Assembly: GCA_905233695.1 (NCBI GenBank)
Contig: CAJODN010000003.1
Coordinates: 63,542 to 127,541, forward strand
Reading direction: 5' to 3'
DNA from: an uncultured Lachnospiraceae bacterium
GTDB lineage: Bacteria; Bacillota; Clostridia; Lachnospirales; Lachnospiraceae
DNA: 64,000 nt
The position numbers and the translations under genes were made by a program. Positions 1-64,000 of the stretch are shown here, piece after piece. The notes below the pieces were generated by a model that had not been told where the DNA came from, ran no database searches, and saw only the letters and a list, made by a program, of their open reading frames with translations. Positions within the stretch are counted from its first letter, which is position 1. Every line of letters starts with the position of its first letter.

Positions 1-1
1 T

Positions 2-970
2 TCTTCGATAATCGATGGCTTTTCTCTTGCTGACCCGCGTCAGAACGAGGGCTTTGCTTATCTGGGACTTGGAATGATATTCCTTTCGATTATTTCCATA
101 GTAATATTAATAGCGTATGTCATAAGACGGAGAAGGATAGTTAAGAGAAATATAAGGCTCGGTAAGTACGGGTACGCAGACAGACCTCTCAGTAAGATGG
201 GCAGAAGAAAAGTAATCTCATATGTAATTGCACTTTCGGTCTATCTTGTCGTGTTTACCTTTCTGGCATTAAGTCCAACCTGGACTATCGGCGAAACAGA
301 GCTTTTCAGTATTCCATACCCGGATATAATATGGGATACCCTCAGCATATACAGATCATCGGGAAGATTCATATGGCCAACCTATTATATGATTATGAGT
401 CTCTCTCTTATTATTCCGAGTTATATATTTGTTCATAAGAAGAATAATACGTATGCAGAGAGTCTGTTTCCTCACGAAAATGTGTTTATGAAGGAGCGGA
501 TAACGGTAATCTTCATTATGGCACTGTGTCTTCTTGTTCAGATTATCGATTTATCATCTGCAATTATGCAGAAGAGGTATGATTTCCACAAGGATACGGA
601 ATATGTATCAGACCTTCAATCATTGGCTTGGGAGGAAATTGCGGGAAGCTGCGATACAATTGTAACCTGTCCCCCCAGTAGGGATCTATACATGGACAAT
701 CTTAGTGCAATGTCCTTCGAGATATATGCCAAGGAGCACGATATGTCCATGAATATAACGTATCTCAGCAGGAATCTCTCGAAATATGCGGATCGTAATA
801 CCTACGAGGAATTCTGTAATAGAGGTGAAGGAATTACATATCCCAATCATATGTATCTTTTCTTAAGGGCGGATGAAGAGGATCTGCCGGACGGTGACAG
901 ATTCAATCTTAATTATTATTATATAGACGGCTATATTGTCGGACTCGACAAGGGAGTTAATATATACTGA
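2..970 (+). CDS. DUF6311-like polytopic membrane protein, 5' end outside the window
   Basis: The frame is open from base 2, so the ATG at 74 in the ORF track is internal and the gene starts upstream of the window. The first visible residues include a loop DPRQNEGFAYLGLG, followed by a membrane helix, a basic cytoplasmic stretch, further helices, a GRFIWPTYY segment and a soluble C-terminal tail of about 120 residues. This loop and the GRFIWP motif resemble the DUF6311 family of large membrane proteins found in polysaccharide loci, probably GT-C-like glycosyltransferases; that link is from memory of the family and not tested. It ends 16 bases before an acyltransferase, so it is part of the same glycan locus. 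Its function is not established. Confidence 0.65.
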   Translation, partial: SSIIDGFSLADPRQNEGFAYLGLGMIFLSIISIVILIAYVIRRRRIVKRNIRLGKYGYADRPLSKMGRRKVISYVIALSVYLVVFTFLALSPTWTIGETELFSIPYPDIIWDTLSIYRSSGRFIWPTYYMIMSLSLIIPSYIFVHKKNNTYAESLFPHENVFMKERITVIFIMALCLLVQIIDLSSAIMQKRYDFHKDTEYVSDLQSLAWEEIAGSCDTIVTCPPSRDLYMDNLSAMSFEIYAKEHDMSMNITYLSRNLSKYADRNTYEEFCNRGEGITYPNHMYLFLRADEEDLPDGDRFNLNYYYIDGYIVGLDKGVNIY

Positions 971-986
971 TTAACAGAGGTGAAGC

Positions 987-1994
987 GTGAATAAAGAAGG
1001 CAAAATTGAGTTATACAGATTCTTGGCATGTCTTTTCATTATGATGGGGCACTATTTGTATTATGTGTTACCGAATCTGGAATTACCCTTTGTTGTATCG
1101 TATCAGTTTGTTGAGTTTTTCTTTATGGTAACGGGGTACTTTACGGCAAGGCATTTTGATCTAAAGTGGCAGGAAGGAAGCGGTGCCAAGGAAGTCTTAA
1201 AATATCATTTTAAGAAATTCTTAAGATTCATGCCCTATACGATTCCGGCGATTATAGGTGTCTACGCCGTAGAAAGCTACACTTTTATCTTGGCGGATAA
1301 TATTCAGGGATTATGGGATAATCTTAAGGATATTGTACTTGAGGTACTGTTCTTATCAGTATTCAGACCGTCGGGAGCCCATCTTTTCGTAATGTGGTTT
1401 TTGTCCGCAATGTTTATTACGCTTCCCGTTCTTATCGCATTCTGCTTCCTGAAGAGAAAGTGGGTTAAGATAATACCCGGCACGATTCTTCCGGTCATAT
1501 ACTATGTGTTGACTCCCGATTATACCTCACAAAATCCCGTTAATCAGCTTCTAAGAGCATTTATGGGAATGCTCTTGGGTGCAACGATTTACTATCTGTC
1601 TTGTTACATAAAGGAACTAAATGTACCGAAGGCCGTAGAATGGATATGTACGATTTTGTTTACGGTAGCGTATATCGCACCGATTATCATCTGTTATAGG
1701 AACATGTTCTTAAGCTATGAATATATAATTTGCTTTGTTGTGTGGATGATGATACTGATGTCGGACTTAACGGTGATGAAGCCCTGGCACAGCAGAATAA
1801 TGGGGTATCTCGGAGATATCAGTATGCCTGTTTTTATGTGGCATATCGCCGTGTTTAAGTTTGTAAGTGTATTTAATGTACTAAGCGACAACGAGATATT
1901 AAGAATAACGGTAAGTTTTGCCATGGTCTTTTTCATATGCATTATCAATATGGCGATAGTAAAGCTCTGTAAAAAATATATTAAAAAGACGTAA
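987..1994 (+). CDS. Acyltransferase family 3 (AcylT3) membrane protein
   Basis: An integral membrane acyltransferase that probably transfers an acetyl or other acyl group to a glycan on the outer side of the membrane. At 335 residues it has the usual AcylT3 length of about ten helices. Helix 1 carries the family's R-x10-H pattern (YRFLACLFIMMGHY), followed by an EFFFMVTGYF motif and the basic loop KKFLRFMPYT. The start is GTG, chosen because AGAGGTGA lies just upstream and the AcylT3 domain begins at residue 8. It follows the DUF6311-like gene by 16 bases and is followed by a promoter, so it probably ends a transcription unit. The acceptor sugar and the acyl group cannot be told from sequence. 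Confidence 0.85.
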   Translation: MNKEGKIELYRFLACLFIMMGHYLYYVLPNLELPFVVSYQFVEFFFMVTGYFTARHFDLKWQEGSGAKEVLKYHFKKFLRFMPYTIPAIIGVYAVESYTFILADNIQGLWDNLKDIVLEVLFLSVFRPSGAHLFVMWFLSAMFITLPVLIAFCFLKRKWVKIIPGTILPVIYYVLTPDYTSQNPVNQLLRAFMGMLLGATIYYLSCYIKELNVPKAVEWICTILFTVAYIAPIIICYRNMFLSYEYIICFVVWMMILMSDLTVMKPWHSRIMGYLGDISMPVFMWHIAVFKFVSVFNVLSDNEILRITVSFAMVFFICIINMAIVKLCKKYIKKT

Positions 1995-2046
1995 AAATTC
2001 TGAAAAATTTATGTAATATTTACGCAACATTTACAGTCTAAAAACC

Positions 2047-2075
2047 TTGATAATACAAGGATTTCAATGTATAAT
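2047..2075 (+). promoter_or_regulatory. Sigma-A-type promoter for the GT2-GtrA-rmd-gmd unit
   Basis: TTGATA at 2047-2052 and TATAAT at 2070-2075 are separated by exactly 17 bases. This is a near-consensus housekeeping promoter in the 142-base gap after the first acyltransferase, 60 bases upstream of the GT2 start codon. No strong terminator is visible between the preceding stop codon and this promoter. Confidence 0.7.
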
Positions 2076-2136
2076 AATTAAGTTGTGACATGTAACATTA
2101 AGAGCTTTGCTCTGAATGAAGAATTAGGAGAAGAAT

Positions 2137-2856
2137 ATGGGAATCAGTGTTGCATTACTTGCATACAAAGAAGAAGAGAACTTGAAGGTGCTTCTTCCCG
2201 AGATTATTGAAAATGTTGAAAAGTGCGGCGAAGACTATGAGATTATAATAGTCGATACAGAAAAGCCTCTCGATAATACAGAAGAGGTGTGTAAACAGTA
2301 CGGCGCAAGATATATAAATCAAAAGCTTCCGGGATTCGCGGGAGCATTCAAGACGGCTATAAGAGCCGCTAAGAAGGACAAGTTCCTTATTATGGACTCC
2401 GACGGCTCTCATCCGCCGGTTGCGATTCCCGCAATTCATAAGAAATTCGTTAATGATAAATGTGATGTGGTAATCGGCTCTCGCTATTGCAAGGGCGGTA
2501 AGACCAACGATACGAAGTCGTCTCAGATAATGAGTCACCTTCTTAACTTTGCATACAGAGTGGTTCTTGGACTTCGTGCTCACGATTTATCAACCGATTA
2601 TCGTATGTATCACACGAAACAATTAAAGAGAGTTAAGCTTAAATGCAAGAATTATGACGTTCTTGAAGAGGTTCTTCTCATGCTTCAGCTTAATAAGAAG
2701 AATCACAGACTTAAGTTTGGCGAAGTTCCCATTGATTTTCAGAAGAGAATGTACGGAGAATCCAAGAGAAGATTACTCCCTTACATAGCAACATTCATAT
2801 CGACACTGATTAGACTGTTCTTCGTTAGGATTAAGGCGGGGCTGCCCAAGAGATAG
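2137..2856 (+). CDS. Family 2 glycosyltransferase, dolichol/polyprenyl-phosphate mannosyltransferase-like
   Basis: A single-domain GT-A enzyme of 239 residues. The N-terminal LLAYKEEENL strand, the metal-binding DSD in MDSDGSHPP near residue 88, the GSRY motif and DLSTDYRMY match the DPM1-like branch of GT2, which moves a sugar from a GDP- or UDP-donor to polyprenyl phosphate on the cytoplasmic face. It lacks the two C-terminal helices of GtrB proteins and so depends on a separate membrane partner. The next gene, 9 bases on, is a GtrA-type protein, the usual partner. With rmd and gmd downstream, a GDP-linked mannose or 6-deoxyhexose donor is likely; this is inference. The RBS is GGAGAAG, 5 bases before ATG. 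Confidence 0.85.
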   Translation: MGISVALLAYKEEENLKVLLPEIIENVEKCGEDYEIIIVDTEKPLDNTEEVCKQYGARYINQKLPGFAGAFKTAIRAAKKDKFLIMDSDGSHPPVAIPAIHKKFVNDKCDVVIGSRYCKGGKTNDTKSSQIMSHLLNFAYRVVLGLRAHDLSTDYRMYHTKQLKRVKLKCKNYDVLEEVLLMLQLNKKNHRLKFGEVPIDFQKRMYGESKRRLLPYIATFISTLIRLFFVRIKAGLPKR

Positions 2857-2865
2857 GAGAAAATT

Positions 2866-3453
2866 TTGAAAAAAAATTCATTGTTAACTCAGATACTGCG
2901 TTTTTGCGTTGTCGGCGGAATATCATTCATAGTTGACTTTATTGTAACGAATGTAGTAGCGCTTCTCATAAGAGAAATCGGCGTAGAAGCCACAACGGCC
3001 GCCATGATAGGTGCCCTGGTTGGTTTCTTAATATCAATTATAGTTAACTATATCCTTAGTATGCATTGGGTATTCGTAAGGAAGGACGACATGAACCGCG
3101 CCAAGGAATTCACAATATTCCTTGTACTCAGTGCTATCGGACTCGGTTTAAATGAGCTTATAATACTCGGCTGTATGACTCTTATCAATAATGTGGGATG
3201 GTGCCACAGCTTTACTGATTGGTGTATTGGCATTGTTAATCATTTCTTCGATATGACATTTGAAGGAGTGGCAACGGCTGGTTCTAAGATAATTGCAACA
3301 GCGGTCGTAATGGTCTTCAACTTCGTAACACGTAAGCTGTTCTTAGAGAAGAAAGAAGATAAGACGGATAAGACAGAAGAAAAGTCGGATACAGGGGAGG
3401 TATCCGTTGATTCGGAAGATAAAAGGTACGAAGAGAAGGTAAAGGAGGACTGA
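2866..3453 (+). CDS. GtrA family membrane protein
   Basis: A 195-residue protein whose first ~150 residues carry four membrane helices and the GtrA signature (LRFCVVGGISFIVDFIV, then NYILSMHWVF). GtrA proteins are thought to help move polyprenyl-phosphate-linked sugars across the membrane or to anchor the partner GT2. The start is TTG with TAGGAGA ideally placed; no ATG fits the first helix. The C-terminus adds about 35 residues rich in Lys, Glu and Asp (KKEDKTDKTEEKSD), unlike the short GtrA norm, probably a cytoplasmic tail. It lies between its likely GT2 partner and rmd, 1 base before the next start. Confidence 0.85.
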   Translation: MKKNSLLTQILRFCVVGGISFIVDFIVTNVVALLIREIGVEATTAAMIGALVGFLISIIVNYILSMHWVFVRKDDMNRAKEFTIFLVLSAIGLGLNELIILGCMTLINNVGWCHSFTDWCIGIVNHFFDMTFEGVATAGSKIIATAVVMVFNFVTRKLFLEKKEDKTDKTEEKSDTGEVSVDSEDKRYEEKVKED

Positions 3454-3454
3454 T

Positions 3455-4417
3455 TTGAACAGGATCTTAATAACGGGGTTTTCGGGATTTGTAAGCCGTC
3501 ATTTCTTGAATTATCTCTATGAGAACAAGAAGGAATTTCAGGTGCTTGGCGCTGACATCAATGAGCCTAAGATAGACATAGAGAGCTATAACGACGTCTT
3601 GGATGTCTCATTTACAAAATGTAACATGCTGGACGCCGATATGGTAGAGAAAGTGGTAGAAGATTTCGCCCCTGATTATATACTTCATCTTGCGGCATTT
3701 TCATCTGTTGCATATTCTTGGGAGCATCCCGCAGAGTGCTTCAGCAACAATACCATGATATTCCTGAATCTTACCAATGCGGTTAAGAACCTTAAGAAGC
3801 ATTGCAGAATCTTATCTGTGGGTTCATCGGAAGAATACGGTAATGTATCGAAGGATCAATTACCCCTTAAGGAAAGCATGGACTTAACACCGGTTAGTCC
3901 TTATGCTGTGGCAAGAGTATCCCAGGAGATGATGTCTAAGGTATATGTGGACAGCTTCGATATGGACATTGTTCTTACAAGAAGCTTTAACCATATGGGA
4001 CCTTATCAGGATGAGAGATTCGTTGTTCCTTCATTTATCAGAAGAATCCTTGATGTAAAGGAAGGCGGCCGAAGCGAAGGCATAATCGAGACGGGAGATA
4101 CGACGATTATCCGCGACTTCGTAGACGTAAGAGACGTTGTAAGAGCCTACTACGGACTCCTTATGGAAGGAACACCCGGAGAAGTATACAATATCTGCGG
4201 CGGTAAAGGCGTTGCCCTTTCCGAGATAATATCTGAGATAGCGGATATCGTGGGAGTTGATATTACGGGAAAGGTTAATCCTGAGTTCGTAAGACCTGAC
4301 GACAACAGACAGATTATAGGATGCGCCGACAAGATTAAGAACGACATCGGCTGGGAAGCTAAGATTCCGCTTCGTCAGACATTATCAGACATGGTAGAGA
4401 TCATGAAGAACAATTAA
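3455..4417 (+). CDS. rmd: NAD(P)-dependent GDP-6-deoxy-4-keto-mannose reductase (Rmd-like)
   Basis: An extended short-chain dehydrogenase of 320 residues with the Rossmann motif GFSGFVSRH near the N-terminus, LHLAAFSSV, the SSEEYG active-site strand and a C-terminal sugar-nucleotide-binding half. It sits directly upstream of gmd, so reduction of GDP-4-keto-6-deoxy-mannose to GDP-D-rhamnose is the best reading; GDP-L-fucose synthase is less likely because the sequence does not look like WcaG. The catalytic YxxxK appears as YAVAR ([11 protein letters not shown]), with Arg in place of Lys; I recall similar YAVAR sequences in other Firmicutes homologues. The start is TTG behind a perfect AAAGGAGG. 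Confidence 0.75.
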
Positions 4418-4442
4418 CATTTACAATATAAAGGAGAATGAC

Positions 4443-5489
4443 ATGGCAAAGAAAGCACTTATCACCGGTATTACGGGACAGGACGGAAGCTACCTCGCAG
4501 AGTTCCTTCTTGAGAAGGGATATGAGGTACACGGAATTATAAGAAGGTCTTCTATTCACTCTACAGAGAGAATCGACCATCTTCTTAAGGCAGGCACAAT
4601 TACAATTCATGACGGAGACTTATCTGATTCCTCATCAATTGTTAAGATTGTTAATCTCGTTAAGCCTGACGAAATCTATAACCTGGCTGCACAGTCTCAC
4701 GTAGGAGTGTCATTTGATGCAGCAGAATATACAGGTGATGTGGATGCCATCGGAGTTCTTCGAATATTAGAGGCTGTTCATATGCTTGGAATGGATAAGA
4801 CATGTCGTATCTATCAGGCGTCAACCTCTGAATTATACGGTAAGGTTGAGGAGGTTCCTCAGAACGAGAATACACCTTTCCACCCTTACAGCCCATACGC
4901 CGTTGCTAAGCAGTACGGCTTCTGGATGATGAGACAGTACAGAGAAGCATACGGTCAGTTCGCAGTTAACGGAATCCTCTTTAATCACGAGTCGGAGAGG
5001 CGCGGTGAGACATTCGTCACACGTAAGATTACACGTGCAGCAGGTCGTATCAAGATGGGAATTCAGGATAAGCTCTATCTCGGCAATCTCGACTCACTTC
5101 GCGATTGGGGATATGCCAAGGATTATGTGGAGTGTATGTGGCTTATAATGCAGCAGGACGAGCCTGATGATTATGTAATCGCAACGGGCGTTCAGCACAC
5201 TGTAAGAGAATTCACAACGCTGGCATTCAAGTATGTGGGAATCGACCTTGAATGGAAGGGCGAAGGCGTTAACGAGCAGGGTATCGATAAGGCTACGGGA
5301 AATGTTCTTGTGGAAGTATCGGAAGAATTCTATCGCCCTACAGATGTTGTTAACCTCTGGGGCGATCCTACCAAGGCTAAGACAAAGCTTGGATGGAACC
5401 CGCAGAAGACAAGCTATGAAGACCTTTGTCGTATAATGGCGGAGCATGACTTAGAGCTTGCCAAGCAGGAAGCAAAGTTAGCTGAGTAA
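4443..5489 (+). CDS. gmd: GDP-mannose 4,6-dehydratase
   Basis: Makes GDP-4-keto-6-deoxy-D-mannose from GDP-D-mannose in the cytoplasm. The 348-residue protein has the family's N-terminal [16 protein letters not shown], the RRSS NADP-binding loop, the STSELYGK strand, YAVAK as the catalytic YxxxK, and [16 protein letters not shown], which is diagnostic for Gmd. It follows rmd by 25 bases with AAGGAG before the ATG. GDP-mannose can come from the two pyrophosphorylases at 26066 and 33493, so the whole route is encoded in this window. A long hairpin follows the stop codon. Confidence 0.95.
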
Positions 5490-5506
5490 CAGAAGATAAT
5501 ATAGAT

Positions 5507-5537
5507 AGTGGGGGCTATTATAAGGATAGTTCCCACT
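5507..5537 (+). terminator. Intercistronic hairpin, possible weak terminator or attenuator
   Basis: A 12-pair stem (AGTGGGGGCTAT with ATAGTTCCCACT, two G-T wobbles) closes a 7-base loop. It is followed by TGTTATTTGTT and not by a clean T run, so termination would be partial. It separates the gmd unit from the long run of membrane-protein genes. It could equally protect or process the mRNA. Confidence 0.45.
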
Positions 5538-5553
5538 TGTTATTTGTTAAGAT

Positions 5554-6783
5554 ATGCAGAAGATACTTCAAGATGAAAAAAAGAGAAATATGCTTTTCTT
5601 TCTTGTTATATGGGGCATTATAACCATAGGGCTCTTTATGAGAACCTTTGATTGGACGGCTAACTCATATAACTCATCAATACTGGCTATTTCTTATAAA
5701 TACGGCTTCACATCCAGAGGACTTCTGGGAACCATTTATCAGTTTTTGGGAAGCCTGGTGGGCGTAGATATATGGAACTACTTTGTGGTTTTTAAGTTCT
5801 ACGTCATATGTACAGCAGTTTGCTACATTGTGTTTGCAGTAATGATGCTCCTTTTCCTTAAGAAGACAAATGTCGACAATAAGAAGATGGAGCAGTATTT
5901 AATACTGATATTTACAATGTTTTTCATTACCATGTTCGCAACGGAAAAGAACTTCGGACGAATAGACATGTTTATGCTGCTTGCGACCATAATAGCCGTG
6001 TATTTGATTGCGATAGAGAGATTTGTATGGCTTGTCGTTCCCCTTACCGCAATAGGTGTTATATTCCATCAGGGATATGTGTTCATGTTCTACAACGCGG
6101 TGCTTGTCCTTCTTCTCTATAGGATATTATCGAAGGAGGGAAAGGAACGAGGCAAATACATAACGGTGCTTGTTCTCTCTTTGGTAATATGTGCAATTTT
6201 ATTCTTCTGGTTCCAAATTGTATACAGAGGCGGAGCACATGAATACTACGACGAAGCAATGAGGCACGCCGCCACCATGGGCGTTGAAGGTAAGCCTCAC
6301 GAGGAATTGCTTCGGGCGGAGCTACTAGGAGTCGATCTTCATGATGAGGAATTAAAATACAGGCTTAGCAACGTAATAGAGATAATAATATTCATTATTT
6401 TCTTTTCGCCTTATATTATATTCGTGGGAAAAGCGCTTATAGGAACAATAAAGAGACAGACAGAGACGCTTAGTAAGTTAAAGTACTTAGCGGTAATCTT
6501 AGGACCCTTGACACTGCTTCCCAATTATATATTTAAGGTCGATTTCGGAAGATGGACCTTTGCCGGAGTATCCTATTTCTTACTGGTGTTTATCTTCATG
6601 TACGCAATTAATGACAGGAACATAATTGAAAGCGTAGACGAAGGACTTTTAAGGCTTAAGAATAAAGTATACAGACCGTTTATTTTTATTATGCCCTTCT
6701 TATTCATTCCTTTTATGGACGTGGCTGTTACGGTGTTTACAGATCGTTTGTGTGTGTTGTTTAGAAATATTATTGGCATTTAG
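5554..6783 (+). CDS. Unrecognised polytopic membrane protein, copy 1 of 6 (type A)
   Basis: I do not recognise the family. The 409-residue protein has about nine to ten hydrophobic helices. It shares with five paralogues in this window an early SYKYGFTSRGLLGTI motif, a central NFGRID, FHQGYVFMF, an acidic soluble stretch around residues 230-265, KVDFGRW near residue 330 and a PFMDV segment near the C-terminus. The Arg, Asp and His positions conserved inside or beside helices suggest an enzyme or polymerase and not a simple transporter, but that is inference. Wzy/EpsG-like or GT-C roles are possible. It is closest to the copy at 18708. The start has little Shine-Dalgarno match. Confidence 0.8.
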   Translation: MQKILQDEKKRNMLFFLVIWGIITIGLFMRTFDWTANSYNSSILAISYKYGFTSRGLLGTIYQFLGSLVGVDIWNYFVVFKFYVICTAVCYIVFAVMMLLFLKKTNVDNKKMEQYLILIFTMFFITMFATEKNFGRIDMFMLLATIIAVYLIAIERFVWLVVPLTAIGVIFHQGYVFMFYNAVLVLLLYRILSKEGKERGKYITVLVLSLVICAILFFWFQIVYRGGAHEYYDEAMRHAATMGVEGKPHEELLRAELLGVDLHDEELKYRLSNVIEIIIFIIFFSPYIIFVGKALIGTIKRQTETLSKLKYLAVILGPLTLLPNYIFKVDFGRWTFAGVSYFLLVFIFMYAINDRNIIESVDEGLLRLKNKVYRPFIFIMPFLFIPFMDVAVTVFTDRLCVLFRNIIGI

Positions 6784-6791
6784 AAGACATT

Positions 6792-8012
6792 ATGAAGAAT
6801 TTTATTAAAAGCAAAGATTTTAAATTTTGGATTATACTTGGCATATTCGGGATTCTGTTCGTAATATGGAGCTTCGATAAAGAAATAATTCCGCAGAATA
6901 CTACACTTTATGCCTTGTCATATGAATACGGCTTCGTATCCAGAGGACTGCTTGGAACCATATGGGGTTACATAGGTAAGCTCACCGGCCTTAACACCAT
7001 GAGCTACGGCGGAATATATGCATTATCGAAGCTAATGCTAGTTGTATTCCTTATTGTATTAATGCTTTTCTTCCTTCAGCTTATTCTAAAGACTAAGGAG
7101 GAAGATAAGAAGTATATGTACTATCTTATTGTCTTTTTCTCCATATTTAACTTCCCCATGTTTGCGGGCAAGCATAATTTCGGAAGAGTCGATGTAGTAC
7201 TTATGATAATAACAATTATATGCTGCATGCTGATTGTTCAGGGTGTCCTGGAATGGTTGGTGCCGATTCTCTGCGGTATTGCCATGCTTTTCCACCAGGG
7301 ATACGTATTTATGTATGTAAATATCATATTAATCCTATTTTTATTCAAGGCATTAAAGGACAGGAAGAAGATTTCCAAGAAATACGCAGCGCTGTTTATT
7401 ATTACACTTCTCGTGGTGTCAGTTCTCTTTATATATTTTGAGTTTATTTCCACTTATAATCTGACAAAAGAGCAGGCAGGAAGCATCGTGGAATTTGCCA
7501 AGAGCCTTTCCGCTAACGGAGAAGAATACAGCGAGTCCCTCATTAATCATGAGGTGCTTGGCAAGGGTGTCTTTGCTGACGAATGGAGATTTCATAAGGT
7601 TTGTTATATAGAGACACCTATAATGCTACTTCTCTTTTCGCCTTATATTGTGCTGTTCGTACTGTTCTTCAGAAACGTTCTTAGGGAGACAAAAAGCGAT
7701 GCCCTTACATATGTTAAGTATCTCTTCTTGCTTCTTGGCGGAGCCACTAATTTGCCGGAATTAATAATGAAAACAGATTACGGCAGGTATGCGTACTCGC
7801 TCATATTCTACTATGTCGGAGCAATTCTCTGTCTTATGGCAATGGGAGATAAGATATTATGGTCTAACGTTAAGTCGCTTATGCATACGGTTAAGACGAA
7901 AATGTACGTTTCGGAGATTCTTGTAGCTTACCCAATAATATATATGCCCTTTTATGATGTATATGTTTGTAAAGCAATGGAGAGCTTTGTATACAATGTC
8001 TTTGGCCTCTAA
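6792..8012 (+). CDS. Unrecognised polytopic membrane protein, copy 2 of 6 (type B)
   Basis: A 406-residue member of the six-copy family, with SYEYGFVSRGLLGTI, NFGRVD, FHQGYVFMY, NHEVLGKGVF and KTDYGRY. It is nearly the same protein as the copy at 19945: the first 59 bases of the two genes are identical, and long stretches near the C-terminus (SLMHTVKTK, EILVAYPIIYMPFYDV) agree. It starts 9 bases after the type A gene, the same A-then-B order seen at 18708-21168, which points to duplication of a two-gene cassette. Function unknown; polymerase, flippase or glycosyltransferase roles all remain open. Confidence 0.8.
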   Translation: MKNFIKSKDFKFWIILGIFGILFVIWSFDKEIIPQNTTLYALSYEYGFVSRGLLGTIWGYIGKLTGLNTMSYGGIYALSKLMLVVFLIVLMLFFLQLILKTKEEDKKYMYYLIVFFSIFNFPMFAGKHNFGRVDVVLMIITIICCMLIVQGVLEWLVPILCGIAMLFHQGYVFMYVNIILILFLFKALKDRKKISKKYAALFIITLLVVSVLFIYFEFISTYNLTKEQAGSIVEFAKSLSANGEEYSESLINHEVLGKGVFADEWRFHKVCYIETPIMLLLFSPYIVLFVLFFRNVLRETKSDALTYVKYLFLLLGGATNLPELIMKTDYGRYAYSLIFYYVGAILCLMAMGDKILWSNVKSLMHTVKTKMYVSEILVAYPIIYMPFYDVYVCKAMESFVYNVFGL

Positions 8013-8021
8013 GGAAATATT

Positions 8022-8975
8022 ATGAGTGATGTTAAGAAGAGAAATACCGTAATAGATTTTGCCAAAGGGTTGGCAATTGTGTTGATGTTAGCAGATCACA
8101 TAATTAAGACAGGATCTTTTATAACATCCTTTCACATGCCACTGTTTTTTATTTTGAGCGGTTACTTTTTCAAAGATATACCATTCAAAGAATATCTGGT
8201 AAAAAAGGCAAAAGGTCTGTTAATACCATATGTGATATTAAATGTAATAGCGCTGGTATTTGTCGTAATAAGAGACAGAAATAATTTCGATATAGTCGAG
8301 TTTGGCGCGAAGATAAAAAGAATACTGCTGGGGTGCGACGGCTTATCCTTAGGCTGGTTTCTGATAGCGCTTTTTTTAACGTCAATAATTTATTGGTTTG
8401 TATATAAATGCTTATGGAATAACAAAATCTTGTATGCCGCTGTATTAGCAATACTAACGGTTGCCGGATGGTACGCCGGATCGTTGTTCGAAGCCCATAT
8501 TTACCAATGGGATGTGGCACTGCTTTGCGTAGTTTTCTTAGCCATGGGACATTTATATAAAGAGTATTCGAAAGAGATATCTGCGAAGGTGAAAATACTT
8601 GTGCTGATTGTCTCGCTTGGAATATGGATTATAGATATTTTAAACGGAGGAATAGTACTTTCTCTCAGAATATATCATGTTTTCCCGGTTTGTGTAATAG
8701 GTGCAATAGCAGGAACATACGTAGTTTTATATGCGTGTAAGTACTTGGATAAGATCCCCGTTATTAACACTTATTTCAGATTCATGGGACGGAATACTTT
8801 GCTTATAATGTATATGGGAAATGTAACGGTTACGGTATATGATTGGAATGAGCTGGGCGATAATTTATTCGTATTAATTCTGGCACAGGTAGTGTTATTC
8901 TCCGTTTTGGTATGGCTGTATAATAAGTCAAAGAGTTTCGTTTTAAGCAGGGTAAAGGGTTTAAAATCGGAGTAA
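8022..8975 (+). CDS. Acyltransferase family protein, short FHMPLFF type
   Basis: A 317-residue membrane protein with DFAKGLAIVLMLADH in helix 1 and FHMPLFFILSGYFF in helix 2, as in the WecH/Fucose-4-NAc-type branch of AcylT3. The Arg usual in helix 1 is Lys here. About ten helices follow, with a GWFLIALF segment in the middle. It lies 10 bases behind a type B gene and 2 bases before another acyltransferase, so the two are surely cotranscribed. It probably acylates a sugar of the glycan; the donor and acceptor are unknown. Confidence 0.75.
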   Translation: MSDVKKRNTVIDFAKGLAIVLMLADHIIKTGSFITSFHMPLFFILSGYFFKDIPFKEYLVKKAKGLLIPYVILNVIALVFVVIRDRNNFDIVEFGAKIKRILLGCDGLSLGWFLIALFLTSIIYWFVYKCLWNNKILYAAVLAILTVAGWYAGSLFEAHIYQWDVALLCVVFLAMGHLYKEYSKEISAKVKILVLIVSLGIWIIDILNGGIVLSLRIYHVFPVCVIGAIAGTYVVLYACKYLDKIPVINTYFRFMGRNTLLIMYMGNVTVTVYDWNELGDNLFVLILAQVVLFSVLVWLYNKSKSFVLSRVKGLKSE

Positions 8976-8977
8976 AG

Positions 8978-10033
8978 ATGAAGAAGAACGTTTTTATAGA
9001 ATTATTGCGGTTTCTTGCGGCAACAATAATAGTCGGATATCATACAAGATTCGTATTCGATTCGGGATGGATTTTCGTAGAATTCTTTTTTATGCTAAGT
9101 GGATTCTTCGCATATAAAAAGGTCCTGCAGTATAAAGAGTCCGGAGAATCGTTTAAAGATTTTCCCGTGAAGTATACAGTAAAAAAAATACTTAGGATTA
9201 TACCGTACACATTTTTGTCAATGATATTATTTGTTGTACTTGAATTAAAGGATCAGCTTCTAAGTGTAGGGGAAAAGACAATCGGTCGGTTTGTCTTATA
9301 TTTTATTGAAAATGTCACACTGTTAAACGGAACGGGAATGGTACCGGGTGAAGTTGAATTGGGCGATGGCTGGACAATGGGTTCAATGCTTATGCCGATT
9401 CTGTGGTATATTATCGTATTATTTGTGGCGCTGCCCGTAATGATGTATTTAGCATATTATTTGGAGGATAAAATAGGTATATGGTTATATACTTTTTTCC
9501 CGATGCTTCTTTACGGCGTTTTGATTATGTCTACGGGAACCATAGACGGCTTCCATAATGAGCTGTGGATATATCCGGCGCTGTTTATGAGAGCTTTGGC
9601 AGGATTACTTCTGGGAGCGGCGGCATATAGATTTAGTCTATCATTTCAAAAACAGATTAAGAAAAAAAGGGCTTATACGGTTCTTTTCGGGCTAATGGAA
9701 CTATTGATCTATGCTGCAGTCATATTCTTGGCGTCGCTGGAGAATTTGAGAAGTGAAATAATTGTCATTGCATGCTTTGCGGTAGGTCTTGGATTAACAT
9801 TATCCGGAGAGACATTTACATCACGTTTAAAGGGAAAAGTAATATGTTTTCTCGGAGCCATAAGCTTACCTATATATTGTGTTCATACCATAATTCTTGA
9901 TACTTGGCCTGATTTTTCATCATATATGGTGTATATTATTACTATTGGCATATCAATCGTTATGTGGTGCCTGGTACAGGGAACTTCATTTGTGTTAAAA
10001 AAGATAAAAGAGAATAAAAAGAAAGAAAACTGA
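8978..10033 (+). CDS. Acyltransferase family 3 membrane protein
   Basis: A 351-residue protein of the EFFFMLSGFF type. Helix 1 has LLRFLAATIIVGYH (R-x10-H), and the basic loop KKILRIIPYT follows helix 3, as in the acyltransferase at 987, to which it is more alike than to its neighbour at 8022. A loop of about 30 residues between helices (LNGTGMVPGEVELGDG) may face outward. It starts 2 bases after the previous stop codon and ends 2 bases before the next ATG. It probably works with the GT-C-like protein that follows, but this rests on position only. Confidence 0.8.
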   Translation: MKKNVFIELLRFLAATIIVGYHTRFVFDSGWIFVEFFFMLSGFFAYKKVLQYKESGESFKDFPVKYTVKKILRIIPYTFLSMILFVVLELKDQLLSVGEKTIGRFVLYFIENVTLLNGTGMVPGEVELGDGWTMGSMLMPILWYIIVLFVALPVMMYLAYYLEDKIGIWLYTFFPMLLYGVLIMSTGTIDGFHNELWIYPALFMRALAGLLLGAAAYRFSLSFQKQIKKKRAYTVLFGLMELLIYAAVIFLASLENLRSEIIVIACFAVGLGLTLSGETFTSRLKGKVICFLGAISLPIYCVHTIILDTWPDFSSYMVYIITIGISIVMWCLVQGTSFVLKKIKENKKKEN

Positions 10034-10035
10034 TA

Positions 10036-12021
10036 ATGAAGCTTAAGAAAGAAATAATAGGATGGTTAATAGTTGTAGCCGTATGTATTCTAATAGAAGT
10101 GTTGTTTTTTAATTTTCGTGCACTTGAATCAATGTTTTTTGAAAAGGCTGATTTTACGACGCAGTACAGAACAGAAAACGGTTCATTGTATATTGAAATG
10201 GATAATATAAATCAGCACGTTGATAATATATTCTTGGACGTTGATCTTTGCGATGAGGATTCAGAGGTGGATGCCGGAGAGCCGATTTTTGTTACCATTT
10301 CAAAAACAGACGCGGCAGATTCCCTATATTATGAATTACCTGACACTAAAATCGTAAGCGGTAATGAACAGAGTAAGTATTTGCGACTTCATTTATCAGG
10401 TGACAGTAAGAAAATCCTGGTCAAATTATCTGCTAACGATGCGGAGAAACTCAAGGTGAACGGGATAGGAATAAATGAAAAAAGACCTTTCGATTTTTCA
10501 TTTATAAGGTTAATTGTACTTTTTGTTGTTTTGGGCAGTATTTACTTGTTTAGACGTAAATCCTTCTTGTTTAAAGAGGAGTTCTCTGTAAAAAACAAAA
10601 AACAATTGACGGTAATGGGCGTTCTTTTGGTGTTCTATGGACTGTTGATTTTCGGAATTCTTAAATCAAACTTATCTTATGATGCGTGGTGCACGGAGCC
10701 GGCCCCTACAAGACAATATGAAATGCTGACAAAGTCACTTTCTGAAGGACACTTATATCTGGATTATGAAGTGGCGCCGGAGCTTAATGATCTTGACAAT
10801 CCCTATGATTTCCAAAGCAGAATAGAAGCCGGCGGAGACTATCTGTTTGATATAGCATATTACAATCATAATTACTATGTTTATTTCGGAATAGTCCCTG
10901 TAATTCTATTGTATTTACCAATATATTTAATAACGGGAATACTTCTTAAGACTTATCAAGTGGTTTTCTTTTTCGGCATCCTTTTGTTCGCGGGAATAAC
11001 AATGTTCTTATATTCCCTGATCAAACGATATCGATTGAAACTGTCCTTCGGTAAGTTTATACTATCACACATTGCGCTTCTTATGTCTGCGGGCGGAACT
11101 AGTCTGGTTTATCCCGGCAACACCTATTCTCTTGCGATTTTATCGGGTATAACATTTGTATTCTTAGGGCTTTCATTCTGGCTGTTCTCTTCTGATGGGA
11201 AAGGTAAAGTGTCAAAGCCCCTACTTGTCCTTGGAAGCTTATGCATGGCACTCACTGCAGGCTGTAGGCCGCATCTTGCTATTTTGATTTTGGCAAGTCT
11301 TGTTATTTTTTATGAAGATATTAAGAATTCAAGGTTTTTCTCAAAAAAAGGAATATGGAATTTGTTGTCATTTGCATTACCGATAATAGTGGTTGCTGTC
11401 GGACTTATGACATATAATTACCTTCGTTTTGATTCCATATTCGAATTCGGTGCAAAGTACAATTTCACGGGAGTTGATATGACGCACCAGGTGGGCTCCG
11501 GTGTTAAGTTTATTCAAGGAATATGGGAATATATATTCGCGCCTTTTACAATCGCAGATCATTTTCCGTATTTGCAGTTAAGAGATTTGTCATCGGATTA
11601 TCTGGGATATTTTTATTTACATGATATGTACGGTGGAATGATATGGCTCTTCCCCTTAAGTATGCTGTCGTTAGGAATCTTTTCTAAGAAAAGAAGGGGT
11701 GAGCTTAAGAAGTTCGGTATTATTTTATTTGTAATAGCGTGTGTAATTGTTTTAGCGGATATCTGGATGGCCGGAATAACCAATCGCTACATGTATGACT
11801 TTACATTTATATTTGTAATGGTAGGAGTAATTGTTCTTTTTTGGAATGCGGAAAGCGGCGCGGCTTCTGATAGCCGAATCAAGCACTTTTTGGTTAACTT
11901 TGCCGTGCTTTTAAGTTTCTTCGTTCAGATTATGGCATTTCTGATTATCAACATACAAAGCGGTTTGTATTTAAGGAACCCTGATTTGTATTATAGTATA
12001 GAGATTATGTTTAGGATGTAG
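10036..12021 (+). CDS. Large GT-C-like membrane protein with extracytoplasmic beta domain
   Basis: A 661-residue protein. One N-terminal helix is followed by about 110 polar residues (30-145) that look like a beta-rich outer domain, then ten or more helices. The first large outer loop holds LYLDYEVAPELNDLDNPYDF and YYVYFGIVPV, a layout typical of GT-C enzymes that take polyprenyl-phosphate sugars, with acidic residues in the first outer loop as the candidate catalytic site. I do not know a characterised homologue. It lies between two acyltransferases with gaps of 2 and 6 bases. Base composition is a little more AT-rich here than in the flanking sugar-nucleotide genes. Confidence 0.6.
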   Translation: MKLKKEIIGWLIVVAVCILIEVLFFNFRALESMFFEKADFTTQYRTENGSLYIEMDNINQHVDNIFLDVDLCDEDSEVDAGEPIFVTISKTDAADSLYYELPDTKIVSGNEQSKYLRLHLSGDSKKILVKLSANDAEKLKVNGIGINEKRPFDFSFIRLIVLFVVLGSIYLFRRKSFLFKEEFSVKNKKQLTVMGVLLVFYGLLIFGILKSNLSYDAWCTEPAPTRQYEMLTKSLSEGHLYLDYEVAPELNDLDNPYDFQSRIEAGGDYLFDIAYYNHNYYVYFGIVPVILLYLPIYLITGILLKTYQVVFFFGILLFAGITMFLYSLIKRYRLKLSFGKFILSHIALLMSAGGTSLVYPGNTYSLAILSGITFVFLGLSFWLFSSDGKGKVSKPLLVLGSLCMALTAGCRPHLAILILASLVIFYEDIKNSRFFSKKGIWNLLSFALPIIVVAVGLMTYNYLRFDSIFEFGAKYNFTGVDMTHQVGSGVKFIQGIWEYIFAPFTIADHFPYLQLRDLSSDYLGYFYLHDMYGGMIWLFPLSMLSLGIFSKKRRGELKKFGIILFVIACVIVLADIWMAGITNRYMYDFTFIFVMVGVIVLFWNAESGAASDSRIKHFLVNFAVLLSFFVQIMAFLIINIQSGLYLRNPDLYYSIEIMFRM

Positions 12022-12027
12022 AGATAT

Positions 12028-13068
12028 ATGAAAAAAGTAGAGATATATCAATACCTGCGCGGCGTGGTTATTCTGTTAGTGCTGCTCGGACATAGCCTGT
12101 ATATGGCAGCAGGCGGAGGATACGGAGGGTTTTCGTATTTTGATCTGATACAAGGCGACGAAGCAATGAAAGTAAATAACGCATTGCAGCTGTTCGTCGA
12201 TATGATATATGGCTTTCACATGCCGTTATTCATGATGATCTCCGGCGCCGTATACATGTACACAAGAAAAGAAATAAATACAATAAAAGAAGTCGGAGGA
12301 TTTATATTTAAGAAAGCAAAGCGACTTCTTATACCGTTTGTTCTGGTAACACTTTTTTGGCAGATACCTTTAAAGGCGGTCAGCGGGTATTTTCAACACG
12401 ACATAAAAAATGCTATGTTCGGTCAGCTTTTGTTATTCGGTAACAGCCATCTGTGGTTTCTCGTAGTTCTGTTTATAATCTTTGTGGCGGTTGCGTTTAT
12501 AGAGTATTTTAACATTACTAAAATCAGCATAATAATTGCCGGTGCATGTTTTATATTAGGATTCTTTTTGGAAGGAAATATGGCGCTACTTGCCTTTCAA
12601 TATGGTATATGGTTTTACTTTGGTGTCTTATTCGAAAAGAAGCTAAGAGCCAAAACAGAAACCGGGAAGCTATACCCGTTAAAGGCATTACTATTCGTAA
12701 TTGTATATGTTGTAGTATTTTTTGTTGGAAAACAATTCTTTTATGAAGGATTTTTTCAATATATTTATACTATAATTACAGGTATCGTAGGGTCGGTGTT
12801 CACATTATACACCACGCTTGTTTTCAAAAAGCTTAGCTGGACCATTTTTGAGAAGATCGGCAATATATCATTTGATCTGTATTTATACTCAGATAGTATC
12901 AATTATGTGATTTTGCTGGTTTTGGCAACATACTATCCTCAGATTTATACTACAGGAATAGGAGTTTTTGTTGCATATATTATGAGATTTTTAATCACCT
13001 TGTTCGGTGCCGTTATTGTAGGAATGATAGTTAAGGTTGTAAAAAGGGCGATAAGGAGAACGGAATGA
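12028..13068 (+). CDS. Acyltransferase family 3 membrane protein
   Basis: A 346-residue protein with [15 protein letters not shown] in helix 1, [16 protein letters not shown] in helix 2, and the basic loop [10 protein letters not shown]. These match the FHMPLF branch of AcylT3. A central HLWFLVVLF segment is also typical. Its last 4 bases overlap the ATGA start of the FAD oxidoreductase, so the two are translationally coupled, which suggests they act on the same sugar. The substrate is not identifiable. Confidence 0.8.
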
Positions 13069-14609
13069 AAAAAGTAGTTGTAATAGGAGCCGGTCCGGCA
13101 GGACTTACAGCAGCATACGAGTTATCCAAGAATAAGTCAGAATATGATGTGGTGGTTTACGAGGAAAGCAGTACATTCGGAGGTATTTCCCGTACTGTCA
13201 ATTACAAAGGCAACAGAATGGATATGGGCGGTCACAGATTCTTTTCCAAAGTAGATGACGTCAACACTTGGTGGGAAGAAATGATGCCAACTCAGGGAGC
13301 GCTGGCATTTGATGACAGAGAATTATCCAGAAAGGGAAATGTTTCTAAAAACGGCCCGAATCCGGATGAAGAAGATAGGGTAATGCTTAAGAGAAAGCGC
13401 CTGTCACGAATTTTCTTCAAGAGGAAGTTTTTCGATTATCCCATTTCCTTAAAGTTTGAGACCATAAAAAACATGGGTCTTATAACAACAATCGTTGTAG
13501 GCTTTAGTTATTTAAAGGGTACTATTTTCAAAAGAAAAGAAGAGTCATTAGAAGATTTCTATATAAACAGATTCGGTAAGAAATTATATGAGATGTTCTT
13601 CGAGAAATATACCGAGAATCTGTGGGGAAGACATCCTTCCGAGATATCTCCGGATTGGGGAGCTCAGCGTGTAAAAGGATTATCAATAATGGCAATTCTT
13701 AGAGACATGGTTCAGAAGAAGGTGGGGAAAAAGGATCGCCACGTGGAGACGTCTCTTATAGAAGAATTCTCATATCCTAAGCTGGGACCGGGACAGATCT
13801 GGGAGATAACCGCCAAGGAGATTGTTAATAACGGCGGAACAATAGTTAAAAACACAAAGGTTGCAAATGTCTGCACTGAGGATGGTAAAGCAACAGGTGT
13901 TAATATTGTACAAAACGGTGAAGAGAAATTTGTTGAATGTGATTATGTAATATCATCTATGCCTCTTAAGGATCTGGTTGTGGGAATGAATGATGTTCCC
14001 TCGTCTGTTCGCGAGGTGGCAGAAGGCTTGCCTTACAGAGATTACGTTACCGTAGGTGTGCTTGTTAAGAAGCTGAAATTAAAGAATGAGACCAATATTC
14101 CTACATTAAACAATATTATCCCGGATAACTGGGTATATGTTCATGATCGTAATGTTACAATGGGTAGATTCCAGGTATATAATAACTGGTCACCGTACAT
14201 GGTGAAGAATCCCTATGATACAGTATGGTTGGGACTTGAGTATTTCTGTGAAGAAGGCGATGATTTCTGGAACATGCCCAATAAGGAAATCGCAAAGCTC
14301 GGCGCCAAAGAGCTTATAAGAATGGGAGTTGTGGAATCTAAGAAGGATTTACTCGATACACATGTGGAGCGTGTAAAGAAGGCATATCCGGCATATTTTG
14401 ACACATATAATCGCATTGATGAGGTAAAAGATTACTTGGCAAAATTCCCTAACATTTTATGTGTGGGAAGAAATGGTCAACATAGATATAACAATATGGA
14501 TCACTCAATGTGTACTTCATTTGAAGCAGTAAAGAATATAACCAATAACGTAACAGATCACACCAATGTATGGTCGGTGAATACGGAAGCAGAATATCAC
14601 GAGCAATAA
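13065..14609 (+). CDS. FAD-dependent oxidoreductase, UDP-galactopyranose mutase/amine-oxidase-like
   Basis: A soluble flavoprotein of 514 residues with the dinucleotide motif [15 protein letters not shown], the FAD ribose-binding Glu in VVYEES, and FGGISRTV followed by [10 protein letters not shown], which is typical of the NAD(P)/FAD oxidoreductases often found in polysaccharide loci. These are distantly related to UDP-galactopyranose mutase and protoporphyrinogen oxidase. The C-terminal [15 protein letters not shown] is a second FAD contact region. It may make a furanose form or oxidise a sugar of the locus, but the true reaction of this branch is not known to me. It is coupled to the upstream acyltransferase by a 4-base overlap. 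Confidence 0.75.
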
Positions 14610-14623
14610 GGAATCTTTTGTAA

Positions 14624-16237
14624 ATGAAGGCGGTAAGCATTTTAAATAAAATCGTATACGGACTGATTGCCCTGGTATTCTTGTTTATTATAGGTGTAAA
14701 TCTTTTAATTCAGAGACAAGATCAGTATTGGTCGTATTATGACTTTTCCGTTTCTCAGTGGATATTGTTTGTGTCTTCATTAATAATAGCCTTTGCTTTG
14801 ATTTTTTTCGGCAATATGTGTGCAAAAAGAGAAAGCACACAGAATACAAAACGTTATCTTATAGTTTTAATTATATCGACAGTGGTTCTGCTTGTTTTGC
14901 AAATAGTTATTGTTGATAATATTTTCTTTCAAGTCGGATGGGATGTGTCTTACCTAAAAGAGGCAGCAGAACAATATGTTGACAACAATTTAGACGAGTT
15001 TCACAAGCATTATTTTGAGAAGAATCCCAATAATATTTTTATGTATATAATTACAATTGCTTCTGTTGCAATTGGTAAATCCATAGGCTTTAACGGGTAC
15101 AAGGCTTTAGTCTATTTCGGTGTGGTTCTGAATAATTTATCTGTTTTTATGACATCACTTGTTGTATACCGAGTTTCTAAAAAACGTGCCTGGGGATATA
15201 TTGCCTACGTAGTGAGTGCACTGCTTTTCGGATTATCACCTTGGATGATAGCTCCATATTCCGATATTTTTTCTGTTTTAATATCTATATCCGGCCTTTA
15301 TATATTTTTAGTGGTCAGAGATTCCAAAATCAAATGGTATGTTAAGCCCATTCTCGTTGTAATACTACCTGGCATTGCCTATGCCATAAAACCAACCAAT
15401 ATATTCATTCTATTTGCCATAGCAATATATGAATTAATTCAATTAATAGGAAGACCGGATCGATTAAAAGCCCTTCTTAGAATCCTTATAGGAATCGGTG
15501 CTGCGGTAGCAGTCATTTTCTTGACGAAAGCCGTATCATATAAAATCATTGATTATAAGGTTAATGATAATTACGTTATGCCCATGAGTCATTATCTGCT
15601 ACTGGGATCGAACTATAATATGGTCGGTCAATATAATGGCATGGATGATGATTATACCTGTAGCTTCCCGAGTAAAGAAGAGAAATCGAAGGCGGATACA
15701 GAAGAAGTCATAAGACGATATAAAGAGATGTTCCCCGTACAATATATCAGGCATTTATGCAATAAGACATATCTTAATTTTTCCAATGGTATTTTGGGCT
15801 GGGGTAAAGAAGCCGGATTCGTAAATGAAATGTATGAAAACGACTCGACACTGGGAAATGCACTTCGAAGTTACTATTATTTGGGCGGAGACAATATTCT
15901 CCGAGAAGAAAATGCATTCCCTGAAGGAGGAGAAAACTTCTCGATTTTTGCCAACATGGCACAGATAATATGGTATATGCTTTTAATCCTTTGTTTTTTA
16001 CAATCGATAAGGTTGCTCTTTTTAAAAAAATCAATGTCTGAAGTAGACGTCGTGTCCCTAATCTCGGGAATTACGATTTTGGGAATATTTGTTTTCTTAA
16101 GCTTGTTTGAGACAAATGCAAGATATTTGTATTCGCTGCTACCGATATTTGTAGCCTATATTTTTGCAATCGGACATGATTATTTGCCACTCGGCAATAA
16201 GGATAATAAGAATGTTGGAGAAACGTATGGATCTTAA
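14624..16237 (+). CDS. GT-C-like membrane glycosyltransferase, paralogue of the 28377 gene
   Basis: A 537-residue protein with about twelve helices. The first large outer loop carries GWDVSYLKEAAEQYVDNN and then KNPNNIFMY, placing an Asp where GT-C enzymes have their catalytic acid. The gene at 28377 has the same layout (GNDAGIVATGAEYFAD, then APNNLYIY). The SHYLLLGSNYN motif before the last large loop is also shared (SWYLLLGSNYN there). Both probably transfer sugar from a polyprenyl-phosphate donor outside the cell; this is inference from topology. The 3' end overlaps the next gene by 11 bases. Confidence 0.7.
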   Translation: MKAVSILNKIVYGLIALVFLFIIGVNLLIQRQDQYWSYYDFSVSQWILFVSSLIIAFALIFFGNMCAKRESTQNTKRYLIVLIISTVVLLVLQIVIVDNIFFQVGWDVSYLKEAAEQYVDNNLDEFHKHYFEKNPNNIFMYIITIASVAIGKSIGFNGYKALVYFGVVLNNLSVFMTSLVVYRVSKKRAWGYIAYVVSALLFGLSPWMIAPYSDIFSVLISISGLYIFLVVRDSKIKWYVKPILVVILPGIAYAIKPTNIFILFAIAIYELIQLIGRPDRLKALLRILIGIGAAVAVIFLTKAVSYKIIDYKVNDNYVMPMSHYLLLGSNYNMVGQYNGMDDDYTCSFPSKEEKSKADTEEVIRRYKEMFPVQYIRHLCNKTYLNFSNGILGWGKEAGFVNEMYENDSTLGNALRSYYYLGGDNILREENAFPEGGENFSIFANMAQIIWYMLLILCFLQSIRLLFLKKSMSEVDVVSLISGITILGIFVFLSLFETNARYLYSLLPIFVAYIFAIGHDYLPLGNKDNKNVGETYGS

Positions 16238-17453
16238 GAAGAAAAAAGCATGGTTTCTGGGTTTTTTGGCAGTTGTGGAAGTATTGCTTTTCCTAAGAGA
16301 CTATGGTGGATATGTCAATTCATATAATTCATCTATCTATGCTTTGTCGTATAAGTACGGTTTTATGTCAAGGGGACTTGGCGGAACGATTTTTCGCTTG
16401 ATTAATAAGATTCTGCCCCTTGATATGATGAATTATAACGGAGTACTTAGATACTCTCAGGTGGTTACGGCAGTATTTATGCTGCTTGTTTGGCTTTTTT
16501 GTTTTTATATAATCCATAAGTCCGATGAGGATAATTACAGACATGTACAGATAGTATCAATTCTTCTTGCGGTATTTTCGATTCCGTTTTTTTCTAATTC
16601 TTACAATTTCGGAAGAGTAGATATTTATCTTGTGGCAACTGCAATAGTGTGTGTTCTGATTCTCCTTTGGAGAAAAATGGAATGGCTTATCGTTCCTCTT
16701 TCATGCTTTGCCGTAATGTTTCATCAGGCCTACGTATTTATGTTCTTCAATGTGACCCTTGTAATTCTCATATATAGATTCATTGAATCGGACAAAAAAG
16801 GAAGAATAAAATATTTAGTCCTGTTTATACTATCTTTTGTGGGGGCATCGGCACTGTTTCTGTATCTTAATTTCTATGCTCATACATCGGATATTAATGT
16901 ATATAACAGTGTGGTTGAAGATGCCGTTGCCCTGTCCAAGGAAGACGAGGGCTATCACAAAGCGCTTTTGCAGCACGAAGTTATGGGAATAGATCCCACA
17001 ACCTCCGAATGGGAGTATCATCTTAGGAACTTTGTGGAATTTCCTATTTTTATATTGATAATGCTACCATATATAATTCTTGTGGTTCGTGCGTTTGTAA
17101 ATGCAATAAAGCAGTCGGGCGAAACAAAAGACAAATGCAAGTATATAATTATGCTTGCCGGTGTGATTACAATAGTTCCGAATCTGATTCTTAAAGTAGA
17201 TTACGGTAGATGGGTATTCTCCATAATAATATATTATATATTGATTTTTGCATTTTTGATTGCAACAAGAGACAGAATGTTTTCCGCATTTCTTAACAGT
17301 GAGATTGGCAGGATTAAGACAAAACCTTATGTGCTTCTCTTTTATGTCTTGCCCCTTATGGTAACGCCCATGTGGGATGTTAACATATGTATGGTATCAG
17401 CACATCTCGGCGGTGATTTGAATAACAGCTTACTTCATTTATGGGTAGATTAG
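16227..17453 (+). CDS. Unrecognised polytopic membrane protein, copy 3 of 6
   Basis: The ORF track starts at 16164, but the ATG at 16227 is preferred: it has TTGGAG 6 bases upstream, gives 408 residues like the paralogues, and leaves only an 11-base overlap with the previous gene. The protein has SYKYGFMSRGLGGTI, NFGRVD, FHQAYVFMF (Gly of the motif replaced by Ala), QHEVMGID and KVDYGRW. It is more divergent from the A and B types than they are within their pairs. Function unknown. Copies 3 to 6 form an unbroken tandem run from 16227 to 21168 with gaps of 8 to 13 bases. Confidence 0.8.
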   Translation: MDLKKKKAWFLGFLAVVEVLLFLRDYGGYVNSYNSSIYALSYKYGFMSRGLGGTIFRLINKILPLDMMNYNGVLRYSQVVTAVFMLLVWLFCFYIIHKSDEDNYRHVQIVSILLAVFSIPFFSNSYNFGRVDIYLVATAIVCVLILLWRKMEWLIVPLSCFAVMFHQAYVFMFFNVTLVILIYRFIESDKKGRIKYLVLFILSFVGASALFLYLNFYAHTSDINVYNSVVEDAVALSKEDEGYHKALLQHEVMGIDPTTSEWEYHLRNFVEFPIFILIMLPYIILVVRAFVNAIKQSGETKDKCKYIIMLAGVITIVPNLILKVDYGRWVFSIIIYYILIFAFLIATRDRMFSAFLNSEIGRIKTKPYVLLFYVLPLMVTPMWDVNICMVSAHLGGDLNNSLLHLWVD

Positions 17454-17466
17454 GAGATCTTCATTA

Positions 17467-18699
17467 ATGAATACTGACACTAAGATAAGAAAGCAAAACT
17501 TAATATTTTTGTTGTCGCTTTTAGTATTTGCCATACTCTGCTTCTTAAAAGATTTCGGAAGCAATATGAGTTACTATAACTCTACCTTGTATTCCTTTTC
17601 TTATAAGTATGGATTCATCTCAAGAGGATTTGTGGGCACATGCTATCACCTTCTTAATAAGATAGTGCCATTTGATTTGATGACATATAATAGACTGTAT
17701 GTCTTTTCAATAATAATGACGGTAGTACTTCTTATAGTGATATTCTTGTTTTATTATTATTGCCTCAGTAAATGCAGTATCGATAACTTACATAACGTGA
17801 GAATGTTAATAGTATTCTTTTCCGTATTCACATTCTCTAACTTCTGGACACCGGAGAATCTGGGAAGAATCGACATATATTTTATAATGCTTCTCCTGTT
17901 ATCGGTAATACTCATTATTGAAGATAAGTGTGTATGGCTTATAATACCTCTTGTCGGAATATGTATGTGCATCCACCAGGGATTTACATTTACCAATGCC
18001 AATCTGATCCTTGCCCTATTGTTCTTCAAGGCTATGACGGATGAAGATAGTAAGATAAGGAAAAAATACTTAATATACTTTATTATTACATTTGCTGAAA
18101 TATCCGCATTATTCCTGTTCTTCGAATTCTTCAGCCATATCAGTGACACGGGAGTGGTTGATGAATTAATAAGTACCAGCATGAATCTTTCGAAAAGCGG
18201 AAGCGACTACAACGAGACGATTCTTAATCATGAGATTTTGGGACAGGGAGTGTTTGAGGACGAGATAGAATACCACATAATTAATCTTAGGGAACTGCCC
18301 TTCTTCCTTATAACATTTTGTCCGTATATTATAATTTTTATTATGTTCGCGAAGAGGCTTCTTAAGGGAGAAAAGGGCGGACGGTTACTGGGATATCTGG
18401 CGGTTGTACTTGGCGCTCTTACGCTTCTTCCGGAGATGATACTTAAGGTTGACTACGGAAGGTATGCATATTATACATTCTTCTATTACATTCTGATTGT
18501 TATTTGCCTTATTGTCATGAAGGATGATAAGACAATAAGTGTATTTAACAGCGTAAAGCAGTCGGTAAATGAAAAAATAAGTTTTGGGAAGCTTTTGATA
18601 GTCTATCCGCTCATTTTCATGCCGTTTTCAGATTGGTTTATATCTGATATTACCTTAAGACTATGTGATATATTTTTACCGGGGTGGCTATTTAGATAA
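17467..18699 (+). CDS. Unrecognised polytopic membrane protein, copy 4 of 6
   Basis: A 410-residue family member with SYKYGFISRGFVGTC, ENLGRID in place of NFGRID, IHQGFTFTN, NHEILGQGVF and KVDYGRY. It keeps the family's length and helix pattern but has the most altered central motifs, so its substrate may differ. It lies 13 bases after copy 3 and 8 bases before copy 5. No signal peptide apart from the first membrane helix. No function can be assigned. Confidence 0.8.
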   Translation: MNTDTKIRKQNLIFLLSLLVFAILCFLKDFGSNMSYYNSTLYSFSYKYGFISRGFVGTCYHLLNKIVPFDLMTYNRLYVFSIIMTVVLLIVIFLFYYYCLSKCSIDNLHNVRMLIVFFSVFTFSNFWTPENLGRIDIYFIMLLLLSVILIIEDKCVWLIIPLVGICMCIHQGFTFTNANLILALLFFKAMTDEDSKIRKKYLIYFIITFAEISALFLFFEFFSHISDTGVVDELISTSMNLSKSGSDYNETILNHEILGQGVFEDEIEYHIINLRELPFFLITFCPYIIIFIMFAKRLLKGEKGGRLLGYLAVVLGALTLLPEMILKVDYGRYAYYTFFYYILIVICLIVMKDDKTISVFNSVKQSVNEKISFGKLLIVYPLIFMPFSDWFISDITLRLCDIFLPGWLFR

Positions 18700-18707
18700 C
18701 GATTATT

Positions 18708-19934
18708 ATGAAGAAATTATTTGAAGATTCTAAGAAAAGAAACAATATAATATTTGGATTCCTGTGGACACTACTTACCATAGGCCTTTTTATGACATGG
18801 TATGCAAATTGGTGTAAGACCTATAATACATCACTTCTTGCAATATCATACAAATACGGCTTCACATCAAGAGGCCTTATCGGAACCATATATCAGACCT
18901 TAGGATCCTTTTTGGGAGTTGATATATGGACATATGGTGCGGCTAAGAATTTCTATTTTCTTTGCACTGTAATATTCTACGCTCTTTTTGCCGTTGCAAT
19001 GGTGATTGCATTAAGAAAGGCAGCAGTGGAAGAAAAGAAGATAATGCAGTATCTTATACTTCTTCTTACGATTTTTACGGTGCCCACCTTTGCATGTGAA
19101 TTTAACTTCGGAAGAATAGATATATTCATGCTTGCATCCAGTATAGCAGCCATAATCTTACTCTTGATCGAGAAAGCGGAATGGCTTGTTATACCCCTTA
19201 CAGCCATTGGTGTTATGTTCCATCAAGGCTACGTATTTATGTTTTACAATATCGTACTGGTAATCCTGTTCGTGAAGATCATAGATTCGGATAAGAACAA
19301 GAAGCGGAAATACATAGTTATCATGGTATCGTCGATACTGATTTGTTCGGCACTGTTTATATGGTTCCAGATTGTTTTCAGAGGCGGAGCAGCTCAGTAC
19401 TTTAATGAGATTCTGGAAAATGCGAAGCTCGTAGGAAGGAATGGCAAAGCGCATACTGATTTAATACGAGCTGAGATACAGGGTGTTGATCTGACAGAAG
19501 AAGAAAAAATATACAGATATTGTAATGTTGAAGAAATAATTGCCTGGGTAGTACTTATGTGTCCTTATATATTTATTGTACTTAGGACATTTGTAAGACT
19601 GATTAAGAAACAGAAAATGTTCTGGCAGAAGATGAAGTACCTGGCACTCGGAATCGGTTCTTTGACAATGCTTCCGGACTTTTTGTTTAAAGTGGATTTC
19701 GGTCGCTGGACATATGCGGTAATTTGCTACTATATGCTTGTCTTTATACTGATGATAGCATTGGGAGACAGGGATTTTATAGAAGAAACCCATAGAGATG
19801 TTAAGTCGGTAAGCGGCAAGGTATTTACCCCGCTCCTATTTGCTTATCCGATACTCTTTGTGCCCTTTAACGATATTGTTATAGCGGAATTAGTTGATAG
19901 AGTTTGTATCTTGGTAAGAAGTATAATGCCGTAG
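18708..19934 (+). CDS. Unrecognised polytopic membrane protein, copy 5 of 6 (type A)
   Basis: A 408-residue protein closest to copy 1 at 5554. The two share SYKYGFTSRGL, GTIYQ, LGVDIW, the FRGGA/YRGGA outer segment, RAEIQGVD/RAELLGVD in place of the NHEVLG seen in type B, and KVDFGRW. With copy 6 it repeats the A-B order of 5554-8012. It has FHQGYVFMF and NFGRID intact. The start follows a weak ribosome binding site. The function is not known. Confidence 0.8.
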   Translation: MKKLFEDSKKRNNIIFGFLWTLLTIGLFMTWYANWCKTYNTSLLAISYKYGFTSRGLIGTIYQTLGSFLGVDIWTYGAAKNFYFLCTVIFYALFAVAMVIALRKAAVEEKKIMQYLILLLTIFTVPTFACEFNFGRIDIFMLASSIAAIILLLIEKAEWLVIPLTAIGVMFHQGYVFMFYNIVLVILFVKIIDSDKNKKRKYIVIMVSSILICSALFIWFQIVFRGGAAQYFNEILENAKLVGRNGKAHTDLIRAEIQGVDLTEEEKIYRYCNVEEIIAWVVLMCPYIFIVLRTFVRLIKKQKMFWQKMKYLALGIGSLTMLPDFLFKVDFGRWTYAVICYYMLVFILMIALGDRDFIEETHRDVKSVSGKVFTPLLFAYPILFVPFNDIVIAELVDRVCILVRSIMP

Positions 19935-19944
19935 TGGAGATAAA

Positions 19945-21168
19945 ATGAAGAATTTTATTAAAAGCAAAGATTTTAAATTTTGGATTATACTTGGCATATT
20001 CGGAATTCTTTTTGTAATATGGAGCTTCGATAAGGAAATAATCCCACAGAATACAACACTCTATGTTATGTCATATGATTACGGATTCGTATCAAGAGGA
20101 CTGCTCGGAACAATATGGAGCGGAATTGGGAAGCTGACGGGACTTAATACAATGAGTTACGACGGAATATATGCATTGTCGAAGCTCATGCTCGTTGTAT
20201 TTTTAATAGTATTAATGCTGTTTTTCCTTCAACTTATCCTTAAGACAAAAGAGCAGGATAAGAAATACATGTATTATCTCATTGTGTTCTTTTCTATATT
20301 TAACTTTCCCTTTTTTGCAGACAAGCATAACTTCGGAAGGGTGGATGTAATACTTGTTATATTAACATTCATATGTTGCATGTTAATAGTTCAGGGAATC
20401 CTGGAATGGCTTGTGCCGATCCTTTGCGGTATTGCCATGCTGTTTCATCATGGATTTGTATTTATGTATGTAAATATTATCCTGATTCTGCTACTCTTTA
20501 AGGCGTTAAAGGATACCACGAAGATTTCACGTAAATATATGGCGCTGTTTGTTATCACGCTTTTGGTGGTTTCCGCTCTGTTTATTTATTTTGAATTCAT
20601 TTCGACTTATGATCTAACAGAGGCACAAGGGCAGCAAATGATTGAATATGCCAAGAGTCTGTCCTTAGATGGCGAAGAATACGGCGAGTCGCTTATCAAT
20701 CACGAAGTCTTCGGCAAAGACGTATTTGCAGACGAATGGCTGTATCATGTGATTTGTTATGTGGAAACACCAATCTTTCTTGTTCTGTTTTCACCGTATA
20801 TCGTTTTATTTGTTTTATTCTTCAGAAATGTTTTAAAAGATGCAAAAGGTGATAAACTGACGTTTTTTAAATATCTTATGTTGCTCCTTGGCGGTGCCAC
20901 CAATTTGCCGGAGTTAATACTTAAGATTGATTACGGTAGGTATGCATACTCACTCACATTCTATTATCTCGGAGCAATTCTTTGTCTGATGGCGATGGGA
21001 GATAAGATAATATGGTCTAATATCAAGTCGCTTATGCATACCGTTAAGACGAAAGTGTATGTCGCAGAGATATTGGTGGCGTATCCTATCATATATATGC
21101 CATTTTATGATGTATATATCTGTAAAGCAGTGGGAAGACTTTTATATCATGGCTTTGGTCTTGGATAA
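19945..21168 (+). CDS. Unrecognised polytopic membrane protein, copy 6 of 6 (type B)
   Basis: A 407-residue near-duplicate of copy 2. The first 59 bases are identical to those at 6792-6850, after which third-position changes accumulate while the protein stays very similar. One visible motif change is FHHGFVFMY against FHQGYVFMY. NFGRVD, NHEVFGKDVF and KIDYGRY are kept. The sharp edge of identity at the start codon suggests recent recombination or gene conversion. It closes the tandem run; an acyltransferase follows after 23 bases. Confidence 0.8.
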   Translation: MKNFIKSKDFKFWIILGIFGILFVIWSFDKEIIPQNTTLYVMSYDYGFVSRGLLGTIWSGIGKLTGLNTMSYDGIYALSKLMLVVFLIVLMLFFLQLILKTKEQDKKYMYYLIVFFSIFNFPFFADKHNFGRVDVILVILTFICCMLIVQGILEWLVPILCGIAMLFHHGFVFMYVNIILILLLFKALKDTTKISRKYMALFVITLLVVSALFIYFEFISTYDLTEAQGQQMIEYAKSLSLDGEEYGESLINHEVFGKDVFADEWLYHVICYVETPIFLVLFSPYIVLFVLFFRNVLKDAKGDKLTFFKYLMLLLGGATNLPELILKIDYGRYAYSLTFYYLGAILCLMAMGDKIIWSNIKSLMHTVKTKVYVAEILVAYPIIYMPFYDVYICKAVGRLLYHGFGLG

Positions 21169-21191
21169 AGGCGATGTCTGGTATATAAGAA

Positions 21192-22205
21192 ATGGAAGCT
21201 AAAATGGAATTCGTTCTTAAGGACAATCAAAAAGAAAAGATACAGGTTGTAAGAGCTGTTGCAATCTTTATGGTAATAGTCACGCATACGGTTCTTTGGA
21301 ATCCATATGAGATATACATAAGACCATTTGTTAATCCGGCAGTCGGAATATTTATTTTTCTCTCGGGAATGTTAACGAGAGAAGAAATACGTGGAAAAGA
21401 TATACTTTCCTTTTATAAGAGAAGGCTCCTTCGCGTATTTATCCCGTATACCCTTTGGTCGATAATCTATGTTGTCTTTCAGGGAAGTTACGATACGGCA
21501 ATTAAGGATTTTCTTACGGGCAACTGTTGCAGCATATTCTATTATATTCTGGTTTATATGCAGCTCGTTATTGTTGCGCCTCTTGTGGGAAAGCTTATTC
21601 GTTCTAAGATATGGTGGGTAGGATTTATTATTACGCCCTTAGCAATACTGACAGAGTATTTTTTGATTATCCGCGGAGTAGATATTACATATCCGTACAA
21701 TATCAACAACTTTTTTGTATGGTTTATCTTCTTCTATCTCGGAATGTTCATAAGAATCAGGTACGAGAAGGGTAAGAAGGTATCTTCACCGAAGATAAAT
21801 GTTACATGTATCATCGCAAGTCTTGTGTGTATAGCGTTGGAATTATTGGAAGGTTATTATTGGCTTGGACTCGGGAGAGACGATTTGGCAACAACCCAGG
21901 TTAAGCTTTCAACAATGTGCACGGGAATAGCAGTGTGTATTCTAATAAGCTCTATCATATTAAGTAAGAGTGAGAAGAAGCCCTTTAAGCTGTTTGTTCT
22001 TATCGGAGATACGTCATTTGGTATATATCTTACACACCAGCTTGTAATCGGAATATGGGGAAGACTTCTCCCCAATCTTATGATTAAGAGTGATTATTGG
22101 TTCATAATAGAGGCGATTATCGTACTTGTAGTCGACTTTATTATAATTTTCATACTTCAGAAAATATTCGGTAAAAAGATAGGAAAATACATTGGAGTGT
22201 ATTAG
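21192..22205 (+). CDS. Acyltransferase family 3 membrane protein
   Basis: A 337-residue membrane protein with VVRAVAIFMVIVTHTV in helix 1 and the basic loop KRRLLRVFIPYTLW, both typical of AcylT3. The second helix has VGIFIFLSGML in place of the more usual FFFxSGF. A later start at the second ATG (21204, EFVLKDNQ) is possible; the upstream ATG is kept because both lie before the first helix. It sits between copy 6 of the unknown family and the pair of GT-C-like proteins. Acceptor unknown. Confidence 0.8.
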   Translation: MEAKMEFVLKDNQKEKIQVVRAVAIFMVIVTHTVLWNPYEIYIRPFVNPAVGIFIFLSGMLTREEIRGKDILSFYKRRLLRVFIPYTLWSIIYVVFQGSYDTAIKDFLTGNCCSIFYYILVYMQLVIVAPLVGKLIRSKIWWVGFIITPLAILTEYFLIIRGVDITYPYNINNFFVWFIFFYLGMFIRIRYEKGKKVSSPKINVTCIIASLVCIALELLEGYYWLGLGRDDLATTQVKLSTMCTGIAVCILISSIILSKSEKKPFKLFVLIGDTSFGIYLTHQLVIGIWGRLLPNLMIKSDYWFIIEAIIVLVVDFIIIFILQKIFGKKIGKYIGVY

Positions 22206-22214
22206 TTTAAATAG

Positions 22215-23591
22215 ATGAGAGCGATAAAAGATAGCTTTAAAAACTGTAAAACAGAAGAGAAGATTTTTTTGGGTATAGCACTTTTTATAAGTGTATTGTA
22301 CGCATATACCGTTTCTCAGATTGATTGCAACACAATTACGCTCTGGGGACATGATTTGTTATCATCACTTTTTCGTGGGGAGTTAACGGAATTTCCCGCC
22401 TATACATTCGAGACACATGGAACTGCGACGAATTACAGTCTGCTTGTCAATGTTATCACCGCAATATCTCTTCTACCGATTTTTGTTATTGAGAAAATAA
22501 TAGGGTTTACCTTTAATTATGTCGTAATCAACATGTGGTATAAGACGTTTATACTGGTTGTTCATATTATAGATATTTACTTGTTCTACAGGATATTGGA
22601 CAGACTGGATTTTACCCATACGAAGAAGGTGAAGGGTGTTATATATTATATGCTTTCTTCCGTAATATGCATCACCATCTTGGGAAAAGGGCAGGTTGAC
22701 ATATATATTGTTACATTTGTAATGCTTGGCATCTTATGCTTTATGAATGAAAAGTATATCTATATGTCGATTCTTATGGGACTTGCCCTTGTAATTAAGC
22801 CCTTTGCCATACTTATAGTCGCACCCCTGTATCTACTTATGATACATAAGCTTAGGGGAAAGGTTATTGTTAATTCAATTATTACAATTATTCCTTTTGT
22901 TATCGATGAGACTATAACGAAGCTTCTTATGCCGAGCTACAGCGAGTACAAAGAGATTACATCTCAGTTATTTAAAGAATCGTACAGGCTTTCCAGAGTA
23001 GAACAATTATTTAATCTTAAGATTAATAATGTGCTCGTGTTTTTTGCGGCGATACTTATAATATCTTTTATTGCTTTTTATATCGGTAAAGCAAGGGATG
23101 CTAAGCTCAGGGATTATCTGGTGTTTCCGTCGCTTATGTATATTTCCTACGGAATATTTGTTTCATCATCAAGCTATTGGTTTATAGCAATTATTCCGGC
23201 ACTTGTAATAATGGGACTTAAGCTATCTGATATAAGAGAATTTGAGCTTCTGTATTTTGGCAGTAACATAGGTGTGGTTGTATATATATACTTCCTGGAG
23301 AAGCACTTACGACCGGGAACCAATTATACATTTTTTGATTTGTTGGGGCTTAGCAATTCCGTATCACCCATATATGAGAGGTTTAGTGATTACAGGTATC
23401 CCATATACGAGACGGGAGCCACACTATTCCTTATATGTATGCTGATTATATGTATTTTGTTCTATATGGAAAATGTCAAGAAGAAGCCGCGTGTTTCTAA
23501 GGATAATAAGACATTTACCAAGTTCTGTTTTATACTGCAATATGTACCGGTTGTGACATATCTTGTTATAAGCTACATAACAATTAGGTGA
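22215..23591 (+). CDS. GT-C/GT87-like membrane protein, first of a tandem pair
   Basis: A 458-residue protein with about eleven helices. The first outer loop contains VSQIDCNTITLWGHDLL, with the Asp expected in GT-C enzymes. The segment KGQVDIYIVTFVMLGIL followed by MGLALVIKPFAIL resembles the GT87 (DUF2029) and mannosyltransferase folds. The next gene is a clear paralogue with the same motifs (AQVDCNTITMWGYDLL, KGQVDIFSVTF, LALLTKPFVLL). It is therefore probably a glycosyltransferase using a lipid-linked sugar outside the cell. The stop codon overlaps the GTG-started reading of the next gene. Confidence 0.65.
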   Translation: MRAIKDSFKNCKTEEKIFLGIALFISVLYAYTVSQIDCNTITLWGHDLLSSLFRGELTEFPAYTFETHGTATNYSLLVNVITAISLLPIFVIEKIIGFTFNYVVINMWYKTFILVVHIIDIYLFYRILDRLDFTHTKKVKGVIYYMLSSVICITILGKGQVDIYIVTFVMLGILCFMNEKYIYMSILMGLALVIKPFAILIVAPLYLLMIHKLRGKVIVNSIITIIPFVIDETITKLLMPSYSEYKEITSQLFKESYRLSRVEQLFNLKINNVLVFFAAILIISFIAFYIGKARDAKLRDYLVFPSLMYISYGIFVSSSSYWFIAIIPALVIMGLKLSDIREFELLYFGSNIGVVVYIYFLEKHLRPGTNYTFFDLLGLSNSVSPIYERFSDYRYPIYETGATLFLICMLIICILFYMENVKKKPRVSKDNKTFTKFCFILQYVPVVTYLVISYITIR

Positions 23592-23596
23592 ATCTG

Positions 23597-24982
23597 ATGA
23601 AGAGTATTAATAATGTGAACCTTAAGAAAAACGAAAAAATATTGATAGGAGCCACATTCGTTATAAGCTTTTTATATGCATTTACGGTGGCACAGGTTGA
23701 TTGCAATACCATAACCATGTGGGGCTACGATTTGCTTAGGTCAATTTTTGACGGGAATATAAGCGGTTATCCCGAGTATACATATGAGATGCATATGATG
23801 CCGAATAATTACAGCCTGTTTGACAGCGTGATAACAGCGGTTTTTATCTCCCCGATTTTTCTTGTGGAATTCTTTGCCGGAATATCTGTTAACCCTGTTG
23901 TCTATGATGTGTGGTATAAGGTGCTTATTCTGGCAATTCATATTATAGATATAGTGATTCTGTACCACCTGCTTGACGCCCTGGATTTTAATCAAGAAAA
24001 GAAGATTAAGGGAATACTCCTGTATATGCTGTCTGCCATAGTTTGTCTATGTGTAGTTGCCAAAGGTCAGGTAGATATCTTCAGTGTCACGTTTATATTG
24101 CTTGGAGTATTATGCTTTATTAAAAAGAAGTATATTTATATGGCGATCCTTTTGGGCCTGGCACTTTTGACAAAACCCTTTGTGTTACTTGCAATTGTTC
24201 CCTTTTATCTCCTGGCGATATCGAAATTCAGAGGAAGAGTGTTTTTATATGGGATTATTACGATAATACCCTATGTGATAGACTACACCATAACAAGAAT
24301 TCTTATGCCGGGCTACTCCGACATGAAAGAGCTTAATGCTGAGATTTATAAAGAAGCATTGGGATTTACGAGAGTTGAAGAGGTATTTAATCTTCACATT
24401 AATAACGTGCTCGTATTTCTTGCAGTAGTAATTGTGATATGTTTCATATCACTTCGAAAAGGGCTTCGCGAAGAAGCCGGAGTGAAGGACTATTTGTTAT
24501 ACCCGACTCTCATGTATATAGCATACGGAATCTTTGTTTCGCCTTCTTGTAACTGGTTTATAACAATTATTCCGGCCTTAGTTATAATGGGTCTTAAGTT
24601 CAGAAATGAAGAGGACTTTGAACTCTTGAATTTCGGATGCAATATAGGTGTTGTTATCTATATTTTCTTTACGGAGAGATTCTTCAGGCCGGGAGTTAAA
24701 TTTACATTTCTGGAGCTAATGGGATTTGGAAACAATTATTCATCAATGTTTGATACATTAAGTGATGAGAGGACGGCAGCATATGAAATAGGTTCTACCT
24801 TATTTATGGTTTGTATGCTTTTAGTATGTATGGTATATTTTATTGAGAATACAGATCGTTTTAAGCAGAAACAAAATAGTAGAGAACCGGCAAAATGGTA
24901 TAAAAAGACGTGCTTTATAATACAATATATACCTGTGATTCTGTATCTTATTATTAATTATTTCACAATTGGAAGAAGCTAA
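23597..24982 (+). CDS. GT-C/GT87-like membrane protein, second of a tandem pair
   Basis: A tandem duplicate of the 22215 gene, conserved over its whole length. The track starts at a GTG (23588), but the ATG at 23597 has AGGTG 6 bases upstream and gives 461 residues, so it is preferred. Conserved outer-loop residues D-C-N-T-I-T and the KGQVD and KPF motifs are kept. Later differences cluster in a soluble loop near residue 230 and at the C-terminus. Its final base is shared with the next start (TAATG), so the two are coupled. Confidence 0.65.
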   Translation: MKSINNVNLKKNEKILIGATFVISFLYAFTVAQVDCNTITMWGYDLLRSIFDGNISGYPEYTYEMHMMPNNYSLFDSVITAVFISPIFLVEFFAGISVNPVVYDVWYKVLILAIHIIDIVILYHLLDALDFNQEKKIKGILLYMLSAIVCLCVVAKGQVDIFSVTFILLGVLCFIKKKYIYMAILLGLALLTKPFVLLAIVPFYLLAISKFRGRVFLYGIITIIPYVIDYTITRILMPGYSDMKELNAEIYKEALGFTRVEEVFNLHINNVLVFLAVVIVICFISLRKGLREEAGVKDYLLYPTLMYIAYGIFVSPSCNWFITIIPALVIMGLKFRNEEDFELLNFGCNIGVVIYIFFTERFFRPGVKFTFLELMGFGNNYSSMFDTLSDERTAAYEIGSTLFMVCMLLVCMVYFIENTDRFKQKQNSREPAKWYKKTCFIIQYIPVILYLIINYFTIGRS

Positions 24983-26037
24983 TGAATAAAGAAAGAAAAC
25001 TGTATCTGGATTTACTTAGAATAATTGCAATACTGTTCGTAATATATAACCATACAAGTGAAAAGGGTTATTATTTGTATGCATTTGATTGTTCTATGCC
25101 GCTTAAAATAATATATATTGCAACAGGAGCGTTTATTGCCGTTGCCGTTCCGGTTTTCTTCATGATATCGGGATCTTTACTTATTCCCAAGGAGGAATCT
25201 CTGAAGGACTTGTATCTTAAGAGAGTCCTCAGAATGGTTATTGTATTGGTGGTTTTCTCCGTTATCCAATATGCTTTTCAGATAATAGTCGGTAAAGAGG
25301 AATTGTCAATACAATACTTTTTTAAGAATACGCTTACGGATAATATTGTTCCGGCATATTGGTATTTGTATGCATATATTGCATATTTGATTTGCTTACC
25401 CTTCTTAAGAAAACTGGCGAAGAATATGACCAATAAAGAATTCAAGTATCTTTTTCTTCTGTTTTTGATAGTTGAAGGCGTACTGTCTCTTGTGTTATTT
25501 ATTCTGTATGACGGAACGTATAATAGTTTCTTTGTAATTCCGTTTTTCAACAGAATAGTTATCTATCCTCTTCTTGGTTACTATATGGAGCATCGTGTTG
25601 AAGAGGAGAGATATAACGCGAAGGGTATGTTAAAATGGATAGGACTTATGATACTTGTTCTTGCACTTATTGTTGTGATGACTCTGTATCGCAATATGCC
25701 CTATGAAGAATTTACGACATACGATAAGGGGTTGTTCACGACAGGATTTACTTTGATATTGGATGTCGGACTTTTCTACATAGCTAAGCTTTTATTCAAG
25801 GGGAGAAAAGTTCCTAAAGGAGTTTCCTTTATAATTACAGCTCTGGGAAGTACGGTTTTCGGCGTGTATCTTACTGAGAATATGATTAGGACGAAGACGG
25901 TGGGTGTGTATGACTTCCTGGCAGAGCACATCGGTCGCTTCCCCGCCGCCTGGGTTTGGTGCCTGTTTGTATTCCTGGTTACCGCTATAATAATATATGT
26001 TGTGAAGCTGATTCCGGGAGTTAAGAAGATATTATAA
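24982..26037 (+). CDS. Acyltransferase family 3 membrane protein
   Basis: A 351-residue membrane protein with LLRIIAILFVIYNHTS in helix 1 and VPVFFMISGSLLIPKEES after helix 2, followed by KRVLRMVIVLV. The PVFFMISGxLL form groups it with the 34578 protein and with cell-surface polysaccharide O-acetyltransferases. A central YWYLYAYIAYLICLPFLR is also shared with that protein (LWYLYAIICVYLMLPIFR). The TAATG junction couples it to the preceding GT-C-like gene, so it may acetylate the sugar that enzyme adds. That link is inference. Confidence 0.8.
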   Translation: MNKERKLYLDLLRIIAILFVIYNHTSEKGYYLYAFDCSMPLKIIYIATGAFIAVAVPVFFMISGSLLIPKEESLKDLYLKRVLRMVIVLVVFSVIQYAFQIIVGKEELSIQYFFKNTLTDNIVPAYWYLYAYIAYLICLPFLRKLAKNMTNKEFKYLFLLFLIVEGVLSLVLFILYDGTYNSFFVIPFFNRIVIYPLLGYYMEHRVEEERYNAKGMLKWIGLMILVLALIVVMTLYRNMPYEEFTTYDKGLFTTGFTLILDVGLFYIAKLLFKGRKVPKGVSFIITALGSTVFGVYLTENMIRTKTVGVYDFLAEHIGRFPAAWVWCLFVFLVTAIIIYVVKLIPGVKKIL

Positions 26038-26065
26038 GTATGAGATAGTAGATTGGAAATGTGAT

Positions 26066-28348
26066 ATGAAAGCAATAATTCTAGCAGGAGGTTCGGGAGA
26101 TAGGCTTTGGCCCCTGTCTCGAAAGAATTATCCTAAACAATTCATACAATTTAATAATGAGAAATCTTTATTCCAAGATGCAATCACAAGAAACATACCT
26201 TTTTGTGATGAATTTATTATTGTTGCCAATAAGGAATATGAGGAGATAATCGAAGGACAATTAAAACAATTTCAATCTGTAAAGTATACGCTCTGCATGG
26301 AAGAGGAAAGCATGGGAACAACCATGGCACTCTCCTTTGCATTGCAGGATATAAAGGATAATGAAATAGTATTCGTGGTACCTTCGGATCTTCTTATTAA
26401 CGGAAGCACATATTCCAATCACATATATGCTGCTAAGGATATTGCCAAGACCGGACGCATCTGTCTCTTCGGAATCGTACCAAGCAGTAGCAATAATTCC
26501 TATGGTTATATTCGCCACACAGAAGGAAAGGTAGAAAGATTCATTGCCTATCCCTCTGAAGAGATGGCTAAATCCTTATTTACGAAGACTGATGTATATT
26601 GGAACTCGGGAATGGTTATTGCCAAGTCGGAGGTACTGAAACAGGAAATAAAGACTTATTGCGGTGACGTATTATCGCTAAGCGAAGAAGATATAAGAGA
26701 TATAAGGAATTTCGATACCGCTGTTCTTGCAAAGTCTCAGATTGTATCCGTGGAAGAATTTGATTGCTCTTGGATAGATATATGTGATTTTGAATCTTTT
26801 AATGAGTCTATTGTTACAGGCTACGATAATGCCATTTTATCCTGGTGCAACAATGTGGATGTGCTTAATACATCCTCTAATCAGCTTGTAGTTGCCAATG
26901 GAATTGACAATGCATACATTGTTAATACGCCGGACGCTGTCTATATTACCGATAAGGACAAGGCGGAGCGTATAAAGGATATTCTCCGGGAAAATTCCAA
27001 GATAGCGAGTAAGTTCGAGCATAGCTACATAGACAACAGACCATGGGGCATAAGAGAGATTCTAAAAAAAGAGCCGGGCTTTAGAGTAAGAAAGATTACG
27101 ATATTCGCAGGTCTAAAACTATCTAATCATATGCATAATAAGAGGAATGAGAACTACACCGTGGTATCGGGTGTTCTAACCATAGAACTGGACAATGAAG
27201 TTATAGAGCTTCATGAAGGTGAATCCTATAATGTTGAACCGAACGTTATGCATCTTCTTCGAAATAACACCGACGAAGATGTAATCTTAATAGAGGTTGA
27301 CACAGGCGGTGAAATTGATGAGTGGGATATGGTTCATGAGGATGAATTCGCAAGAAGCATTAATGCACCGGATAACAGTAAGTTTCCCAATATATATAAG
27401 CTTACGCCTGCATATAAGGATTATCTCTGGGGCGGCAATAAGCTTAAGGAAATATATAAGAAGGATACCCCTTATGAAGTCACGGCAGAGTCATGGGAAC
27501 TATCTGCCCACAGAGACGGTCCATCCATAATCTCGGGTGGCGAATATGACAATGTAAGCTTTAAGGAGTTTATTGATAAATACAAGACTTTGGTTTGTGG
27601 CTGGAAGTCAGATGTCTTTGACACATTTCCCATCCTTATTAAGTTTATTGATGCAACCAATTCTCTGTCAATTCAGATACATCCTGAGGATGATTATGCA
27701 TTTGTCAATGAAAATGAATTCGGTAAGAATGAGGTGTGGTATATCCTGGATTGTGATGAAGATGCATATCTCTATCTTGGTCTTAACAGAGACACCTCTA
27801 AGGATGAGATTAGAAGAAAGGTTAAAGACAAGACAATTACCGATATTCTTAATAAAGTATATGTTAAGCCGGGAGATGTATTATTCGTTCCGGCCGGAAC
27901 AATACACGCTATCGGAAAAGGAATCTTAATCTGCGAGATACAACAGAATTCCAATAGTACATACAGATTATATGATTATGACAGAAGAGATAAGAACGGC
28001 AATCTCAGAGAGCTTCACATGGACAAAGCCATGGACGTAGTTAACACGGATAGATTCGAGATTACTACCGACGGAGTTGGCGAGGTAATAAAATACGCGA
28101 GATCGGAGCAGAGGCTTCTTTGTGAATGCAAATACTTTGAAGTAAAGTATTACGATATACCGAAGCATGAAATAATAATGATAGATGATTCGTCTTTTAA
28201 GTCAATAGTTGTTATTGAAGGTGAGTGTAAGATATCTTGTAACGAAGAAGAACAGGAAGCAAAACCGGGAGACAGTTTCTTTATATCAGCGGGAAGAAAG
28301 AGGGTGCATATTATAGGTGAATGCAAGCTGATAGTAACAAATATCTAA
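26066..28348 (+). CDS. Three-domain GDP-mannose pyrophosphorylase/mannose-6-phosphate isomerase fusion
   Basis: A 760-residue cytosolic fusion. Residues 1-300 are a nucleotidyltransferase with GGSGDRLWPLSR and YPKQF, which forms GDP-mannose from mannose-1-phosphate and GTP. Residues about 325-425 are the cupin of type II mannose-6-phosphate isomerase, as in AlgA/ManC, but the metal motif QMHxHR reads HMHNKR, so the second His is Lys. Residues about 438-760 are a type I isomerase (ManA) with QIHPEDD (His539), GKNEVWYI (Glu556) and PAGTIHAIG (His614) as zinc ligands. Normal AlgA ends after the cupin at about 460-480 residues. The type I domain probably does the isomerase work. It makes fructose-6-phosphate-derived GDP-mannose for gmd. 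Confidence 0.9.
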   Translation: MKAIILAGGSGDRLWPLSRKNYPKQFIQFNNEKSLFQDAITRNIPFCDEFIIVANKEYEEIIEGQLKQFQSVKYTLCMEEESMGTTMALSFALQDIKDNEIVFVVPSDLLINGSTYSNHIYAAKDIAKTGRICLFGIVPSSSNNSYGYIRHTEGKVERFIAYPSEEMAKSLFTKTDVYWNSGMVIAKSEVLKQEIKTYCGDVLSLSEEDIRDIRNFDTAVLAKSQIVSVEEFDCSWIDICDFESFNESIVTGYDNAILSWCNNVDVLNTSSNQLVVANGIDNAYIVNTPDAVYITDKDKAERIKDILRENSKIASKFEHSYIDNRPWGIREILKKEPGFRVRKITIFAGLKLSNHMHNKRNENYTVVSGVLTIELDNEVIELHEGESYNVEPNVMHLLRNNTDEDVILIEVDTGGEIDEWDMVHEDEFARSINAPDNSKFPNIYKLTPAYKDYLWGGNKLKEIYKKDTPYEVTAESWELSAHRDGPSIISGGEYDNVSFKEFIDKYKTLVCGWKSDVFDTFPILIKFIDATNSLSIQIHPEDDYAFVNENEFGKNEVWYILDCDEDAYLYLGLNRDTSKDEIRRKVKDKTITDILNKVYVKPGDVLFVPAGTIHAIGKGILICEIQQNSNSTYRLYDYDRRDKNGNLRELHMDKAMDVVNTDRFEITTDGVGEVIKYARSEQRLLCECKYFEVKYYDIPKHEIIMIDDSSFKSIVVIEGECKISCNEEEQEAKPGDSFFISAGRKRVHIIGECKLIVTNI

Positions 28349-28376
28349 TGTTATAACGGCAATGGAAAGAGGCATT

Positions 28377-29987
28377 ATGGCACGTTTTAAGAAAGTATTA
28401 ATAATAATAACTGAGATAATAATAGTTGTTACAGCGCTGTTTTTAGCATTAGTTATATTTGTTATAAAACCTGACAAGGAAAACTATGTCTTTGATATTT
28501 CGAATCAAGTGTTTGTATCAGAGGTTATTCCCAATATAGTATGGCTGATAGTTTTCTTTGTAATACTTGTGGTTTGCTTGTATTTTTTAAGAAAAAAGGA
28601 CGAAGTCGTAGATTCACTTCCCAAGGTTTTCTTGATTGTTGCCTCTGTATTGTTGTTAATAATGCAAATCGTTCTTGTGTATACAACATATTTCTCTGTG
28701 GGAAATGATGCCGGAATTGTTGCAACAGGGGCCGAGTACTTTGCAGACGGTATCTTTGATGAGTTCTATAATCAGCGTTATTATCAGTATGCCCCCAATA
28801 ATCTGTATATTTATGCCATTTATATTATTGTATTTAAGATAGCAAGCATTATTAATATAAATGCAAATCTGATACTGGCGGTTATATCAGCATTGTTAGC
28901 TAATGTATCGGTATTATTGTCCGGACTTTGTGTATGGGAGATAACAAGAAAAAGATGCTATGTCTATTTTACATACGTTATCGGTGCGCTTCTTTTTGCA
29001 TTGCAGGCGTGGATTGTTGTTCCGTATACTGATTCTCTGTCAATAGTATTTCCCATTCTTACGCTATACATTTATCTGAAAATGCGTGATTGGAAGGGAA
29101 ATGTGATATTAAAATGGCTTATAATATCAATTGTCCCCTTGCTTACATATTCGCTTAAGGCATTAAATGTTATTATCATAATAGCAATACTTATTTCCGC
29201 TTTTTTGCACAGGGAAGATGGGCTTAAGAAAGTATTAATGTCTATAGCAGGCGTGGTACTTGCTTTTTTTATTGGTCTGTTAATTCATTTATGTGTTGAA
29301 AAAGCAGTTAATATTACTCCTGATGATGACATGAAGCTTGATATTTCATGGTATCTTCTTTTGGGATCAAACTATAATACCTATGGTCAGTTTAATTTCA
29401 ATGATTATAACTTAATCTTTTCCTATGATGAAAAGGAAGAAAGAGACAGTAAGGCGTTTGAATGCGTAAGAAACAGAATTGCCGACATGGGAGTTTTGGG
29501 ATTGGCAAGGCATTGGGTTAACGAAAGCCACATATTCTATAACGATCCCACATTCGGTTGGGGCGTGGCTGATTATACCTTTGAAGATATTCCGATAAGA
29601 GAAGGGGAATTATCGCAATTTATAAGAGATATTTATTATCCCTCGCCGGGGTATGGATTTGTTATGAATAATCAGACAGAGGGGTACGGCAATAATTATT
29701 GGCTCTATGTTTATTTCAGACAAATACTGTGGATACCCATCCTATCGTTAATGCTGTTTTACTTTGTGTTCAACAGAAACAAAGAAATAATTGCGGGAAT
29801 CTTATCATTAACATTTGTAGGAGTTTTTATCTTTTCAATGATATTTGAGACAAGTTCACGTTTGCTTATAAGTTATTTGCCTATTTTTACGGTGACTTCT
29901 GTGATTGGCCTAAGAGATTTAGTGGATTTGTTAAGGGAGAAAACGAGGAAGCTTATATATGAACACACCAAAAAAGGGAAACAATAG
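28377..29987 (+). CDS. GT-C-like membrane glycosyltransferase, paralogue of the 14624 gene
   Basis: The ATG at 28377 is preferred over the track's 28362 because GAAAGAGG lies 4 bases upstream, giving 536 residues. About twelve helices. The first outer loop has VGNDAGIVATGAEYFAD and APNNLYIY, as in the 14624 protein, and SWYLLLGSNYN recurs before the large C-terminal outer region. A polyprenyl-phosphate-sugar-dependent transferase is the best reading from topology. Its last 29 bases overlap the next gene, an acyltransferase fusion, showing tight coupling. Confidence 0.7.
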   Translation: MARFKKVLIIITEIIIVVTALFLALVIFVIKPDKENYVFDISNQVFVSEVIPNIVWLIVFFVILVVCLYFLRKKDEVVDSLPKVFLIVASVLLLIMQIVLVYTTYFSVGNDAGIVATGAEYFADGIFDEFYNQRYYQYAPNNLYIYAIYIIVFKIASIININANLILAVISALLANVSVLLSGLCVWEITRKRCYVYFTYVIGALLFALQAWIVVPYTDSLSIVFPILTLYIYLKMRDWKGNVILKWLIISIVPLLTYSLKALNVIIIIAILISAFLHREDGLKKVLMSIAGVVLAFFIGLLIHLCVEKAVNITPDDDMKLDISWYLLLGSNYNTYGQFNFNDYNLIFSYDEKEERDSKAFECVRNRIADMGVLGLARHWVNESHIFYNDPTFGWGVADYTFEDIPIREGELSQFIRDIYYPSPGYGFVMNNQTEGYGNNYWLYVYFRQILWIPILSLMLFYFVFNRNKEIIAGILSLTFVGVFIFSMIFETSSRLLISYLPIFTVTSVIGLRDLVDLLREKTRKLIYEHTKKGKQ

Positions 29988-32733
29988 CATTTCTTTTTGG
30001 CGAATAATATTTACACTTCTAATAATAATGCTCCACTGTGGATTTACACAAGGGGGCTATATTGCTGTAGAGTTTTTCTTTCTTGTATCCGGATTTTTGC
30101 TGGCGAAGGGTTATTACGGCGATAAGCATACATCTCTAAAGCAATATATTAAAAAAAGAATACAAAGACTATATCCTATGTATTTTGTTACGGCGATGGT
30201 ATTCTTGGTGTTCTTTTCAATTCTTGATTTTGCATCGCGGGATTTTTCGGTAAGACTGTTCTTTATAGATCTGATAGAAAAAACGGCGACAAATTGGAAA
30301 AGCGTTCTAATGCTTCAGCTGTTCGGGAGCGGACCGATTGACATTAATGCACCGGCATGGTATGTGGCTGCGTTATTCTGGGTCGCGCTTCTATATTTCA
30401 TTCTAATGAAGCTTTTACCGAAGAAAGCATTTGTTGTTTTTACAGCCGTAACTTCCGGGGCTGTATTAATATGTTGCTTTATATTTATAGGACATTTGGA
30501 TCTATGGGAGGAAAAGACTCTATTTATTAGCCAGGGCGTATTCAGGGCGTATGCGGAGATAGGTCTTGGTATACTGATATATGTTATAAAAGAGAAACTT
30601 TCAGAAAAACAAATAAATTCAAAAATAGCTTTTATTGTTGAATTAATAGGATACGTAGCTATTCTGGTTGCAACTGCTTTTACAAGACATACAAGGCTTG
30701 ATTATCTTCTTCTTTTAATTATGGCAGTATGCGTTTTCATGTCATTTTCAGAACATAGAGGGGCTTTTTTCCGGAATAAAATTGTTACAACAATAAGTGG
30801 GTATACATATGGAGTATATATGAATCACTCCTTCTTTGTCGTGTTACTTCTGATATTCGGTATACCTTTTAATAACGCTCCTCAAATAGTTAATCTGTTA
30901 TGGATTGTTCTGTGTGCCACTGTATGCGGAGTTGTATTCGAGAGTCTGATACGACTTATTATGAAGAAACTGAATAAAGCGAATGATAGATCCGTATACT
31001 GCGGCATTTTTATGATTGTTGTATCAATAATATGGATATATACTCTTAAGGATATTAGCGGGTCACTTTTGTCATATGTTATAATAGCAATTGTATCCGT
31101 AGTAATGTGTGTATCTTCTCGTAAGAGAATAGACAAACCATCGGTTAAGATTGTGGTATGTGTGCTCTCTTTATTGCTGTCGGGACTCGTAGCATTAGCC
31201 CACTATTATGTATTTGATAATTACAGTGGAGCCTTGACATATGCTGCAATAATCACAATGCTGATTACCGGATTCTTTGTCTTTTACTATATATTCAGAT
31301 TTGGATATGTGGTATTAAGAAACTATACATTTACAGTAAAAAGAGAGTATAGAATATCCGGATTAATTGTATTTATATCTGCGTGCCTGATATATATAAT
31401 ATTAAACATACTGATTCTTGTATTATGCAAGTACCCATGTGATTATTTCTACGACTCATTGTGGCAGTTTGGTGAGATACAATCCGGAGACTATACTAAT
31501 CATCACCCTATATATCATACTTGGATTCTGGGATTATTCTTTAATCTTGGTTATGTGACGGGAATCGGACCGGGAAATGCCTTATTTATATATACTGTTC
31601 TTCAGATAATCGTTGTGGGCTTGATTGTCGGCTATTATATGAAGACGTTATATGAGATGAGAGTGCCGATAGTCCTTATGGTACTATGCTTCGCATTTTT
31701 GATTTTTAATCCCATCAGCCTGAAGTATGCACCTTTTGTTGATAAAGATCAGTTATATGTATACATGGCACTTCTGTTCCTGCTGGCGCTTACACGTATA
31801 ATCCTTGGTATAGGAAAGGTCAATAAAAGGGACTATATATATATGATAATCGGAGCATTGGGATTCGGCCTTTTCAGGGGAAATGGATTTGTAATTCTTT
31901 TGGCAACGATGATAGCTGCTGTTATAATGAAGAGCGAAGTCAGAAAAAAGCTTATGATAGCCTTTGCGTCACTTGCAGTGGTTATATTTGTTCTTAACAC
32001 GCCGGTAAGAAATGCTGTGGGAGTTAAGCCCACGGAATTCTCCGAAAGCCTTTCTATCCCGATACAGCAGGTGAGTCGTGTTGTATATGATGGGTATGAA
32101 TTGGATGATGAAGATAAGGATATGATTTTTGCCCTTGTTGAAGAGGATGTTATTAAAGAACAATATGAGCCTTACATTTCCGACAATATGAAGGGAAGGA
32201 TTCAATTCTTCGGAAGAGATGAATACTTCAAAGAACATATAGCGGATTATGTTAAATTATATATTAGAACCGGACTTAAGTATCCCGGGGAATATGTGAA
32301 GGCATGGGTTGATGAGACGCATGGCTACTTTGCTCCGGGCTATGGTAATACATCATTGGATTTTAGTGCATATGATCCGACTAACAGTGTATGGGCGGAC
32401 ATTGCCTATGAGATAGAAAATGACAGAAAAGCCATAGTGCCGGGCCTTGCAGATTTCTTAAATGATTACGCAAAACTGTTTGAGGATAATCCCATTCTCT
32501 ATCAGTTCCTTGAAATCGGCGGACTGGTGTATCTTATGCTGTATATGTTCGTTATTAAGATATGGAAGAGGAATAAGACTGTATTCATTGAGACAGCGGG
32601 GCTTGTAACTGTTTTGACGCTTATAATGGCATCGCCCTTAGCTACATCTATAAGATATACGTATCTTATATTCTTAACTGTATATCTTTCGATAGCAACA
32701 ACATTTTACAAGAAGAATGAAGAGATAGCATAA
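29959..32733 (+). CDS. Fusion of an AcylT3 acyltransferase with a DUF6020-like membrane domain
   Basis: A 924-residue protein. Residues 1-360 are a complete AcylT3 domain (FWRIIFTLLIIMLHCG, EFFFLVSGFLLAKGYYG, KKRIQRLYPMYF). After a few linking helices, residues about 460-920 form a second membrane module with CDYFYDSLWQFGE and YTNHHPIYHTW, which resembles DUF6020 and GT-C-type proteins (D-S-x-x-Q then D/N-H-H-P). A soluble region near residues 690-830 precedes the final helices. The frame is continuous with no sign of a sequencing join. One polypeptide may thus add and acylate a sugar. It overlaps the previous gene by 29 bases. Confidence 0.75.
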   Translation: MNTPKKGNNSISFWRIIFTLLIIMLHCGFTQGGYIAVEFFFLVSGFLLAKGYYGDKHTSLKQYIKKRIQRLYPMYFVTAMVFLVFFSILDFASRDFSVRLFFIDLIEKTATNWKSVLMLQLFGSGPIDINAPAWYVAALFWVALLYFILMKLLPKKAFVVFTAVTSGAVLICCFIFIGHLDLWEEKTLFISQGVFRAYAEIGLGILIYVIKEKLSEKQINSKIAFIVELIGYVAILVATAFTRHTRLDYLLLLIMAVCVFMSFSEHRGAFFRNKIVTTISGYTYGVYMNHSFFVVLLLIFGIPFNNAPQIVNLLWIVLCATVCGVVFESLIRLIMKKLNKANDRSVYCGIFMIVVSIIWIYTLKDISGSLLSYVIIAIVSVVMCVSSRKRIDKPSVKIVVCVLSLLLSGLVALAHYYVFDNYSGALTYAAIITMLITGFFVFYYIFRFGYVVLRNYTFTVKREYRISGLIVFISACLIYIILNILILVLCKYPCDYFYDSLWQFGEIQSGDYTNHHPIYHTWILGLFFNLGYVTGIGPGNALFIYTVLQIIVVGLIVGYYMKTLYEMRVPIVLMVLCFAFLIFNPISLKYAPFVDKDQLYVYMALLFLLALTRIILGIGKVNKRDYIYMIIGALGFGLFRGNGFVILLATMIAAVIMKSEVRKKLMIAFASLAVVIFVLNTPVRNAVGVKPTEFSESLSIPIQQVSRVVYDGYELDDEDKDMIFALVEEDVIKEQYEPYISDNMKGRIQFFGRDEYFKEHIADYVKLYIRTGLKYPGEYVKAWVDETHGYFAPGYGNTSLDFSAYDPTNSVWADIAYEIENDRKAIVPGLADFLNDYAKLFEDNPILYQFLEIGGLVYLMLYMFVIKIWKRNKTVFIETAGLVTVLTLIMASPLATSIRYTYLIFLTVYLSIATTFYKKNEEIA

Positions 32734-32754
32734 TTCTAATAAGAGGAGAAGATA

Positions 32755-33456
32755 ATGCAATCAGAGAAGAAGAAAAAAGTAGTGCTGGGAGTTATTATTG
32801 CACTTGCCCTGTTCGTTATAGGAGCGGGTGTATACTGCGGTATGATGCTTAAGAATGATAAGAAACCGGTAACCTGGCTCGCAGTAGGCGATAGCTTGAC
32901 ATGGGGAGAAGGCTACTATAGGAAATGCTATCTTGATTATATTGAAAGAGAACATTCTGAAGTTATAGCCGATAAAAAGGGCGTCCCGGGAATGTACACC
33001 GCGCAACTTGTGTCATATGCAGGCGACGGATTTCTTGATGTTGATTATAATCCGGATATTGTTACGGTACTGATGGGAACAAATGATTTCGGACTTGATA
33101 ATCCTCTCGACCAATATGAGATTGATTTAGAGAATCTGATAAAAGTGGTGAAAGAAAAGTATCCCAATTCAAGGATAATCTTTTTGACACCACCTTACAG
33201 AGACTATTATGGTGAGAGAAAATATATATTGTCGGGGATGGTTAATCACCTTGGTAACAGCTTATATGATTACATCAACGTGATTAAAGAGAAGGCAAAG
33301 GAGAACGGAATAGAAGTAGTGGAGTTAACAGAGGATGAGTGTCTCAATAAAGATAATCTAAGGGACTCTACTCTTGACGGTCTTCACCCTAATGATAAAG
33401 GGAACAAATTGTTGGCTGACAAGGTATATAAAGAAGTTGTTACAAATAATAAGTAA
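32755..33456 (+). CDS. Membrane-anchored SGNH/GDSL hydrolase
   Basis: A 233-residue protein with one N-terminal membrane helix (residues 8-30) and an outer catalytic domain. Block I is VGDSLTWGEG with the nucleophilic Ser, block III is MGTNDFG with the Asn, and block V is DGLHPND with the Asp and His. Such enzymes remove or transfer acetyl groups on surface glycans, so it could counterbalance the acyltransferases of this locus. AGAGGAGA precedes the ATG. No cleavable signal peptidase site stands out, so it is probably anchored. Confidence 0.85.
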   Translation: MQSEKKKKVVLGVIIALALFVIGAGVYCGMMLKNDKKPVTWLAVGDSLTWGEGYYRKCYLDYIEREHSEVIADKKGVPGMYTAQLVSYAGDGFLDVDYNPDIVTVLMGTNDFGLDNPLDQYEIDLENLIKVVKEKYPNSRIIFLTPPYRDYYGERKYILSGMVNHLGNSLYDYINVIKEKAKENGIEVVELTEDECLNKDNLRDSTLDGLHPNDKGNKLLADKVYKEVVTNNK

Positions 33457-33492
33457 TGTATAGATAGAAGAGATAAGAAAGGAAATGTGGTT

Positions 33493-34557
33493 ATGAAGAC
33501 TTACGGTGTAATTATGGCAGGTGGCGGCGGAACAAGATTCTGGCCTCTTTCAAGACATGAGGTTCCGAAACAGCTTCTCAATCTGTCGGGAAAAGAGAAG
33601 ATGATTAACGAGACCATTGACAGAGTATCAACACTTGCAGACAAGGATGATATCTTCGTTGTTACCAATGTGGATCAGGTTCCGGGAATGAAGGCTGCAA
33701 CGAAAGGACGACTTAAGGAAGACCATATCCTGTCAGAGCCTTCCGCAAGAAATACGGCAGCGTGCATAGGATATGCCGCACTTGAAATCGTCAAGAAATA
33801 CGGCGACGGAATAATGTGTATTTTCCCGTCGGATCATTTTATCAAGGATGAAAGTTCATTTACAAGAATCTTAAAGGAAGCCATTAAGGTTGCTGAAGGC
33901 GGTTCACTTGTGACTCTCGGTATCACACCCACATTTCCCTCAACGGGATACGGTTATATCAAGTTCGATAAGAGCGAAACAACTCTTGATAAGAAGGTGG
34001 TGGAATTCAAGGAGAAGCCTGACGAATTCACAGCCAAAGCTTACGTTGATTCCGGTGAATACTCATGGAATTCGGGAATGTTTGTATGGCAGGCTTCGGT
34101 TATCTTAGAGGAGTTCAAAGCTCTGCTTCCCGATGTGTATACTTGCCTCGAGAAAATCAAAGATGCATTGGGTACTCCCGGGGAAGTAGAAGTAATTAAC
34201 GAAGTCTATCCCACAATTCCGAGTATCTCAATTGACTATGGAATAATGGAGAAGTCTGATAAGGTTCGTGTAATCTCCGCCGAAATGGGCTGGAATGATG
34301 TGGGAAGCTGGGACAATCTTGGTGTCCTCTACGATGAAGACTCTGACGGCAACATCACTGCAGGAGACTTCCTGGGAATTGATACGAAGAATTGTATAAC
34401 ATATTCAAGAAAGCGTCTTATATCGACAATTGGCGTTGAAGACCTAATCATTGTTGAGACGGATGATGCGATTATGGTATTAGATAAGAATCGTGCACAG
34501 GATGTTAAGAAGATAGTCGATGCGCTGAAGGAGCAGGGGAGAGACGAGCTACTATAG
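33493..34557 (+). CDS. manC: Mannose-1-phosphate guanylyltransferase, single-domain
   Basis: Forms GDP-mannose from mannose-1-phosphate and GTP. The protein has MAGGGGTRFWPLSR, VPKQLLNL, EPSARNTAACI, FPSDHFI and the WNSGMF motif of the family, and ends soon after the nucleotidyltransferase and left-handed helix region (354 residues), without a PMI cupin. It is thus a second and distinct GDP-mannose enzyme beside the fusion at 26066. ATG at 33493 is preferred to the track's GTG at 33487 because AAGGAAA lies only about 3 bases from the GTG. Confidence 0.92.
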   Translation: MKTYGVIMAGGGGTRFWPLSRHEVPKQLLNLSGKEKMINETIDRVSTLADKDDIFVVTNVDQVPGMKAATKGRLKEDHILSEPSARNTAACIGYAALEIVKKYGDGIMCIFPSDHFIKDESSFTRILKEAIKVAEGGSLVTLGITPTFPSTGYGYIKFDKSETTLDKKVVEFKEKPDEFTAKAYVDSGEYSWNSGMFVWQASVILEEFKALLPDVYTCLEKIKDALGTPGEVEVINEVYPTIPSISIDYGIMEKSDKVRVISAEMGWNDVGSWDNLGVLYDEDSDGNITAGDFLGIDTKNCITYSRKRLISTIGVEDLIIVETDDAIMVLDKNRAQDVKKIVDALKEQGRDELL

Positions 34558-34577
34558 AAAGAGAGTATTGCGAGTTA

Positions 34578-35624
34578 ATGCGAGTAAAATATATTGATTA
34601 TATAAAATGTATAGCAATATTATGTGTAATAGTTGTTCATCTATGCGGAAGGTATAGATACGAAGCGATACCGGAAGTGCAATATACGGCCGCTTATGCC
34701 CTGGCGTGGGTTGTGAGAATCGGAGTCCCCCTGTTTTTTATGTGTACAGGTGCACTATTCCTTCACATTAAAGGGATGGACATAAAAAAGCTCTTTACAA
34801 AAAACATTCCCAAGCTATTTGTCTGTTTGTTACTGTATTCTTTCATATACTCAGCATTTATGAAGAGGGAGCAGTTAATAGATGGTCAAATGGGAGCGCT
34901 TTCTTTTCTAAAAGAAACAATAAAAGGAATACTGAATATAGATGTTGCTCCATCCCTTTGGTATTTGTACGCAATTATATGTGTGTATTTAATGCTTCCG
35001 ATTTTCAGAGTGATTGTGGATAATGCGAGCAGGAGAATTATAGAATACTATCTCATAATGTGTTTTGTAGCTGCTGTTATGCTGATGCTCCTTAATATGC
35101 CTCAAGTAGCGATATTGGCAGGATGGACCAATGATATGAAGTATATATGGCTGTTCTGCGGGTATTCAATATACATTGTAGGAGGGGCGTATATAGCAAA
35201 GTATGATATACCCAAGAAGGTAAGATATGTAATATACGCTTTAGCTCTGGTGTCTTTGGCTTTTGTGGGGCTGTCAAAAGATCAGTTTTTTGAGAATCCG
35301 GCAGTAGGGGAGTATAATATTAATGATTATTTGTCGCCGTTTACAATGGTTTACGCCATTGCGGTATTCATTTTAATAAAACAGTGTTGCTCAATGAAAG
35401 AAAAAGAGGGTAAATTATATCCGGTTGTAAGATATATTTCCCAAAACACCTTGGGAATATACTTGATACATAGTATACTTGTTGATGTATTGGGAATTAT
35501 ATTACCGCTTAACGGCAATGTATTTGTTGTTATTCCCGTTCATTTTATAATAGTGTTGATAGCAACAATTCTAATAGTTTTTATTCTTAAGAAAATACCA
35601 TTCGTCGGGAAATGGATTGTGTAG
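34578..35624 (+). CDS. Acyltransferase family 3 membrane protein
   Basis: A 348-residue protein with YIKCIAILCVIVVHLCG in helix 1 (Lys where most copies have Arg), VPLFFMCTGALFLHIKG in helix 2 and a short basic loop KNIPKLFVCLLL. It is most like the 24982 acyltransferase. It follows manC by 20 bases. Eight or more further helices run to the C-terminus, with NTLGIYLIHSILVD near the end, a common AcylT3 segment. Confidence 0.8.
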   Translation: MRVKYIDYIKCIAILCVIVVHLCGRYRYEAIPEVQYTAAYALAWVVRIGVPLFFMCTGALFLHIKGMDIKKLFTKNIPKLFVCLLLYSFIYSAFMKREQLIDGQMGALSFLKETIKGILNIDVAPSLWYLYAIICVYLMLPIFRVIVDNASRRIIEYYLIMCFVAAVMLMLLNMPQVAILAGWTNDMKYIWLFCGYSIYIVGGAYIAKYDIPKKVRYVIYALALVSLAFVGLSKDQFFENPAVGEYNINDYLSPFTMVYAIAVFILIKQCCSMKEKEGKLYPVVRYISQNTLGIYLIHSILVDVLGIILPLNGNVFVVIPVHFIIVLIATILIVFILKKIPFVGKWIV

Positions 35625-35656
35625 AGGGAACTATTTAAGTATAAGAGGAAGTGGTT

Positions 35657-36748
35657 ATGAAAAAGTATTGTTCAAGATTAGATTTGCTACGCTTTCTGGC
35701 GGCGCTTGCGGTAGCATTTTTCTTTCACTATATTATTGTCTTCAGTGACTCTCCGGTAAGCGGCAATATAGTAGGTGATGCACTTAATAAGTATGGCGGA
35801 TACGTAGTGGAGCTTTTCTATGTCATATCAGGCTTTGTTATGTATATAGCATATTCTGAGCGTATAAGAGAAGGACAGACCATATTCACGAAATATCTGA
35901 CTGACAGAATAGTAAGACTATATCCTGCAATGATTATATCGGTTATCGTAACTATCATACCTATGTGGCTGGGATACCATATGTGGGATGAGGCCGTATC
36001 TAATGACAGCGCAGTCACTTTGCTTGCCATATTCCTTAATCTGTTAGGATTAAATGGTGGAACCGTATCGGGATTTACAAATACCACATCGGTTAACGGA
36101 CCATCCTGGTATATAACAGTACTTCTGATATGCTATCTGTTATTCTATGGAATTATTAAGCTGTGTCGTGGTTCGAAGGGGGCTGAGAATGTTGCCTTTA
36201 CGGTTATTATCATTCTCGGAATATTCTTTTATATTAATCCCATGAGTATACCAATGATGTTTGTATGCTGTGCAAGAGGATACATATTCTTCTTCATAGG
36301 TGTATTCCTCGCACAGATTTATGGGAAGGTGAATTGGATAGGTAATCTTTTGATGTGTGCGGTAAGTATACTAATGGTGTGTATGTACTTCTTCGCAAGC
36401 GATCACAATCTCCTTATGAGTGAGAGCATAGAGTTCGGACTGTTTATCGTATGTCCGATCGTAATGTTCTTCATTGGGTTCTTCCCGCTGGAATATATAT
36501 GCTCCAATGTGGTGGTGAAATTCTTAGGGGGGATTTCCTTCGGAATATTCTTGTGGAACCTGCCCGTATTTATATGGGTAAGGTTCGTTGAGAGATTAAT
36601 GGGAGAATCCTTCACATACGGCAGCATCACTACTTACTTAATTATTGTGTCAATCAACTGTGCTGTAGGGGTGTTGTCCTATATCCTGATTGACAAACTG
36701 TTAGGGAATTTCTTAAGAAAGAAGCTGGCGGACAAGAATTTTCAATAA
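35657..36748 (+). CDS. Acyltransferase family 3 membrane protein, OafA-like
   Basis: A 363-residue protein with LDLLRFLAALAVAFFFHYI in helix 1, YVVELFYVISGFVMYIAY in helix 2 and KYLTDRIVRLYPAMII, which are the standard OafA/Acyl_transf_3 features. The ATG at 35657 is chosen over the track's GTG at 35651 because AGAGG is then 8 bases away and not 2. The same GTGGTTATG context occurs at manC. It is the last acyltransferase of the locus; the phosphohexomutase follows after 76 bases. Confidence 0.85.
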   Translation: MKKYCSRLDLLRFLAALAVAFFFHYIIVFSDSPVSGNIVGDALNKYGGYVVELFYVISGFVMYIAYSERIREGQTIFTKYLTDRIVRLYPAMIISVIVTIIPMWLGYHMWDEAVSNDSAVTLLAIFLNLLGLNGGTVSGFTNTTSVNGPSWYITVLLICYLLFYGIIKLCRGSKGAENVAFTVIIILGIFFYINPMSIPMMFVCCARGYIFFFIGVFLAQIYGKVNWIGNLLMCAVSILMVCMYFFASDHNLLMSESIEFGLFIVCPIVMFFIGFFPLEYICSNVVVKFLGGISFGIFLWNLPVFIWVRFVERLMGESFTYGSITTYLIIVSINCAVGVLSYILIDKLLGNFLRKKLADKNFQ

Positions 36749-36824
36749 CGCCCTTTATAGATTGGGGGAAATCTAGTATTATATATAGTATAGCAAAGAT
36801 AACGTTTAGAAAGGAAGAAGAAAT

Positions 36825-38549
36825 ATGGGTTACAAGGAAGAATATAACAAATGGTGCACGGATCCTTACTTTGACGACGATACCAAGGCGGAGCTTGTAA
36901 TGCTCCTGGGAAATGAGACGGAGATAGAGGACAGATTCTACAGAAGCTTGGAATTCGGAACCGGTGGACTTCGCGGAGTCATCGGTGCAGGAACCAACAG
37001 AATGAATATCTACACGGTTCGCCAGGCAACACAAGGTCTCGCCAACTATATCGTTAAGCAGGGTGCTCAGGATAAGGGTGTTGCCATTGCATACGACTCA
37101 AGAAATATGTCGCCGGAATTTGCAACTGAGGCGGCTCTTTGCCTTAATGCCAATGGTATTAAGACTTATCGTTTCGAGTCGCTTCGCCCCACACCGGAGC
37201 TTTCATTCGCAGTAAGATATCTGGGCTGTACAGCGGGTATTAACGTTACGGCAAGTCATAACCCGAGAGAATATAACGGATATAAGGTGTATTGGGAGGA
37301 CGGCGCGCAGATCACACCGCCTCACGATACAGGAATTCTTGCGGAGGCAGCAGCCGTTACCGATTGGTCTATGGTTAAGACAATGAGCCAGGCTGATGCT
37401 GAAGCACAAGGTTTATTCAATACAATCGGTGCTGAAGTTGATGACGCATATATGGAAGAGCTTAAGAAGCAGTCAATCCATCCCGAGATCATTAAGGAGA
37501 TGGCATCAGACTTCAAGATTGCTTATACACCGCTTCACGGCACAGGCCTTAAGCCCGTAGAACGCGTGCTCTCTGAGCTTGGTTTTGAAAATGTGTATGT
37601 GGAGCCGGAGCAGGCTGTTGCGGACGGTAACTTCCCGACGGTTGCTTACCCCAATCCCGAGTCGCCCAAGGCGTGGGAATTGGTTCTTAAGCTTGCCAAG
37701 GAAAAGGATGCGGACATTGTTCTCGCAACAGATCCCGATGCCGACAGATTAGGTGTATACTGCAAGGATAATAAGAGCGGCGAGTACGTGTCATTTACCG
37801 GTAATATGTCAGGAATGCTTATTGCCGAATATATCATGAAGGAAAGAATCGCTACAGGCACAATGCCTGAGAATCCTGCATTCATCGAGACAATCGTGTC
37901 TACTAATATGGGACATCTTATTGCGGAAGATTATAATGTCAAGCTTATCGAGGTTCTTACGGGATTCAAGTATATCGGTGAGCAGATTAAGATATTCGAA
38001 GAGACAGGCTCTAACAATTATATCTTCGGAATGGAAGAGAGCTATGGATGCCTTGCCGGAACTTATGCAAGAGATAAGGATGCACCTGTTGCGGTTATGC
38101 TTCTCTGTGAGGTTGCATCTTACTATAAGAAGCAGGGTAAGACTCTCTGGGATGCAATGCTTGACCTGTATGAGAAGTATGGTTACTTCAAGGAAGGTCA
38201 GGAAGCAATCACTCTTAAGGGTGTAGAAGGAGCATCTCAGATTAAGGAGATGATGGATAACGCAAGACAGAATCCACCTAAAGAGCTTGGCGGATACAAG
38301 GTACTTTCCGTAAGCGATTATAAGGCTGATACGAAGACAATTACTGCAACCGGCGAGACAACAAAAACCGGACTTCCGGAGTCTAACGTTCTCTACTACG
38401 AACTGGAAGATAATTCGTGGGCATGTATCAGACCTTCCGGCACCGAGCCTAAGATTAAGTTCTACTTTGGCGTGAAGGGAACTTCTATGGAAGATGCGGA
38501 TGCGAAGCTTGAAGGGTTACATAAGAATTTGATGGAGATGTTCTCGTAG
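36825..38549 (+). CDS. Phospho-sugar mutase (phosphoglucomutase/phosphomannomutase)
   Basis: A 574-residue cytosolic alpha-D-phosphohexomutase of the PgcA-like long form. The catalytic serine loop is TASHNPREYNGYK, the metal loop is DPDADRLG, the sugar-binding loop is GMEESYG, and the phosphate loop near the C-terminus is RPSGTEPKIKFY. Length and motifs match the enzyme that interconverts glucose-1- and -6-phosphate; here the neighbours suggest it also or mainly makes mannose-1-phosphate for the two guanylyltransferases. Sequence alone does not decide between the two. The RBS is AGAAAGGAAG. Confidence 0.9.
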   Translation: MGYKEEYNKWCTDPYFDDDTKAELVMLLGNETEIEDRFYRSLEFGTGGLRGVIGAGTNRMNIYTVRQATQGLANYIVKQGAQDKGVAIAYDSRNMSPEFATEAALCLNANGIKTYRFESLRPTPELSFAVRYLGCTAGINVTASHNPREYNGYKVYWEDGAQITPPHDTGILAEAAAVTDWSMVKTMSQADAEAQGLFNTIGAEVDDAYMEELKKQSIHPEIIKEMASDFKIAYTPLHGTGLKPVERVLSELGFENVYVEPEQAVADGNFPTVAYPNPESPKAWELVLKLAKEKDADIVLATDPDADRLGVYCKDNKSGEYVSFTGNMSGMLIAEYIMKERIATGTMPENPAFIETIVSTNMGHLIAEDYNVKLIEVLTGFKYIGEQIKIFEETGSNNYIFGMEESYGCLAGTYARDKDAPVAVMLLCEVASYYKKQGKTLWDAMLDLYEKYGYFKEGQEAITLKGVEGASQIKEMMDNARQNPPKELGGYKVLSVSDYKADTKTITATGETTKTGLPESNVLYYELEDNSWACIRPSGTEPKIKFYFGVKGTSMEDADAKLEGLHKNLMEMFS

Positions 38550-38558
38550 GAGCAAAAT

Positions 38559-39506
38559 ATGTCAGAAAAGGAAACGCTTAGCTTGGTAGTCCCTTGTTAC
38601 AATGAGGAGGAAGCTCTCCCCATATTTTATGACGAGGCCTGCAAAGTAGTAAGCGACATGACAGAACTTAATATCGAATTCATGTTCATAGACGACGGCT
38701 CGAAGGACAACACCATGAAAGTCGTTAAGGAACTATCAGAGAAGGACGACCGCGTCCACTATGTATCCTTCTCCCGTAACTTCGGTAAAGAGGCCGCAAT
38801 CTACGCCGGTCTTGATAATGCTATCGGAGACTACGTGGCAATTCTCGACGCCGATCTTCAGGATCCGCCCTCACTTCTCCCGGAAATGATGGAGATAATT
38901 AAGACGAAGGATTGTGACTGCGTCGGCACAAGAAGAGTAGACCGTAAGGGTGAGCCTCCTATTCGGTCTTTCTTCGCGAGACGATTCTATCGTATTATGG
39001 ATAAGATCAGTCATACGGAAGTTGTGGACGGAGCACGAGATTTCCAGCTTATGAAACGTAAGGTTGTTAATGCGATTCTCAGTATGGGTGAATATAATAG
39101 GTTCTCCAAGGGTATATTCGGCTGGGTAGGATATAAGAAGGAATGGCTTGAATACGAGAATATTGAGAGATCTGCAGGAGAGACCAAGTGGTCATTCTGG
39201 AGCCTTTTTGTGTATGCAATTGACGGAATAGTTGCGTTCTCGACGGCGCCCCTTGTAATTGCAAGCATATCAGGAATAGTACTTTTCTTCGTTGCAATTA
39301 TAGGAATAATATTTATTATTGTAAGGACACTTGTATACGGCGACCCCACCAGCGGTTGGCCGTCCATGATATGTATCATGCTTCTGATCGCCGGCATCCA
39401 ACTCCTCTGCATGGGTATCCTCGGCCAATATATCGGCAAGACCTACCTGGAGACGAAGAGGAGGCCACTATACTTGGTTGAAGAAAGCAAGATAGGAGGT
39501 AAATAA
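38559..39506 (+). CDS. GtrB-type polyprenyl-phosphate glycosyltransferase (GT2)
   Basis: A 315-residue protein with a GT-A domain (LVVPCYNEEEALP, FIDDGSKDNT, ILDADLQDPP, GTRRVDRKGE) and two C-terminal helices, then a GQYIGKTYLE tail. This is the typical layout of GtrB, CsbB and YkcC proteins, which load glucose or another sugar onto undecaprenyl phosphate at the inner face. It is distinct from the helix-free GT2 at 2137, so the locus has two lipid-sugar synthases. It starts 9 bases after the mutase stop with only a weak ribosome binding site. Confidence 0.92.
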   Translation: MSEKETLSLVVPCYNEEEALPIFYDEACKVVSDMTELNIEFMFIDDGSKDNTMKVVKELSEKDDRVHYVSFSRNFGKEAAIYAGLDNAIGDYVAILDADLQDPPSLLPEMMEIIKTKDCDCVGTRRVDRKGEPPIRSFFARRFYRIMDKISHTEVVDGARDFQLMKRKVVNAILSMGEYNRFSKGIFGWVGYKKEWLEYENIERSAGETKWSFWSLFVYAIDGIVAFSTAPLVIASISGIVLFFVAIIGIIFIIVRTLVYGDPTSGWPSMICIMLLIAGIQLLCMGILGQYIGKTYLETKRRPLYLVEESKIGGK

Positions 39507-39668
39507 TAATCCGGTACTTCCAAGCTTGAAATAAGGCTTCAGTCATAAAATTATACTTGGAAGCACTCGATATAATACTTAGCAAGCGGCTGAGGAGCCA
39601 AGACCCGCTAAGCGACATTTCGTCATGAGCGTGCGGGTACTTGGTCCGAAGGCGCAGGAAAGAAACTC
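39507..39668 (+). other. Structured intergenic element with nested inverted repeats
   Basis: This 162-base gap is locally richer in GC than most gaps and holds two foldable units. CTTCCAAG (39517-39524) pairs with CTTGGAAG (39556-39563). CTTAGC-AA-GCGG (39578-39589) pairs with CCGCTAAG (39605-39612) around an inner GGCT-GAGG-AGCC hairpin. A further part, GTGCGGGTACTTGGTCCGAAGGCGC, follows just before the ribosome binding site AGGAAAG of cls. It resembles the palindromic intergenic repeats I associate with Lachnospiraceae genomes, but only one copy is present here. It could also be a leader RNA. Confidence 0.5.
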
Positions 39669-41252
39669 ATGGATAATCTAAAGGACTTCAAAGACACCGA
39701 ATTCGCGAAAAAAAGTAAAAAGGGTATCCACCACGTCATCTTCGGCAGAACCATGTTTATTATTCTTCTGCTTGCAGTCCAAATACTCATTATACTTGCC
39801 CTATTCTTCTGGCTCAACTTACAATTTACCATCTTCTACTGGGTGTTCTTTGGAATAGGTCTTCTTACCGCCATAGAAATATTCTCAACCGACTCGGATC
39901 CCACCGTTAAGCTAAGTTGGATAATTACCGTTCTCGGTCTGTCGTTCGTTGGCATTCTGTTATATTGGTTCACCAGATTCGACGTAGGTCACCACAGACT
40001 TAAGAAGAATGTATCTGATGTTACTGCCGAAGGAAAGAGTAAACAAAATGCTCCGATCGATGTTATAGAAGATATCAAGGTTAATGCCAAGAGCCTGTCT
40101 AACAGGAGCAATTATCTTATTAATGTCGGCGGATACTATCCGTATAAATCCAATAAGATTGATTATTATAATATCGGACAGGAAATGTTCCCCCATCTTC
40201 TCGAAGACTTGAAGAAAGCCGAGAAGTTTATTTTCATGGAATACTTTATTATCAAGGAAGGTACTATGTGGGGCGAAGTCCTTGAGGTGTTGGTGGAAAA
40301 GGCATCACAAGGCGTGGAAGTAAGACTAATCTACGACGGCATGAATGAATTCGTCAATCTTCCGCACAGATATCCGAAGGATTTGGAGACGTATGGTGTC
40401 AAATGTAAGATATTTGACCGAATAAGACCATTCGTATCTACCGCATATAACTACAGAGATCATCGTAAGATTCTTGTAATTGACGGTAAGACTGCCTATA
40501 CCGGCGGCGTCAATCTGGCAGATGAATATATTAATATCGATCCCCCCTTCGGAGTATGGAAAGATAACGGCCTTAAGGTAGAGGGGCCCGCAGTTGCGAC
40601 ATTTACAAGACTGTTCTTAGAATGCTGGAATCTAGGGAAAGAAGAATATGACTTCGGCGATTATATAAAGCTGGCGGAGAACGCGAAGAAGTACGAGGAC
40701 GAGAAGGGATATTCGATTCCATTTGGAGATAATCCTTTAGAGAAGGATAAGATTGCGGAGCAGATATATCTTGAAATTATCAACACGGCTAAGAAGTATG
40801 TACATGTTATGACGCCGTATTTTGTAATAGACGAAGTTGTATCCAATGCGCTGATATATGCGGCCAAGCGCGGAATTGATGTTAAGATAATGATTCCGCA
40901 TATTCCGGATAAGAAGGTTGCGTATGCAATTACCAAGAGCTTCCGTAAGAGGCTCGTAAGAGAAGGTGTTAAGTTCTATCAATATACGCCCGGATTCGTA
41001 CATTCCAAGGCGATAGTAAGTGACGGCAAGAAGGCAGTGGTTGGCTCTATTAATATGGATTACCGAAGCTTTTACCACCACTTTGAGAATGGAGTGTATA
41101 TGTATAAGACAGAGGTTATAGCCAAGGTAGAGAAGGACTTCCAAGACAGCCTCTTGGAGTGTCAGGAAGATACATTGGAGTCTATCAAGAAGGAGCCAAT
41201 ATTTGGTAAAATGGTTGGCGCTGTAGGAAGACTCATCGCGCCACTTATATAA
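39669..41252 (+). CDS. cls: Cardiolipin synthase, phospholipase D family
   Basis: A membrane enzyme of 527 residues that joins two phosphatidylglycerol molecules. Two to three N-terminal helices (residues 25-100) are followed by two PLD domains with intact HKD motifs: HRKILVID in the first and HSKAIVSD in the second, with GGVNLADEY and GSINMDYRS after them. The length is usual for the Firmicutes form with an N-terminal helix hairpin. It follows the structured intergenic element and precedes the GH3 gene by 11 bases. Confidence 0.93.
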   Translation: MDNLKDFKDTEFAKKSKKGIHHVIFGRTMFIILLLAVQILIILALFFWLNLQFTIFYWVFFGIGLLTAIEIFSTDSDPTVKLSWIITVLGLSFVGILLYWFTRFDVGHHRLKKNVSDVTAEGKSKQNAPIDVIEDIKVNAKSLSNRSNYLINVGGYYPYKSNKIDYYNIGQEMFPHLLEDLKKAEKFIFMEYFIIKEGTMWGEVLEVLVEKASQGVEVRLIYDGMNEFVNLPHRYPKDLETYGVKCKIFDRIRPFVSTAYNYRDHRKILVIDGKTAYTGGVNLADEYINIDPPFGVWKDNGLKVEGPAVATFTRLFLECWNLGKEEYDFGDYIKLAENAKKYEDEKGYSIPFGDNPLEKDKIAEQIYLEIINTAKKYVHVMTPYFVIDEVVSNALIYAAKRGIDVKIMIPHIPDKKVAYAITKSFRKRLVREGVKFYQYTPGFVHSKAIVSDGKKAVVGSINMDYRSFYHHFENGVYMYKTEVIAKVEKDFQDSLLECQEDTLESIKKEPIFGKMVGAVGRLIAPLI

Positions 41253-41263
41253 GGAGAGACATT

Positions 41264-43711
41264 ATGAGCATTAAGTACAGAGACATCATAGACGACATGA
41301 CACTGGAGGAGAAGGCCCACTTAATAACGGGCAAGGACATGTGGTCTACATATAACATAGACAGACTTCACATTCCTTCAATGACAACTTCCGACGGTCC
41401 TCACGGACTTCGTAAGCAGGAGGGCGACGACACCAATAACGTGGAATTTATAATGGGTTCACCTGCCACGTGCTTTCCGCCTGCGGCCACCATGGCCAAT
41501 AGCTGGGATGAAGAGCTTGGTGAAGAAGTAGGACGCGCTCTCGGTGAAGAGGCAATAAGCCAGGATGTAAATGTGATTCTCGGTCCCGGTCTTAATATTA
41601 AGAGAAGTCCCCTTTGCGGTCGTAACTTCGAGTATTTCTCTGAGGATCCCTATCTCAGCGGCAAGATGGCGGCATCTTATGTAAGAGGTATTCAGTCTCA
41701 AGGTGTGGCATCTTGTATTAAGCATTTTGCAGCCAACAGTCAGGAGTATCACAGAATGTGTTCTAACTCTGTTGTAGACGAGAGAACACTTCGGGAGATA
41801 TATACGACAGGCTTCGAGATTGCAGTTAAGGAAGGATCGCCACTTGCAATAATGTCAAGCTATAACGAGGTTAACGGCGTATATGCTTTTGAGAATCGCC
41901 ATCTAATCAAGCACATTCTAAGAGACGAATGGGGATTTAGAGGCTGCGTAATATCTGACTGGGGTGCTTGCAATGACATCGTTAAGAGTCTTAAGGCCGG
42001 TGGTAACTTGGAGATGCCGGGTTGTGGCGACGTTACGGCAGATGAAGTGATTAAGGCTGTCGAGGAACAGGATCTTGACGAAAGAATTCTCGATAAGAGG
42101 GTAAGCGAGCTTCTTGATGTAATTCTTTGGACTAATGAATTCAAGCATTATAAAGCAACATTTACAGAGGATGATAATCAGAACGTGCTCCTCGAGAAGC
42201 GAGAAGATACATCTTCCGATGACGATGCCCATCATGAATTGGCAAGGAAAGCGGCGAGAGAGTCAATCGTCCTTCTTAAGAATGAAGGCGCCATCCTTCC
42301 CCTTAAGAAGGGCAGGAAGGTTGCCCTAATCGGTCAGCTTGCGGAGAATATGAGAATTCAGGGCGGTGGATCTTCTATAGTTACTCCTAACAGAAAAGTT
42401 GAGTCCGTTGTCTCTAAGATTAAGGATTATGATATTGAGTACATAGGTTATGAACAAGGCTACGAGCTTGGAGAGGGAATTGACATTTCCAAGGAAGAGA
42501 AAGCGGTAGAGCTGGCCAAGAAATCCGACTGTGTGCTACTGTTCGCCGGTCTTGATGACTATACGGAGTCGGAGGGCTTCGACAGAGAGAGCCTTGATAT
42601 GCCTGCCAATCAAGAGTCACTTGTAGAGAAAGTGTGTATGGTTAATGAAAATGTTATTATGGTGCTCTTCGGCGGTTCACCAATCGCAATGCCCTGGATT
42701 AACAAGGTTAAGGCTATTGTTCACGGCTATCTTCCGGGACAGGCGGGAGCAGGTGCAATACTCGATGTATTAACGGGAGCGTTCAACCCATGCGGTAAGC
42801 TTGCGGAGTCATACCCTATGAATCTCGAGGATGTTCCTTGCAATAACTACTACCCCGGCAGGAGTAGGAACATTGTATATAAGGAAGGTCTCTATGTGGG
42901 CTACAGATATTACGATTCGACCGATACTCCGGTTCTGTTTCCATTCGGTTACGGACTTAGTTATACAACCTTTAGGTACTCTGATATCAGCGTGTCCGAG
43001 AAGGAAGTAACATTTGACATAGAGAATACCGGCGATGTTGCGGGAAAAGAAATAGCACAGGTTTACATCGGTCGCGAGGCGGGATCCGTATATCGCGTTA
43101 AGAAAGAGCTTAAGGGCTTTACGAAGATAAGCTTAGAACCCGGCGAGAAGAAGCATATAACAATTTCGCTCGATGATAAGGCATTTAGATACTATGATGT
43201 CAACACACTCAACTGGGTTGTAGAGCCCGGCACCTATACCATATATGTTGCTTCAAGCGTGACAGATGTAAGGCTTAAGAAGACGATTGATATCGGGCCT
43301 TGCATTTCCAATATTAAAAGCTTCTATTCCGGCGACATTAAGAACGTAAGCGATGAAGAATATGAGAAGCTATACGGCACGTCTCTTACGGAAGAGAAGA
43401 ACAACGGACTTATCGGAAGAAACGACAGCATATCAAGCCTCAAGCATTCTAAGAGCCTTGTGGGTAAGGTTATTGTGTCATATCTTAACTTTAAATATAA
43501 GCATAGCAAGAAAGACCTTAAAGAGAAGGCGAATCTTGCGGGAATCTTGGATATGCCGATTAGGGCTGTCGGTAAGCTTACGGGCGGAACCATGAATGCC
43601 AAGATGGTGGACAGTATCGTGGATGTTGCCAACGGTCATCCAATCAAGGGATGGTCAACGTTTTTCGAAGAAAAGAAGAAGCTTACAAAGGATAATCCAC
43701 AGAATAAATAG
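41264..43711 (+). CDS. Glycoside hydrolase family 3, beta-glucosidase-like
   Basis: An 815-residue enzyme without a signal peptide, so probably cytoplasmic. The N-terminal barrel has SDGPHGLRKQ, LGPGLNIKRSPLCGRNFEYF, KHFAANSQE and VISDWGA, whose Asp is the expected nucleophile. The second alpha/beta domain starts near residue 330 and holds LLFAGLDDYTESEGFDRESL. A fibronectin-III-like domain follows (GLSYTTFRYSDI, VAGKEIAQVYI). The last ~110 residues are a basic extension typical of some Clostridia GH3 proteins. Beta-glucosidase or xylosidase activity is likely; the exact sugar cannot be read. It starts 11 bases after cls. Confidence 0.92.
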   Translation: MSIKYRDIIDDMTLEEKAHLITGKDMWSTYNIDRLHIPSMTTSDGPHGLRKQEGDDTNNVEFIMGSPATCFPPAATMANSWDEELGEEVGRALGEEAISQDVNVILGPGLNIKRSPLCGRNFEYFSEDPYLSGKMAASYVRGIQSQGVASCIKHFAANSQEYHRMCSNSVVDERTLREIYTTGFEIAVKEGSPLAIMSSYNEVNGVYAFENRHLIKHILRDEWGFRGCVISDWGACNDIVKSLKAGGNLEMPGCGDVTADEVIKAVEEQDLDERILDKRVSELLDVILWTNEFKHYKATFTEDDNQNVLLEKREDTSSDDDAHHELARKAARESIVLLKNEGAILPLKKGRKVALIGQLAENMRIQGGGSSIVTPNRKVESVVSKIKDYDIEYIGYEQGYELGEGIDISKEEKAVELAKKSDCVLLFAGLDDYTESEGFDRESLDMPANQESLVEKVCMVNENVIMVLFGGSPIAMPWINKVKAIVHGYLPGQAGAGAILDVLTGAFNPCGKLAESYPMNLEDVPCNNYYPGRSRNIVYKEGLYVGYRYYDSTDTPVLFPFGYGLSYTTFRYSDISVSEKEVTFDIENTGDVAGKEIAQVYIGREAGSVYRVKKELKGFTKISLEPGEKKHITISLDDKAFRYYDVNTLNWVVEPGTYTIYVASSVTDVRLKKTIDIGPCISNIKSFYSGDIKNVSDEEYEKLYGTSLTEEKNNGLIGRNDSISSLKHSKSLVGKVIVSYLNFKYKHSKKDLKEKANLAGILDMPIRAVGKLTGGTMNAKMVDSIVDVANGHPIKGWSTFFEEKKKLTKDNPQNK

Positions 43712-43814
43712 TCACAATAGTTTAAAAATTTATACTAGAAAATAATAATATTTACTGTATAATTATTTCTATAGTCACTTTAATAACAAGACATAATATT
43801 TAAGGAGGGGTTTT

Positions 43815-45239
43815 ATGGATAAGGTAGAGAATCAGGAAGCATTCGAGGATGAAGATTTCTTCGAAGAGGAAAATGCAATTGACGAAATTAAGGGTAAGGT
43901 AGAAGGCGCTAAGAAGGATATTAAGGAGAAGAGAGAGGGTATCCACGAGAAGCTTTCGGAGAGAAGAGAAGCGGTTAAGGAGAGACTCGGCGAGAGAAGA
44001 GCTGAGCTTATGGATAAGTTCGCATCCGACAGTGCTGACTTAAAAGATACATTTTCAGAATATCTGGATACGGTCAGAGCAGACATATCGGCCAACAGAA
44101 CCGGATTCAATGTTCAGGATCAGGAGAAGAACAGGTTCATGCTTGAAGGGGATCTTGCGGAAGAAGGATACGACTGGTGGTGGCATTCATTCACCGGATA
44201 TAATAAGAAGACAGGCGAGCCGAAGACGTTCTTCATAGAATATTATCTCATTAATCCCGCTCTCGGCGGAAGCGACGTTGTATACGGTCAGCTTCTTGAG
44301 AATAAGGAAGTGGGAATCAGACCTTCGTATATGATGGTTAAGGCAGGAGCGCTCGGAGAGAAGCCGGTTCAGCTTCACAGATTTTTCCCATGGGATGAAG
44401 TAGAAGTAAGCAAAGCCGTGTCATTCGAAGTTAAGGCCGGCGACTGCTTATGTAACGAGAACAGGATTGTGGGAAATGTTAAGCTTACGAAGAAGGAAGC
44501 AAAGGAGCATCCCGAGTATATGTGCGACGGCGGAAGCATGTCGTGGGATCTCTTCATTGATAAGCAGGTTGCATTTAATGTGGGCGTCGGAACAGATAAG
44601 GCTGTAAGAGATGTTGCCAAGTATGAAATGGCATGGCACGCAGAAGGAATTAAGAGTGCTTACGGCGGAACTGTTACCCTCGGTAAAGAAGAGTACGTTA
44701 TTCGTCCCGACGATTGCTACGGATATGCCGATAAGAACTGGGGTAGAGATTATACAGTGCCTTGGATCTGGCTTTCATCTAATAACCTTGTCAGCAGAAT
44801 CTCAGGTAAGAGACTTGAGAATTCCGCATTTGTAATCGGTGGAGGACGCCCCGTTGTGGGATCTGTGGACTTGGAAGGTCAGCTTCTCGGAGCGGTGTGG
44901 TATGAAGGACAGCCCTTTGAATTCAACTTCGCTAAGCCACTCACACTTCCGAAGACACAGTTCAGAGTCGTGGAAGGTAAGAATAAGGTTACATGGAAGA
45001 TTATTCAGCAGACACCCGCAACTAAAGTATATACTTCCATTGAGTGCCAAAAGAGCGAGATGCTTAACAATAATTACGAGAACCCCAACGGCGATATCGT
45101 TCACAGTAAGCTGTGGCTCGGCGGTACGGGTACAGGATACGTTAAGATATATGAGCGTTCCGCTGACGGTCTTAAGCTTGATTGGAAGCTTCTTGACTAT
45201 ATCGAAGTTGAGAACTGCGGTTGCGAATATGGCGAATAA
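43815..45239 (+). CDS. Tocopherol-cyclase-like domain protein with coiled-coil N-terminus
   Basis: A 474-residue soluble protein. Residues 15-100 are charged and heptad-like (KEKREGIHEKLSERREAV), a probable coiled coil. The rest matches the tocopherol cyclase-like fold (Pfam Tocopherol_cycl, from memory): WWWHSFTGYNKKTGEPKTFF near residue 118, then GYADKNWGRDYTVPWIWLSS near residue 310. Bacteria without tocopherol carry such proteins with unknown role; lipocalin-like binding of a hydrophobic ligand is possible. AAGGAGGGG gives a very strong ribosome binding site. A TATAAT at 43758-43763 may be its promoter, but no good -35 is visible. Confidence 0.65.
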   Translation: MDKVENQEAFEDEDFFEEENAIDEIKGKVEGAKKDIKEKREGIHEKLSERREAVKERLGERRAELMDKFASDSADLKDTFSEYLDTVRADISANRTGFNVQDQEKNRFMLEGDLAEEGYDWWWHSFTGYNKKTGEPKTFFIEYYLINPALGGSDVVYGQLLENKEVGIRPSYMMVKAGALGEKPVQLHRFFPWDEVEVSKAVSFEVKAGDCLCNENRIVGNVKLTKKEAKEHPEYMCDGGSMSWDLFIDKQVAFNVGVGTDKAVRDVAKYEMAWHAEGIKSAYGGTVTLGKEEYVIRPDDCYGYADKNWGRDYTVPWIWLSSNNLVSRISGKRLENSAFVIGGGRPVVGSVDLEGQLLGAVWYEGQPFEFNFAKPLTLPKTQFRVVEGKNKVTWKIIQQTPATKVYTSIECQKSEMLNNNYENPNGDIVHSKLWLGGTGTGYVKIYERSADGLKLDWKLLDYIEVENCGCEYGE

Positions 45240-45284
45240 AGGACTGTGGATTTCGATTTTTCGAGATAAAAGCGAACATTTTCG

Positions 45285-45313
45285 TTGACAAATGCGGCAT
45301 ACTCTGATATATT
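45285..45313 (+). promoter_or_regulatory. Strong sigma-A promoter of the rplJL operon
   Basis: TTGACA at 45285-45290 and TATATT at 45308-45313 are spaced by 17 bases, with a TG dinucleotide at 45305-45306 that makes an extended -10. Transcription would start near 45320, just before the L10 leader. This is the strongest promoter seen in the window. Confidence 0.85.
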
Positions 45314-45321
45314 CTACAGGT

Positions 45322-45480
45322 ATGTTGCCAAAGACAGTAGGTGCGAAAGCGTAATTTTGGCTATTAAGTCAGTCCCTACCGAGGAACAATCATTAAGATA
45401 ATATAGTGCTTCTGTGTGAAGAATTATATTGTAAATGTATGATTATTACCCTCTTCGTCTTATGGCGAAGAGGTTTTTTG
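45322..45480 (+). ncRNA. Ribosomal protein L10 leader (autoregulatory mRNA element)
   Basis: The 5' untranslated region of rplJL holds the conserved L10-binding pattern GCCAAAGACAGTAGGTG...GTCCCTACCGAGG at 45327-45384, in which the AGACAGTAGGTG strand pairs with CCTACC through a kink-turn. It is followed by a second hairpin around 45401-45430 and an attenuator stem at 45450-45473. Free L10-L12 complex is known to bind this element and favour termination, matching r-protein supply to rRNA. The remainder of the 320-base gap (45240-45284 and 45481-45545) shows only the promoter and the ribosome binding site region. Confidence 0.88.
45450..45479 (+). terminator. Attenuator terminator of the L10 leader
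   Basis: CCTCTTCG (45450-45457) pairs perfectly with CGAAGAGG (45466-45473) over an 8-base loop and is followed by six T residues. It lies about 80 bases before the rplJ start codon and is the expected off switch of the L10 leader. Confidence 0.88.
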
Positions 45481-45559
45481 ATGTTTGCCTATATTGGTTG
45501 CAACGTGACCGGAGGCGACATGACGGTAACATAAGAAAATCTATAAGGAGGTATATATC

Positions 45560-46234
45560 ATGGCTAAAGTGGAACTTAAGCAGCCCATCATTCAGGAAAT
45601 CTCTGATAACGTTAAGGATGCTCAGTCAGTAGTCGTTGTGGATTACCGCGGACTAACAGTTGCTGAGGATACACAGCTTAGAAGAGAGCTTCGTGAAGCA
45701 GGTGTTACTTATAAGGTATATAAGAACACAATGATGAACTTCGCATTCAAGGATACTGATTTCGAGAGTCTTAAGGATGTACTTTCAGGCCCAAGCGCAA
45801 TTGCAATCTCTACTGATGATGCAACAGCTCCCGCAAGAGTAATTTCTAAGTTCGCGAAGGAAGCTCCCGCACTTGAGATTAAGGCCGGTGTTGTAGAAGG
45901 AACTTACTATGATGCAGACGGTATGAAAGCTATCGCATCTGTTCCCTCAAGAGACGAGCTCTTATCTAAGTTGCTTGGAAGCATTCAGTCACCTATCGGT
46001 AACTTCGCAAGAGTTCTTAAGCAGATCGCTGAGAACGGCGGTGCTGAAGGCGCTGACAGCGCAGCAGAGGACAAGGCTGAAGAGAAAGTAGAAGAGAAGG
46101 CTGAGGAAGCTAAGGCTGAGGAAGCTAAGGCAGAAGAGCCTAAGGAAGAAGCCAAGGCAGAAGCTACAGAGGAAAAGGCTGAAGCTAAGGAAGAAGCAGC
46201 TGAAGAAAAAGCTGACGATGCAAAAGAAGAATAA
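45560..46234 (+). CDS. rplJ: Ribosomal protein L10 with long acidic/lysine tail
   Basis: The stalk base protein that binds 23S rRNA and L7/L12 dimers. Residues 1-165 are a normal L10 (VVVDYRGLTVAEDTQLRREL, VYKNTMMNFAF, PIGNFARVLKQIAE). The protein then continues for about 55 residues made almost only of Ala, Glu and Lys (EEKVEEKAEEAKAEEAKAEE), giving 224 residues against the usual 165-175. The tail lies after the helix that binds L12, so it may extend the stalk. AAGGAGG stands before the ATG, and the L10 leader controls the gene. rplL follows after 33 bases. Confidence 0.96.
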   Translation: MAKVELKQPIIQEISDNVKDAQSVVVVDYRGLTVAEDTQLRRELREAGVTYKVYKNTMMNFAFKDTDFESLKDVLSGPSAIAISTDDATAPARVISKFAKEAPALEIKAGVVEGTYYDADGMKAIASVPSRDELLSKLLGSIQSPIGNFARVLKQIAENGGAEGADSAAEDKAEEKVEEKAEEAKAEEAKAEEPKEEAKAEATEEKAEAKEEAAEEKADDAKEE

Positions 46235-46267
46235 TATTTAATCAGAATAATAATGGAGGAAAAGAAA

Positions 46268-46648
46268 ATGGCTAAGATGACTACAGAAGAATTTATTGAA
46301 GCTATTAAAGAGCTTAGTGTATTAGAGCTTAACGAGCTTGTTAAGGCTTGTGAAGAAGAGTTTGGCGTATCTGCAGCAGCAGGTGTTGCAGTTGTAGCAG
46401 CAGGCGGAGAAGCAGGCGGCGCAGGCGCTGAAGAGAAGGATGAGTTCGATATCGAGCTTACAGAAGTAGGACCTAACAAGGTTAAGGTTATTAAGATTGT
46501 AAGAGAGGCTACAGGTCTTGGACTTAAAGAGGCTAAGGGTGTTGTTGACGGAGCTCCCGGAATTGTTAAGGAAGGCGTTGACAAGGCAACAGCTGAGGAC
46601 GTTAAGGCTAAGTTAGAGGCTGAAGGAGCTACTGTAACTCTTAAGTAA
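46268..46648 (+). CDS. rplL: Ribosomal protein L7/L12
   Basis: The flexible stalk protein that recruits translation GTPases. The N-terminal dimer domain ([21 protein letters not shown]), the Ala/Gly-rich hinge (residues 36-55) and the C-terminal domain with [20 protein letters not shown] are complete at 126 residues. The track's start at 46253 lies inside the ribosome binding site: that ATG is part of ATGGAGGAAAAG, so the true ATG is 46268. The gene is followed by a terminator and not by rpoB, so the common rplKAJL-rpoBC arrangement is broken here. Confidence 0.97.
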
Positions 46649-46680
46649 TCTGACTTATAGATTTTATATGAAATGTTTTA

Positions 46681-46713
46681 AGAGCTTGCATTGAGATATG
46701 CAGGCTCTTTTTG
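46681..46713 (+). terminator. Intrinsic terminator of rplJL
   Basis: AGAGCTTGCAT (46681-46691) pairs with ATGCAGGCTCT (46698-46708), with one T-G mismatch or wobble, over a 6-base loop and runs into TTTTTGT. It lies 32 bases after the rplL stop codon. Confidence 0.88.
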
Positions 46714-46734
46714 TATAAAAAATAACATTTCCCC

Positions 46735-46763
46735 TTTATACATACACTCTTTAATGTTATAAT
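46735..46763 (+). promoter_or_regulatory. Likely promoter of the PurF-like gene
   Basis: TTTATA at 46735-46740 and TATAAT at 46758-46763 are separated by 17 bases, downstream of the rplL terminator and about 53 bases before the PurF-like start codon. The -35 box matches only four of six consensus bases. Confidence 0.5.
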
Positions 46764-46815
46764 ATTATGTTGTATGGAAAAAGATTACTAACATAAATAA
46801 CGGAGACCAGCTATT

Positions 46816-48237
46816 ATGGGCGGATTTTTTGGCGTGACATCTAAGAAGGATTGCGTATTCGATTTATTCTTCGGAACTGACTATCATTCACATCTCGGAA
46901 CAAGGCGTGCGGGAATGAGTGTTCTCGGCGACGGCAAATTCAACAGGGCGATTCATAACATTTCCAATGCCCCCTTCAGAACGAAGTTCGAATCGGACTT
47001 CCACGAGATGAAGGGAAATTACGGAATAGGTGTCATCTCTGACTTCGAGGCACAGCCGGTTCATGTCAGAAGTCACCACGGTTCATATTCTATTGCCACA
47101 GTCGGTAAGATTAATAATCTAAATGAGCTTGTGGACACCATAATGGAAGGCCACACTCACTTCTTCGAGATGTCTAACGGTGAGATATCTCAGACAGAGC
47201 TGGTGGCAGCCCTTATCAACAGGAAAGATAACTTTATTGAAGGAATACAGTACGCCCAGGAGGTTATCGACGGTTCCATGACAATGCTTATCCTTACGGA
47301 GAAGGGTATCTACGCCGTAAGAGATAAGATGGGAAGAACCCCTGCGGTTATCGGTGAGAAGGCTGAGGGCTTCTGTGTCTGTCTTGAGAATACTTCTTTT
47401 ATGAATCTCGGATATAAATATTATAAGGAGCTTGGACCCGGTGAGGTCTGCGTAATTACGGAGACCGGTGTCAGGACTCTCGTTGACCCCGGCAAGGATA
47501 TGAAGATATGTACGTTCCTCTGGGTATATTACGGTTATCCGTCTACAACCTTCGAGGGAATGTCCGTGGAGGAAATGCGTAATCGGTGCGGAGCCAATAT
47601 AGCTAAGAGGGATAATGTTAAGCCCGATGTGGTTGCCGGTGTTCCCGATTCCGGAACGGCCCACGCTATCGGATATTCCAATGAAGCACATATTCCGTTT
47701 TCAAGACCGCTTATTAAGTATACGCCTACATGGCCGAGATCATTTATGCCGACGATACAGGAGAGTCGCGATCTCATCGCCAAGATGAAGCTTATTGCGG
47801 TAGACGATCTTATTAAGGATAAGAGCCTCCTTATTATAGATGATTCGATTGTAAGAGGAACACAGCTTCGCGAGACGGCAGAGTTCCTGTTCGATATAGG
47901 AGCAAAGGAGGTCCACGTAAGACCGGCTTGTCCGCCGATTCTTTTTGGTTGTAAATATCTTAACTTCTCAAGGTCACGTTCCGAGCTTGAACTTATCGGA
48001 AGAAGAGTAATCAATAAGCTGGAAGGACGAATGGTTGACGGAAGCACAGAAGAAGATAAAGAGATCCTTAAGAAATACACTGATTCCGATTCGGAAGAGT
48101 ACGCTAAGATGACAGAGATGATTAAGGAAGAGATGGGATTCACATCTCTTATGTATAACAGACTCGATGATATGATTGACTCTGTAGGAATTGACCCGTG
48201 TCAACTATGTACATACTGTTGGAACGGAGAAGGGTAG
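46816..48237 (+). CDS. Amidophosphoribosyltransferase-like protein lacking the catalytic N-terminal cysteine
   Basis: A 473-residue PurF homologue with an Ntn-hydrolase glutaminase domain (residues 1-230) and a phosphoribosyltransferase domain with the PRPP loop IIDDSIVRGTQL near residue 345. In active PurF the N-terminus is Met-Cys-Gly, and the Cys is the glutaminase nucleophile. Here it is MGGFFGV, and an in-frame stop codon lies just upstream, so no longer form can supply a Cys. The protein may use free ammonia or have another role. It ends DPCQLCTYCW, a cysteine-rich tail as in clostridial PurF. GGAG lies 10 bases before the ATG. I have seen similar MGGFFGV sequences in Clostridia but know no function. 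Confidence 0.85.
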   Translation: MGGFFGVTSKKDCVFDLFFGTDYHSHLGTRRAGMSVLGDGKFNRAIHNISNAPFRTKFESDFHEMKGNYGIGVISDFEAQPVHVRSHHGSYSIATVGKINNLNELVDTIMEGHTHFFEMSNGEISQTELVAALINRKDNFIEGIQYAQEVIDGSMTMLILTEKGIYAVRDKMGRTPAVIGEKAEGFCVCLENTSFMNLGYKYYKELGPGEVCVITETGVRTLVDPGKDMKICTFLWVYYGYPSTTFEGMSVEEMRNRCGANIAKRDNVKPDVVAGVPDSGTAHAIGYSNEAHIPFSRPLIKYTPTWPRSFMPTIQESRDLIAKMKLIAVDDLIKDKSLLIIDDSIVRGTQLRETAEFLFDIGAKEVHVRPACPPILFGCKYLNFSRSRSELELIGRRVINKLEGRMVDGSTEEDKEILKKYTDSDSEEYAKMTEMIKEEMGFTSLMYNRLDDMIDSVGIDPCQLCTYCWNGEG

Positions 48238-48241
48238 AGAT

Positions 48242-49714
48242 ATGGGAAAGAATAAGAAAAGAATTATTTATACGATAGTATCATGTCTGATTATTGTCGC
48301 AATGCTTGCAACCGTAACAGCATGCGGAGGTAATACTCCGGCAGAGGAAGATGATGGTGCGGTAGAGCCGATAACAAGGGAGAATATCGTAACGTCAATT
48401 GCCGCTACGGGAGTAGTTGACTCTACCGACATGGAGGATGTTGTAAGCGGAACTGTCGGAACCAAGGTAACGAAGCTCTACGTCAAGGAAGGAGAAACAG
48501 TATCTCCCGGACAGGTTGTAGCACAACTTGATACAACAGCTTTGCAACAACAATATGCAGAGATGCAGAAGAGCATTGCAGATGCCAAGGCGGATAAGAT
48601 CAAGAGTAATCAGGATATTGATAAGGCTCTTTCAGAGAGTCAAAGGGAGAGAGATGAGGAGATTAACGAGTTAAGACAGGAAGTGTCCAATGCGCAGGCA
48701 GAGACCTTCTTTACGGCTGTTGAACTTGACAAGCAGAGGAACAAGTATGCCCAGTATCTTCAGGATCCCGAGCATAGCGAGTGGGATGAAGAAGCAATTG
48801 AGATGGAGTCTAATATCTCTAATCTGGAGATATCGCTACAGATCAGTCAATATAAGGCAAGAGCTTATCAAGAGGCGCTTGATGAAAGCCTGAACGTCGA
48901 AGATAACGGAGAGAGTGTTGGTGAGTTACGTGCCGGATTAAATGACGCAAGTGACAGTACCATAAACGCATTGCAAGATGCCTCGAAAGAGCTACAGAGG
49001 AGTATCAGCGAAGCTACCGTAAGAACCACTATCGGCGGAGTTGTAACAAGTCTTCCCGTGAAAGTGGGAGACACTTACCTTGGCGGAACGATTTGTACAG
49101 TAGAAAATGTTGGGTCAATGTTAGTGGATGCTGAGGTTAGCGAATATGATGTGCCGGACATTGCACCGGGAATGAAGGTCAGAATCAAGACGGATGCCAC
49201 TCGTAACCAGGAATTATCAGGTGTAGTTACTTTCGTTGCACCGAGAGCCAATTCGACTACATCTGCTAATAACAGTGCCTTGGCGGGACTCGTAGGAGGA
49301 GCAGGAGCAGGATCTACTATTACAAACGCTGTGGGTTCTTCTGCGATGTATCGTGTTAAGGTATCTTTGGATGAACAGAATCCGAGACTAAGACTTGGAA
49401 TGAACGCTAAGCTAAGCATTATTACAAGCGAAGCGACTAATACTCTTGCTGTTCCGTATGAAGCGGTTCAGGAAGAAGAGGACGGCAGGAAATATGTTGA
49501 ACTCATAACTAATATGGAAAAGGTAGAAGATGATTATTCTATCCCGTATGAGAAAGAGAAAGTATATGTGGACCAAGGAGTGGTTGGTACATATTATATA
49601 GAAGTACATGGAACGGGAATAAAAGAAGGCGCATATGTATATATCCCTGCTGATACGGGGTCGGGCTCGGTTGACGAGATTATGAAGCGTTTGGGTGCCA
49701 ATACAGGAGTATAA
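48242..49714 (+). CDS. MacA/HlyD-type periplasmic-adaptor lipoprotein of an ABC efflux system
   Basis: The ATG at 48242 is chosen over the track's 48191, which lies inside the previous gene; it gives 490 residues and puts the signal sequence at the N-terminus. MGKNKKRIIYTIVSCL is followed by a hydrophobic stretch and a lipobox-like VTAC, so the mature protein is probably lipid-anchored outside the membrane. A biotinyl-lipoyl half (TKLYVKEGETVSPGQVVAQLD), a coiled-coil hairpin (residues 105-260) and the second lipoyl half with beta-barrel follow. Gram-positive homologues join with MacB-like permeases. It is 3 bases before the ATPase gene. Confidence 0.88.
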   Translation: MGKNKKRIIYTIVSCLIIVAMLATVTACGGNTPAEEDDGAVEPITRENIVTSIAATGVVDSTDMEDVVSGTVGTKVTKLYVKEGETVSPGQVVAQLDTTALQQQYAEMQKSIADAKADKIKSNQDIDKALSESQRERDEEINELRQEVSNAQAETFFTAVELDKQRNKYAQYLQDPEHSEWDEEAIEMESNISNLEISLQISQYKARAYQEALDESLNVEDNGESVGELRAGLNDASDSTINALQDASKELQRSISEATVRTTIGGVVTSLPVKVGDTYLGGTICTVENVGSMLVDAEVSEYDVPDIAPGMKVRIKTDATRNQELSGVVTFVAPRANSTTSANNSALAGLVGGAGAGSTITNAVGSSAMYRVKVSLDEQNPRLRLGMNAKLSIITSEATNTLAVPYEAVQEEEDGRKYVELITNMEKVEDDYSIPYEKEKVYVDQGVVGTYYIEVHGTGIKEGAYVYIPADTGSGSVDEIMKRLGANTGV

Positions 49715-49717
49715 CAG

Positions 49718-50395
49718 ATGAGTGAGATTATTCGCCTTGAGAGTATTGTGAAGTCATTTAATATAGGAAAGCCCAATGAATTAGAGATCCTTCATGATAT
49801 ATCATTTTCTGTAGGCAAAGGGGAATTCGTGGCAATCGTAGGTCCTTCGGGTTCGGGTAAATCGACTCTTATGAACTTAATAGGTGTTCTCGATCGCCCC
49901 ACATCGGGGAAATACTATTTAGATGATATAGACATTATTCGAGCGAGCGATAATGAACTGTCTGCTATTCGAAATAAAAAGATAGGCTTCGTATTTCAGA
50001 CATACAATTTGATTTCTCGGAATAACGCTATAAGAAATGTGGAGCTTCCCATGCTCTATGCCGGCATGTCTTATAATGAAAGGCATGAACGGGCAATGAA
50101 GCTAATGGAAATGGTAGAGATGACCGATAGAGTAAACCATATGCCGGAAGAATTATCGGGAGGACAGCAGCAACGCGTCGCAATAGCAAGAGCAATGGCT
50201 AACGATCCTTCCATTATTCTTGCCGATGAGCCCACGGGAGCATTGGATTCGAAGACCGGAAGTGTTGTAATGAATCTGTTCCATAAGCTTAACAAGGAGC
50301 AGAATAAGACCATAGTATTAATCACACACTCAAAAGAGCTGGCAGCCGGAGCCGACAGAATCGTTCCATTAATAGACGGGAGGATTGCGTCATGA
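49718..50395 (+). CDS. MacB/LolD-type ABC transporter ATP-binding protein
   Basis: A 225-residue ATPase with Walker A GPSGSGKST, Q-loop FQTYNL, signature LSGGQQQR, Walker B IILADEPTGALD and the switch His in LITHS. The form matches the FtsE/LolD/MacB group that powers permeases with large outer domains. It lies between the adaptor and the permease, whose start overlaps its end by 4 bases (ATGA). Together they form a three-part export or resistance system; the cargo could be a peptide, drug or lipoprotein and cannot be told from sequence. Confidence 0.94.
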   Translation: MSEIIRLESIVKSFNIGKPNELEILHDISFSVGKGEFVAIVGPSGSGKSTLMNLIGVLDRPTSGKYYLDDIDIIRASDNELSAIRNKKIGFVFQTYNLISRNNAIRNVELPMLYAGMSYNERHERAMKLMEMVEMTDRVNHMPEELSGGQQQRVAIARAMANDPSIILADEPTGALDSKTGSVVMNLFHKLNKEQNKTIVLITHSKELAAGADRIVPLIDGRIAS

Positions 50396-51705
50396 TTAGG
50401 GAATGTATAAGAATGGCTTTCGGAAGCCTCCGGGCCAATAAGATGCGTTCTGTCCTTACGATGCTCGGAATAATTATCGGAATCGCGGCGGTTATTGCAA
50501 TTCTCACTGTGGGTAACTCTCTTACCAAGTCTCTTCAGCAAAGCATGCAATCTATGGGCTCAAACGATATATATGTAGCTGTGGTCGATAAATTCGAAGA
50601 GGAAGAAGACACATCCTATGATGTGGATGGAATTAATTACCCCGAGTCAATCAAGCTGGACAAAATGCGCGATGAGGACTACATTACCTCCGATATGATT
50701 AATGAAATGTGTACGAGGCTTAAGGATAAGATATACGCAGTCCAGATTTCCGAAATAATCGGTAGCGGTTCGGCATATAATCAGAACGGAAAGGTTGATG
50801 TGCGTGCCATTGGTGCATCTGCCGGATATTTTACTACTAATCAATATAGGGTTGTTGAGGGTTCTTTATTCTCCGGAAATGACTTTCAGGATACAAAATA
50901 CGTATGTCTTGTGGACCAGACACTTGTAGATAAACTATTTAAGGGTGATCCGAAAAAGGCCATAGGGAAGGAGATAGAACTTAGGCTCACCGGTGTCAAT
51001 CCCACATACTGCACTGTCGTAGGTGTTGTTGAGAGGGATTCGGAAATGACGGGAAGCGAACAGATGAGCGCCTTAGCCGGTCTCATGAAAGGCGGGGAGG
51101 CTTCCGTAATACTTCCGCTTAAGACTGGTAAAGCTCTTAATCACACCACCGGAAAATACGAGTACTTTAGGTTAAGTGCCAATGTGGGAGTAGATCCGGA
51201 GGAGCTTGCCAAGGAAATAAGAAATTCATTTGAAATGTACTATGCAGGTAATAATAAAAGGACTGTTACCGCTGTTACTTTCGAAGGAGTTCTATCGGTA
51301 TTAACGTCCATAATGGATACGGTTACCCTTGCCATATCTATTATTGCCGGAATTGCACTTCTTGTCGGCGGAATCGGAGTTATGAATATTATGCTCGTAT
51401 CCGTTACGGAGAGAACGAGAGAGATAGGAACCAGGAAGGCGCTTGGTGCGAGAAATAAGGATATTCGAGTACAATTCCTTGTTGAGGCGGTTGTTATCTG
51501 CCTTATAGGAGGAATAATAGGCCTAATACTAGGACTTGTAGGAGGTCTTGTACTATCAGCGATTATGGGATATGCGGCTACCCCTTCTATAGGAGGAGTA
51601 ATATTCGCAATTCTGTTCTCAACGGGAATAGGAGTCGCTTTCGGATATATGCCCGCTAACAAGGCCGCCAAGATGAATCCGATTGATGCCCTGCGATATG
51701 AGTAA
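50392..51705 (+). CDS. MacB/FtsX-type ABC transporter permease
   Basis: A 437-residue permease with the N-terminal MacB core pattern (RMAFGSLRANKMRSVLTMLGIIIGIAAVI), one helix, a large outer domain (residues about 45-300) and three C-terminal helices. The MacB signature GGIGVMNIMLVSVTERTREIGTRKALGA is clear. It overlaps the ATPase gene by 4 bases. The final NPIDALRYE is the usual end of this family. No terminator is visible before the flgM promoter. Confidence 0.93.
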   Translation: MIRECIRMAFGSLRANKMRSVLTMLGIIIGIAAVIAILTVGNSLTKSLQQSMQSMGSNDIYVAVVDKFEEEEDTSYDVDGINYPESIKLDKMRDEDYITSDMINEMCTRLKDKIYAVQISEIIGSGSAYNQNGKVDVRAIGASAGYFTTNQYRVVEGSLFSGNDFQDTKYVCLVDQTLVDKLFKGDPKKAIGKEIELRLTGVNPTYCTVVGVVERDSEMTGSEQMSALAGLMKGGEASVILPLKTGKALNHTTGKYEYFRLSANVGVDPEELAKEIRNSFEMYYAGNNKRTVTAVTFEGVLSVLTSIMDTVTLAISIIAGIALLVGGIGVMNIMLVSVTERTREIGTRKALGARNKDIRVQFLVEAVVICLIGGIIGLILGLVGGLVLSAIMGYAATPSIGGVIFAILFSTGIGVAFGYMPANKAAKMNPIDALRYE

Positions 51706-51752
51706 GTGCACAAATTGATGGATTCGGGCAGAAAAAATTTTTAAAAAAGTGT

Positions 51753-51779
51753 TAATATTTTCCCGAAAGTGTCCGATAC
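51753..51779 (+). promoter_or_regulatory. Sigma-28 (FliA/SigD) promoter of flgM
   Basis: TAAT at 51753-51756 and TCCGATAC at 51772-51779 are 15 bases apart, close to the TAAA-N15-GCCGATAT consensus of sigma-28. It lies 97 bases before the flgM start. The leader also contains several GGA motifs near the ribosome binding site, possible CsrA sites. FlgM inhibits sigma-28, so this would be a feedback loop. Confidence 0.65.
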
Positions 51780-51875
51780 ACTTAATGAAAAGTATTCTAA
51801 TGCTTTAAATATGCACGTAAATACGTGGTTTGAGCGGAAGATACTTTATTTCAGGGAGGAAAGGAGAGTGCCGTT

Positions 51876-52157
51876 ATGCGTGTAGATACTTTAAGTCAAA
51901 TAGCTCAGGTATATCAACCACCTAAGGCTACAAGAACGAATAAGACTAGCGGAATAGCATCTATGGGCAGAGATCAAGTACAGATTTCGTCTGCAGGTCG
52001 TGATTTCCAAATTGCAAAACAGGCAGTCGCAGAAGCTTCGGATATCAGGGAAGATAAAGTTGCTGAAGTAAAGGAAAAGATTAACTCAGGAAATTACAAC
52101 GTTGATACCGAGGATTTTGCAAGCGTTTTACTTAACGCCTACAACAGCAGACTTTAA
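51876..52157 (+). CDS. flgM: Anti-sigma-28 factor FlgM
   Basis: A 93-residue protein that binds and blocks the flagellar sigma factor until the hook is finished, then leaves through the export apparatus. The disordered, Lys- and Thr-rich N-terminus (residues 10-30) and the C-terminal sigma-binding region (REDKVAEVKEKINSGNYNVD, then FASVLLNAY) match FlgM. A GGGAGGAAAGGAGA ribosome binding site lies before the ATG. It is the first gene of the late flagellar cluster. Confidence 0.93.
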   Translation: MRVDTLSQIAQVYQPPKATRTNKTSGIASMGRDQVQISSAGRDFQIAKQAVAEASDIREDKVAEVKEKINSGNYNVDTEDFASVLLNAYNSRL

Positions 52158-52198
52158 GAACTACTGTTGTGACAACAAGCTAAAGTGAGGACGAATAA

Positions 52199-52711
52199 GT
52201 GGCGAGTTTAATGGATGAGCTCTTAGGTGTACTAAGACGGGAAAAGCAAGGTTATACTAATCTTAAGAGTCTTTCTGAAGAGAAGCGGGTATGTATCATA
52301 CAAGGAGACGTAGATAAGCTCGATTCAATATCTTCTAAGGAACAGGACGAGACAAGTAACCTTAAGAACCTGGAGAACAAACGCGTCAAGATCCTCAAGG
52401 ACATGGCTGTTGTACTCGGCAAGGACGGCGAAGAGATATCTATATCCGATATGATAGAGATGTTAGAGCGCCAACCGGGAGAACAGGCGAAGCTAATCCA
52501 AGCGAAGGATGAGCTCGTAGCCGAGGCAAGTGAAATGCAACTCGCCAATCAGCAAAATGAGATTCTACTCCGCCATGCTATGGAGATGGTCGAGTTCGAT
52601 TTAACTTTACTTAAGAGCCTAAAGCAGGCTCCGGAGACAGCGAATTACGATAAGAATGCTTACAATACCGGAGAGATATTAGGCAACAGTGGCTTTGACA
52701 CAAAGCAGTGA
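52199..52711 (+). CDS. flgN: FlgN-type flagellar export chaperone
   Basis: A 170-residue, almost entirely helical protein with an N-terminal LMDELLGVLRREKQGYTNL that fits FlgN, the export chaperone for FlgK and FlgL. The start is GTG at 52199 behind GAGGACG. It lies between flgM and two flgK genes, the usual FlgN position. The C-terminal 25 residues (NYDKNAYNTGEILGNS) are polar and may hold the chaperone's junction-protein contact. Confidence 0.88.
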   Translation: MASLMDELLGVLRREKQGYTNLKSLSEEKRVCIIQGDVDKLDSISSKEQDETSNLKNLENKRVKILKDMAVVLGKDGEEISISDMIEMLERQPGEQAKLIQAKDELVAEASEMQLANQQNEILLRHAMEMVEFDLTLLKSLKQAPETANYDKNAYNTGEILGNSGFDTKQ

Positions 52712-52770
52712 TTACATAGATTGTGTCTATAAATCCGAAGCCAGGATTAGTTTAGAAGAGGAGACTAACT

Positions 52771-54513
52771 ATGGCTAATGGGTTTGGTAGTTTATATGTT
52801 GGTGCAGCAGCACTTCGCACATCACAGACTGCACTTGACATTACAGCTAATAACTTAGTTAATATTGATACAGATGGTTATGTCCGTGAACAAGTCATGT
52901 TCACGGACGATACATATTCCTTTTTCCAGGGCGCCGCAATTTCCGATCAGATGAAGGGAACCGGCGTCAAGATTGCTGATGTAATCCATACGAGGGATAT
53001 GTTCTTAGATAAGGCATTTCGTTCCGAGAATTCAAGGTATTCATTTTATGCCGCTAGTTATGATGCGGTTTTAGAAGTAGAGAATTTCTTACAGGAAGCT
53101 AACGGAGAAGCATTTAGCGAGGCTGTTAGTGATTTATATGGTGCTTTCCAGGAATTTGCCAAGGACCCTTCTGATAGCGTTAATCAGAACCTGGTTGTTC
53201 AGAAAGCGTCACTGTTCTTAACACGCGAGCAGAATCTCTATCAAGGTCTGTCGAATTATCAGTCGACAATTAACACCAAGATTAAGGATGATGTTAAGCG
53301 CATTAACGAACTCGGAAAACAAATCCACGAACTTAATTTAAAAATAGAAAGAATAGAGGCAGGTAAGACAGAGACTGCCATGGATCTTCGTGACCAAAGA
53401 GACTGGGCTGTAGATGAACTTTCTAAGCTTGTCAATGTAAGATGTACAGAGACAGTAGAGGGTGTATATCATATTAAGGTAGAAGAGAAAGATTTCGTCG
53501 ATGACTTCAATATGTATCCCATGGCTTTGGATTTAGATACGGTGACAGGATTCGTCACACCATATTGGCCGCATCTGTCTGCTACAGGTAATGATGACAT
53601 TTATCCTGTATACGATCTTTCGAATATCAGTGCCGCACATAATACCGATAAGGGAGAGGTTAAAGCGCTTCTTCTTGCTCGCGGAGATAAGAGGGGCACA
53701 TGGTATGACATGGATGGACTCAGTCAGAGAGATTACGAGAATGGTCTCGCCAATTCGGTAATGATGAATTCAGAAGCAGAGATTGATACACTGGCTCATT
53801 CAATTATTACTTCTATTAATGATGCGATAAGTCCACTTACGGAACTAACCGAACAGGTTACGGGAGTAGATGAGAAAGGTAACACCGTGGAGCTCGAAAA
53901 GGGAACAAGGATTGCCGACACCGTCAACTGTGCCGTTGGTTCCGATGGTCAGATTCCGCCGAGGGAGCTCTTCATAAGAAGAGGTTGCGAGAGATATACG
54001 GTGGTTAACCTTGATCATGAATATACTCTTTCGGACGGCACTAAGACGAATAAGATATATTTATACAACGAAGAAGATAAGAACGATTCCACCATGTGTT
54101 ATACAACAAGATCTCTTGAGATTAATCAGGATCTTGTAGAGAACAGAACTCTTCTCGCACATTTAACACAAAACGATGCAATAGATTATAACCTTGGCAA
54201 GAAGCTGGTGGATATATGGGAAGATTCGAAATATACCCTTAATCCAAGCGACAAGACACCTTGTTCATACACAGGCTTCTATACAAAGTATATCGGTGAG
54301 CTTGCCAATGTGGGTTCAATATACAGAACCACTTCGCAGAGCTTGCAGAATACAAGCGATACGATTGACAATAACAGGCAGGCGGTTATCGGAGTATCTT
54401 CCGATGAAGAGCTTACCAATATGATTAAGTACCAGCAGGCTTACAATGCGGCCTCAAGATATATCAACGTACTGTCGGAGATGATAGAACATTTACTGTC
54501 AGCATTGGGATAA
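52771..54513 (+). CDS. flgK: Flagellar hook-associated protein 1, first copy
   Basis: A 580-residue hook-filament junction protein. The N-terminal rod/hook motif (LRTSQTALDITANNLVNIDTDGY) and the C-terminal D0 helix (YQQAYNAASRYINVLSEMIEHLL) are both intact. The N-terminus departs from typical FlgK in NNLVNIDTDGY where NNIANVNTxGY is usual. The middle is divergent from the second copy. It lies 60 bases after flgN with AGAGGAG as ribosome binding site. The two copies may form layers of the junction. Confidence 0.92.
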   Translation: MANGFGSLYVGAAALRTSQTALDITANNLVNIDTDGYVREQVMFTDDTYSFFQGAAISDQMKGTGVKIADVIHTRDMFLDKAFRSENSRYSFYAASYDAVLEVENFLQEANGEAFSEAVSDLYGAFQEFAKDPSDSVNQNLVVQKASLFLTREQNLYQGLSNYQSTINTKIKDDVKRINELGKQIHELNLKIERIEAGKTETAMDLRDQRDWAVDELSKLVNVRCTETVEGVYHIKVEEKDFVDDFNMYPMALDLDTVTGFVTPYWPHLSATGNDDIYPVYDLSNISAAHNTDKGEVKALLLARGDKRGTWYDMDGLSQRDYENGLANSVMMNSEAEIDTLAHSIITSINDAISPLTELTEQVTGVDEKGNTVELEKGTRIADTVNCAVGSDGQIPPRELFIRRGCERYTVVNLDHEYTLSDGTKTNKIYLYNEEDKNDSTMCYTTRSLEINQDLVENRTLLAHLTQNDAIDYNLGKKLVDIWEDSKYTLNPSDKTPCSYTGFYTKYIGELANVGSIYRTTSQSLQNTSDTIDNNRQAVIGVSSDEELTNMIKYQQAYNAASRYINVLSEMIEHLLSALG

Positions 54514-54518
54514 AAGAG

Positions 54519-54546
54519 TAATTATTGTAGTAGAAATTGCCGATAT
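54519..54546 (+). promoter_or_regulatory. Sigma-28-like promoter between the two flgK genes
   Basis: A perfect GCCGATAT -10 element at 54539-54546 is preceded by TAAT at 54519-54522, 16 bases upstream. It lies 33 bases before the second flgK start codon. A separate promoter here would let the second flgK, flgL, fliW and csrA be transcribed independently. Confidence 0.6.
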
Positions 54547-54579
54547 TAGATTATATATCAAAGGAAAGCAGGTGACTAT

Positions 54580-56433
54580 ATGCCTTCATCATTTTTCGGA
54601 TTACATGTAGCGGCTACGGGATTAAACGCAGCGCAAGCGTCAATTAATACAACAGCCAATAATATTGCAAATGTTAATACAGAGGGATATTCGCGTCAGG
54701 AAGTGGGACGTGTTGCGGCAGCCGCACAACGTTGCTTCACTTCTTACGGAAGTATAGGAACCGGTGTAGAAGTAACTAAGGTTACACAGGTTAGAGACTT
54801 ATACTACGACGAAAAGTATTGGAATAATAATACCAAGCTTGGTCTCTTCGAGAAGAAGCTCTACTATATGCACCAGATTGAAGATTATTATACCGATAAT
54901 TCACAGATATCCGGATTCACAACGCTTTATACCAAGATGTTCAACGGACTTCAGAGCGTTAACAAGAATGCGGGCGATACATCTGTCAGAAATGAGTTCA
55001 TAAGCCAGGCGCAGGAGCTTATGGATTATTTCAACAGTACAGCAACACAGATGCAGGATCTTCAGAGCTCAATTAATGACGAGATTAAGACAAGCGTTGA
55101 TACAATTAATTCAGCGTCACAGAAGATAGCCCTTCTTAATAAGCAGATTAACATTATCGAGATGGAAGGCGGAATGGCTAACGAGCTTCGTGATGAGAGA
55201 GCAAGAATCCTCGATGAATTATCAAGGCTTGTTCCCATTGAAGCAAAGGAAATGGAAGTAACCAACTCCAACTTCGCAGATCAGAAGACAGGTGTTACTA
55301 GATTCGAAGTTAAGCTTAACGGCAACCTTCTTGTAGATAATTATGAATATAATACCATTAGTGTTGTAACAAGAGATAAGAAGGCCAATCAATCCGACAT
55401 CAAGGGATTATATGATGTAAAATGGGATAACTCAGGAGCAATTATTGACTTCTCCAACAGGCTTATGGAAGGCGAACTTAAAGCCATGTTCGACGTAAGA
55501 GACGGTAATGACGCAGAGAACCTGAAGGGTCAGGTTTCGCTGGCGGAATCTAACGAGCTTACGATTATACTTCCTACAATTACCGAGATTGACAAGATGA
55601 ATATGCCGAACGAGGGCACAATACTTGTCAACAATACTTACTACACCTATTCGAATTTTGAAGCTACGACCGATGCAGATGGCAATATTACATCTTATAA
55701 GTTCATATTAGAGAAGGCACTTACGGCGGAAGAGCAGTCGAGTCTTGTTGGAAGAAATATTGTAGTCGGCAAGACTGTTGACTTCAAGGGAATACCTTAT
55801 TATATGAATCAGATGAATGAGTTCCTCAGAGCATTTACAAGGGAATTCAACAAGATAGAACAGACAGGTCAGGATGGATATGGCAATCAGTTAGATCAGT
55901 TCTCCTTCTTCGTATCATATGATCGAGTGACCGGAGAAGAGAAGAAGGGACTTTTCGACATTAAGAGTGCAACTTTTGACTCACAGGCTGACACATATTA
56001 CAGAATGACATGTGATAACTGTAGAGTTAATAAAGCATCACAAGCAGACCCCAATATCTTCGCTACCACAAAGTATGAAGAAGACGCTAGCGGCGTTCAA
56101 GTTGCTAAAGGAGAATCTGCAAATGACCTTATTGATGATCTTCAGACATTACAAGATAAGGTTAAACTATTCAGAGGTGGTTCAGGTTCTTCATTCCTTC
56201 AGTGTATATATGCAGATATTACTGTTGACACGCAGGAATGTAGCGTATTTACCGAAAGCTATACCAATGTTAAGAATGTAATATCACAACAGAGAATGTC
56301 GGTATCCGGCGTAGACGAAGATGATGAGGCCATGGACTTAATTAAGTTCCAGAATGCTTATCAACTTGCTGCAAAATGTATATCAACACTGACGGCAATG
56401 TACGATCAGTTGATTCTTAATACCGGAGTATAA
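54580..56433 (+). CDS. flgK: Flagellar hook-associated protein 1, second copy
   Basis: A 617-residue FlgK with a canonical N-terminus (GLHVAATGLNAAQASINTTANNIANVNTEGYSRQEV) and C-terminal FQNAYQLAAKCISTLTAMYDQLI. Both ends keep the D0/D1 coiled-coil helices, while the middle (residues 240-520) is unique. It is more like textbook FlgK than the first copy. AAGGAAAGCAGGTG precedes the ATG. It is followed by a 58-base spacer with a hairpin, then flgL. Confidence 0.93.
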   Translation: MPSSFFGLHVAATGLNAAQASINTTANNIANVNTEGYSRQEVGRVAAAAQRCFTSYGSIGTGVEVTKVTQVRDLYYDEKYWNNNTKLGLFEKKLYYMHQIEDYYTDNSQISGFTTLYTKMFNGLQSVNKNAGDTSVRNEFISQAQELMDYFNSTATQMQDLQSSINDEIKTSVDTINSASQKIALLNKQINIIEMEGGMANELRDERARILDELSRLVPIEAKEMEVTNSNFADQKTGVTRFEVKLNGNLLVDNYEYNTISVVTRDKKANQSDIKGLYDVKWDNSGAIIDFSNRLMEGELKAMFDVRDGNDAENLKGQVSLAESNELTIILPTITEIDKMNMPNEGTILVNNTYYTYSNFEATTDADGNITSYKFILEKALTAEEQSSLVGRNIVVGKTVDFKGIPYYMNQMNEFLRAFTREFNKIEQTGQDGYGNQLDQFSFFVSYDRVTGEEKKGLFDIKSATFDSQADTYYRMTCDNCRVNKASQADPNIFATTKYEEDASGVQVAKGESANDLIDDLQTLQDKVKLFRGGSGSSFLQCIYADITVDTQECSVFTESYTNVKNVISQQRMSVSGVDEDDEAMDLIKFQNAYQLAAKCISTLTAMYDQLILNTGV

Positions 56434-56443
56434 TAAGTCATGA

Positions 56444-56486
56444 GGAGGGGCCCATACGAAGTATGGGAGGATTCAATACCAGGAGG
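56444..56486 (+). promoter_or_regulatory. flgL leader hairpin flanked by GGA motifs (possible CsrA site)
   Basis: A perfect 7-pair hairpin CCCATAC-GAA-GTATGGG at 56451-56467 lies between the second flgK and flgL. GGA motifs occur at 56444, 56466, 56469 and 56482, the last inside the flgL ribosome binding site AGGAGG. CsrA binds paired GGA motifs that cover a ribosome binding site, and csrA lies 2 kb downstream. The regulatory role is inference. Confidence 0.4.
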
Positions 56487-56491
56487 TTGTT

Positions 56492-58021
56492 ATGAGAGTA
56501 ACCAATAATATGATAATGAAGTCATCACAGACGAACGTTAACGCTACTAAGATAAATGTTAATGACAAGAACAACCAGATGACAACCAATAAGAAAATAT
56601 CTCGTCCGTCAGAGGATCCGGTTATTGCAATCAGATCTCTTCGTCTGGGAACAACTCTAAGTAAGCTTGACCAGTATTATGATAAGAATATTCCGGACGC
56701 TCAATCATGGCTTGAGACTACAGAGACGGCAATCCTCAATATGAAGTCTCTTATCACCGACATTAGAACACAGTGTGTTAACGGCTCTACCGGAACGCTT
56801 ACAGCAGATGACCGTAATACAATCTTAAGTCAGCTTCAGGCACTTCAGAAGCAGATATATTCCGAGGGAAATGCGGATTATGCAGGAAGAACAGTATTCA
56901 CGGGATTCAGAACTAATTCAACGCTTACATTTACGGATGATGAGCTTAGTACAAAGTATGAGATAACACAGAAATTCAGCGCCATTGAAGATATGGGAGA
57001 GATGAGATATTATACGGGTGGTGTCAAAATGCCCGCAACGGAGGCTGATGTGCGTGCTTATGATAAAGATGCAAACGATACAAAGGAGACTATATATAAT
57101 AGAATAAGGCTTCCGTATGATAGTATCGATACAGTAACCTCTTTTAAGTATAAAATAGGTGATACAGAGACTGAGATTACCGCTCCTACGCTTAAGATAT
57201 ATGATGATGAAGAGGCGTGGGCACTGGATAATGGTAACGAGAAGAAGGTTCCGGATGACTCCGTTTATGTAATTAAGAATACGGGCGAGATAGTACTGGG
57301 TAAAACGATAGCAACTACGCTTAAACAGGGCAAGGCAGACATAACTGTTGACTATGACAAGAGCGGATTCAATTCGGGCGAACTTCGGCCGGAATTCTAT
57401 TACGACTGTACAGATAAGACTAATCCGACACAAGCGAATTGGATTAATTATAAGAGGTACGATGATAAAGGTGAGCTTATTCGCTACGATATAGAATATA
57501 ACGTAGCAGCTAATCAGAACCTCGGTGTCAATATAGAGGCCATTGATGTATTCAACAGCAACCTTATTCAAGATGTGGGAGATATGATTGGTGCCATAAA
57601 TAAGGCGATTAACGCTCATGATAAGATCGATAAGATTAAGGGCATGATGAAAGAGAATCAATATGCTACCGACGATTATCAAGCTAAGCTCAAGGAATGG
57701 TTAGAAGCAGCCCAGAAGGAAGCCGATTACGCAGATGACAATGTGCAGAAGCTCTATAGCGCATATATAGGACATGCGGATTCATACCTTTCGGATATAA
57801 GCCTCGCCATAACCAAAGTAGGATGTAAGAGCGACCAGCTGTCAATTACGGAGGACAGAGTTGGCAATCAGCAGAGTACCGTAAGTAAGCTTCAATCAGA
57901 TAACGATGATGTAGATCTATCACAGATAATCCTTGATTATACATCGGCTTACACAGCATACCAGGCATCTCTTACAGCGGCAAGTAAATTAGGACAGGTT
58001 AGCCTTCTTAATTACATTTAA
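56492..58021 (+). CDS. flgL: Flagellar hook-associated protein 3
   Basis: A 509-residue junction protein, much longer than the usual ~300. The N-terminus (RVTNNMIMKSSQTNVNATKI, then ISRPSEDPVIAIRSLRLG) and C-terminus (LSQIILDYTSAYTAYQASLTAASKLGQVSLLNYI) are typical. The extra length is in the middle (about residues 160-350), rich in Asp, Lys and Thr (DKDANDTKETIYNRIRLPYD), which should form an exposed outer domain. It has CAGGAGG as ribosome binding site. Confidence 0.94.
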   Translation: MRVTNNMIMKSSQTNVNATKINVNDKNNQMTTNKKISRPSEDPVIAIRSLRLGTTLSKLDQYYDKNIPDAQSWLETTETAILNMKSLITDIRTQCVNGSTGTLTADDRNTILSQLQALQKQIYSEGNADYAGRTVFTGFRTNSTLTFTDDELSTKYEITQKFSAIEDMGEMRYYTGGVKMPATEADVRAYDKDANDTKETIYNRIRLPYDSIDTVTSFKYKIGDTETEITAPTLKIYDDEEAWALDNGNEKKVPDDSVYVIKNTGEIVLGKTIATTLKQGKADITVDYDKSGFNSGELRPEFYYDCTDKTNPTQANWINYKRYDDKGELIRYDIEYNVAANQNLGVNIEAIDVFNSNLIQDVGDMIGAINKAINAHDKIDKIKGMMKENQYATDDYQAKLKEWLEAAQKEADYADDNVQKLYSAYIGHADSYLSDISLAITKVGCKSDQLSITEDRVGNQQSTVSKLQSDNDDVDLSQIILDYTSAYTAYQASLTAASKLGQVSLLNYI

Positions 58022-58094
58022 TAAATAATTCTTGCATATTATACCGGAAGAGGTTAACATATTTATATAAATAATGTAAAGGAAGGTTTTTAAC

Positions 58095-58544
58095 ATGGTA
58101 ATTAATACAAGAATATTTGGCGAAATCAATGTCGAAGAAGATAAGGTTATTACTATCGACAAAGGCATTATTGGATTCCCGGATATGAGACTCTTTACTC
58201 TTATATTCGATTCCGAGAAAGAAGAGAAGAACATAGGATGGTTCCAATCTCTTGATGAGCCTGCATTCGCTATGCCGGTAATCGATCCCAAGAAGATTGT
58301 GGATGACTATAATCCCACAATAGAAGATGAGCTTCTTAAGCCCCTGGGCGAACTTACTCCGAATAATACATATGTTCTGGTAACAGTTAAGGTTCCGAGA
58401 GATGTCGAGAAAATGACAATTAACCTTAAGGCGCCCATTATAATTAATACGGATACTTTAATTGGCGGACAGATAATAGTAGAAGATGACGTAGAAGTTC
58501 GCTTCCCTATCTATGATCTTCTTAAGAAAGGGGCAGGTGAATAA
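58095..58544 (+). CDS. fliW: Flagellar assembly factor FliW
   Basis: A 149-residue protein with INTRIFGEINVEEDKVITID, GIIGFPDMRLFTLIFD and VTVKVPRDVEKMTINLKAPI, which match FliW. FliW binds CsrA and flagellin and releases CsrA repression of flagellin mRNA once flagellin is exported or used up. csrA starts 1 base after its stop codon. AAGGAAGG lies before the ATG. Flagellin itself is not encoded in the window. Confidence 0.96.
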   Translation: MVINTRIFGEINVEEDKVITIDKGIIGFPDMRLFTLIFDSEKEEKNIGWFQSLDEPAFAMPVIDPKKIVDDYNPTIEDELLKPLGELTPNNTYVLVTVKVPRDVEKMTINLKAPIIINTDTLIGGQIIVEDDVEVRFPIYDLLKKGAGE

Positions 58545-58545
58545 T

Positions 58546-58761
58546 ATGTTAGCACTTACAAGAAAAAAGGGCGAGTCCCTCGTAATTAACAACAACATAG
58601 AAGTGACGGTTCTCGAGATAAGAGGAGATCAGGTTAAGATAGGAATATCGGCACCGAAGGAAGTGCCAATCTATCGTAAGGAAGTATATCTCCAGATTCA
58701 GGAAGAGAATAAGGCGGTACTCAATGCCGACGGTCTCGAGGCACTGAAGAACTTAATGTAA
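58546..58761 (+). CDS. csrA: Carbon storage regulator CsrA
   Basis: A 71-residue RNA-binding regulator. The track start at 58513 lies inside fliW; the ATG at 58546 gives the classical MLALTRKKGESLVINNN N-terminus. The five-strand core with VTVLEIRGDQVKIGISAPKEVPIYRKEVY is complete, including the RNA-binding Arg and the GxxQVKIGI strand. Its C-terminal helix end (ALKNLM) is longer than in E. coli CsrA, as usual for the form that is blocked by FliW. A terminator follows directly. Confidence 0.97.
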   Translation: MLALTRKKGESLVINNNIEVTVLEIRGDQVKIGISAPKEVPIYRKEVYLQIQEENKAVLNADGLEALKNLM

Positions 58762-58766
58762 TCACT

Positions 58767-58795
58767 AATCCCGACTGAAAGGTCGGGATTTTTGT
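58767..58795 (+). terminator. Intrinsic terminator after csrA
   Basis: AATCCCGAC (58767-58775) pairs perfectly with GTCGGGATT (58782-58790) around TGAAAG and runs into TTTTTG. It lies 5 bases after the csrA stop codon and closes the flgM-csrA unit. Confidence 0.92.
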
Positions 58796-58832
58796 CCCCG
58801 AAAAGTTTATGAAAGAATTTTATGTTTTGCTA

Positions 58833-58860
58833 TAAAGTATTTAATAAAAGTGGTCGATAC
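58833..58860 (+). promoter_or_regulatory. Sigma-28 promoter of the flaG-fliD-fliS unit
   Basis: TAAA at 58833-58836 and GTCGATAC at 58853-58860 are 16 bases apart, close to the sigma-28 consensus. It lies after the csrA terminator and before the flaG leader, so it starts a new late flagellar unit. Confidence 0.65.
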
Positions 58861-58884
58861 ATACTACGAGAAACTATAGGTGGC

Positions 58885-58914
58885 TAGGTCTTTACGCCCT
58901 TTTGGCAAGACCTA
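58885..58914 (+). other. Hairpin in the flaG leader
   Basis: TAGGTCTT (58885-58892) pairs with AAGACCTA (58907-58914), extended by GCC/GGC inside after a 3-base bulge. No T run follows, so it is not a terminator. It lies between the predicted start of transcription and the strong AGGTGGAG ribosome binding site, and may stabilise the mRNA or present a protein-binding site. Confidence 0.5.
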
Positions 58915-58940
58915 ATATAATTTCACACGGAGGTGGAGAT

Positions 58941-59009
58941 ATGGAATTAACAAGTAATATTAATGTTAACAGCAATTATCAGGGACAAGGAAGTTCACAT
59001 GTCTGTTAG
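58941..59009 (+). CDS. 22-codon ORF in front of flaG: leader peptide or frameshifted flaG N-terminus
   Basis: An ATG with the best ribosome binding site of this unit (GGAGGTGGAGAT) opens MELTSNINVNSNYQGQGSSH and stops at TAG 59007-59009. The peptide looks like the N-terminus of a FlaG protein (polar, Asn/Gln/Ser-rich). The flaG frame lies +1 relative to it and overlaps its last codons. Either it is translated as a leader peptide coupled to flaG, or one base change has split the normal flaG start from the body. It is too short for the ORF track. Confidence 0.5.
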   Translation: MELTSNINVNSNYQGQGSSHVC

Positions 59010-59301
59010 AGATACCGCTAAAGTTGAAGCAGTTCAATCTGAAGCAGCAAAACCTTTAATTGGTGAAGAAGGCAAAGTAGCGACCAAGGAACAGATACAT
59101 GATGCTGTTGAAGAGATTAACAAGAAGGCAAAAGGTGTAACAGCAGTCTTCGGTGTAGACGATGACAGTAATCGTGTATATGTTAAGATTGTAGATAAGA
59201 ATTCTGACAAGACTATTGTTCAGTACCCTGCTGAAGAGACCCTTAAGCTTATTAGCAAAGTATGGGAAGACGGGGGACTTACAGTAGACGAGAAGAGATA
59301 G
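58999..59301 (+). CDS. flaG: Flagellar protein FlaG
   Basis: The conserved body reads EQIHDAVEEINKKAKGV, then DDDSNRVYVKIVDKNSDKTI and YPAEETLKLISKVWEDGGL, which is the FlaG domain. The track starts at 58963 in a stretch without sense; the ATG at 58999 has AAGGAAG 6 bases upstream and gives 100 residues, so it is preferred. FlaG affects filament length and is often next to fliD. The true N-terminus may be the short ORF at 58941 joined by a frameshift. The fliD start follows after 10 bases. Confidence 0.85.
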   Translation: MSVRDTAKVEAVQSEAAKPLIGEEGKVATKEQIHDAVEEINKKAKGVTAVFGVDDDSNRVYVKIVDKNSDKTIVQYPAEETLKLISKVWEDGGLTVDEKR

Positions 59302-59311
59302 GGGGGATACT

Positions 59312-61726
59312 ATGGCATCACCTACAAGAGTATCCGGTATGATATCCGGTATGGACACTGAAAGTGTTGTTAAAGCATATGTCCAGAGTTACGTTGATAA
59401 AAAGAATAAAGTTCAAAAAGCCCAGACGAAGTTAACATATAAGCAAGACGCATGGAAGGCCTTGAATACCAAGGTTTATTCGTTGTACAGTAAAGTAGGA
59501 AGTCTGCGCTTCAGTAATTCATATAACCTTAAGAAGACTACCGTATCAGATGCCACCAAGGCAACTGTTTCGGCAAGTTCCAATGCGGTTATAGGAACAC
59601 AGACACTTAAGATTACACAGCTTGCTAAGGCGGGATACCTTACGGGCGCGCAGCTTAAGAAGGGCACAACCGAGTCTGCAACATTAGCAGACTTGGGTTA
59701 TGATTCGAATAACGGTGAAACTACTATATCTGTAAAAGCAGGAACCGGCGATATGAAGAACATTACACTTAAGGCGGATACTAAGATATCTGATGTAATA
59801 AGTGAACTTCAGAATGCCGGTGTCAACGCAAGCTATGATGCTAATAACAGAAGAATATTCGTAAGCTCTAAGCAGAGCGGTGTAGAGAATGATTTCGCAA
59901 TTACGGCAAGCTCTACCGAGGGCAATGAGGCGTTAAAAGCATTGGGACTTCTTACAACGGAAGAAGGAGACATTAAAGGCTACGAGGCCAGTGCCGTATT
60001 CGCTAAGAACACTGCCGGCGAGGATTATTATGTCCGAGACGAAGAAGGCAATATAAAGTATGATGAAGACGGTAATGCGTTAACTAACGGCACATATGAT
60101 GCCGCTAAAACTAGGGAGAGCATAGCAAGTCTTCTTGAGAACTTGGCAGATAAGTATGCGGAGAATGTTAAGCTTACCGCTGATAATGCCACATTAAGCG
60201 CTAAGGTTGAGTATTCCGAAGCCTATAACGGAGTAGAGGAAGTTAAAGCTTTAAGTGAAGATGGCGTAACAGGAACCGCTCTTCTTAATCTTGTTAATGC
60301 GAAGAATGACGGAGCACAGTATGTTGCCGACGATGGTAAGACATATAAGAATGTGGTTGACAAGGGCAACGGCGTACGCATTTACTATAATGAATCGGAG
60401 GATGAAGAGGGAGCTTTAGAGCTTACAGACGGAGCGGAGCTTACAGGTATTGATGATAAGATTAAGTCTTATGCCAAGACACTTGGCCTTATTACGACCA
60501 AGTCCTCTGAGGGAGAAGAAGGAGAGACGGTAGAGACAGAAGATACTACCGCTTTCGATAAGTTTATAGCCAATAATGCATTGCTTACAGGCAAGTATAA
60601 AGACGTTGACCATGCAGAGCAGTATCTTGACTCTGAAGAAAAAATTGCTAAGGCTAAGAGTGACATATCAGATAATGAAGCTACAGTAGCGAGCAATAAG
60701 ATCTTTATCTCTGAGAATGCGTATTGGGATCAGAAGGATTACACCGCATACTATGGTGAGGATGGTAAGATTGATACGACGGAAGGATCGGACTTCGACA
60801 AGCTGGTTAGTTCAATTGCAAACCAGATAGATTACGCCAAGGAGGTAGTCAACAAAGACGTTACTATATCCGGTAATACAGGTGCAACTCGTGTAACGGC
60901 GAAGGATGCTAAGATAGTTCTTAACGGGGCGGAGTATACATCAAGCAGTTCTACCTTCTCTATCAATGGACTTAATATTAATGCTTTAGCTGAGACAGGT
61001 AACCAGGCTATCACAATCAATACGACTCAGGACAGCCAGGGTATATACGATAAGGTTAAGGATTTCTTGTCAACGTATAATGAGATAATTAACGAGATGC
61101 AATCTCTATATAACGCTGATTCTGCCAAAGGATATGAACCTCTTACCGATGATCAGAAGGAGGAGATGTCAGAGAAAGAGATTGAGAAGTGGGAAGACAA
61201 GATTAAGAGCGCAATCTTAAGAAGAGATTCAAGTCTCGGAACACTTATCAATAAGATGACAAGCTCTATGTATAAGCCAATCACCATTAACGGACGGGGA
61301 TATTCGCTTTCTGACTTCGGTATTCAGACGTTGGGATATCTCAATGCGGCTAAGAATGAGCAATATGCTTATCATATCTACGGTGATCAGGATGACTCTT
61401 CTGTATCCGGAAAAGAAGATAAGCTTATGGCGATGATTAATGAAGATCCGGACACTGTTATAGAATTTATGCAGAAACTGTCGGCTAATCTATATGACAC
61501 TGTAGGAAGTGAAATGAAGAGCACCAATCTTCGTTCAGCTTATACTGCATATAACGATAAAGAGATGGATGCACAGCAGAAGTCATATACCAAGACTCTT
61601 AAGGAGTGGGAGAATAAGATTGCCGATATGGAGGACAGATACTATAAGAAGTTCTCTAAGATGGAGTCTACATTGGCCAAATTACAAAATGCTACATCAT
61701 CATTGACAGGCTTAATAAATAATTAG
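59312..61726 (+). CDS. fliD: Flagellar filament cap protein FliD
   Basis: An 804-residue filament cap (HAP2), well above the usual 450-700. The N-terminal FliD_N domain (TRVSGMISGMDTESVVKAYV, then KAQTKLTYKQDAWKALNTKV) and the C-terminal FliD_C domain (SFSTYNEIINEMQSLY-like region; LSDFGIQTLG; TLAKLQNATSSLTGLINN) are clear. The long middle (about residues 220-520) is acidic and repetitive in style (YDEDGNALTNGTYD, YYNESEDEEGALELTDG) and should form the outer cap domain. GGGGGG stands before the ATG. Confidence 0.95.
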   Translation: MASPTRVSGMISGMDTESVVKAYVQSYVDKKNKVQKAQTKLTYKQDAWKALNTKVYSLYSKVGSLRFSNSYNLKKTTVSDATKATVSASSNAVIGTQTLKITQLAKAGYLTGAQLKKGTTESATLADLGYDSNNGETTISVKAGTGDMKNITLKADTKISDVISELQNAGVNASYDANNRRIFVSSKQSGVENDFAITASSTEGNEALKALGLLTTEEGDIKGYEASAVFAKNTAGEDYYVRDEEGNIKYDEDGNALTNGTYDAAKTRESIASLLENLADKYAENVKLTADNATLSAKVEYSEAYNGVEEVKALSEDGVTGTALLNLVNAKNDGAQYVADDGKTYKNVVDKGNGVRIYYNESEDEEGALELTDGAELTGIDDKIKSYAKTLGLITTKSSEGEEGETVETEDTTAFDKFIANNALLTGKYKDVDHAEQYLDSEEKIAKAKSDISDNEATVASNKIFISENAYWDQKDYTAYYGEDGKIDTTEGSDFDKLVSSIANQIDYAKEVVNKDVTISGNTGATRVTAKDAKIVLNGAEYTSSSSTFSINGLNINALAETGNQAITINTTQDSQGIYDKVKDFLSTYNEIINEMQSLYNADSAKGYEPLTDDQKEEMSEKEIEKWEDKIKSAILRRDSSLGTLINKMTSSMYKPITINGRGYSLSDFGIQTLGYLNAAKNEQYAYHIYGDQDDSSVSGKEDKLMAMINEDPDTVIEFMQKLSANLYDTVGSEMKSTNLRSAYTAYNDKEMDAQQKSYTKTLKEWENKIADMEDRYYKKFSKMESTLAKLQNATSSLTGLINN

Positions 61727-61762
61727 TACATGAATAATAATATATGCTAAGGAGGAAGCAAA

Positions 61763-62146
61763 ATGCCATTACCGGGAGCATACGATTCATATAAGAAGAA
61801 CAGGGTTCTAACCGCAACGCCGGGAGAACTGGTACTTATGTTATACGAAGGAGCCATTAAGTTCTGTAATATAGGCCTTGTCGCTATAGAGAAGAAAGAC
61901 TATATGAAAGCCAATACCAATATCCAGAAAGCGGAAAGAATTGTTGCCGAGCTCCGAGGAACGCTTGATATGAAATATCCCGTCGCCAAGGATTTCGATA
62001 ATGTATATGAGTATATCGGATGGGTTCTTCTTCAGGCAAATGTTAAGAAGAGTACGGACAGACTTGAGGAGGCACTTAAGCATCTTAGAACTATGCGAGA
62101 TACATGGAAAGAAGTTATGAAAACAGCCGGAACACAGGCAGGCTAA
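61763..62146 (+). CDS. fliS: Flagellin export chaperone FliS
   Basis: A 127-residue four-helix protein with AYDSYKKNRVLTATPGELVLMLYEGAIKF, the standard FliS N-terminus, and helices ending in LKHLRTMRDTWKEVMK. It binds the C-terminus of flagellin and keeps it from polymerising in the cytoplasm. AAGGAGG lies before the ATG. It follows fliD by 36 bases and precedes a probable second chaperone by 9. Confidence 0.96.
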   Translation: MPLPGAYDSYKKNRVLTATPGELVLMLYEGAIKFCNIGLVAIEKKDYMKANTNIQKAERIVAELRGTLDMKYPVAKDFDNVYEYIGWVLLQANVKKSTDRLEEALKHLRTMRDTWKEVMKTAGTQAG

Positions 62147-62155
62147 AGGATATAT

Positions 62156-62644
62156 ATGACTAATCAAGAATATGTTAAGATGATGGTAGAAAGCCTTGAG
62201 AAGAAGGTAGATCTTCTTAAGCAACTGCAAGGCCTTAATCAGGAACAGAAGAATATACTGGAAGATAATGAATCGTCACCGGAAGACCTTGATGATAATA
62301 TGGAGAAAAAGTCTTCGATAATAGATCGCTTAGACAAAATGGACGAGGGATTCCAAGGACTCTTCGATAAGGTTAAGGAAGAGCTTAACGGTAACAGAGA
62401 TGCTTATGCCGGTGATATTAAGAGTATGCAGGAGCTTATTAAGGAGATTACGGATCTCTCAGCAGATATACAGGCTAAAGAGATGCAGAATAAGGAGCTT
62501 GCGAAAGTCAGATTCTCACATGTCAGAACACAGATAAGAGAGTCTAAGCATGGCCAAAAGGCAGTTGCCTCCTATTATGCCAGTATGATGGGCAATACCG
62601 GTATGAGGGGTCTCAATTCTGGGACAAGAAGAAATAAAGATTAA
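62156..62644 (+). CDS. Coiled-coil protein, possible FliT/FlgN-like flagellar chaperone
   Basis: A 162-residue helical protein after fliS, in the place where fliT lies in many genomes. Residues 1-115 are heptad-rich (MVESLEKKVDLLKQLQGLNQEQKNIL, then KVKEELNGNRDAYAGDIKSMQEL), and the layout resembles FlgN and FliT chaperones (long antiparallel helices), with a variable C-terminal ~30 residues ending in Gly/Arg-rich SMMGNTGMRGLNSGTRR. Sequence identity to FliT is not evident to me, so the call is mainly from position and shape. A strong terminator follows. Confidence 0.6.
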   Translation: MTNQEYVKMMVESLEKKVDLLKQLQGLNQEQKNILEDNESSPEDLDDNMEKKSSIIDRLDKMDEGFQGLFDKVKEELNGNRDAYAGDIKSMQELIKEITDLSADIQAKEMQNKELAKVRFSHVRTQIRESKHGQKAVASYYASMMGNTGMRGLNSGTRRNKD

Positions 62645-62649
62645 CACTT

Positions 62650-62700
62650 GACTTTACTTTATCGATATATAATATCAAGATAAAGTAAAGTCGATTTTTT
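62650..62700 (+). terminator. Strong intrinsic terminator of the flagellar cluster
   Basis: GACTTTACTTTATC (62650-62663) pairs perfectly over 14 bases with GATAAAGTAAAGTC (62679-62692) and runs into GATTTTTTG. The loop (GATATATAATATCAA) can itself pair in part. It ends the flaG-fliD-fliS transcript. Confidence 0.9.
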
Positions 62701-62732
62701 GTTATAGCCGAATTTGAGAAGGGGGACGATAG

Positions 62733-64000
62733 ATGCAGCCGAAGCTTACGATTTCTGTTTTAATATCGAGAAACTACGATGGTGTAAAAAAATGCCTTGA
62801 TTCGGTGCGCCCAATTATGGATAAAGTGGCATCTGAACTGATACTTACCGACACAGGCTGTGGAGATGAGGTGAGAGCGTTAATAGAAGGCTACAGTGAC
62901 CATATAATTGATTTTGAATGGATAAAGGATTTCTCCGCAGCAAGGAATGTAGGATTAAAAGAAGCAAAGGGGGAATGGTTCCTTTTTGTTGATGACGACG
63001 AGTGGTTTGAAGATGTTACAGAGATAGTGGAATTCTTTAATTCTAATGAATGTGATAAATACAATGTAGCATGTTATATCCAGAGAAATTATAGAGATTG
63101 GGACGGAAAAGAATATATAGATCATAATGTTGATAGGATTATAAGAATCACACCGGAGTTACATTTTGAGCATAGAGTTCATGAGACATATACCGGAGTA
63201 GAAGTCAGCAAGAAGAAAATTCTTAATTCGTATGTTCATCACTACGGATATGTTTTTAAATCAAAGGAAGATAATATATCAAGGTTTAATAGAAATTATG
63301 AACTATTAATGTTGGAAATAAAAGACAATCCGACAGATATGCGACTAAGGCATCAGTTGGTTAAGAACTTTTTGCCGACAGAACAAATTGACGAGTCGAT
63401 AAAAGAGTCATTTGAAGCAATTAAGATAGAAAGCGAATCGGAATATTGGGATGCGATTCATAATAATATTCTGTTCTGCTACCAGTTTAAAAAAGACTGG
63501 GATTCAGTCATAAAATATGGTGAGCAATTTCTTGATAAAAAGCTTTTGCCTTATGATGGTTTTGGAGTGCATCAGTATTTGATTCGAGCATATTGGGAAA
63601 AGGAAGATTATGACAATGTATGTAGATTAGGGGAAAATGCAATTCATATATATATTGACTACAAGAATCATCCGGATGATTATAACGAGCAACAACTTAT
63701 GCGATTTGAATTCTGGAGTAGTAATAATATAAGTGAGATGCTTTGCTATATTCTCTCGGGCACGCTACACACCAAAGATCGGAAATCGCTAGAATCGTTG
63801 AATAATAATCAAATAAGAGATGATGTATTGTTCTTGGTAAGAGATGAGAATTATAAGACATGGGTTATGACGATGGTTTTTGGCGCATGCGAAGATGACT
63901 CGTATATACAGTTATTTGAACAGCTGCCGTTCTGTAAAGAGATATGGAGTACAGACACTGATAAGTATACCGATCAATTAGATATGATTATGCCTTATAT
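62733..64000 (+). CDS. Family 2 glycosyltransferase, possibly for flagellin glycosylation, 3' end outside the window
   Basis: The ATG at 62733 (GAAGGGGGACG upstream) opens a frame that runs without a stop to the window end; it is missing from the ORF track because it is incomplete. The N-terminus has ISVLISRNYDGVKKCLDSVR, DFSAARNVGLKEAKGEWFLF and the metal-binding DDDEWFED, the GT2 pattern of SunS-like enzymes (sugar transfer to peptide Ser, Thr or Cys). Later HRVHETYTGVEV and helical repeats resembling TPRs (FKKDWDSVIKYGEQFLDK) fit protein O-glycosyltransferases. Its position after the late flagellar genes suggests flagellin as target; this is inference. Confidence 0.8.
   Translation, partial: MQPKLTISVLISRNYDGVKKCLDSVRPIMDKVASELILTDTGCGDEVRALIEGYSDHIIDFEWIKDFSAARNVGLKEAKGEWFLFVDDDEWFEDVTEIVEFFNSNECDKYNVACYIQRNYRDWDGKEYIDHNVDRIIRITPELHFEHRVHETYTGVEVSKKKILNSYVHHYGYVFKSKEDNISRFNRNYELLMLEIKDNPTDMRLRHQLVKNFLPTEQIDESIKESFEAIKIESESEYWDAIHNNILFCYQFKKDWDSVIKYGEQFLDKKLLPYDGFGVHQYLIRAYWEKEDYDNVCRLGENAIHIYIDYKNHPDDYNEQQLMRFEFWSSNNISEMLCYILSGTLHTKDRKSLESLNNNQIRDDVLFLVRDENYKTWVMTMVFGACEDDSYIQLFEQLPFCKEIWSTDTDKYTDQLDMIMPY

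Follow-up and report, generated by a model that had tools for sequence, protein, structure and literature searches.

P0 (uL10), the L10 homologue of the eukaryotic and archaeal stalk, ends in a flexible, alanine-rich acidic tail. Among bacteria, the L10 of Thermotoga maritima (1zav) has a longer C-terminus than usual, the extension being a lengthened L12-binding helix α8. Low-complexity regions of bacterial L10 orthologues were described in 2019 by a survey covering over 1,500 proteomes from prokaryotes and phages; of the 32 L10 regions, 20 exceeded 70% A+E (PMC6821194). As set out there, the great majority of such regions in ribosomal proteins are C-terminal, they are surface-placed in the authors' reading of ribosome structures, and their function is given as unknown; in the portions of the survey that deal with L10, the regions come without Lachnospiraceae detail and without a charge or selection test (PMC6821194). 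Our literature searches turned up no specific account of an L10 tail in the Lachnospiraceae. The L10 described here carries a real tail that belongs to this published class, and it varies an essential protein only modestly. The earlier note on this DNA had implied novelty, a claim that is not supported, given that such tails are frequent across the family and that the class had been reported (PMC6821194).

The gene, rplJ, lies at 45560–46234 on the forward strand of the window (the whole stretch of DNA analyzed, 64,000 nucleotides), which comes from the 1.7-Mb, 45-contig draft genome of a gut bacterium with Lachnospiraceae as its nearest named relatives. It starts with ATG, its open reading frame is clean, and it encodes a ribosomal protein L10 (uL10) of 224 residues, as identified by family models and by alignment to solved chains. 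Residues 1–157 are those of a normal bacterial L10, with a net charge of −2. The Pfam model Ribosomal_L10 (PF00466) matches residues 5–100 (103.3 bits against a cut-off of 22.8) and the NCBIfam L10 model (NF000955) matches residues 6–159 (194.6 bits against a cut-off of 85), together covering the globular domain and α8; no Pfam or NCBIfam profile model matched past residue 159. Helix α8 (residues 131–158; 45950–46033, forward strand), which we take to be the expected L12-binding helix, was predicted as helical by AlphaFold2 with block pLDDT values of 84–89. Solved bacterial L10 chains, which have 162–180 residues, align to residue 165 at the furthest, and none of those found in our structure comparison has such a tail. 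The protein thus shares its whole core and α8 with bacterial L10 (uL10; for example the 166-residue chain in 3j9w), and unlike that chain it continues for about 60 residues past the usual end.

The setting of the gene is likewise that of a bacterial rplJ. Upstream is an L10 leader (RF00557; 45310–45488, forward strand; Rfam score 71.3 bits against a gathering threshold of 44, E = 2.4e-9), expected to be the site of L10(L12)4 autoregulation; a terminator-like hairpin and T-run can be read directly from the sequence at its 3′ end, at about 45451–45480. Directly downstream is rplL (46268–46648, forward strand), encoding an ordinary L7/L12 of 126 residues that matches TIGR00855 over its full length as well as Pfam L12_N and L12. 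Between the rplJ stop codon and the rplL ATG at 46268 lie 33 nt that include GGAGG, a good ribosome-binding site, in agreement with the normal stop and spacing that the earlier note had described.

From ENGG at residue 158 to residue 224 (46031–46231, forward strand), the protein consists of a 67-residue acidic tail of low complexity, ENGGAEGADSAAEDKAEEKVEEKAEEAKAEEAKAEEPKEEAKAEATEEKAEAKEEAAEEKADDAKEE, composed of 25 E, 19 A, 11 K, 4 D, 3 G, and one each of N, S, V, P, and T. A, E, and K account for 55 of the 67 residues, and the net charge is −18, versus −2 in the core. An A/E/K tail of about 55 residues had been noticed before; the observation was correct, and the strictly repetitive part comes close to that length. 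Like the regions of the survey, as far as they are characterized there, this tail is C-terminal, presumably surface-placed, and mostly A and E with K as the third commonest letter, and it differs from them in being richer in K (16%) and long (67 residues) (PMC6821194). Counted along its full length, the tail has A+E at 44 of 67 (66%) because of its lysine content, and it falls outside the subgroup above 70% A+E.

Tails of this kind are widespread among close relatives and patchy beyond them. Comparison of rplJ lengths in related Lachnospiraceae, proposed in the earlier note, revealed A/E/K tails of 42–67 residues in 8/8 sampled genomes of the genus; since all eight carry the same kind, the tail is more than a chance feature. 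In a sample of the family with one genome per genus, 7 of the 25 genera had tails of at least 20 residues, and the rest ended 4–12 residues after the helix. A larger set, biased to close relatives, contained tails of up to 79 residues (L071), mostly A/E/P rather than A/E/K, so that tail length across the family runs from 4 to 79 residues. In genomes sampled from the order's other families, L10 usually ended within 4–16 residues, and two tails reached 23 and 31 residues. The L10 core tree (weakly supported) requires a minimum of 11 switches between long and short tails, which argues that the tail was repeatedly gained or lost. Given these changes and the many genera that lack it, the tail is not essential across the family. 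One practical consequence is that the size of L10 serves poorly as a marker within the Lachnospiraceae.

We asked what is held constant among the long tails, using a set of 81 tails of at least 20 residues (3,427 residues in all). Net charge was negative in 81/81 (−4 to −22) and scaled with length (Spearman ρ = −0.94). A+E averaged 68%, and the tails of relatives averaged 10% proline. Arginine was absent from all 3,427 residues, as against 174 lysines, though arginine is one transition away, and only four of the 81 tails contained any of F, W, Y, I, L, or M. Over 14 close pairs, pN/pS came to 0.14 for the tail and 0.09 for the core, the tail value being biased low because low-complexity sequences tend to be aligned like letter with like among their A and E residues; the commonest replacements in these pairs were A/E, A/P, A/V, and A/T. 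The one informative gap-free pair, L068 and L070, pointed in the same direction, with seven silent changes and one replacement. Judging from these comparisons, what is conserved is chemistry and not sequence: small and acidic residues, no arginine, and almost no large hydrophobics. A link to L12 length was weighed and rejected: the correlation (ρ = 0.57) takes no account of kinship, and L12 differs by only a few residues. Separately, cysteine occurs in 34 of the 81 long tails, often in a fixed context directly after the GG at the start of the tail (GGASECEAP or GGASACEAP, as in L090, L103, and L111, among others), a conserved residue in tails that are otherwise simple.

We consider it probable that the protein is an ordinary L10 bearing a lineage-typical, disordered, acidic low-complexity tail, which would form a flexible, negatively charged brush at the stalk base and play a mild role. 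Since the tail begins right after the L12-binding helix, its place on the ribosome would be at the base of the L7/L12 stalk, from which it would hang. Its length would drift as short repeat units are added or dropped in frame, with selection keeping charge and a flexible composition rather than an exact sequence. Its role would be electrostatic or entropic at most, helping the crowded stalk to stay soluble and clear of the rRNA instead of offering a specific binding site, and it might add to the local field sensed by translation factors. The earlier suggestion that the tail charges the stalk fits as a property of the sequence (net −18 here, and negative in every long tail). In structural terms, an AlphaFold2 run with 42 family sequences gave a core pLDDT of about 95, the helix at 131–158, and a mostly coiled tail with pLDDT 41–57 past residue 160, consistent with, rather than proof of, an intrinsically disordered tail.

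The main rival to this interpretation, to which we give somewhat less than an even chance, is near-neutral repeat expansion, in which the C-terminus tolerates slippage in GCN, GAR, and AAR codons and selection merely purges harmful versions (basic or hydrophobic), leaving the tail with no positive role. It predicts the same anatomy as the brush and differs only in what loss of the tail would cost; our estimates for a brush with a mild role and for no role therefore overlap and are not to be added to one. The range of lengths across the family, the many gains or losses, and the many relatives whose L10 works with an end of 4–7 residues are as expected if the tail is dispensable. So are length changes by repeat units: the tails of genus relatives L024, L027, and L020 (52, 47, and 42 residues) are set apart by exact in-frame gaps of 15 and 30 nt. 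The present tail contains 2.3 perfect copies of a 15-nt tandem repeat, AAGGCTGAGGAAGCT (46097–46131, forward strand). L004 and L005 are identical. On the other side, the repeat codons are largely scrambled, the longest exact DNA repeat in the tail being 20 nt versus 14 nt after synonymous-codon shuffling (p = 0.048), and tails of 42–67 residues have been kept in 8/8 genus members despite the energy cost in a protein that is presumably highly expressed. The earlier proposal that repeat slippage may vary tail length between strains finds support at the level of close species, whereas recent slippage explains little of this tail, whose DNA repeats barely exceed the shuffled control. Repeat gain and loss happens, and most of this tail is old and maintained at the protein level.

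A more ambitious version of the brush, which we regard as unlikely, would have selection maintain the tail in many Lachnospiraceae as a lineage-specific component of their translation machinery: a tunable negative brush at the stalk base that modifies how translation GTPases are recruited or released, its strength determined by the number of repeats. Whatever its effect, the clean natural series of tail lengths (4–79 residues, with every long tail acidic) offers a probe of how ribosomal low-complexity tails function, a question that the 2019 survey, in its discussion of these regions, left open (PMC6821194).

Quite improbable, in our estimation, is that the tail is a single α-helix of the ER/K type that lengthens α8 and pushes the stalk outward. 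A composition of A, E, and K favors helix, and AlphaFold draws a short, low-confidence helix at 162–179. However, the balance of attractive minus repulsive charge pairs at i+3/i+4 was −25, versus −7.6 ± 5.9 in shuffled sequences and worse than 99.9% of them, which is the opposite of the E–K spacing above chance that marks ER/K helices; moreover, a GG break follows α8, and the relatives' proline is at odds with a helix. The earlier idea that the tail extends the stalk is accordingly not supported, given both this charge pattern and the low-confidence, mostly coiled prediction.

We give still less credence to the tail as an extension of α8 that supplies docking sites for more L12 dimers. It does follow α8 directly, and some bacteria bind a third or fourth L12 dimer through a longer α8. 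The L12 dimer sites on α8 are hydrophobic, however, and this tail has a single valine and no I, L, M, F, W, or Y; in addition, the core ends much as does the 166-residue L10 of Bacillus. The same composition separates the tail from both extensions introduced at the outset. Where T. maritima L10 has a longer helix, this L10 has an acidic tail, probably disordered, that is devoid of such hydrophobics. With the P0 tail it shares an alanine-rich, acidic, and presumably flexible C-terminal stretch on the stalk's L10 homologue, but its end (..EEKADDAKEE) has no aromatic or aliphatic residue, which rules out a P0-like hydrophobic tip for binding factors, and a common origin is unsupported.

That the tail is an artefact of sequencing, assembly, or gene calling is a negligible prospect: the genome is a 45-contig draft and repeats may mislead assembly, but independent assemblies from the genus (8/8) and beyond carry the same kind of tail, and the stop, spacing, and rplL are clean. 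The earlier note had held that the tail is not a frameshift, and this is borne out by the genus relatives, which have equivalent in-frame tails in place of a frameshifted normal end.

Several other origins were considered. Genome-wide drift toward low complexity is not indicated, in that a search of the bacterium's own genome with the tail returned no second ribosomal protein bearing one; S16 lacks a tail, and the acidic end of S2 is short. The only other match, a weak one, was an acidic stretch in an unrelated open reading frame (L052:10-2031, contig C12), which begins with an FtsA/pilus-ATPase-like region and contains EEVAEEKAEETPEEASEEADDATEE as an acidic repeat linker. Derivation from the neighboring L12 hinge was not supported by comparison of the tail with the next 600 bases, which hold rplL; the longest exact DNA match had a median of 10 nt and a maximum of 16 nt, values that stand without a shuffle baseline. 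A 199-residue antisense frame is open over the tail and rplL (45985–46584) because GCN, GAR, and AAR codons give no antisense stops, and it carries no evidence of being a gene.

Finally, we note some features of related and neighboring sequences. Repeats of this kind can disturb alignment and assembly. In L097:107-733 (JAFXGR010000032.1), the reading frame of L10 continues directly into the C-terminal domain of L12 at a GGCGGCGCAGCTGAAGAA stretch, and a frameshift then follows in the L12 part; the fusion reflects either an rplJ–rplL deletion or, more likely, an assembly fault in a metagenome-assembled genome. In the window, upstream of the rplJ leader, is a 474-residue open reading frame (43815–45239) with a charged N-terminal helix region, a long C-terminal part, and a weak, below-cut-off match to an Apolipoprotein-like Pfam model. 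The rplJ–rplL pair is isolated, with this frame and a GH3-like gene upstream and a PurF-like gene downstream, and nusG–rplK–rplA lies on another contig (L133), followed by an unrelated gene, such that the usual rplKAJL cluster is split.
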